The translations under genes were made by a program, and so were the position numbers. A DNA stretch of 29,308 nucleotides from a virus: positions 1 through 29,308 of IMG/VR virus record IMGVR_UViG_3300037245_001036; one strand, 5' to 3'. The notes below the pieces were generated by a model. The model did no database searches and was not told the DNA's origin. It saw only the letters and a list, made by a program, of their open reading frames with translations. Of the stretch, positions 1-29,308 are shown piece after piece. How positions within the stretch are numbered: position 1 is the stretch's first letter; each line of letters begins with the position of its first letter.

Positions 1-127
1 CTCTAGTACCCCAAGCTATCCCTGACACTGGGTCTATAAGTCCTGATGGTTTATTTGTAGGGAATGAATTTGTAGGTGTTAAAATCGCAACTTCATTAAT
101 CAATGTAGATGCTGATACACTCCTAGA
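1..127. repeat. Terminal direct repeat (left copy): circular-contig overlap
   Basis: These 127 bases are identical to the last 127 bases of the window (29182-29308). An exact 127-base overlap is what de Bruijn assemblers using k=127 leave on a circular contig. The gene crossing it reads through in frame when the ends are joined, so this is most likely an assembly overlap and not a biological terminal repeat. The unit genome is then 29,181 bp. Confidence 0.93.
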
Positions 128-937
128 GCTTCCACCTTCTGAATCTGATATATATATTAAATCTGTCGTATCTGGTGCTGTTTCTCTAGTGTAATTAGTT
201 AAATTTGTATCAACTTTGTTTAGTGTATTATCTGCTATCCTTGAATCTTGGTCTGCTAATTGTTCAAATATTGCTTCAGTAGAATCCTGTTCCACTGATA
301 TTACTTCTGATGTAACTATAGATGTGTCTATTGGTAATTCTGTAGATACTAGGGACTGAATAACATTGTATTTAGTTCCACTTTCCCAAGAATCGCCATC
401 CCAATATACTTTTTGTAAATATCTATATGTTGTCTGTGTAGTACTTGATGTGTATATACCATTCTCACATTCATAGAAATCGCCTAATGTACCTGATGCT
501 GGTAAATCTCCTGTGATGCTACCAAATCTACCTTTATCAGTTTCTAATACTGTGTCATCATCAATGCTTTCAGAAAATTGGAATGATACTAAAAACTTCC
601 CTGCTCTAAAATTTGATACTTTTGATACTGTTGATGCTGTTAATGCTTTCTCCCATACGTTAAAGTCTGCTACATCATTATAGTTAGGGTTCGTTGGGTC
701 TACTACATCTTTACCTTTTAGTGCAACATTGTCACCATCTAAAGCTAAGTGCATAGGTTCAGTGATTGTTTTACCATCCACTCTTAGAATATTGACTACA
801 GGGACAGATGAAGGGTCAGCAGGTGATACTAGCTGAACCACGTTCGTATAATTCGCACCCTTTTTAAAGGTCCCCTGACCGACACCTATTCTATCACCAG
901 CGTTATCAAATATAACCTGCAAGACGTTATCAATCAT
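1..937 (-). CDS. Large tail fibre / receptor-binding protein, N-terminal part (continues at the right end of the window)
   Basis: This is the 5' part of a gene that continues at 29308-25430 once the circle is closed. The joined protein is 1562 aa. The ATG at 937-935 follows an AGAAGGT-type ribosome site eight bases upstream and 26 bases after the stop of the hub gene, so the two are probably co-transcribed. The first ~120 residues (start MIDNVLQVIFDNAG) look like a beta-rich virion-attachment domain. Further on there is a segment reading GDFYECENGIYTS and a segment with ISDSEGGSSRSVSASTL, a linker type common in tail fibres. No frameshift or stop interrupts the frame from 937 to 1. The function is inferred from size, position after the hub gene and the fibre motifs in the other part of the protein. 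The receptor is unknown. Confidence 0.85.
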   Translation of the reverse strand, partial: MIDNVLQVIFDNAGDRIGVGQGTFKKGANYTNVVQLVSPADPSSVPVVNILRVDGKTITEPMHLALDGDNVALKGKDVVDPTNPNYNDVADFNVWEKALTASTVSKVSNFRAGKFLVSFQFSESIDDDTVLETDKGRFGSITGDLPASGTLGDFYECENGIYTSSTTQTTYRYLQKVYWDGDSWESGTKYNVIQSLVSTELPIDTSIVTSEVISVEQDSTEAIFEQLADQDSRIADNTLNKVDTNLTNYTRETAPDTTDLIYISDSEGGSSRSVSASTLINEVAILTPTNSFPTNKPSGLIDPVSGIAWGTR

Positions 938-963
938 ATTTCTTTACCTTCTTTCTTTTTTAT

Positions 964-3900
964 TTATGTAAACGGTTTAAAATCTAACCCCTTATCATTT
1001 CTCTGTGCTACATATATTGTATCTGGAAATTCATTAAATTCATCACCAACTACTGATGGTAATGGTACTGCTAATATTAATTCTCCACTATTTTTTTCCA
1101 TTAAAGCATATCCATTAAAATCTTCTTGTGATGGTGTTATTTTAAGTACTAAATTAAATTTTACTGCCCAGCTTTTCGTTATTTTACCTTGTCCTGTCAG
1201 TGCTCCACCAGTAACTTCTACTGATGATTTACCTGTACTAAAGGAAATCTCTTTTATTTTGCTTAAATTAATATTGATATCTGAACTTGGTGGGAAGTAC
1301 CCATCTTTCAGTAATACTGGTACTACATTTAATATATCTTTATCATCATTTTTAACATTATTACCACAGAATTTTACGAATCCTGGATATATTCTAAAGT
1401 CCTCTATACCTTCATCAGACAGTCCTGCAAAGAAAGCAATCTCCTGTGTATAGTTTAACACTTCCCTGCCATCTTTGTCTATGTTTAAATCGATTTTAGC
1501 TAGTCTTGGACCCTTATTAATAAAAGCATCCTCTGGGTCTATTGGGTAATTACTAGCATCTATTTCACTTGCTTCAGATTCTCCTCTAACAAATGTGCTA
1601 ATTCTAGCTGACTGTATTTCACCAAAATCATTTGTATATGGTGCTTCAGATTGATAAAATTGTTCTTCACCTTCTTCAGTCAATACTACAGATGAATCTT
1701 TACTAGGATATGTAGATATATTATTAAGCATATTCATATTAAATTGTAAAGTTGTACTATGATGTGTTGTATGTATTGGTACTATCAATTTAGTATCAAA
1801 AGCATCTGGATCATTCCAACTTGGGTCACTTGGTACTGCCTTGTTAAATCTTGCGTGGAACTCTGAATAAGTTGGTGGTCCATATTCATCATCAGGTGAA
1901 TCAAAGAAATTATATAATAGAAACTTATAGAAACCACTATCAAGTGGTGAAGCATCTGATTCTACTAGTTCTGCGTTTCTGCTTACTACTAAAAAATCTC
2001 TGTATGTTAAAGTTCTATTTAAAGTATTATCCACTGGTACTATAAATTCTCTATATGCTGAATCTACCCCTATCTGTTCACTAATAGCAGTCCAATCTTC
2101 TGATAATGTTGCTGAATAATATATACTAGAATTACCTAAATTCATTGATACATTTGTTACTACTTCATTGTCACTTGTAATATTACCTTCTTTTGGTACA
2201 AGACCAATAGATGATACTCTACCTGATACTTGCTTTGTAACCTTACCTAATTTATTTACTAGCATCTTTGCCCTACGTGCTAATCTATTACCATCTACTA
2301 CCCTGTCAGAATCATTAGAATACAATATAGAATCAGTTGCAAATTCTCTAGCATTAGTTTTATATATTCTAGCTTTAACATCTGTAGTTGGTACATATTC
2401 TAATTGAAATAGTATATTCTTTAAATCTGAATCTGGTGTAAGTTGTGTAGCTGTCAGTCCACTGTTTACTTGGTCTACTGTTACTGCTTCATCTAACCTT
2501 TGAGCTGCACCTAATATACATTCAATAATTGCTATACCTGGTTGTGGTATGAATCCTAAGAAGTCTTTTTTTTCTGATACGTGGTCAAATCCTGTAATAA
2601 ATGTGTCATCCTGTGTATATGTTAAGCTGTTACCTTGTGTAATAACATTAGCAAGTCTATCTGTTTTGTTATCTGATGCTTCATCTGATGTACCATTATA
2701 TCGATTCTTCTCTAATATGTGGTCCGTTATATCATAAACATTTGATGCTGGGTATGTCCCTGTACCTCCATCATAATTAACTGGATATCCTGTCACCAAT
2801 ACTTTTTTTATTCTGTAAAATGGTTTTGACTTAGGTACTACTATAGCTGCTGTAGTTTGATTTATCTTTCCTGGTCCATCTGTTTTTGCTCTAACATTAA
2901 TCCATCTACCCAGTGAAGGGAAGGTGAAGCTGTTGAAAGCATCCAGACTTTCCACTACACCACTAGAATTGATTTCTAAGGCACTTGTGTTATCTTGTGC
3001 TGCTATATTAAGTATTTCTGTATCGTTTGCTATACCGTTAAATAATACCCTATTATATTCATCTACTCTTATGAAATCTATGACACCAAAATCACTGTCA
3101 CCAATCTTAGGAATAGCATTTACATCATCACCAATATCTTTTAGTGCATCCCAGACTGTCTTAGCATTAAAATTACTTTCTACTGATGGTATTTTATTAA
3201 GCCAAGCTCTACTGGTATCACTTAATCTAAATTCTTGGAATGTTAGAATGTTAAAATCTACTGCATTCATATTAAATAACATTTTGTCTATTACTTCTGC
3301 ATATGACTTAATTGGTACTGTTACATCTTGATTAGCATATATATGTGTGTCTAAACTTCTTAGATATATTGTATCATCTGGGTCATCTAATAATACTTGG
3401 AATAATACTGTGACATCATCTGTAATTGTAGTGAAATCAAATCCAATATCACCTACAGTATGTATAGAATTTATTAGTCCTATCTCTATAATAATTTCTT
3501 TTGCTAAAGATTCATCTTCTATTCCATTAAAGAATACTCGCAAAGTAGCTAATATACTTCTATCAGTTGTTATAAGTTTTGGTGTTGCAAAGAAATCATA
3601 TGATGCTAATATACCGAATGTTGTGTTGTCAGCTTTCATAATATTTAGTTCCAACTCTATAGGGTCCGTTGGTGGGTTTGTTTGTACTACAGCAATAGTA
3701 GTTGGTACTGCCCCAGATATTATAACTGCTTCAAAAAATTGGTTTTTAGTATCTGGATCAATATTAGTATCTGATTCCCAGAATAATTGAACCCCTTGTG
3801 GTTGTGTCACTGTCTGGTCAGGTATTGGTCTTTTCTCTAATATCTTTGTAGGTTCTATTAATGTCAGTTGATGTGACCATATATCTAAACCATTGCTGAT

Positions 3901-4161
3901 TCTTTTAGTTGTATCTTTCAATACTAATCTTTTATATTTTACACCATCTACAGTAATTATCATTTTACTGTTTATTGGTATTTGTTTGTTATATTTAAAA
4001 GGTGAATTAGATAAAGTACATAGTGGTAATAATACTACAGAATCATCTAAAGATTCATCTAGTTCACTTGCTATTTTCATTTCTAATGAAACTAAATCAG
4101 TGATATTATATATAAGATTTTCATTAATAAAATCAAATAATTCAACTCTATATGTAATCAT
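964..4161 (-). CDS. Baseplate/tail hub-like protein (1065 aa)
   Basis: This is probably the central tail-tip (hub or Tal-like) protein that joins the tail to the fibre. The N-terminal ~120 residues have a compact beta-rich pattern with W95 followed by SHQLTLIEPTKILEKR and a TVTQP ending. That pattern resembles the start of siphophage tail-hub proteins, where a W...I.L.EPTK.LE motif closes the first beta-barrel. The remainder is Asp/Asn-rich and beta-predicted, and I see no lysozyme, peptidase or amidase motif in it. The ATG directly follows the TAA of the upstream gene, and its ribosome site (AGGAGGAG) lies inside that gene's last codons, so translation is coupled. The fibre gene follows 26 bases later. 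Location and the N-terminal pattern support the call; the C-terminal ~900 residues are unrecognised and could hold adhesion domains. Confidence 0.6.
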   Translation of the reverse strand: MITYRVELFDFINENLIYNITDLVSLEMKIASELDESLDDSVVLLPLCTLSNSPFKYNKQIPINSKMIITVDGVKYKRLVLKDTTKRISNGLDIWSHQLTLIEPTKILEKRPIPDQTVTQPQGVQLFWESDTNIDPDTKNQFFEAVIISGAVPTTIAVVQTNPPTDPIELELNIMKADNTTFGILASYDFFATPKLITTDRSILATLRVFFNGIEDESLAKEIIIEIGLINSIHTVGDIGFDFTTITDDVTVLFQVLLDDPDDTIYLRSLDTHIYANQDVTVPIKSYAEVIDKMLFNMNAVDFNILTFQEFRLSDTSRAWLNKIPSVESNFNAKTVWDALKDIGDDVNAIPKIGDSDFGVIDFIRVDEYNRVLFNGIANDTEILNIAAQDNTSALEINSSGVVESLDAFNSFTFPSLGRWINVRAKTDGPGKINQTTAAIVVPKSKPFYRIKKVLVTGYPVNYDGGTGTYPASNVYDITDHILEKNRYNGTSDEASDNKTDRLANVITQGNSLTYTQDDTFITGFDHVSEKKDFLGFIPQPGIAIIECILGAAQRLDEAVTVDQVNSGLTATQLTPDSDLKNILFQLEYVPTTDVKARIYKTNAREFATDSILYSNDSDRVVDGNRLARRAKMLVNKLGKVTKQVSGRVSSIGLVPKEGNITSDNEVVTNVSMNLGNSSIYYSATLSEDWTAISEQIGVDSAYREFIVPVDNTLNRTLTYRDFLVVSRNAELVESDASPLDSGFYKFLLYNFFDSPDDEYGPPTYSEFHARFNKAVPSDPSWNDPDAFDTKLIVPIHTTHHSTTLQFNMNMLNNISTYPSKDSSVVLTEEGEEQFYQSEAPYTNDFGEIQSARISTFVRGESEASEIDASNYPIDPEDAFINKGPRLAKIDLNIDKDGREVLNYTQEIAFFAGLSDEGIEDFRIYPGFVKFCGNNVKNDDKDILNVVPVLLKDGYFPPSSDININLSKIKEISFSTGKSSVEVTGGALTGQGKITKSWAVKFNLVLKITPSQEDFNGYALMEKNSGELILAVPLPSVVGDEFNEFPDTIYVAQRNDKGLDFKPFT

Positions 4162-4773
4162 TTATCTGCTCCTCCTCGTCTTTTCATCTATCAACTTGTC
4201 TGCGTAATAAGCAGCTCTATGTTTATCTTGTACCAAGTGGTCTATAAATTTTCTGTTTTCTTTTGATTGCTGTAGTGCTTTATATCCTATTGCTGCTCCA
4301 ATTATCAATGGATTCCCTGTAAGCAAAGTAGCACCTAATGCTAAACCTGTACTAGCTGTAGCTTGTAATTGTCCTAAATTGTTTCCTGCTTGTACATTAC
4401 CTGTAATACTTGCTGTATCTGAAGCATAGTCTAATGCTATGTTAGCTATCCCTAAAGCTGCTCCACCTACTATTGGTGCTTTTGCTCTAACAAAGTCCCC
4501 TACAGCTCCTATTCTGCTCCTTTGTGCTTGTGTCTGTGCTCTATTCGTTAAATCAAATACCTGTGTTTTTAGCTGTGCTTTTCTTTCAGGTGATACATCA
4601 AGTGCATCAATTCCTTCTATTGTTTTATTTTGGAATCCGTTTACAGCTTCACCTGTTTCATTTAGGTTTTGTCCTCCTAATGGTGTGCCTTTGTTTACAG
4701 TTTCACTATCAAATTGACCACCTGCTAATACTTCATCAGTCAATCTAATAATATGTACATTCTTATCTGGCAT
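4162..4773 (-). CDS. Small Gly/Ala-rich hydrophobic tail protein, possible minimal tape-measure or pore-forming protein (203 aa)
   Basis: I do not recognise the family. Residues 1-95 are polar and probably helical (Asn/Gln/Thr-rich, ending in a QTQAQRSR stretch). Residues ~96-115 (APIVGGAALGIANIALDY) and ~140-168 (TGLALGATLLTGNPLIIGAA) are Gly/Ala-rich hydrophobic segments. The last 35 residues are strongly charged and basic (ending EKTRRSR). The gene lies between a tail/neck protein and the hub, where siphophages place the tape measure. Its layout of a helical head, hydrophobic Gly/Ala helices and a charged tail fits a very short tape measure or an ejected membrane-penetrating protein. Its start is set by GGTGA upstream of the ATG, next to the previous gene's stop, and its TAA abuts the next ATG. 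Confidence 0.5.
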   Translation of the reverse strand: MPDKNVHIIRLTDEVLAGGQFDSETVNKGTPLGGQNLNETGEAVNGFQNKTIEGIDALDVSPERKAQLKTQVFDLTNRAQTQAQRSRIGAVGDFVRAKAPIVGGAALGIANIALDYASDTASITGNVQAGNNLGQLQATASTGLALGATLLTGNPLIIGAAIGYKALQQSKENRKFIDHLVQDKHRAAYYADKLIDEKTRRSR

Positions 4774-4775
4774 AG

Positions 4776-5618
4776 TTAGCTCACCACCGTTACATCTTTA
4801 AGTACCCAAACGATTTCCATACTTATTATATTAAAATCTTCCATACTAAATACACCACTTGAAATTACATAGTTATCTGATGCACTAAAAGCATCATCTT
4901 CATATGATATTCTATATTTTCTATTAATATTATTTCTTTTATGTAAATCTTTTGCTATCTTTACACATTGAGAATTATTTTTAATATACTGGATTGACAT
5001 ACTTATAGAGTTAGTATTAACAAGATTTGTATTTACTGTATCAGTTGTATTGGGTCTATTTCTAGGTGCTGACCCATTGTTAGCTGTTAAGCTGTAACTT
5101 AATATAGGCATTGCTTCCCCATTAATTTGTACTACTACTTGATTCTTAGTAACTGCTCCTTCAGTGAATTGGTAACTTAAAGAGAATGTAGCACTTATTA
5201 AATCTACTCCATTTGTGATTTGTGGTGATGATATTAATGGTCTAGTTATTATTTTCTCTGTGTGCCATACACCATTTTGTGTAGGTACGTTTGAATCAGC
5301 TACTACATATTGCTCTAAGATCAATTCTATTGATTCTCTTTGTTTAAATTCAGCTTCTAAATTGAATACTGCATTTTCTGTATATTGGTTATAGTCTTTT
5401 GATGGACTATTAACACCTGTAAAGAAATTAAGCATACAAGATATTATATTAGTTGTATCTGGTTTAGTGTTTACATACTCTACATAATCATCAGTGACAG
5501 TGAATACAATAGCATCAGTTATTTCTTTAGAAGCAAATAGTGATATAGATATAGCATTCAATCTATCCTGCACTTCTAGTGCTAATACATTCTTATCTAC
5601 AGTTTTTGGAAAGCTCAT
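4776..5618 (-). CDS. Two-domain tail/neck structural protein (280 aa)
   Basis: This is a virion protein by position, between head-completion genes and the hub. Residues ~1-165 contain a VQDRLNAISISLF start and a FNLEAEFKQRESIELILEQY segment. These resemble the alpha/beta fold of tail-terminator or completion proteins, but only loosely. Residues ~170-280 are a second, beta-rich half ending FSMEDFNIISMEIVWVLKDV, which looks like the closing strands of a tail-tube or Dit-like beta-sandwich. A fusion of two tail functions in one short-tailed phage is plausible. The ribosome site AAGGAG lies nine bases before the ATG, and the lipoprotein gene ends six bases before the start, with its TGA stop in the same frame. 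The fold assignment is an inference, to be tested by structure prediction. Confidence 0.5.
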   Translation of the reverse strand: MSFPKTVDKNVLALEVQDRLNAISISLFASKEITDAIVFTVTDDYVEYVNTKPDTTNIISCMLNFFTGVNSPSKDYNQYTENAVFNLEAEFKQRESIELILEQYVVADSNVPTQNGVWHTEKIITRPLISSPQITNGVDLISATFSLSYQFTEGAVTKNQVVVQINGEAMPILSYSLTANNGSAPRNRPNTTDTVNTNLVNTNSISMSIQYIKNNSQCVKIAKDLHKRNNINRKYRISYEDDAFSASDNYVISSGVFSMEDFNIISMEIVWVLKDVTVVS

Positions 5619-5624
5619 AATTAA

Positions 5625-6023
5625 TCACTCCTTCAATTTATCAATTTCAGCCCACGCTGTTTGCAACTTTTCTATATATGCTCTAATAGCTCCTGACTGT
5701 GTTCTATTGATCCTAACTACATCTGTATATAGTATGTTTAGTTCTTCGTACATAGTGAATAAATTTATATAATCTTCATCTGTATATTCGCCAATATCTT
5801 TGTTTACATATTCAGTTATTGTTATTTGTCTATCAACATATTCAATAACCATTATCTCTTTTTCTACTTCCACTATTTTTTCTACTTCCACTATTTTTTC
5901 AACATAGACTATTTTATCTACTTCTACAAGTTTGTCTACATACACTATTTCTATTTCTTTCTCACATCCAATTAATGAAAACATAAGAATGATTGTAAAT
6001 ATTAAAATATATATTTTTTTCAT
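5625..6023 (-). CDS. Small lipoprotein with hexapeptide-repeat stalk (132 aa)
   Basis: The N-terminus has a textbook lipoprotein signal. K2-K3 are followed by a hydrophobic stretch to residue 16 and a lipobox LIGC, with the acylated cysteine at residue 20. Residues ~26-58 are tandem six-residue units of the form (I/L)V(E/Y)V(E/D)K, and the C-terminal half (80-132) is helical. The mature protein would sit on the outer face of the membrane on an extended stalk. It lies inside the virion operon, between neck genes and a tail gene, with a ribosome site (AGAAGG) and a TGA stop. A known role for phage lipoproteins is superinfection exclusion (Llp of T5, Ltp of TP-J34). An outer spanin is less likely because no inner-spanin partner or endolysin is seen. 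The exact role is inferred. Confidence 0.75.
   Translation of the reverse strand: MKKIYILIFTIILMFSLIGCEKEIEIVYVDKLVEVDKIVYVEKIVEVEKIVEVEKEIMVIEYVDRQITITEYVNKDIGEYTDEDYINLFTMYEELNILYTDVVRINRTQSGAIRAYIEKLQTAWAEIDKLKE
5859..5900. repeat. 18-bp tandem DNA repeat inside the lipoprotein stalk
   Basis: Two exact adjacent copies of an 18-mer (5862-5879 and 5880-5897) sit within a stretch of period-18 identity running from 5859 to 5900. It encodes two identical IVEVEK units on the minus strand. Neighbouring units are diverged at the DNA level. Copy number could change by replication slippage and alter stalk length without breaking the frame. Confidence 0.9.
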
Positions 6024-6042
6024 TTTATGACCTTCTTTCTAA

Positions 6043-6312
6043 TCATTTTGGTGTTGAGTTAAAAAACCCACCTATCAAATATGATGCTTCAGTCCAAGAT
6101 TTTTCTATCCATCCTTTGTGAGTTCCTTCTGCATTTACATCATCAGCATAATCTAACCCCTGACCAATGATTATAGATGCACCTTCTGAAGTTCTTACTA
6201 ACTTTATTGAATCCCTTAGAGCACCTTTATCTACAGGACAATTCCTAATGAATATCTGTAATGCTTCATTCCAGGCTCTATCTCTCCTACTTATATATTC
6301 CTGTTTAGTCAT
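6043..6312 (-). CDS. HK97 gp10-like neck / tail-completion protein (89 aa)
   Basis: The motif CPVDKGALRDSIK at residues 25-37 matches the P-V-D-x-G-x-L-R-x-S signature of the HK97 gp10-like family. The later stretch DYADDVNAEGTH fits the Y-A-x-x-V-E-x-G-T pattern of the same family. Members act at the head-tail interface or in tail completion. At 89 aa it is shorter than the usual 110-150 aa. The ATG overlaps the TAA of the upstream gene by one base (TAATG), which implies coupled translation. The gene ends in TGA, and the lipoprotein follows 19 bases downstream. Confidence 0.72.
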   Translation of the reverse strand: MTKQEYISRRDRAWNEALQIFIRNCPVDKGALRDSIKLVRTSEGASIIIGQGLDYADDVNAEGTHKGWIEKSWTEASYLIGGFFNSTPK

Positions 6313-6710
6313 TATTCTGTACTAATTGTTTTGACATAACTTCCTGGAATAGGTGTTACAAATCTACGTGTAGGCACTGCGAATAAAGACCTAACTTCTT
6401 TAGTAACAAATGCTATTTGTAATACTATAGCTTCATTAGTTTCTGCATTAAATATATCTAGGAATTGGATTTTATCTTTAGTTTTAAAATCGATTCCATC
6501 AGTTGTTTGCAATACTTTTGTATCAATCCTATGTCCTATACCTGCTGCTATTCTTAGTAGTTTAGTACTTGTTAATTCCTCATAATCAAATGGTGTTGGT
6601 ATATCATCCCAAGTCAAGACTTTAACAGTTGAGCCTTCAGGTGCAATATAACCTAAATACTCATAATGGTTTGCTGGTCTGCGTTCTTCCATCATCTTAT
6701 TTCTAAACAT
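6312..6710 (-). CDS. Head-closure / stopper-like protein (132 aa)
   Basis: The position between a putative adaptor and a gp10-like protein is where siphophage-type head modules encode the head-closure protein. The sequence is beta-rich, with a TKDKIQFLDIFNAETNE stretch followed by IVLQIAFVTKEVRSLFA. This resembles small-barrel head-closure proteins that carry phrases like 'kvGDrI.....y.V..V', but the match is weak. It shares a one-base TAATG junction with the genes on both sides. A tight set of three overlapping genes supports a shared assembly step. Confidence 0.5.
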   Translation of the reverse strand: MFRNKMMEERRPANHYEYLGYIAPEGSTVKVLTWDDIPTPFDYEELTSTKLLRIAAGIGHRIDTKVLQTTDGIDFKTKDKIQFLDIFNAETNEAIVLQIAFVTKEVRSLFAVPTRRFVTPIPGSYVKTISTE

Positions 6711-7258
6711 TAATAATCACTCCTGTATTGTACATCTGATATATTCCAAGTGAATTTAGCTTCATTTAATAAGTCCCCTTGTTTAAGTACTGACTTAGTA
6801 CCATCTGGCATTGTTTCACTAGGCAATTCTGTTACATTTCCACTTTCCATATTAACACCAGTCCAGTCTTTAATAGCAAGTACATTAGTAGTTATTGCTG
6901 ACCTTGTATAATTAAGCATAGCATTCATTATTGTTACATATGATTCTGGATGACACGCTAATTTATGCTCTATTGTTTTTCTTGATTCAGCATTGAAATG
7001 TGGATATTCTCCGAATATATAACTATATACATCTTCCCTAACTTCTGCTAAGAATCCATTAGCTTTTTCTAAACTTCCTGAAAGACTTACCAAATCATAT
7101 CCTATTTTATTCTTTACTGCTCCTACTGTTAGTTGATACTGATGGTCAAATTCTTTATCAAAAGTCATATTAATAGTTTTGTCTAAGGGTCTTACTTCAT
7201 TCTTAAATATTATAGGTACACCCTCTGGTGGTGATTTGTGTATTTGTGTATTTATCAT
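6710..7258 (-). CDS. Putative head-tail adaptor (182 aa)
   Basis: The gene directly follows the major capsid gene and its terminator, the usual position of the protein that docks below the portal. The sequence is mixed: an N-terminal polar segment (residues 1-45), helical stretches around SLEKANGFLAEVREDVYSYIF and ESRKTIEHKL, and a beta C-terminus. I do not recognise a family signature, and it could instead be another neck protein. A separate ribosome site (AAGGAGATT) lies 74 bases after the capsid gene, downstream of the hairpin terminator. It is therefore probably transcribed by read-through at a lower level than the capsid gene. Confidence 0.45.
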   Translation of the reverse strand: MINTQIHKSPPEGVPIIFKNEVRPLDKTINMTFDKEFDHQYQLTVGAVKNKIGYDLVSLSGSLEKANGFLAEVREDVYSYIFGEYPHFNAESRKTIEHKLACHPESYVTIMNAMLNYTRSAITTNVLAIKDWTGVNMESGNVTELPSETMPDGTKSVLKQGDLLNEAKFTWNISDVQYRSDY

Positions 7259-7277
7259 AATATCAATCTCCTTTTTT

Positions 7278-7314
7278 AAAAAATAAGGGAAGGCATTACA
7301 CCCTCCCTATTTTA
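7278..7314 (-). terminator. Hairpin terminator after the major capsid gene
   Basis: Read on the minus strand, an AATAGGGAGG arm, a short loop and a CCTTCCCTTATT arm form a stem with two small bulges. A run of six T (7283-7278) follows at once. It lies 19 bases past the capsid stop codon. Because the other side is also T-rich (TATTTTAT), it may work weakly in both directions. It would reduce transcription of the neck and tail genes relative to the capsid gene. Confidence 0.8.
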
Positions 7315-7332
7315 TACTATTTAATGTTTACT

Positions 7333-8157
7333 CTAAGCAGCTCCATTGTCAATTTGAATTAATGTAGGTCTGATTGCACCACTGTTAAATGCTAATCTAC
7401 CTTTAACTGCTGAATCTCCATAAAACTTTTCAGAACCATCTAATGATACGATTGCTGGTGGTCTAGTCCATTCATCAATATGTGCAAATCCACGTTTTTG
7501 AACTGCTATCATATTAGTACCTGCTGGTAAATGTACTGTTCCAAATACATTGAATCCTGCTATTGCACCAATGAATCCATCAGTCAAAATCTTGTCACCT
7601 CTGTCAGTATTTAGTACGATTTTAGAATCTACATCAATTAATAGATTTTCCATTTCTGCTGTGATAATTAATGATCTATCTTTTTTAGGTGCTTTTGCTG
7701 TATCTAATGCTAGTTTTAAAGCTAAGATAGCTTTGTAAATAGTTCCTACAACTGGTTTTGGTCCACCTGCTGCTACTACTTCAGTACCATCTGCTACCAT
7801 TTTAATGAATCCTTTTAAATCAATATCTAATGCAAATGCTGATGTAGCTGATTCTATTCTGTTTCCTACTGTATCATCTGGAGCCATTTCTACTGTAACT
7901 CCATCAAGTAATTCATTAACTGCATCTTCTACCAAGTTATTCAATGACACATATGCTGATGTGTCTGTAGTTTGTGCTACCCCTGTACCAGGTACATATG
8001 TAGCTAATGTCATTAATTCGTGTACATAAATCTTAGCTGTTACTGCTCCACCTTCTACATCTGTTCTTGATACGGCTCTAATAATTGATTCTTCTTGTAA
8101 TACCTTCTCTGAAATCTTTGCATAACCCTCTACTTTTCTCGCTGTTGTTGCTGCCAT
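7333..8157 (-). CDS. Major capsid protein, HK97-fold type (274 aa)
   Basis: The protein has the pattern of the Firmicute phage capsid family that uses a separate scaffold. It has a short Ala/Thr N-terminus, an early helix, an extended loop with GVAQTTDTSAYVSLNNLVEDAV, and a central domain with RSLIITAEMENLLI followed by DGFIGAIAGFNVFGTVHLP. The segment GFAHIDEWTRPPAI and a closing RLAFNSGAI strand complete it. That order of NTAEM-type helix, G-x-I-x-G-F-x-V strand and C-terminal beta strands is typical of HK97-fold capsid proteins. It follows the scaffold gene by 30 bases, has a strong GGAGGA ribosome site, and is followed by a terminator, as expected for the most abundant virion protein. No N-terminal delta domain is present. 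Confidence 0.85.
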   Translation of the reverse strand: MAATTARKVEGYAKISEKVLQEESIIRAVSRTDVEGGAVTAKIYVHELMTLATYVPGTGVAQTTDTSAYVSLNNLVEDAVNELLDGVTVEMAPDDTVGNRIESATSAFALDIDLKGFIKMVADGTEVVAAGGPKPVVGTIYKAILALKLALDTAKAPKKDRSLIITAEMENLLIDVDSKIVLNTDRGDKILTDGFIGAIAGFNVFGTVHLPAGTNMIAVQKRGFAHIDEWTRPPAIVSLDGSEKFYGDSAVKGRLAFNSGAIRPTLIQIDNGAA

Positions 8158-8187
8158 AATTTAAATCCTCCATTTTTTTATAATTTT

Positions 8188-8766
8188 TTAATTCCCAGTT
8201 CTTTTCCTTAACCATTTGTCACCAACATCTAATGCTGTATCTCCACCACCATCATTAGGTTTCTTTGTAACCCCAATCTGAAATGTTTTGTTATCTTTGG
8301 TAGTCTTTGGATAATAAGTTGCTAAGACACCATTAAATGCTGTTTTAAAATCAACATCATCTGTTACCCTTGAATCAGCCATTACAACTAAATCATCAGT
8401 GTTGACTTCACCTTTAATTCCATACTCTTTCACTAAAGAATTTACTTCAAAAGTTCTTTTTTCACTGCTCCAGGCTTTTTCTTTAGTCTTATAGGAATCA
8501 ATGATATCAATGTTCTTTTGAGCATCTGTCTTTTGTGAATCTTGAAACTTGATATAAGCATCCCAACTTTCATCAGTCTGTCCTAATTCTTTTAGGACTT
8601 CTGTTCTGGTTCTCTTATCACGCTTTTCAGATGTACCTCTAACCTTAGTAGTGATATCATCCAGTTGATCCTGTGAATAAATCTTAATACCTAATTCTTC
8701 TGCCTTAGTAAATAAATCTTTTGATGCCTGTAATGCTAATTCTTTTTCTTGCTCTGTTAATTCCAT
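8188..8766 (-). CDS. Scaffolding protein (192 aa)
   Basis: The protein is highly charged and helical and sits between portal and capsid genes, the classic scaffold position. Residues 1-130 are rich in Lys, Glu, Asp and Gln (for example EKRDKRTRTEVLKELGQTDE and DIIDSYKTKEKAWSSEKRTF). The C-terminus is basic (GDKWLRKRTGN), which suits capsid binding. It resembles the GP20/DUF4355 scaffold type of Firmicute phages in length and composition, although I cannot run a family search. No protease domain is visible. The ribosome site is AGAAGGAG, nine bases before the ATG. Confidence 0.75.
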   Translation of the reverse strand: MELTEQEKELALQASKDLFTKAEELGIKIYSQDQLDDITTKVRGTSEKRDKRTRTEVLKELGQTDESWDAYIKFQDSQKTDAQKNIDIIDSYKTKEKAWSSEKRTFEVNSLVKEYGIKGEVNTDDLVVMADSRVTDDVDFKTAFNGVLATYYPKTTKDNKTFQIGVTKKPNDGGGDTALDVGDKWLRKRTGN

Positions 8767-8796
8767 ATTTTAACACTCCTTCTAATTTATTTTTGT

Positions 8797-8813
8797 TTAG
8801 TGTTCTCCACTAA
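8797..8813. other. Small perfect hairpin between portal and scaffold genes
   Basis: TTAGTG and CACTAA form a perfect 6-bp stem around a 5-base loop, in the 57-base gap between the portal stop and the scaffold start. Read on the minus strand it is not followed by a T-run, so it is more likely an RNA processing or stability element than a late-operon terminator. It may equally be chance in AT-rich DNA. Confidence 0.3.
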
Positions 8814-8823
8814 TTTTACTATA

Positions 8824-10458
8824 TTAAGCACCTACATTTTTAGATGCTTCAGTAATAATATTATCTTCCCTAATTTCTGCTACCATTTTTTCTACATCTG
8901 TTGGTGATAATTCTTCGTGTACATATTCTACTGCTTTTTTTACACTCCAAGCTACTACACCATTTTCTGATACTTCGCCTGTTCTATCTTTTTTAGACTT
9001 AATAATATAATCTTCAAACACTGTTGCTATATCATATACTTTGAAAGTCCCTGTAACTTCTTCCATAGTTTCAGGGTCAATATTCATCCCATCTACTATT
9101 GTATCTTTCATATCATTAATTGTCATTAATACACCAATGATTTTATTAAGAAATGGCATCCATAACTTAATCTTTTTATTTCTAGTTCTAATAGTTGTTT
9201 TTTCTCTTTCCTGTTGTGATTCAGCACTAGCATCTATTGATTCCTGCGACACTGCTCCTATAGTTGATGGAGCTATACCTGAATTATTTAATATTTCATC
9301 CCTAACTTGGTTAAATGATTCTGTATGTTTTTCTGTTCTCAAATCACCTTGACCATATTGTATCTTTTCTACTGTACCTTCAGCTAAACTTGAATCATAA
9401 GTGATATGTCTTTTTTTCAACTTCTTAGCAAATACTTCACCTTCTGGACTTTGCTCTGCATACTTACTTGGAATATATACATCTAACCCTGAATTTCTAT
9501 ATTCTTCTAAGTGTGTACTTAATATTTCATCTAAGCCATCAAATAAGCCATATGACCCTGCATAGTCTGATTCACCATACTTAGTACCTCTGAACTCGCT
9601 ATTAGGTGTCTTGTTAGGTTTGTATAGACTTAGTTTCTCAAAGTACCCTTTTAATTTTAATGTTTTAAGTCCTGCTGTTTCTGGTATTGTTTCTAAACTA
9701 ACAGCTATCCATTCTTCTTTTCCTGCTTCATCATTAAATACTTCTAATGTATAATTGATAAAAGAGCCTTCATCATCTACACCATATATTTCTCTTAGTC
9801 TGAATTTCCTATCTAAATGTTTATAAAATTTAGTGAATATATCAGCTACTATTCTACCACGTTTTTCAATATAAGAATATTCTTCAGGTTCTACTACTTC
9901 TATTATAGGATAAATTGATATTGATGTATCTAGTGACAACTTCCACGCTGTCCCACCACTCCAGGATTCAGTTTCTATACTTTTCTGTAATAGTTCACCA
10001 ATATTATTATCTTTTAATACTGCTGTCAACATATCTGATTCATCTTTTGGTATAACTTCATTGCCATCTATTGACTTGATTTTTATACTAAATCCATTAC
10101 CTGCTATAATATCTACCATTTTCTCACTTATTAATTGAGGTAGTCCAGAATGTATCTTTCTATCCTCTGGACCTGCATTCTTCCAGAAATAGTTTTCACC
10201 ATCTGATGTGAATGTATGATACTTGTATTGCTTCGCTTCTGTACTATAAAAGTACCTTATAGCATTTTCATTACCACCATACAAAACAGAGTTTTCCCTC
10301 ATTCGTCTGGTAAATAATACACTTGTATTTATAATTCCCCTTGTTGCTGATGGTATAAATTCCATAGTTGAGTTCGCCCCTTTCATATAGTTATTTAATT
10401 GCTTTGCAAATGATTTTTGTTTCCAATAACTCGGATTTATAAAGTCTGTAAATCTCAC
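8824..10458 (-). CDS. Portal protein, SPP1 gp6-like (544 aa)
   Basis: The portal forms the dodecameric ring through which DNA enters the head. The gene follows the large terminase by five bases and has the typical size (480-560 aa). Recognisable elements are the N-terminal clip/wing region with GLPQLISEKMVDIIAGNGFS, the segment WSGGTAWKLSLD, a Y-E-P-like VVEPEEYSYIEKRG, and the stem/crown region with LDEILSTHLEEYRNSGLDVYIPS. A C-terminal part reads NSGIAPSTIGAVSQESIDASAESQQ, and this 'sp.t.g....A.sa.a.k....' stretch precedes the tunnel-loop helices in SPP1-like portals. The C-terminal helix (ELSPTDVEKMVAEIREDN) is the usual charged ending. The ribosome site is AGGAGGT. Confidence 0.85.
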   Translation of the reverse strand: MRFTDFINPSYWKQKSFAKQLNNYMKGANSTMEFIPSATRGIINTSVLFTRRMRENSVLYGGNENAIRYFYSTEAKQYKYHTFTSDGENYFWKNAGPEDRKIHSGLPQLISEKMVDIIAGNGFSIKIKSIDGNEVIPKDESDMLTAVLKDNNIGELLQKSIETESWSGGTAWKLSLDTSISIYPIIEVVEPEEYSYIEKRGRIVADIFTKFYKHLDRKFRLREIYGVDDEGSFINYTLEVFNDEAGKEEWIAVSLETIPETAGLKTLKLKGYFEKLSLYKPNKTPNSEFRGTKYGESDYAGSYGLFDGLDEILSTHLEEYRNSGLDVYIPSKYAEQSPEGEVFAKKLKKRHITYDSSLAEGTVEKIQYGQGDLRTEKHTESFNQVRDEILNNSGIAPSTIGAVSQESIDASAESQQEREKTTIRTRNKKIKLWMPFLNKIIGVLMTINDMKDTIVDGMNIDPETMEEVTGTFKVYDIATVFEDYIIKSKKDRTGEVSENGVVAWSVKKAVEYVHEELSPTDVEKMVAEIREDNIITEASKNVGA

Positions 10459-10463
10459 ATTTA

Positions 10464-11831
10464 TTACCTCCTAACTATAACCTTATTAAATTTCAACATA
10501 CTAGCAGTGAATGGTGATTGACCATATTCTGTTGAATCTATGTAGTCTTTCCAATCGTGGTTGGTGAATACTCTAGGGTCTGTCCTGGTTTTATCTTTGG
10601 TATATGTAGCTTTTGTAAATGCTTCATATATATCTAAGGTTCTTTCAGTAAATAATATTCTACCATCCTGTAGAAATGGTATTTCACTATCTATCCTACC
10701 CTGTATTGACTTAGTTATATTATAGTACCCTACACATTGTAAGCTGTATGCTTTTAACATCTTAGCATTGAATGATGTTTTCATTATCTTAGCTGATTTA
10801 TCTATGAAAGCTCCGACTAATCTCCTTCTATACTTATCAAATATAGGGTTAAAAAACTCTGCGAATTTAGTCCATATTTCATCAAATCCAGCATTTCTTA
10901 TCTTTGCATAGTCCAATACTACGTGATGCTCAAATCTATTTGTAAAGCCATTTAATGTAAATACAGTGTAATCTGTACCACCTACATCTATTCCTATTGT
11001 AAATTTAACACATTTCTTTATTATTTCATCATATTCTTTAATGTTTCTTTTCTTATTCATATGTTCTATGTATATTAGACCTTCTCTAACTCCTCTTTCA
11101 CCTAATACCTTGCTAGTGTAATAGTAATCTCTAGGTAAATTATACATTCTTTGCTTAGTTTCTTCTTCCATTGAAGGGTTATCATCAAAATTAAAGAAGT
11201 AATATCCTATATGCTTATCTTCTGGGACAGCATTTATATATTCCAGTGTAGTCTTTGGTATCTGATGTAACCATTTCTTTAATGGTCTACCTGCATTCAT
11301 TGTTTCATAGAACTTGGATTCTGGATCAGCTCCGTTTGTAGTACATATCACCCAAGAATTTCTGGAAATACCCCTACCAAATATTTCTGATACAAAATCA
11401 TTATGTGCTAAGTTGATTTCATCTATTACATATCCATCAACATTCTGTCCTAGTGCTTTAGTCCAAGCGTTTTTATCTGTATATCCATATAATCTAAAGA
11501 ATTTATATCCAGTGGGTGTCAATATTTTTATATAATTTTCACCGTGATGGAATGTACAAAATTCTCTATGTTGTTGAAAGAATGAAATCCCTTCATATAT
11601 AAATTTGACTTTAGCTGCATAAATGCTTTCTGCCATACCCCTGAACTCCACTTGATGTTTAGGTGCAAAAAATATTTTATTCCAGGCATAGTCCATTTCT
11701 GCTGTTGTCTTAGACCCTCCTGTGACACCTTCTAACAATAGATACTGTCTATTATCATATCTTACATCTAACATCTTTTCTGTAAGTGTTATAGGTAATT
11801 TAGTATAAGGTATCTCAATCAGTGTTGACAT
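10464..11831 (-). CDS. terL: Terminase large subunit (455 aa)
   Basis: This is the DNA-packaging motor, an ATPase with a resolvase-fold nuclease. The Walker A motif is GVTGGSKT (residues 35-42), Walker B is GYVIDE (133-138) with the catalytic acidic pair D137-E138, and the coupling motif C is TTNG (164-167). In the nuclease domain, D282 lies in FTIGIDVGGTD, D344 in GAFIDKSAK and D432 in DSTEYGQ, giving the expected three acidic metal ligands. The length is normal. Its start overlaps the end of the small terminase gene by 17 bases, which indicates coupled translation. The portal follows five bases downstream. The atypical Walker A (G-V-T-G-G-S-K-T) is of the type seen in many Gram-positive phage terminases. 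Confidence 0.95.
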   Translation of the reverse strand: MSTLIEIPYTKLPITLTEKMLDVRYDNRQYLLLEGVTGGSKTTAEMDYAWNKIFFAPKHQVEFRGMAESIYAAKVKFIYEGISFFQQHREFCTFHHGENYIKILTPTGYKFFRLYGYTDKNAWTKALGQNVDGYVIDEINLAHNDFVSEIFGRGISRNSWVICTTNGADPESKFYETMNAGRPLKKWLHQIPKTTLEYINAVPEDKHIGYYFFNFDDNPSMEEETKQRMYNLPRDYYYTSKVLGERGVREGLIYIEHMNKKRNIKEYDEIIKKCVKFTIGIDVGGTDYTVFTLNGFTNRFEHHVVLDYAKIRNAGFDEIWTKFAEFFNPIFDKYRRRLVGAFIDKSAKIMKTSFNAKMLKAYSLQCVGYYNITKSIQGRIDSEIPFLQDGRILFTERTLDIYEAFTKATYTKDKTRTDPRVFTNHDWKDYIDSTEYGQSPFTASMLKFNKVIVRR

Positions 11832-12438
11832 TTGTTACTTCTCCATTATCTGATGTTTCCTCAACACCATCTACAGGATTGTTAAATCTTTCATATAGTT
11901 CTTTAGCTTCTTCGTTTGCTTCGACCATTGCATCCATAGCTTCTTGTACAGATGGGTCAGCTAATGTTCCACTATTAATTTCTTTTTCTTTTAGCTCAAT
12001 GTCAATATTCTTCATAATGACTGCATTAGCTAATTTTGCTACATCCATAGTGTGCTTACTTACTTCCTTATATATAGGAGTAATATTCTTGATGTCAATA
12101 TCAGTGAGTTCAGCAGGTTTCTTTTCTGCCTTCTCTCTTACAGTTTCAACATAAACACCATAGATATATGATATTGCTTTCAATGTTTCTTTATTCGTTC
12201 CTATTGTATCTCTTTCTAATTTCATTATGTCAATCTTTAATGCTTCTTCCAATGTCATTTGCATCAATTTTACTTTTTCCATATTAGCTTTTATAATCTT
12301 TGTAATTATTGGTCTTGTAAGTCCTGTAATAGTTGCTGTTGTTCTTAATGATTTTTTAGCTGTTGTTATATACACTTCTATAACTTCTCTAATAATAGTT
12401 GGGTCTTTATCTTTTGGTATCTTTACTTCTTTTTCCAC
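11815..12438 (-). CDS. terS: Terminase small subunit (207 aa from the GTG start)
   Basis: The small terminase recognises the packaging site and loads the large subunit. The gene directly precedes terL and overlaps it by 17 bases. Residues ~30-55 (LRTTATITGLTRPIITKIIKAN) form a helix-turn-helix, followed by long charged helices for oligomerisation and a Glu/Asp-rich C-terminus that likely contacts TerL. The longest frame starts at a TTG (12447), but AGGAG lies only one base from it. The GTG at 12438 has the correct ~9-base spacing and is preferred. The 125 bases upstream are non-coding and structured, and may be its DNA target. Confidence 0.82.
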   Translation of the reverse strand: MEKEVKIPKDKDPTIIREVIEVYITTAKKSLRTTATITGLTRPIITKIIKANMEKVKLMQMTLEEALKIDIMKLERDTIGTNKETLKAISYIYGVYVETVREKAEKKPAELTDIDIKNITPIYKEVSKHTMDVAKLANAVIMKNIDIELKEKEINSGTLADPSVQEAMDAMVEANEEAKELYERFNNPVDGVEETSDNGEVTNVNTD

Positions 12439-12447
12439 GCTATTCAA

Positions 12448-12572
12448 CTCCTTCTAATTATAGTCTACTCGACTTTGATATATTCCCTATTGGGTGGGAC
12501 CCTGACTGATAACTTAATACCAGTTCAGAATCCTTTATTTTTAATTTAATAATATTAATATATTTTCTTCAT
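12448..12572. other. Non-coding segment before terS; candidate packaging (cos/pac) site
   Basis: This is the longest gap inside the late operon. It holds a 27-base hairpin at 12502-12528 (arms CTGACTGATA and its partner ending CAGTTCAG, one bulged base and one G-T wobble on the minus-strand RNA). Beside it is a locally GC-rich block with TCCC/GGGA inverted arms (12484-12502). The rest is very AT-rich. A structured island next to the small terminase gene is where cos sites lie in lambda-like genomes. No promoter with correct spacing was seen. Confidence 0.4.
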
Positions 12573-12959
12573 CTATAACACCAACTTCATTTCTAGTGAT
12601 TGATATGTCTTTAGTTCTGGGTTAGGTGGTGTAGGATCAATCCTAAAGGCTCTAACCTCTATTCTGATTGTAGTGCTTTCCTTAACATTAGGTAATGTAT
12701 ATAAAAAATCATATACACCTGTTGCTGTAGCTACTACATCCCCATCTAATATTGCATCATTCCCTAGTCCCTTAGTATTGGTTTCATAATTGTAATCTCC
12801 AAATTCACTACCAGGAATAGCTGCACCTTCTTCTGCTATTACTACTCTTACATATATCTGTGCTTGGTCTACTGGTTCTTCTGTCACTTCATCAGTAAAT
12901 GTAAATGTAAATTTATCTGTGTTTTCTTGTGGAAAATTACCTGCTAATTTTATAGCCAT
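12573..12959 (-). CDS. Ig-like beta-sandwich accessory protein (128 aa)
   Basis: The sequence is almost wholly beta-predicted: KFTFTFTDEVTEEPVDQAQ, IYVRVVIAEEG, GVYDFLYTLP and STTIRIEVRAFR alternate hydrophobic and polar residues as in an Ig-like domain. The stretch TATGVYDFLYTLPNV is the 'G.Y.....l' closing hairpin common in Ig-like and BppU-N-like domains. I do not recognise a specific family. The frame opens at an ATG at 12968, but that is only one base after AGGAGG. The ATG at 12959 (MAIKLAGNF) is better placed. The position before terS, in the adhesion cluster, suggests a head-decoration or accessory adhesion protein. Confidence 0.5.
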   Translation of the reverse strand: MAIKLAGNFPQENTDKFTFTFTDEVTEEPVDQAQIYVRVVIAEEGAAIPGSEFGDYNYETNTKGLGNDAILDGDVVATATGVYDFLYTLPNVKESTTIRIEVRAFRIDPTPPNPELKTYQSLEMKLVL

Positions 12960-12961
12960 TA

Positions 12962-13240
12962 TTAACATTCCTCCTTTTGGTTTATTATATCAACGCTATT
13001 AATTGCTTCACGTTCTATACCAACATCATTTCCTAATTCTAATATATCAATGTTGGTAGATGTTATTTCTTTATAAGTTATATTTGCATCACTTAGTTTC
13101 AAGTGACTTATAACAAATGTAGTTATTTTATTAAATGTTATAACTAATTTATCTGATATTGCTCTAAGTATCTTTTCAATTACACCAGCACTATCTCTAG
13201 TATAAGTGGTGAAGGTGATTTTACTAAAAGTATATTTCAT
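12962..13240 (-). CDS. Hypothetical protein (92 aa)
   Basis: No family is recognised. The protein is rich in Ile and Thr with alternating hydrophobic residues (FSKITFTTYTRD, LVITFNKITTFVIS, ANITYKEITSTNIDIL), so it is probably a small beta protein. It ends in a single Cys. The ribosome site AAGGAG is well placed for the ATG at 13240. It lies 14 bases after the FN3-like gene, and its TAA lies just past the downstream gene's chosen start at 12959. A structural or accessory virion role is inferred from the operon only. Confidence 0.5.
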   Translation of the reverse strand: MKYTFSKITFTTYTRDSAGVIEKILRAISDKLVITFNKITTFVISHLKLSDANITYKEITSTNIDILELGNDVGIEREAINSVDIINQKEEC

Positions 13241-13254
13241 TCTTTACCACTCCT

Positions 13255-14805
13255 TTATACTACATTATATATTAGTGTTGCTTCATCAGAATCATCAAAT
13301 CCTGATGCTCTTGCTTCAATTCTGAATGTCCCAGCTTCTAATCTATCTGCTGATATAGATAATGATGATGTTACTACTATAGAACCATCTGGTGATTCTA
13401 CTCTATAATCGTCTGCATTAGTTACTGCATTCCATAAAAAATTAATCTCTGTACCACTAACTATAGATGTTCTAAGGTTAGTAGGTTTTGATAATTTTGG
13501 TGTTCCTGCTGTAGTAAATGTTTTTTGAATACTATCTGAATCCAGTTTATTTGATTGAGCATCACTCATAGATGCTGTGACAGTGTGTGATGTTCCTGGT
13601 TCTAAGTTGGTTAGGAATATTGTTTTAGTTCCTCCACTTCCACCTAAGCCTTGTGGGTCATTAGTTGATCCGTTAGTCACACTAGAATTAACATCACCTA
13701 AATTTACATCTTGGTTTGTAATATTCAGACTTGCTGTAGTTTCAGTTACACTGAATAAAGAACCAAATGATGGTGTAGCCATTTTAGGGTCTGGTGGTGG
13801 TGTTGCATCATCTGTCCTAAATATTGTTGAATCGATATCAGATTCAAATTCTCCTGGTGCTGTACATTCTGCTGAAAATGTATAGGTTGTGTCCTCTGTC
13901 AATCCTGATACTGCTGTACCCTTAGTAGCACCTGGTCCTAATGAAAAGAACGCAATTTCATCTGGTAACGGTATAGGACTTAGGAATATGTGCATATCCA
14001 CTGTTGATGTATCATTATTAGTAACAAATAATGTCGCTACTGTTTCACCTACATTTTGTACAAATACTGTTGGTGTATCTGTTTTTACTTGGTCTGTTGT
14101 AGAATTGGTTTCTCCTATTGGTGAATCAGCTTTAATCTGTGCTACATCAAATGCCTGATATTTTATCTTATATTCTGTATTGTTATTTAGTCCAAAGAAT
14201 ACTAGACCTGATTCAATAACTTGTGGTGCTACATTATTCAATGTCAATGGTCCTTGTAATAATACTGTACCATCAGCATTCCATAAACTATAATCGATAT
14301 TTACTGTTGACCCTCCACCTAGCTCACCATTCTGTAATAAAAATTCAATAGTTGTAGGTGATGGATTGACACCTGAAATAACTGGTGTAACCACTGCTAT
14401 TTCTGTATTACCTGTTAGTAGTTGCGAATCTCCTAATTCACCCTGTACAGTCCCATTATAAGGTGCTGTAGCTGCAAATATGTTATATGTTTCTCCTTGT
14501 GTGAATCCTCCTAGTATAGTATTAGCTGATACTTCACCAGCTTCTAAGTCTATAACTCCATCAAAATTTCCTAGTGTAGGTTCGCTGTCTTGCTTCCAAT
14601 GTACTCTACCTCTCAATGTATCTGTATTTTGTAATGTAAAATGTATTTCATCATCATCTTTAAATGTAAGGTTGATAATTGGTGTTGATCCTGCTCTAAG
14701 GAATATACCTGGAATTGCTTTAAAATCATCTATCACTACTTGTATAGTATCTTTTCCATTTATTATAAACTTTTTAACTTCTGTACCATTCCATACGATA
14801 GCCAT
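13255..14805 (-). CDS. Tandem fibronectin-III-like domain protein (516 aa)
   Basis: Residues ~135-516 consist of about four successive beta-sandwich domains of the FN3 type. Each ends in a hinge of the form 'L.....Y.......' (FGLNNNTEYKIKYQAFD, SGLTEDTTYTFSAECTAP, TNLEPGTSHTVTASMSD, ADRLEAGTFRIEARASGF). The last begins with KLSKPTNL and holds INFLWNAVTNADDYRVE, a clear FN3 start. The N-terminal ~130 residues are a separate beta domain. FN3-like repeats in phages decorate heads or tails and are thought to bind cell-surface sugars. The gene starts at the TAATG junction with the upstream fibre gene. It is placed before the terminase genes, away from the tail module. Confidence 0.75.
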   Translation of the reverse strand: MAIVWNGTEVKKFIINGKDTIQVVIDDFKAIPGIFLRAGSTPIINLTFKDDDEIHFTLQNTDTLRGRVHWKQDSEPTLGNFDGVIDLEAGEVSANTILGGFTQGETYNIFAATAPYNGTVQGELGDSQLLTGNTEIAVVTPVISGVNPSPTTIEFLLQNGELGGGSTVNIDYSLWNADGTVLLQGPLTLNNVAPQVIESGLVFFGLNNNTEYKIKYQAFDVAQIKADSPIGETNSTTDQVKTDTPTVFVQNVGETVATLFVTNNDTSTVDMHIFLSPIPLPDEIAFFSLGPGATKGTAVSGLTEDTTYTFSAECTAPGEFESDIDSTIFRTDDATPPPDPKMATPSFGSLFSVTETTASLNITNQDVNLGDVNSSVTNGSTNDPQGLGGSGGTKTIFLTNLEPGTSHTVTASMSDAQSNKLDSDSIQKTFTTAGTPKLSKPTNLRTSIVSGTEINFLWNAVTNADDYRVESPDGSIVVTSSLSISADRLEAGTFRIEARASGFDDSDEATLIYNVV

Positions 14806-15365
14806 TATGGATTTGCTCCATTCGTTGTAATGAAAAAAGTACCTGCTCCATTATCCCTTATTTTTATTCCACCCTTTTGGGTTTCAGTTGCTAAAGGGAC
14901 TTGTGCTCCAGGCAAAGTTCCAGTGGTAATGTTGGTAGCGTTGGAAGTATCTATATTAACTACATTCCCTAACCCTATGTCATTACTGCTTAAATTATGA
15001 GGATTACCAGTGGTAATATTTCCGTGAGCTACTGCTCCTGCTATACCACCTGCATTATCTGTTATGTTATCTATCATATTATTAATCGTTACTGCTGCCA
15101 AGCCATTTAGTACTAATGTACCAGCAGCCCAGACTTTTGGTTCACCTTCAATACCTCTGGTAATAGCAGCTTGATTAGCTACAAATGGTTGATACTGTAC
15201 TACTTCAGGTGCATCAGTGTCAGAACCTAATATTAGTATTCCTGGTGCAGCTAATATACCTTCATCTGTGTTTAGTACAATAACTGTATCTAAAGTATCA
15301 AGTGCTATCTGTAAGGTATATGGTGGTGACAAAGGCTGTGCACGAAACATTGTAATTTGTGGCAT
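14805..15365 (-). CDS. Short fibre-like protein, first gene of the late operon (186 aa)
   Basis: Residues ~1-110 form a beta-rich head with VVLNTDEGILAAPGILIL and AAITRGIEGEPKVWAAGT, a pattern common to phage structural proteins where 'R.....a..w..G' precedes a fibre. Residues ~113-165 contain HGNITTGNPHNLSSNDIGLG, then NVVNIDTSNATNITTGTLP, the linker motif found in many Firmicute tail fibres. The C-terminus ends in KGGIKIRDNGAGTFFIT. A similar GNPHN motif recurs near the C-terminus of the 1562-aa fibre, suggesting that the two share a trimerisation or attachment module. The ribosome site is GGAGGG, and the promoter lies about 40 bases further upstream. Confidence 0.7.
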   Translation of the reverse strand: MPQITMFRAQPLSPPYTLQIALDTLDTVIVLNTDEGILAAPGILILGSDTDAPEVVQYQPFVANQAAITRGIEGEPKVWAAGTLVLNGLAAVTINNMIDNITDNAGGIAGAVAHGNITTGNPHNLSSNDIGLGNVVNIDTSNATNITTGTLPGAQVPLATETQKGGIKIRDNGAGTFFITTNGANP

Positions 15366-15379
15366 TTTATCCCTCCAAT

Positions 15380-15395
15380 AGTTAGTATAGTAACT
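15380..15395. promoter_or_regulatory. 16-bp dyad, candidate regulator-binding site in the late leader
   Basis: AGTTAGTATAGTAACT has perfect 5-base arms (AGTTA/TAACT) around a 6-base centre. It lies just downstream of the expected late transcription start. Related AACTATA sequences occur beside the late -35 (15438-15444) and at the early start site (15506-15512). Binding by one of the Xre proteins is a reasonable guess. Confidence 0.4.
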
Positions 15396-15410
15396 TTTAA
15401 TCTCTCTTTA

Positions 15411-15439
15411 ATTATATATCATACTAGCAATTAAGTCAA
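15411..15439 (-). promoter_or_regulatory. Late operon promoter (sigma-A type)
   Basis: TTGACT at 15439-15434 and TATAAT at 15416-15411, on the minus strand, are separated by exactly 17 bases. This is one mismatch from the full consensus. It faces the 15365-to-22046 structural genes. I saw no second promoter of similar quality inside the late operon. Confidence 0.88.
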
Positions 15440-15475
15440 CTATAAGATATATTTTTATTTATTTTTTCTATTTAC

Positions 15476-15504
15476 TTGCTATTAATATAACTCTATGATA
15501 TAAT
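15476..15504 (+). promoter_or_regulatory. Early promoter (extended -10)
   Basis: TTGCTA at 15476-15481, a 17-base spacer, then TATAAT at 15499-15504 preceded by TGA (extended -10). The transcription start would be near 15511, giving a very short leader before the Xre gene. The -35 elements of the divergent promoters are 36 bases apart, so one bound regulator could affect both. Confidence 0.85.
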
Positions 15505-15528
15505 TAACTATAGAAAGCAGGTGATTTG

Positions 15529-15735
15529 TTGTATAAGCTAGAAGGACTAAAGGTAATTTTAAAGCAAAGAAGTATGACACAAAAGAAGTTAGCAACATTA
15601 GTAGGTGTTTCATATCAGACTATATCTAACTATCATACAGGATTCAGAGAACCATCATTCAAGAATATAGTAAAGATTACTCAAATATTAGATTGCTCAT
15701 ATGATTATTTAATCACTGGTATTAATAATATATGA
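15529..15735 (+). CDS. Xre/cI-type helix-turn-helix regulator (68 aa)
   Basis: This is a small DNA-binding protein made of little more than an HTH-3 domain. It has LKVILKQRSMTQKKLATLVG, then VSYQTISNYHTGFREPSFKN, then a closing helix ending CSYDYLITG. The recognition helix is SYQTISNYHTG. Two TTG codons in a row (15526, 15529) can serve as start. AGGTGA at 15519-15524 is too close to the first, so the second is chosen. It is the first gene after the early promoter and likely controls the divergent promoter pair. It has no C-terminal self-cleavage domain, so RecA-dependent induction of the lambda type is not expected. Confidence 0.85.
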   Translation: MYKLEGLKVILKQRSMTQKKLATLVGVSYQTISNYHTGFREPSFKNIVKITQILDCSYDYLITGINNI

Positions 15736-15860
15736 AAAAAAAACACGAATTAGTGGTGTACGATAAAAAATCATTAATAAAAGTTGTTGTCTGGTCATTA
15801 ATTACTATTGCATTACTATATATATGTGTGTTATACTATTATTGTATCAAAGGTGTTTAG
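15732..15860 (+). CDS. Single-TM micropeptide (42 aa)
   Basis: The ATG overlaps the Xre stop as ATGA, a classic coupling junction, so it is probably translated with the regulator. It starts MKKKHELVVYDKK, followed by a hydrophobic helix at residues ~15-38 (VVVWSLITIALLYICVLYYY) and a short tail KGV. The positive N-terminus predicts an N-in orientation. No function is known. The paired membrane peptide and regulator are reminiscent of small phage exclusion or host-takeover peptides, but nothing specific can be said. Confidence 0.7.
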   Translation: MKKKHELVVYDKKSLIKVVVWSLITIALLYICVLYYYCIKGV

Positions 15861-15904
15861 TAGCACCCTTATAAATCCAACATCATTATTATATTAATAA
15901 ATCG

Positions 15905-15993
15905 TGTCTGGTTTATTTAATTAAGGGAGTTGTAATCTTTCATTGTTGGAGGAGATTATAACCTACTAAACCCTTAGTTAAGTGAATCAGGCA
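15905..15993 (+). ncRNA. Long structured RNA hairpin in the early leader region (89 nt)
   Basis: The outer arms 15905-15927 and 15971-15993 pair over all 23 positions, with 18 Watson-Crick pairs and 5 G-U wobbles. An inner stem, 15929-15940 with 15951-15962, adds 12 pairs (9 Watson-Crick, 3 G-U) around a 10-base loop. The junction between the stems is 1 base on the left and 8 on the right. All eight wobbles are G-U only when the plus strand is transcribed; on the minus strand they would be A-C mismatches. The loop and inner 3' arm hold GGAGGAG (15948-15954), a strong ribosome-site sequence with no ATG, GTG or TTG start after it. The 3' arm is followed by TTTTTATATTTT, so the element could also end or attenuate transcription. 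No known family is recognised. Confidence 0.75.
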
Positions 15994-16025
15994 TTTTTAT
16001 ATTTTAAATAAGAAAGAAGGATATT

Positions 16026-16157
16026 ATGGAAACTTTAAAAGATGTAATGGATCAAGTATTAATAAGTATTAAAAAGAAAATGATTGAATATGATGCACTG
16101 TATATAAAAGCTCATATAGAAAATGACAGAATCAATGGTGAAACGTATATGCTATAA
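16026..16157 (+). CDS. Hypothetical small early protein (43 aa)
   Basis: An ATG with a good ribosome site (AGAAGGA, six bases before) opens a 43-aa frame, METLKDVMDQVLISIKKKMI and onward, ending ETYMLx with TAA at 16155-16157. The sequence is amphipathic and probably two helices. It lies between the structured RNA and the origin-like region, in line with the early genes. No family is recognised. Confidence 0.6.
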   Translation: METLKDVMDQVLISIKKKMIEYDALYIKAHIENDRINGETYML

Positions 16158-16193
16158 GGTGCTAAATTAGGGTAGTTTATTCCCCCAAAAAAG

Positions 16194-16232
16194 TGGACCA
16201 CCCTAATGGACCACCCATACGGTCCACCCCTA
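16194..16232 (+). repeat. Iteron array 1 (three 13-bp units)
   Basis: Units start at 16194 (TGGACCACCCTAA), 16207 (TGGACCACCCATA) and 16220 (CGGTCCACCCCTA), in exact 13-base phase. The second and third also form an inverted pair, TGGACC and GGTCCA. Together with flanking bases, 16192-16215 matches 16284-16307 with one mismatch in 24. Confidence 0.88.
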
Positions 16233-16285
16233 ACAACTAATTAACGTGATACCTAAGCAATTAATAAAGGTACAATAAATAATAG

Positions 16286-16324
16286 TGGACCACCCTAATG
16301 AACCACCATATTGGACCGTATTAC
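16286..16324 (+). repeat. Iteron array 2 (three 13-bp units)
   Basis: Units start at 16286 (TGGACCACCCTAA), 16299 (TGAACCACCATAT) and 16312 (TGGACCGTATTAC), again in exact 13-base phase. The units decay in similarity towards the initiator gene. Confidence 0.85.
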
Positions 16325-16404
16325 AATAACAAGTACTTACAATAACAAAAGACTTATGTGGTTGTGACTTTAAAATTAACAATTCTAAAGAAGGAGAAAA
16401 TGCT

Positions 16405-17088
16405 ATGAATGAAGGATTTATTTCTATACACAGAAAAATAGAGGAGAATCGAATACTAAAAGGTAGTCTATTCAAATTAGGTATATGGAATCATTTATTA
16501 CTTAACGCTACCCATCAGACATACAAGACCAAACAATATGGATTTACTATAGAGCGTGGTCAACTGATAACTAGTAAACGTATCATAGGAGCCAAGTATA
16601 ATGAAGCTCCTAGCAAGGTATATAGGTTTCTAACTCAATTAGTCAAAGCTAAGATGATAACAATGGAAACTATAACTACTAAACTAGGTACTATATCATT
16701 AGTGACAATATGTAAATACGATACATTCCAAACACAGAATGGTATTACTGAATCTAAGTCACCTAATAATCAATACAAAAATATAATCGATTACTTGAAT
16801 GAAAAGATAGGTACTAACTATAAACATACTACTGATGAAACTAAAAGACTTATCAATGCAAGATATAATGATGGTTTCACTTATGATGATTTTATCAAAG
16901 CAATAGATAATGCTCATAATCATTGGAAGGATCAATTCAATGGACTAAAGAATATGAAACCAAAGACATTGTTTAATGGAAGTTTTGAAGGTAGAAGCAA
17001 TGGTACAGCTTATAATTGGGAAAATACAGATACACCATCACCTAAGAAAAGAATTATTAAAAATGAATTTATAGACAATAGAGAATAA
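16405..17088 (+). CDS. Phage replisome organiser / initiator (227 aa)
   Basis: The N-terminal domain (1-~110) is a winged helix of the phage replisome-organiser type, with FISIHRKIEENRILKGS, the diagnostic RGQLITSKR at 51-59, and a recognition helix around SKVYRFLTQLVKAKMI. The C-terminal part (~126-195) matches the Phg_2220_C pattern, IIDYLNEKIGTNYK, then FTYDDFIKAIDNAHNHW and LKNMKPKTLF. Such proteins bind the origin and load the helicase. It is encoded directly beside the iterons, which are its most likely binding sites, and 20 bases before the helicase gene. The C-terminal ~30 residues are polar and may contact the helicase. Confidence 0.88.
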   Translation: MNEGFISIHRKIEENRILKGSLFKLGIWNHLLLNATHQTYKTKQYGFTIERGQLITSKRIIGAKYNEAPSKVYRFLTQLVKAKMITMETITTKLGTISLVTICKYDTFQTQNGITESKSPNNQYKNIIDYLNEKIGTNYKHTTDETKRLINARYNDGFTYDDFIKAIDNAHNHWKDQFNGLKNMKPKTLFNGSFEGRSNGTAYNWENTDTPSPKKRIIKNEFIDNRE

Positions 17089-17107
17089 AAAAAAGGAGAA
17101 TTATATT

Positions 17108-18532
17108 ATGGATAACAATTTAATGGAATTAGCAAATGAAAGTATTAATAATAAAGATTTTACAGTAAATAGGTTATATGAAATAGGTATGGATGAATGG
17201 AAAGCACCAAAGTATGAAATGGAAAGAAACGTATTAGCATTTATATTAAGTTCTTATAATAATTATGGTATCAACAAGTGTCAATACATATTAGAACCTA
17301 CTGACTTCTTATGTTTTAAGCATAAACAGATGTACACATTTATGTTATACCTACACAAATTAAATAAAAAATTAGATACAAGTACACTAGCTGAAGCATA
17401 CAGAGATAATAAATTAGAATCTGAAGCTGATATGTTGTACTGGATGGAATTAACATCATCAATACCAACTATAGAGCACGCTAATGAATACATCAAAGCA
17501 GTTAAAGATATTAGTTGTAAGCTAACATTAAAGAATGAATGTATAAGAATCAATAATAATGATTCAATTACCTTAGAGGACAAATTAGAGGGTATTCAAA
17601 GGTTATTACGTGACCTACCTATAGTTAGTAATACCAAGTTAGAAAGTTTATATAAATCTAAACTACCTGAAGCAAATGATAATTTGATAAATGGTAAAGA
17701 AAAGGTAGACTATTTAATAACTCAATTCAAAGCATTAGATAAAGTATCAAAATTGACAAATGGATCATTGACAGTAATAGCTGCTGATACAGGAGCAGGG
17801 AAGTCAGCACTAGCACAAGGATTAGCAGGTAAATTTGTATTAGAAGGTAAACAGGTATATTTCAATACTTGTGAAATGATTGATGATGAACTAATAGAAA
17901 GAGCACAGACTAATTTTGGTCAAGTGAATTATAGTAAAATAATCAATGGTACTTGTACACCTGAAGAAGCAAAGAAAATAAAACAAAAAACCCAAATATT
18001 GATAGATGATAAAGCAGGAGATATATATACATCATTTGAAAAGGATATAGATAGACTAATAGCAAATGTAACAAAAGCATATAGACTAGGTAAAGTAGAT
18101 GTGTTAATAGTAGATTACATTCAACTGATGAAGTCCAGATTACAGCCTACAGACACTAGAAAAGCAATTACAGTAATAACAAGCTCATTAAAAGCATTAG
18201 CCTTAGAACTGAATATACCAGTTATAGCATTATCACAGTTTAGTAGAGCATCAAAAGATGCTAAGAAACGTGCACCAAGATTATCAGACCTTAAAGAGAG
18301 TTCATCAATAGAGCAGGATGCTGACAATGTATGGTTATTATTCGTACTAACAGAGGAAAGCACTATTACTGAATCAGGTGGTCACGAAACAGTCCAATTA
18401 GAAGTAGCTAAAGCTAGGAGAGGTCAGAAGTGTAGAGTACATTTAAGATTTATACCTTCTAATATGTATTTCCAAGAGGATGGAAACGGTGTCACATATC
18501 CAAAAGATTATAATGAAACTAGAGGAGAATAG
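17108..18532 (+). CDS. dnaB: Replicative DNA helicase, DnaB family (474 aa)
   Basis: This is the ring helicase that unwinds DNA at the fork. The N-terminal domain (35-~140) begins YEMERNVLAFILSS and holds EPTDFLCFKHKQMYTFM. The linker is at ~150-190, and the RecA-type C-domain runs from ~195. Walker A is ADTGAGKSA (226-234) with K232, the catalytic glutamate is E256 in NTCEM, and Walker B is LIVDYIQLM (333-341). SQFSR (376-380) and DLKESSSIEQDAD (394-406) complete the family signature. The first Gly of the usual Walker A is replaced by Ala. No primase domain is fused and none is encoded elsewhere, so host DnaG is presumably used. The ribosome site is AAGGAGAA. Confidence 0.95.
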   Translation: MDNNLMELANESINNKDFTVNRLYEIGMDEWKAPKYEMERNVLAFILSSYNNYGINKCQYILEPTDFLCFKHKQMYTFMLYLHKLNKKLDTSTLAEAYRDNKLESEADMLYWMELTSSIPTIEHANEYIKAVKDISCKLTLKNECIRINNNDSITLEDKLEGIQRLLRDLPIVSNTKLESLYKSKLPEANDNLINGKEKVDYLITQFKALDKVSKLTNGSLTVIAADTGAGKSALAQGLAGKFVLEGKQVYFNTCEMIDDELIERAQTNFGQVNYSKIINGTCTPEEAKKIKQKTQILIDDKAGDIYTSFEKDIDRLIANVTKAYRLGKVDVLIVDYIQLMKSRLQPTDTRKAITVITSSLKALALELNIPVIALSQFSRASKDAKKRAPRLSDLKESSSIEQDADNVWLLFVLTEESTITESGGHETVQLEVAKARRGQKCRVHLRFIPSNMYFQEDGNGVTYPKDYNETRGE

Positions 18533-18533
18533 A

Positions 18534-19268
18534 ATGATGAATGAAATTATAAATAAAGATTGCTATATTGGAATTAAAAGTATAGATATATCATCAGATG
18601 ATTACATTATAGTTACAGACCCACCTTTTAATATTAATTATAAATATAATACTTATAAAGATAATTTATTAGAAGAAGAATTTTATAATAAGTTAGCAAA
18701 TTTGATTAGAAACAAAATGGCAGTAATTATAATGTACCCTGAAATGTTACATAAGTTATCAGTCTATTTAGGTTATGCACCATTACGTGTTGTAAGTTGG
18801 GTATATAATTCAAATGTTTCTAAAGAGCATAGAGATATTGCATTTTATAATATAAAGCCTGATTTTAGCAAAGTTAAGCAGCCATATCAAGACCCTAAAG
18901 ACAAAAGAATTGCAAAGCTAATAGCTAATGGTAGTCTAGGTACTAATATATATGATTGGTGGCATATAAGCCAAGTAAAAAATATAAACCCAGATAAATA
19001 TAATCACCCTTGCCAAATGCCCTTACAAGTTATGAAAAATATCATAGAGTTGTTGCCTAGTGATAAAATAATAATTGATACATTTTCAGGGACAGGGACA
19101 ACATTACTAGCAGCTAAGGAATTAGATAGAAATTATATAGGATTTGAAATAGATAAAGATTATTATAAAATATGTAAAGATAGATTGAACTATATAACAC
19201 CAAATAACCAAACAAGTATATTTACTGATTTTAATAAAATAGAGGAGAAAACTAATGGGAAATATTAA
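18534..19268 (+). CDS. DNA adenine/cytosine-N4 methyltransferase, beta class (244 aa)
   Basis: This is an amino-methyltransferase using S-adenosylmethionine. The catalytic motif IV DPPF is at residues 29-32, followed by the target region, and the SAM-binding motif I FSGTGTT is at 184-190. The catalytic motif before the SAM motif marks the beta class. IGFEIDKDYYKI after motif I is the usual motif II region. An upstream in-frame ATG (18480) would overlap the helicase by 53 bases. AGAGGAGAA before the double ATG at 18534/18537 favours the shorter form. No restriction enzyme is encoded, so it most likely protects phage DNA from a host nuclease or marks the origin. The target sequence cannot be predicted. 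Confidence 0.9.
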   Translation: MMNEIINKDCYIGIKSIDISSDDYIIVTDPPFNINYKYNTYKDNLLEEEFYNKLANLIRNKMAVIIMYPEMLHKLSVYLGYAPLRVVSWVYNSNVSKEHRDIAFYNIKPDFSKVKQPYQDPKDKRIAKLIANGSLGTNIYDWWHISQVKNINPDKYNHPCQMPLQVMKNIIELLPSDKIIIDTFSGTGTTLLAAKELDRNYIGFEIDKDYYKICKDRLNYITPNNQTSIFTDFNKIEEKTNGKY

Positions 19269-19644
19269 TTTTAATACAGAGCAAAAAATATTGGGATGTA
19301 TCTTGGTGATGGAAAATCAAGGCATCCTGGAATGTATCAAGCGTGGAATCACTACAGATGATTTTAATGACATACACCACCAGAAATTATTTAAGGTTAT
19401 GAAATGGTTAGATGATAAAAAAGAATTAGTGACTTTTGAAAACATAGCTAATTTATATAAGAAACACAATAAAGAAACTGATAGAGATTTATGTATTGAT
19501 CTTGAATATTGGTTAGATATAGTTGACTTGATACCTAGTAGAAAATTCCTTAATAGTTATATAGAAGAATTTATTATGACTAACAATAATATAGCTGATT
19601 ATAATTTCGTGGTACAAAATAGTAACAAGTCCTTGACTTTATAA
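19255..19644 (+). CDS. Stand-alone DnaB N-terminal-domain protein (129 aa)
   Basis: The protein aligns by eye with the N-terminal domain of the helicase encoded at 17108. EQKILGCILVMENQ matches the EMERNVLAFILSS start, TTDDFNDIHHQKLFKVMKWL matches PTDFLCFKHKQMYTFMLYL, and EYWLDIVDLIPSRKFLNSYI matches LYWMELTSSIPTIEHANEYI. It ends there, with no ATPase domain. In bacteria this domain forms the ring collar and binds primase. A free copy could recruit host DnaG, regulate ring assembly, or poison host DnaB. It overlaps the methyltransferase gene by 14 bases and has an AGAGGAGAA ribosome site. No remnant of an ATPase domain is seen downstream, so it does not look like a recently broken helicase. 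Confidence 0.78.
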   Translation: MGNINFNTEQKILGCILVMENQGILECIKRGITTDDFNDIHHQKLFKVMKWLDDKKELVTFENIANLYKKHNKETDRDLCIDLEYWLDIVDLIPSRKFLNSYIEEFIMTNNNIADYNFVVQNSNKSLTL

Positions 19645-19660
19645 ATATATATGTTATTAT
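19633..19660 (+). promoter_or_regulatory. Promoter of the second Xre gene
   Basis: TTGACT (19633-19638), a 16-base spacer and TATTAT (19655-19660) with an upstream TGT extended -10. It overlaps the end of the preceding gene. Direct repeats AGTAACAA at 19621-19628 and 19663-19670 bracket it and could be operators for the Xre protein encoded just downstream. Confidence 0.65.
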
Positions 19661-19682
19661 TAAGTAACAAAAGGTAATATAT

Positions 19683-19895
19683 ATGAAAGTAGGTGAATGG
19701 ATGACAGGAATAGAATACCAAAGAAAATGTGTCAGAAACAAGATGACCCAGAAGGAATTAGCTAAAAAAATAGGTGTATCACCAAAGACTATATCATATT
19801 GGGAAACTGGTAGAAATAAACCTAATAGTGAGCACCTATTAAAATTAGCATTGATACTGAAATGTACACCAGAATTATTATTAAAAGACTTTTAG
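19683..19895 (+). CDS. Second Xre-family regulator (70 aa, or 64 aa from 19701)
   Basis: This is an HTH-3 protein. QRKCVRNKMTQKELAKKIG is followed by the recognition region VSPKTISYWETGRNKPNSEH and the closing LLKLALILKCTPELLLKDF. It is a close structural match to the first Xre protein, but the two differ at most recognition-helix positions (SPKTISYWETG against SYQTISNYHTG), so they should read different sites. Two starts are possible: the ATG at 19683 with AAAGGTAA, or the ATG at 19701 with AGGTGA. It has its own promoter inside the early operon, so it can be expressed independently. Confidence 0.88.
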   Translation: MKVGEWMTGIEYQRKCVRNKMTQKELAKKIGVSPKTISYWETGRNKPNSEHLLKLALILKCTPELLLKDF

Positions 19896-19910
19896 GAAAG
19901 AAGGCATAAA

Positions 19911-20012
19911 ATGGATTGGATGTATTTATTTATTGGTTTAGGTGTCCTTGCTTTTCTTACATTATCAGGAATTGGTGTAGGATATTATTTTTATAACAAG
20001 ACTAAAAAATAG
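19911..20012 (+). CDS. Single-TM micropeptide (33 aa)
   Basis: The ATG follows AGAAGG by six bases and comes 15 bases after the Xre stop. The peptide starts MDWMYLFIGLGVLAFLTLSG, and a 22-residue membrane helix covers residues ~4-26. A basic tail, YNKTKK, predicts an N-out, C-in orientation. It is opposite in orientation to the 42-aa micropeptide that follows the first Xre gene. Confidence 0.65.
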   Translation: MDWMYLFIGLGVLAFLTLSGIGVGYYFYNKTKK

Positions 20013-20029
20013 GAGAGAAGGAAGAAATA

Positions 20030-20329
20030 ATGAATAAAATAAAATGTGATATGTGTAATAAAAATGATGACAGAGTAAGAATAGGCATATGTAGTGCTGG
20101 TATGAATAGTGATGGTACTTGTGGAGGATTTATTAGAAAACAAAAAAGCACCACTAAAGAAGAAACAATGAATGTAGAATTAAGTATTAAAGAATCACTA
20201 TTAGTTGAATATGCAATAATGGAAGCTATTGGTATTAATAATGTTACCAATGAAGAAACTGATACTTTAATATATATAGTAAAAAGAATAGCAAAGATAA
20301 GAAAGGAATATTATAATGAAATATTATAA
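20030..20329 (+). CDS. Possible zinc-binding small protein (99 aa)
   Basis: The N-terminus holds C6, C9, C21 and C31 in KCDMCNKNDD, GICSAG and GTCGGF, a CxxC...C...C set that could bind one zinc. The remaining ~55 residues (after a KQKSTTKEE linker) are acidic and helical. The ribosome site is GAGAAGGAAG. No family is recognised. It lies among host-takeover-type small genes, and its end overlaps the next gene by 14 bases. Confidence 0.6.
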   Translation: MNKIKCDMCNKNDDRVRIGICSAGMNSDGTCGGFIRKQKSTTKEETMNVELSIKESLLVEYAIMEAIGINNVTNEETDTLIYIVKRIAKIRKEYYNEIL

Positions 20330-20570
20330 AGTAGTTGATGGTCTTACAATGACAGACCTTGATCCAGAATTACACGAATTAGAATTATATGATGGAAGTG
20401 TATTAGGTTTAGAATACCAAAACAATATACTATGTAGGTCAGATGGGATGCCAATGTTTGTCTATGATGAATCACTAAACTTGAAACCATTATTAGACCA
20501 TCCTAGTCCAGGTGAGAGAGCTCACGGATTCAATATTATAATAGAAATTAGAGAGAGGTTACAACTATGA
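20316..20570 (+). CDS. Hypothetical early protein (84 aa)
   Basis: No family is recognised. The protein is acidic in its first half (MTDLDPELHELELYDGSVLG) and carries DHPSPGERAHGFNIIIEIR near the end. The start overlaps the preceding gene, with AAAGGAA as ribosome site, and the stop overlaps the HNH gene start, so all three are tightly coupled. Confidence 0.6.
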   Translation: MKYYKVVDGLTMTDLDPELHELELYDGSVLGLEYQNNILCRSDGMPMFVYDESLNLKPLLDHPSPGERAHGFNIIIEIRERLQL

Positions 20571-21127
20571 AAAATTATGAAAATTTATGTACTACAGATT
20601 TACAAAATGAGATATGGAAAGATATTAAAGATTTTGAAGGGTTATATCAAGCAAGTAATAAAGGTAGAATAAAAAGCCTACCTAAAATCAGAAGAAAAGG
20701 TAGAAGCAACGAAACTATAATTATGAAGCAAAGAAAATCACCTAGAGGATATTTAAGGGTCAACTTATCATCAGAGAATGTTAAAACGGACTTTAGGGTA
20801 CATAATTTAGTCTTAGCAGCGTTTTCACCGAATCCAGATAATAAACCTTGTTGCAATCACGATAATGGTGTTAAAACTGATAATGAGAGTAGCAATCTTT
20901 ATTGGGTAACATATAGTGAAAATACCATACACGCTATAGAAACTGGTCTAATGCCTATAAGATTTGCAAATGGTCCTAATGCTAAATTAGATTGGGTCAA
21001 AGTAGGAATATTAAGAAGTTTAAAAGATAAATTATCTAAAAAAGAAATAGCTACAATATTTGATATCACATTAGGTCAGGTATATCGAATATTAAATAAC
21101 AAAAGATGGGTAGTGGAAAATGAATAA
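20567..21127 (+). CDS. NUMOD4-HNH homing endonuclease (186 aa)
   Basis: Residues 15-38 (EIWKDIKDFEGLYQASNKGR and on to SLP) are a NUMOD4 motif. Residues 60-125 are an HNH nuclease fold, with GYLRVNL, H79 in RVHNLVLAAFSPNP, then CCNHDNG (95-101) with H98, and SNLYWVTYSENTIHA. Residues ~150-180 (LSKKEIATIFDITLGQVYRI) are a C-terminal HTH for site recognition. Domain order and length are typical of free-standing phage homing endonucleases. These cut genomes lacking the gene and so spread by repair. No intron is apparent around it. Its start overlaps the upstream stop and its end overlaps the next start. Confidence 0.92.
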   Translation: MKNYENLCTTDLQNEIWKDIKDFEGLYQASNKGRIKSLPKIRRKGRSNETIIMKQRKSPRGYLRVNLSSENVKTDFRVHNLVLAAFSPNPDNKPCCNHDNGVKTDNESSNLYWVTYSENTIHAIETGLMPIRFANGPNAKLDWVKVGILRSLKDKLSKKEIATIFDITLGQVYRILNNKRWVVENE

Positions 21128-22049
21128 AGAAAAGGTATCTAAGTATCTAAGTAGTAAAGGATTCAAAAATGACCTAATAACTGGTATAGTAACATTCCTA
21201 GCAATAATATTAATGTTGCTGTATAACTTTATGAAAAGTGGATTCAAATTAGATAACTATACAGACCCAGCATATTATGTAGATTCGATATTCTTAATAG
21301 TTGTATTATGGTTATTAAGATATGCCTGGTCTAATAGAGCAAAATATACTTTTAGAAATAGTCCTAAATATACAGTAGAAATGGATATAATAAATGGATG
21401 TAGAGATATGATAGAATTACAGGACAGTGAGAATAAATCCCAAGTAGTTATAGATGATCTTAATAGAGAGCGTAAATTAAAAAAGTATCGTACAGTATTA
21501 TCAAATGAGATAATAGAAATAGATAAAAAATTACATAAATTAGAAATGAAAAAAGATTCTAAAAGGAATCTTAGAAAATCAAGTAAGTTAAAAAAGGAGC
21601 GTGACCTATTATCTGATAGAAGGAAATTAGTAGATGATTCTGCTAATGGTAAAGATACCACATTAGATATTGAAGATATAGCAGTAGAGTATCAGCCTTT
21701 ATCTAAAGCTGTATTATTCAGTGAAGCATCAAGTATATCAATAGATGATGAATTAATAATGAATACTAGCAAGGTATTTTATAAAAGGAATTTTAAGACT
21801 AATATTATGACTACAATTATATCATTAATGTTAGTAGGTTTATCAATGGATGCAGCAATCAGTGGTGATTGGTTTAGATTATTTATGATGATATCTTTAG
21901 GAGTAGCTACAGCATTGTTATCATATACTTCTATGATGAATATAGAAAAGTATGAAAATCTACCACTCGTTAGAAAACGTAAAGAATATGTAATACAAAT
22001 AATTAGAATATGTGGATTTGCACCCCAAAATAAAAAGGACAGTAATTAA
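21120..22049 (+). CDS. Four-TM protein with cytoplasmic coiled coil (309 aa)
   Basis: Hydrophobic segments are at ~18-37, ~54-69, ~229-246 and ~252-270. Between the second and third lies a 155-residue region whose residues ~112-172 are a Lys/Glu/Arg-rich coiled coil (RKLKKYRTVLSNEIIEIDKK and following). No family is recognised. Membrane anchoring plus a long coiled coil could serve DNA-replication attachment to the membrane, superinfection exclusion or lysis control. It overlaps the HNH gene by eight bases, and its TAA stop overlaps the stop of the convergent gene. Confidence 0.7.
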   Translation: MNKEKVSKYLSSKGFKNDLITGIVTFLAIILMLLYNFMKSGFKLDNYTDPAYYVDSIFLIVVLWLLRYAWSNRAKYTFRNSPKYTVEMDIINGCRDMIELQDSENKSQVVIDDLNRERKLKKYRTVLSNEIIEIDKKLHKLEMKKDSKRNLRKSSKLKKERDLLSDRRKLVDDSANGKDTTLDIEDIAVEYQPLSKAVLFSEASSISIDDELIMNTSKVFYKRNFKTNIMTTIISLMLVGLSMDAAISGDWFRLFMMISLGVATALLSYTSMMNIEKYENLPLVRKRKEYVIQIIRICGFAPQNKKDSN

Positions 22050-22059
22050 TGCCCTTTTT
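22032..22059. terminator. Bidirectional terminator over the convergent stop codons
   Basis: A 28-base dyad is centred at 22045.5: AAAAAGG and CCTTTTT arms, CA/TG, two mismatches, and the palindrome TAATTA at the centre. Both transcripts end in a T-run (plus strand 22055-22060; minus strand from the A-run 22036-22032). The TAA of the plus gene (22047-22049) and the TAA of the minus gene (22048-22046) lie inside it. Confidence 0.75.
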
Positions 22060-22498
22060 TCTTATTGGTTTTAAATGATTCTGTAATTAATAAAACATAT
22101 CCTGTTGCTACCTCCATCAGTACTAATATAAAGGTGAATGAAACCTGTTCTAAGAATTGTGTAGTGGTTTCTAATTTATTATTTATGTACTGTGCCATAT
22201 CTAATAATATCACTCCTAACGCATCTGAACCCTGCCATAGTATAAATAACACCACTATGGTCTTAGATGCCCTCCAAATGAGCCTAGCAGTCCTCTGTGC
22301 ATCTTTAAATTCTGCATCTATAAACCTCAATACAATTATAACTATAGCTAACACTACTACTATAATTATAAAGTTTGTAGAATAGTCAGCTCTTTTGGTA
22401 GCTTCTAATATATCCCAATTAGGAAATAATATAAAATAAACTGTGACTAAAGGAAGTATAAAACAAGTATATGCTAATGTTCTAAATAGCATTTTCAT
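22046..22498 (-). CDS. Four-TM protein at the end of the late operon (150 aa), holin candidate
   Basis: Membrane segments are predicted at ~5-25 (LAYTCFILPLVTVYFIL), ~42-60 (NFIIIVVVLAIVIIVLRFI), ~76-97 (IVVLFILWQGSDALGVILL) and ~115-137. The C-terminus is basic (FKTNKKKGH). It is the last gene of the late operon, a usual place for a lysis cassette, but no endolysin is next to it. It is longer and has more segments than most holins, so an envelope or exclusion function is also possible. The ribosome site is GGGAGG, three bases after the preceding gene. Confidence 0.6.
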   Translation of the reverse strand: MKMLFRTLAYTCFILPLVTVYFILFPNWDILEATKRADYSTNFIIIVVVLAIVIIVLRFIDAEFKDAQRTARLIWRASKTIVVLFILWQGSDALGVILLDMAQYINNKLETTTQFLEQVSFTFILVLMEVATGYVLLITESFKTNKKKGH

Positions 22499-22501
22499 AA
22501 T

Positions 22502-23026
22502 TTAACCTCCCTGATTATTTTCTTTTGGGTATTCCATATTGTCAAAGAAATTTTTAGCTGCTCCTTTGACTTCTGAACCAACACCATCTACAGCTTTATT
22601 TAATAATTGCTCACCTGATTCTAATAAATTGTCAATGAATCCAGTTCCATCATTTGCTAAATCTTCTAATGATGAACCTAAGCCTTTAGCTACTTCTTTT
22701 ATTTTAGTATCTTTTATCAATTCATCTAAGAATTTTACACCTTCATTAGAATGTAGGGCTTTTTCCTGTGTTTCAATAAGTGCTAATGTTTTTAGTTTAG
22801 CTTCTGGATCAACTTGTAAAGCGTATTTTTCTTTGTTTCTCTGAATGTCAGATAATAATATTGCATCCATTTTTTTATTCATATCTTTTTGCAGGAATAA
22901 TTTTGTCATCTGGAATTTTTGGAATAGTCCTTTAATAGCTTTATAAGCCATAACACCTACTGTAACCCCACCACCTGTACCTAATATTGGTAGATATTGA
23001 TTAACTAATTGAATAAATTTATCCAT
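22502..23026 (-). CDS. Hydrophobic-helix plus coiled protein (174 aa)
   Basis: Residues ~12-32 (YLPILGTGGGVTVGVMAYKA) are a Gly-rich hydrophobic stretch able to span or insert into a membrane. Residues 40-110 are charged helices (KMDAILLSDIQRNKEKYA), and the C-terminal 60 residues are amphipathic with Gly/Asp hinges (GLGSSLEDLANDGTGFIDNL). The pattern resembles the 203-aa tail protein, and it may be an ejected or membrane-associated virion protein, or part of lysis. No family is recognised. It is two bases from the upstream gene's stop and has an AGAAGGAG ribosome site. Confidence 0.5.
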   Translation of the reverse strand: MDKFIQLVNQYLPILGTGGGVTVGVMAYKAIKGLFQKFQMTKLFLQKDMNKKMDAILLSDIQRNKEKYALQVDPEAKLKTLALIETQEKALHSNEGVKFLDELIKDTKIKEVAKGLGSSLEDLANDGTGFIDNLLESGEQLLNKAVDGVGSEVKGAAKNFFDNMEYPKENNQGG

Positions 23027-23028
23027 TT

Positions 23029-23424
23029 TTACGCTCCTTCTCTAACATATCCTAGTATGTTAGCTTCTAATTTTTGTTTACGTTCTTTTTCTAATCGTTC
23101 TTTATTGTCAAAATCTTGTTGTAAGTTGTTTGTTGCATCTACATATGATTTCATAATTCCCATACCTTTAGTGAATATATCCATAGTAGATTCGATTTTA
23201 GAATCCACTTTTTTTTCACTTGCAAGATTCCTTTTATCCATCATCAGTATATCAGATTTAGATTTACCAATAAATTTAGATACAGTTGTACCTGCTACAG
23301 GAATATCAGCCATATCTACAAAAGCAATTTTTCCATTTATATTAGACTGTACCTGACCATTTTTAGAATCCCTTTTGGATTTATCCATTGCTCGTTTATC
23401 GTTTCTTAATGTTTGTACATCCAT
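23029..23424 (-). CDS. Hypothetical charged helical protein (131 aa)
   Basis: The N-terminus is highly basic and polar (LRNDKRAMDKSKRDSKNG), the middle has a short beta-like piece (GKIAFVDMADIPVAGTTVSK), and the last ~45 residues are a likely coiled coil (NLQQDFDNKERLEKERKQKL). No family is recognised. The run of three small genes 23029-22046, with only two- to three-base gaps, suggests that they work together. The ribosome site is AAGGAG. Confidence 0.5.
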   Translation of the reverse strand: MDVQTLRNDKRAMDKSKRDSKNGQVQSNINGKIAFVDMADIPVAGTTVSKFIGKSKSDILMMDKRNLASEKKVDSKIESTMDIFTKGMGIMKSYVDATNNLQQDFDNKERLEKERKQKLEANILGYVREGA

Positions 23425-23449
23425 AGTTATCCAACTCCTTTTTTAATTT

Positions 23450-24238
23450 TTATACCTTGTTATAGGTTTGTGAATTGTATTCAATACCATCAAATTCTGT
23501 GAATCCATCTATATCTGAATCGTTTATAAATAATATACTTACTCCACTTACTAATTTTACTCCCCCAATACCTCTGGGTGAAATAGCTGGTGCATTTGCT
23601 ACACTAATTTGTAGTTTAGTATTTAAATCTAGTTCGTAAATTTTGTTAGCACTATTGTCGCAATGGTATAGTCTGGTACTAACCCCACCAACTCCATATG
23701 GATTTGTAACAGGAGCAGCAACTGAACTAGTCTGTAGCTTAGTTTCTAAATCTAGTTCATATATTAAATCAGATGTACTATCACAGTGATATAACCTTGT
23801 ATTTGTTCCTCCTACACTTCTAGGATTTGAACTAGGACTTGCTACTGAACTTATTTGTAACTTGCTATCTAAATCTAACTCGTAAATCAAATCAGCAGCA
23901 GGGTCACAATGATATAGTCTTGTACTAATTCCACCTACACCGTGTGGACTTGAACCAGGACTTGCTACTGAACTTATTTGTAATTTAGTATTAGGGTCTA
24001 ATTCATATACTGCATCATTAGTGCTATCACAAAGATATAATCTTGCAATAACTCCACCAATAGCATATGGATTTATACCTGGTGATAATGCCGAACTAAT
24101 TTGTAGTTTAGTTTCTAAATCTAATTCATAAATTAAATCAGTAATACTATCAGTGTTATATAATCTATCATCAGATGGTACTATTGCACTAACATCTAAT
24201 CCACCATCTACAGCAGGTCCATTAATACCTATTTGCAT
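23450..24238 (-). CDS. Beta-propeller-like repeat protein A (262 aa)
   Basis: About five to six tandem units of ~41 residues follow the form R-L-Y-H-C-D-x4-D-x-I-Y-E-L-D-L-x-T-K-L-Q-I-S-S-x-A-x-P-x4-P-x-G-x-G-G. Unit examples are RLYHCDPAADLIYELDL and RLYHCDSTSDLIYELDLETK. Short blades ending in G-G and starting with L-Y fit a beta-propeller. The last ~30 residues (NDSDIDGFTEFDGIEYNSQT) are shared with protein B. It lies after the main fibre, so a receptor- or sugar-binding role is inferred. One Cys per blade (YHCD) is a feature that B lacks. Confidence 0.7.
   Translation of the reverse strand: MQIGINGPAVDGGLDVSAIVPSDDRLYNTDSITDLIYELDLETKLQISSALSPGINPYAIGGVIARLYLCDSTNDAVYELDPNTKLQISSVASPGSSPHGVGGISTRLYHCDPAADLIYELDLDSKLQISSVASPSSNPRSVGGTNTRLYHCDSTSDLIYELDLETKLQTSSVAAPVTNPYGVGGVSTRLYHCDNSANKIYELDLNTKLQISVANAPAISPRGIGGVKLVSGVSILFINDSDIDGFTEFDGIEYNSQTYNKV
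23590..24170. repeat. ~123-bp tandem DNA repeats encoding the blades of protein A
   Basis: The segment CTAATTTGTAGTTTAGT or a near copy recurs about every 123 bases (for example near 23608 and 24097), followed by a TCTAAATCTAGTTCAT-like stretch. Similarity is high at DNA level, enough for recombination between units and with the related gene at 24620-25399. Confidence 0.7.
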
Positions 24239-24271
24239 AATTACTTCACCTCATTTTCTGAAGCACCCATA

Positions 24272-24583
24272 TTAGGATGCTTTCAAAGTAGCTCTATAAG
24301 CATCCAGTTCTGCTTTATGTGTTATAGCTTCTGTTTCCTCTAGTAATTCAGCTTCAATTCCATAAGTTTCACATTCTGTTGCTATAAAGTTAAGTGCTTT
24401 TGTTTCATCAGCTACAGGCAATACATAGCAAGTAATACCTTCTGCATTGTGTTGTCCTACTGATACTTCATTCAAGTTTATTAATTTTGCACTTGTACCT
24501 ATTGCTAACCAATCAATTTGATCCTTATCGTTTCTTCCTACTAAATCTACCAATGAATTTGTTTTAATATGTAAATATTTCAT
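24272..24583 (-). CDS. Hypothetical protein between the propeller paralogues (103 aa)
   Basis: No family is recognised. The protein is mixed alpha/beta, with the start MKYLHIKTNSLVDLVGRND, a middle segment AEGITCYVLPVADETKALNF, and a helical end (AITHKAELDAYRATLKAS). The lone-gene position between two paralogues recalls fibre chaperones or fibre-assembly genes in other phages, but there is no sequence evidence for that. The ribosome site is AAGGAG. Confidence 0.5.
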   Translation of the reverse strand: MKYLHIKTNSLVDLVGRNDKDQIDWLAIGTSAKLINLNEVSVGQHNAEGITCYVLPVADETKALNFIATECETYGIEAELLEETEAITHKAELDAYRATLKAS

Positions 24584-24619
24584 AATTTTAATCTCCTTAT
24601 TTTAAGTCCTAAGACTGGT

Positions 24620-25399
24620 TTATGTTTCATAATCATTTGATGCAAATTCTATTTTATCGAATGCTGTTTGACCATCAATTAATGGAATAATTGTTAGTGT
24701 AGTTGATGATGTTGATTTTATTCCACCTATACCTCTTATAAATGCTTCTTGGGTAGCAACTGAATTAATTGGTAGTAATGTGTCAAGGTCTAATTCATAA
24801 TTTAAATCAGAAGTAGTATCAGTGGTATATAATCTATTATTGGTCCCTCCTATGTCACTTATATCAGTAGAAGGTGTTGCAACTGAATTAATACTTAAAA
24901 GAGTTGTTGTATCTAATTCGTGTAATTCATCTTCTGAACCACCAATAGATGAATATAATCTGTTACTAATTCCACCTATACCAAATAGAAACTCTCCATT
25001 ATTATATAATTGTATTTGTAATTTAGTATCTGGGTCTAGTTCGTAAATGTCAAGCGACTTAGCAACGTATAACTTGTTATTTGTGCCCCCTATACCATTA
25101 GGTGCTGTAAACGGTGCTGTTGCTGAACTAGTCTGTAATTTAGTATCTGGGTCTAGTTCATAAACTAAATTTGTACCACCATCAACGTGATATAGTCTGT
25201 CTAATATTCCACCTATACCAAATGGACTTGTTGATGGTGCACTAACAACACTAATTGATAATAGTGTATCTGGGTCAATTTCCCAAATGTTTTCTGTAAA
25301 AAATCCAGTGGTGTATAATCTCTCAATTCCAGTTAATACAGTTGTTTCATAAGCAACTCTGCTTTTAAATTCCACTCCACCTATTGTTATTTGTCCCAT
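24620..25399 (-). CDS. Beta-propeller-like repeat protein B (259 aa)
   Basis: It has five to six ~40-residue units of the same type as protein A, for example RLYHVDGGTNLVYELDPDTK and RLYTTDTTSDLNYELDLDTL. The blade ends read G-I-G-G. The N-terminal ~25 residues (MGQITIGGVEFKSRVAYETT) differ from those of protein A, while the end (FDKIEFASNDYET) resembles A's (FDGIEYNSQTYNKV). B is the more diverged set, with units interrupted at the third blade. The gene follows the large fibre by 30 bases, and AAGGGAG is the ribosome site. Adhesin or accessory tail-spike roles are inferred. Confidence 0.7.
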   Translation of the reverse strand: MGQITIGGVEFKSRVAYETTVLTGIERLYTTGFFTENIWEIDPDTLLSISVVSAPSTSPFGIGGILDRLYHVDGGTNLVYELDPDTKLQTSSATAPFTAPNGIGGTNNKLYVAKSLDIYELDPDTKLQIQLYNNGEFLFGIGGISNRLYSSIGGSEDELHELDTTTLLSINSVATPSTDISDIGGTNNRLYTTDTTSDLNYELDLDTLLPINSVATQEAFIRGIGGIKSTSSTTLTIIPLIDGQTAFDKIEFASNDYET

Positions 25400-25429
25400 A
25401 TAATCAGGCTCCCTTCTAGTCTAGTTATA

Positions 25430-28400
25430 TTATAGACTTGCATTATCTTTTGTTATTACAAATTCAAAGTTGAATGCTGTTGCATTAGCTGCTACTGCTT
25501 TTATTTTAATCTGTGTATTTGAAACTCTTTCAGCACCTACTACTGCCATTGTTTGCCAAGCTGTTAAAATAGCTGATGTTGTGATTATTGGTTTTATATT
25601 TCCATCATCTGATGTAGTAAGTGGTCCTGTAATAGTAATAGTTCTTTCAAAGAAATCACCAACTAAACCCCATCCACTAGTAGGCATTGCTATAGTTTGA
25701 GGTAGTAATATATTAATTGCTGTCTTAGTTGCTTTCAGTCCTAATTCTGTATTTATTTTACTTGATGATAATAACTGTGTAGTACTGCTTCCACCATCAT
25801 TAATTATTCTATGTTTTGTATCATCAGGTATATGTGTTTGTATGTTTGCATTAGCTGGTTCAGCTCCTACATCATTAGGATCAAGATTATGTGGATTACC
25901 TGTGACTGCTGTAACGTGTGCTTGTATATTTGCATTTATTGGTTCTTTAGTAGCAATTAAGTTAGTCATAGTTGTAACGTGGTTTTCATCATCACCCATT
26001 GCTGCTGCTAATTCATTCAATGTATCTAATACTCCAGGTGCACCATTTACTAAATCAGCAATTCCTGTATCTACATAGTTCTTAGTTGCTGCATCTTGTG
26101 GATTAGATGGTTCTTGTAAACCTATAATTGGTAAACCACTCATATTTATTTTTTTGAAAGCTTTTAGAGCAACTTCACCAGGATGATATCCAAATAATAA
26201 TGAACTTGAATCATCAACTATCCACACACCATTTACTGTGTCATATTCCAATCCTCTACCATCTGGATGTAATAATCCAGAACCTGTGATTTTCTTGTTA
26301 GCAATATCGATATCACCTTGCATTTTTAGAGCAGTACTTGTTGATGCAGGATTTATGAAAAATGCTTCATTGTCTATATCTTTAAATGAGTTTGCTCTTA
26401 ATACTCCGTTGATATCAAATGACCATTTAATACTATCTTGATAACGACCTTCTAGTAATTTACCTGTAGCATTTATTTCATTATTAATTATAACTGTTGG
26501 TTCAGTTGTTGTTTTTGGATTTGTTATTTTTCCACCTATTAGGTCTAACTTAGCAATATAATCAATAAATTTGCTTCCATCCCATACAACATCTACTGTA
26601 AATCCACTGACTTCTATACCTATAATATTTGCTCCTGATACAGTAACTAAATCATAAAATGTTGACTGACCATCAAGACTGATTCTAACATTTTGCACTG
26701 AAGCATTTACATTAAATGTAATAGTATGTATTGTATTTAGTGCTAACGCTACTGCTGTAGTTGTATAAAAGTCTGCATTTGTAGTATTGACCATTGTTAG
26801 TTTTTTCTTATCATTCAATGAGTTTACTATAAATTCATTAGCCATTTTTTGAGTACCTTTACCAGCTAATTCTGGTGGACTTGCTGAAGTAATATTAACA
26901 TTCGCATCATCTACTGAACCTGATACACCACCACCACTTACAAGTGCTATAGTAGGTTGATAAAATACTGCTTCAGATATATTATCAAAATCTGTAGCTG
27001 TTTTATCTATTGATGCTATTGATCTTAATACTGCATTATCTAATATACTATCAGGAATACCCTCTAATATATCTAACCCTAATTCTGCATTAGTTGCTGC
27101 TGCTGCTAAGGTTGCATATAATATTTGACCACGTATTACAAATATTTCTTTATTAATACCCACATATATATGGTGATTCGTTGCATTATTAGGTCCAGGT
27201 ATAAGCTGTCTAATACCACTAGCATTATCATATAAATCAGGGTCAAATGTAACATTTACTTCTGTATTAATACCACCTGCTCCATCCCTCCACACTTCTG
27301 TGAATTGAGTTGGTGATGTAAGACTAAAATCTAATACATTAGGGTTGGTTTCATCAAAATCAGCATTGATACCGAATCCACGCATATCACCTGATGTATA
27401 TTGAAATTGTGCTAAACCTACTAGACCACTAAATGAAATTCCTTTATTAATGAATACACCAGGAAATAAATCCTTTATAGTATTAATAGGTTGATTATTT
27501 ACTATTGGTGATGATATTACTTGTGTTACTGTCACTCTGTCTAAATGTCCTACTATACCTATAAAACTATCTGACCTTCTTTGAGCTCCGTTGGGTTCTG
27601 TAGCTCTTTGAACTACATTCATATTAATATCTACAGATACATATGTTAAATCACTTGATGCTATATTAAGCAGTGTATTATTTACTGAACCTGCATATTC
27701 AATTCTATTTGTTTTTGGTTTGTTAGGGTTTGTATAATCTACTATTGTGTAGATACCTGGTGATATATCAAATGTTTCACCTATACCTTGTGATAATAAT
27801 AAACCATTTACTACTGCTGTTGATGTATTATTATTAGCAACTTCGTGTGTGTAACCATCATTCGTATCATTTACTGTTAATATCTCTCCTTCACTTCCTG
27901 CTGGGAAACTAGAAGGCATATCTGTTAAATCAAATGTAGATAAAGTTGCTTTTTCTATTAATTTTCCACTTGCTAAATCGAACACTACAAATGCTCCATC
28001 TGTTGTTGGTGTAGTTAGAAACTGTACTATATCTGTTACTGTTTTTAATGTTTTAGATACTGCATCATATTGTGCGAATCCTAAATCTGTAGGTGAATCT
28101 TCAATAGCAGCTACTCTAACTAAACTACCTTCTTTACCTACTTTGAATAATTGAGTTAATTCCTCAAATACGAATAAATAATCATCTTCAGTTCCACGAT
28201 TAATTCTAACTCCTGATTTCTTATTTGAATCTGGTACACCTGTTTCATCTGCATCTAGTGTAATCTGTTCATCATTAGTAGTAAATTCAGTTGTATCTAC
28301 TTTAGTTATCGTACCTGTAAATGTAGGGTTATTAATAGTTGATGAACCTTGTAACGTTACTCCACCATCAGAATTTTTACCTACATATCCATCATTTTGA

Positions 28401-29308
28401 TTTTTCTCACTAGTCTTTTGATATCCTACTATGTCACCATTTCCATCTAAACCTTGATATCCATTAGGTTGGTCTTTATTAGCTATCTTTTCTACTACGC
28501 TATCTTGTGCATAAAATGAAGGTAATTCACCATCTAATTTTTCTGAATCATCTATAACACCACTATCAGTAATATCATATGCTGATTTTAATGCTAAATC
28601 ATCTAAAGTTATAGGTGATTCTTCACTGTCCCCAGATAGATTTATTGTAGCAACTTTTCCACCTGTAGGATTTGTAACCCTAGCCTGTTTGTTTTGTAAT
28701 TCATCTTCTATTGCTAATTTATAAACAGTATATGAAGTAACTGGATCACCCATTATACTACCTGTAATAACTGTGATATCTGATGTGTTTCTTTTTGCAT
28801 ATGTTGCTACACCTAGTTGCTCATTAGCAGCTATAGTGAAAGTACCAGCTATTATCTGGTCATCTAGTCCTAATGATAAATCTGCATTATTTATTATATT
28901 TATTGCTGGTCCTGATGATAATGTTCTAAGTATGCTCCCATCAATAGCTGAAGCTACTACAAAATCTTGTCTAACTTGACCTGCTCCACCTGTTTTTCTA
29001 CCAAAGAATTTAGTAGTAAAATTGAAGTCAGTGAAATCACCTAGATATGCTCCTAGAGGTTCTACTGCTAAAAATGCTAATTCAAATTCTCCCACTACTT
29101 CTTGCCATCCTAAACCTACTGCATCACCATATGATACTTCTACTGCTACCTGTTCATATCCTAAACTAGTAGTGGTTGGTACTCTAGTACCCCAAGCTAT
29201 CCCTGACACTGGGTCTATAAGTCCTGATGGTTTATTTGTAGGGAATGAATTTGTAGGTGTTAAAATCGCAACTTCATTAATCAATGTAGATGCTGATACA
29301 CTCCTAGA
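25430..29308 (-). CDS. Large tail fibre / receptor-binding protein, main part (continues at 127-937 across the join)
   Basis: The frame is open to the window edge and joins the piece at 1-937 to give 1562 aa. A start at the TTG at 29284 would be an artefact. The middle has long beta-rich stretches and fibre hallmarks (PNGYQGLDGNGDIVGYQK, FTTNDEQITLDADETG). From residue ~1342 the order DAATKNYVDTGIADLVNGAP, LDTLNELAAAMGDDENH, HVTAVTGNPHNLDPNDVG is the conserved phage-fibre shaft module. The last ~90 residues are a beta-rich C-terminal head (TITITGPLTTSDDGN). Function is inferred from these modules and from position next to the hub gene. The stop is 30 bases before propeller gene B. Confidence 0.9.
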   Translation of the reverse strand, partial: SRSVSASTLINEVAILTPTNSFPTNKPSGLIDPVSGIAWGTRVPTTTSLGYEQVAVEVSYGDAVGLGWQEVVGEFELAFLAVEPLGAYLGDFTDFNFTTKFFGRKTGGAGQVRQDFVVASAIDGSILRTLSSGPAINIINNADLSLGLDDQIIAGTFTIAANEQLGVATYAKRNTSDITVITGSIMGDPVTSYTVYKLAIEDELQNKQARVTNPTGGKVATINLSGDSEESPITLDDLALKSAYDITDSGVIDDSEKLDGELPSFYAQDSVVEKIANKDQPNGYQGLDGNGDIVGYQKTSEKNQNDGYVGKNSDGGVTLQGSSTINNPTFTGTITKVDTTEFTTNDEQITLDADETGVPDSNKKSGVRINRGTEDDYLFVFEELTQLFKVGKEGSLVRVAAIEDSPTDLGFAQYDAVSKTLKTVTDIVQFLTTPTTDGAFVVFDLASGKLIEKATLSTFDLTDMPSSFPAGSEGEILTVNDTNDGYTHEVANNNTSTAVVNGLLLSQGIGETFDISPGIYTIVDYTNPNKPKTNRIEYAGSVNNTLLNIASSDLTYVSVDINMNVVQRATEPNGAQRRSDSFIGIVGHLDRVTVTQVISSPIVNNQPINTIKDLFPGVFINKGISFSGLVGLAQFQYTSGDMRGFGINADFDETNPNVLDFSLTSPTQFTEVWRDGAGGINTEVNVTFDPDLYDNASGIRQLIPGPNNATNHHIYVGINKEIFVIRGQILYATLAAAATNAELGLDILEGIPDSILDNAVLRSIASIDKTATDFDNISEAVFYQPTIALVSGGGVSGSVDDANVNITSASPPELAGKGTQKMANEFIVNSLNDKKKLTMVNTTNADFYTTTAVALALNTIHTITFNVNASVQNVRISLDGQSTFYDLVTVSGANIIGIEVSGFTVDVVWDGSKFIDYIAKLDLIGGKITNPKTTTEPTVIINNEINATGKLLEGRYQDSIKWSFDINGVLRANSFKDIDNEAFFINPASTSTALKMQGDIDIANKKITGSGLLHPDGRGLEYDTVNGVWIVDDSSSLLFGYHPGEVALKAFKKINMSGLPIIGLQEPSNPQDAATKNYVDTGIADLVNGAPGVLDTLNELAAAMGDDENHVTTMTNLIATKEPINANIQAHVTAVTGNPHNLDPNDVGAEPANANIQTHIPDDTKHRIINDGGSSTTQLLSSSKINTELGLKATKTAINILLPQTIAMPTSGWGLVGDFFERTITITGPLTTSDDGNIKPIITTSAILTAWQTMAVVGAERVSNTQIKIKAVAANATAFNFEFVITKDNASL
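29182..29308. repeat. Terminal direct repeat (right copy): circular-contig overlap
   Basis: Exact copy of bases 1-127. It should be counted once in the circular genome. Confidence 0.93.

Follow-up and report, generated by a model that had tools for sequence, protein, structure and literature searches.

The early region of an uncharacterised bacterial virus contains an 89-base hairpin (15905-15993) that is not a product of chance and points to RNA. It probably belongs to one RNA family with a hairpin of the pink-berry phage MD08, judging from shared sequence, covarying structure and a like place in the genome. A second fold of the same transcript stretch suggests a terminator/antiterminator attenuator of the replication operon, acting in cis in the early transcript and perhaps coupled to translation, a model put forward tentatively at somewhat less than an even chance.

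Genome and early block

The window, that is the whole stretch of DNA analyzed, is record IMGVR_UViG_3300037245_001036 with 29,308 bases. Its ends are identical over exactly 127 bases (1-127 = 29182-29308) and therefore the contig is a complete phage genome, assembled across its ends and circularly closed or permuted. The minus strand carries the structural genes, including those for the portal, terminase, and major head protein, the last of which is directly followed at its 3' side by an ordinary minus-strand terminator (7287-7307; GGGAGGGTGTAATGCCTTCCC-TTATTTTTT). The plus-strand early block starts at 15526 with a Cro/CI-type regulator, followed by a 42-aa ORF and then by the element and a 43-aa ORF; behind these lie the genes for the replisome organizer (SPP1 gp38-like), the DnaB helicase, a methyltransferase, and an HNH endonuclease. 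A further 129-aa protein (19255-19644) resembles the N-terminal part of DnaB (PHROG 19, E 5e-7) and is separate from the full DnaB at 17108-18532. The features of the block surrounding the element were:

15476 to 15504, plus strand: candidate early promoter TTGCTA-17-TATAAT with TG before the -10, a consensus match only
15526 to 15735, plus strand: 69-aa Cro/CI-type helix-turn-helix (HTH) protein, the first early gene (Pfam HTH_3, E 2e-13; PHROG transcriptional regulators)
15732 to 15860, plus strand: 42-aa ORF, candidate leader peptide with one hydrophobic stretch (sequence and translation)
16026 to 16157, plus strand: 43-aa ORF 3' of the element with its own AAGGA ribosome site
16405 to 17088, plus strand: SPP1 gp38-like replisome organizer, the first replication gene behind the element
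17108 to 18532, plus strand: DnaB-like replicative helicase

The 42-aa ORF begins at an ATG that shares bases with the TGA stop of the HTH gene (ATGA), and a Tyr-Tyr-Tyr-Cys run (Tyr codons 15834-15842) ends five codons ahead of its TAG stop. No protein family in Pfam or PHROG matched this ORF, and protein searches found no relatives of the 43-aa ORF. The candidate promoter has 10 of 12 consensus matches and was the best plus-strand site in the intergenic region. A plus-strand scan at a threshold of at least 9/12 identified no site between the hairpin and 16557. Directly upstream of the hairpin, no promoter-like site of its own was found. Because of the missing downstream site, the replication genes probably depend on read-through past the hairpin, a point for which promoter scans are weak evidence. 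Just upstream of the replisome organizer, a GC-rich island (16189-16320) holds direct and inverted copies of TGGACCACCC that may represent iterons of an origin, operators, or a leftward transcription terminator, and near these repeats positions 16129-16238 form a strong minus-strand fold (-38 kcal/mol) ending in TTTTTT.

Long hairpin and its probable homologue in MD08

The long hairpin, designated fold T, consists of the following parts:

15904 to 15927, plus strand: 5' arm, common to both folds
15929 to 15962, plus strand: inner stem-loop P3, present in both folds and containing GGAGGAG at 15948-15954
15963 to 15970, plus strand: 8-nt bulge CTACTAAA, exact complement of 15856-15863
15971 to 15994, plus strand: 3' arm
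15994 to 16005, plus strand: U-rich tail TTTTTATATTTT, terminator-like, directly after the stem

An initial annotation, made from the sequence alone, had described an outer stem of 23 bp with five G-U pairs and no mismatch, an inner stem of 12 bp with three G-U pairs, and a T-rich stretch behind them. The outer stem was recovered as described, with 23 contiguous pairs (15905-15927/15971-15993) and a possible 24th G-U pair at 15904/15994, as was the T-rich stretch, which places five U directly at the stem base. The inner stem (15929-15942/15947-15962) has the three G-U pairs but is slightly longer than proposed, consisting of 11 pairs, a 2-nt bulge, and three more pairs. The minimum free energy of 15895-16010 was -42.1 kcal/mol compared to -18.3 ± 3.3 kcal/mol in 200 dinucleotide shuffles (z -7.1; none of the 200 as low), and the hairpin was the lowest plus-strand 110-nt fold in the whole genome. 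In 1.44 Mb of viral sequence, mostly gathered for unrelated reasons, just one other unbroken stem of at least 23 bp with at least three G-C pairs was found; the hairpin is the second-longest unbroken stem with that G-C content and, among the long stems, the only one with several wobbles and a T-run directly behind. The claim that the element was previously unrecognised agrees with Rfam 15, which gave no match in the 29,308-base window at the gathering threshold and nothing relevant around the element when relaxed to E up to 10.

The eight wobbles had been read as compatible with plus-strand RNA only and as arguing for an RNA role over a DNA dyad. This reading is borne out by the z-score, by the covarying candidate homologue described below, and by the energies of the 89 bases, which fold at -38.5 kcal/mol on the plus strand and at -13.9 kcal/mol as the reverse complement, where each wobble turns into A-C. 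A DNA-level dyad such as an operator, an origin structure, or the remnant of an inserted element would suit the nearby replisome organizer and GC-rich repeats; however, the eight wobbles pair in plus-strand RNA alone with no other mismatch, the minus strand folds weakly, the element is single copy, and three G-U pairs are identical in the window and MD08, leaving such a dyad extremely improbable.

A search of relatives with a covariance model, together with compensating base changes in the stems, had been suggested as a check of the element. The model R1, built from the single sequence of this hairpin, gave a full-length match to MD08 (OP947164.1, 8098-7999, minus strand; unannotated) with 40.2 bits and a rough E-value of ~6e-8 to 1e-7 in its genome, the one strong match among the records searched. 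The same MD08 hairpin had been found earlier without the model as the strongest fold and hairpin of that genome, a place that a genome scan with sequence alone would have missed. Among named phages, MD08 is the best-covered portal relative (29%) and also has a DnaB relative (28%); its host is not identified (PMC10370329).

A purely sequence-based MAFFT alignment preserved 21 of the 24 outer pairs, with seven changed on both sides and three on one side, compared to 0-3 double changes when the partner was shifted by 1-3 columns; these counts come from two sequences, and two hairpins aligned together always look covarying. Identical bases occupied 27 of 48 stem positions, reached in 23 of 100,000 pair-order shuffles, and 9 of 11 positions of the U-rich tail. 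The next ATG follows the hairpin after 32 and 33 nt in the two phages, and the alignment score from the hairpin through the U-rich tail to this ATG was above all of 3000 shuffles. As in the window, the MD08 hairpin belongs to the early operon and precedes the replisome organizer gene. From these two sequences, the hairpins are likely to be homologous.

Differences from the window include two 1-nt bulges in the MD08 hairpin compared to an unbroken outer stem, an inner stem that is not conserved pair by pair (70% of cells and no double changes in the aligned register), and the neighboring genes, which are RusA-like upstream and an HNH endonuclease downstream. The HNH gene occupies the place of the 43-aa ORF, and the earlier suggestion of an RNA partner for that micropeptide finds no support. 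The gene directly behind the MD08 hairpin (L168 7468-7971) is a 39% relative of the window HNH gene (20567-21127), which lies elsewhere in the early block, and it appears that hairpin and HNH genes have not travelled together. A leader hairpin of an HNH homing endonuclease was also considered and rejected, as 10 other HNH-type loci had neither a comparable hairpin nor an R2 match.

Further relatives were sought by several routes. DNA pattern searches for the 5' arm, the bulge plus its complement, the junction, and the inner 3' strand plus bulge gave no hits or unrelated ones. Searches with the replisome organizer and HTH proteins identified no close relative, the terminase search in genomes no relative, and a portal relative with 39% identity (L033/G001) was without the hairpin; the sole close relative in the collections searched was a 5.6-kb fragment with an identical portal. 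Covariance models applied to ~50 further phage records gave, besides MD08, no match with E better than ~0.02, and plasmids gave no match. Ordinary short terminators were among the weak R1 matches in Brochothrix phages and SPP1. Three viral contigs (L073 407-479, L110 4359-4431, and L159 686-758, minus) share a nearly identical 73-nt hairpin of 18 unbroken pairs and a 37-nt loop (GTGTATGAGTAGTGGCAC..., then ATTGTTGTGTGT) that is unrelated to the 15905-15993 element.

Alternative fold and its predicted role

Folding of the growing transcript revealed a second structure (fold A) that leaves the inner stem unchanged and builds a three-way junction around it, with three bases unpaired. Its 5' strands are:

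15850 to 15863, plus strand: 5' strand of P1a, pairing with 15963-15975 (13 bp, one bulged T) and including the TAG stop 15858-15860
15866 to 15891, plus strand: 5' strand of P2a, pairing with 15895-15927 (24 bp, small bulges)

The 5' strand of P2a and the 3' arm are rival partners for the hairpin 5' arm, and the bulge 15963-15970 serves as 3' strand of P1a. The exact 8-nt complementarity of the bulge to 15856-15863 is the sole such loop-to-downstream match in the genome on both strands; a kissing loop between these segments would involve the same pairing, for which the helix closing fold A is the better explanation. With the 3' end at 15976, fold A was the minimum-energy structure (-36.9 kcal/mol; probability of P1a plus P2a 1.00) and it stayed so until the final 5-8 bases of the 3' arm were made. 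Fold T overtakes between 15985 and 15992, the long hairpin having a probability of 0.99 with the 3' end at 15992 in an equilibrium computation.

Dinucleotide shuffles of the upstream 60 bases gave as stable a minimum free energy in 0 of 8000 cases and as large an interaction gain in 5 of 8000; fold A was matched by 1 of 3701 genomic 60-mers of like GC and, with a 120-nt upstream stretch instead, in 1 of 600, all statistics applied after the pairing had been spotted by eye. P1a and P2a together hold 37 pairs with a single G-U, and the 5' arm therefore forms Watson-Crick pairs with the upstream strand and partly wobble pairs with the 3' arm. The bases at 15907, 15911, and 15916, engaged in wobbles in the long hairpin, form Watson-Crick pairs in fold A, as expected for a strand with two partners. 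The direct path from A to T has a barrier of 17-20 kcal/mol (upper bound). At full length, fold T is ~10.6 kcal/mol more stable than A with Turner 2004 parameters, under which A would thus matter solely as a kinetic trap, and the two are within 1.5 kcal/mol with Andronescu 2007. Computed thermodynamics shows two mutually exclusive folds, their order during RNA synthesis, and an excess over shuffles; in these computations fold A is antiterminator-like in that it sequesters one terminator arm and forms first.

An attenuator of the early operon was one of several roles listed in the initial annotation and fits best, by way of an exclusive fold that had gone unseen there. Polymerase from ~15511 would transcribe the HTH gene, the 42-aa leader ORF, and then the switch, where the leader 3' end (15850-15891) would pair first with the hairpin 5' arm and bulge. 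If fold A forms in time and persists, it would block pairing of the two arms, and polymerase would continue through the 43-aa gene to the replication genes. Should fold A be prevented, the 23-24 bp of fold T would close against the U-rich tail and transcription would presumably stop. A ribosome on the leader stop codon may provide the trigger for fold T by covering the 5' strands of fold A, while a ribosome held further upstream, or none, would favor A. Translation of the leader may be coupled to that of the regulator via the ATGA overlap. In computation, a mask at the stop codon abolished fold A and a mask at the Tyr codons did not. Ribosomes protect ~10 nt past the A site, and >27 nt ahead of the hairpin sufficed for no hindrance in that ribosome study (PMC4824070); with the hairpin 44 nt ahead, a stop-codon ribosome would therefore cover both 5' strands and spare the hairpin. 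The stop codon and masking outcome are, as modeled, the geometry of leader-peptide attenuation.

The GGAGGAG motif is present with no start codon behind it, as first described, although its proposed switching between exposed and buried states does not hold with an inner stem that is the same in both folds. A small RNA titrating the ribosome finds no support, as the motif is half-paired in both folds and no promoter-like site was found directly upstream of the hairpin. Both the shared inner stem and the three unpaired junction bases could suit a translational or ligand/protein switch, with the 43-aa gene or transcription regulated through binding of a protein, either the HTH or one from the host, or of a small molecule at the junction or the inner stem. 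However, the junction is tight without an obvious pocket, pairs of the inner stem are not conserved in MD08, and the downstream AAGGA site lies outside both folds, making such a switch very unlikely.

Several observations count against the attenuator. MD08 has no fold A (gain -0.5, no better than shuffles) and its tail is a poor terminator (score -10.6), and with this one probable homologue lacking fold A, a switch conserved in relatives was not found. Intrinsic terminators do not usually take the form of a two-part hairpin of 89 nt, the Turner energies place T well below A at full length, and the terminator-type score of +8.4, although the highest in the scan of the genome, falls among the top scores obtained by chance in randomised genomes (4.6-10.3). 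This score and the stem followed by the U-rich tail would also agree with a plain intrinsic terminator between early and replication genes, constitutive or factor-controlled, with read-through or antitermination by a phage factor and no part for fold A; in SPP1, the gene 37.3/38 replication operon is immediately preceded by an ordinary terminator, and lambda tR1 is alike in place. The hairpin is nevertheless much larger than such a terminator needs, shuffled genomes score equally, no antitermination factor was recognised, and fold A is left to chance, so that a plain terminator appears distinctly unlikely.

RNase III processing is the main rival since MD08 keeps the hairpin without the alternative fold or a good U-tract. 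Host RNase III would cut the duplex, or the duplex would protect the 5' end of the processed downstream message; the hairpin would then split regulatory from replication genes of one transcript, and fold A would be incidental. The unbroken 23-24 bp amount to the ~two helical turns expected of such a site, and MD08 retains the duplex, its position ahead of the replisome organizer, and the spacing to the next start. If the hairpin is the conserved part, a duplex-only role (RNase III or message protection) is therefore the economical alternative. Set against this are the fold A statistics and the five U at the stem base, which it leaves unexplained, and the RNase III or stabilising role is considered unlikely, if still a serious contender to the attenuator.

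Relation to known systems and significance

The predicted attenuator shares with trp-type leader attenuators of E. coli a short ORF whose stop codon falls within the first antiterminator strand, three segments that exclude one another, and a terminator-like hairpin with a U-rich tail and the operon behind (trp attenuation logic is summarised in PMC13178558). It differs in its location in a phage early operon, a 42-aa hydrophobic leader coupled to a regulator gene, a three-way junction as antiterminator, a much larger terminator, and a putative stalling codon. With lambda tR1/nut and HK022 put it would share the control by early-transcript RNA of read-through toward replication genes. In put, the nascent RNA spans ~70 nt and contains two stem-loops (PMC9378689), compared to one nested hairpin with a bistable partner and no Rfam match in the window, where an N-like gene was not recognised and boxA/boxB were not found by eye. 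The long intergenic duplex in a polycistronic early transcript is also reminiscent of the early RNase III sites of phage T7. The T7 stems are shorter and irregular, and the cut falls at an internal loop, in contrast to the alternative fold and U-rich tail of the window, where RNase III cleavage is putative.

Taken as a whole, the more specific scenario is speculative and rather unlikely: a new phage RNA family, characterized by a long early-operon hairpin covarying between distant phages, that in this virus became a translation-coupled kinetic attenuator timing the replication genes by where the ribosome stands on a leader that encodes a membrane peptide and is translated together with the early regulator. 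If true, RNA folding and ribosome position would gate phage replication genes with no antitermination protein devoted to the task, and control of read-through from early to replication genes would have a third mode in addition to N-type proteins and put-type RNAs, here in a small RNA whose two folds could be tested by a few point changes in a reporter. Even without the switch, a covarying hairpin before the replisome organizer in two distant phages would constitute a new RNA element with no Rfam entry.
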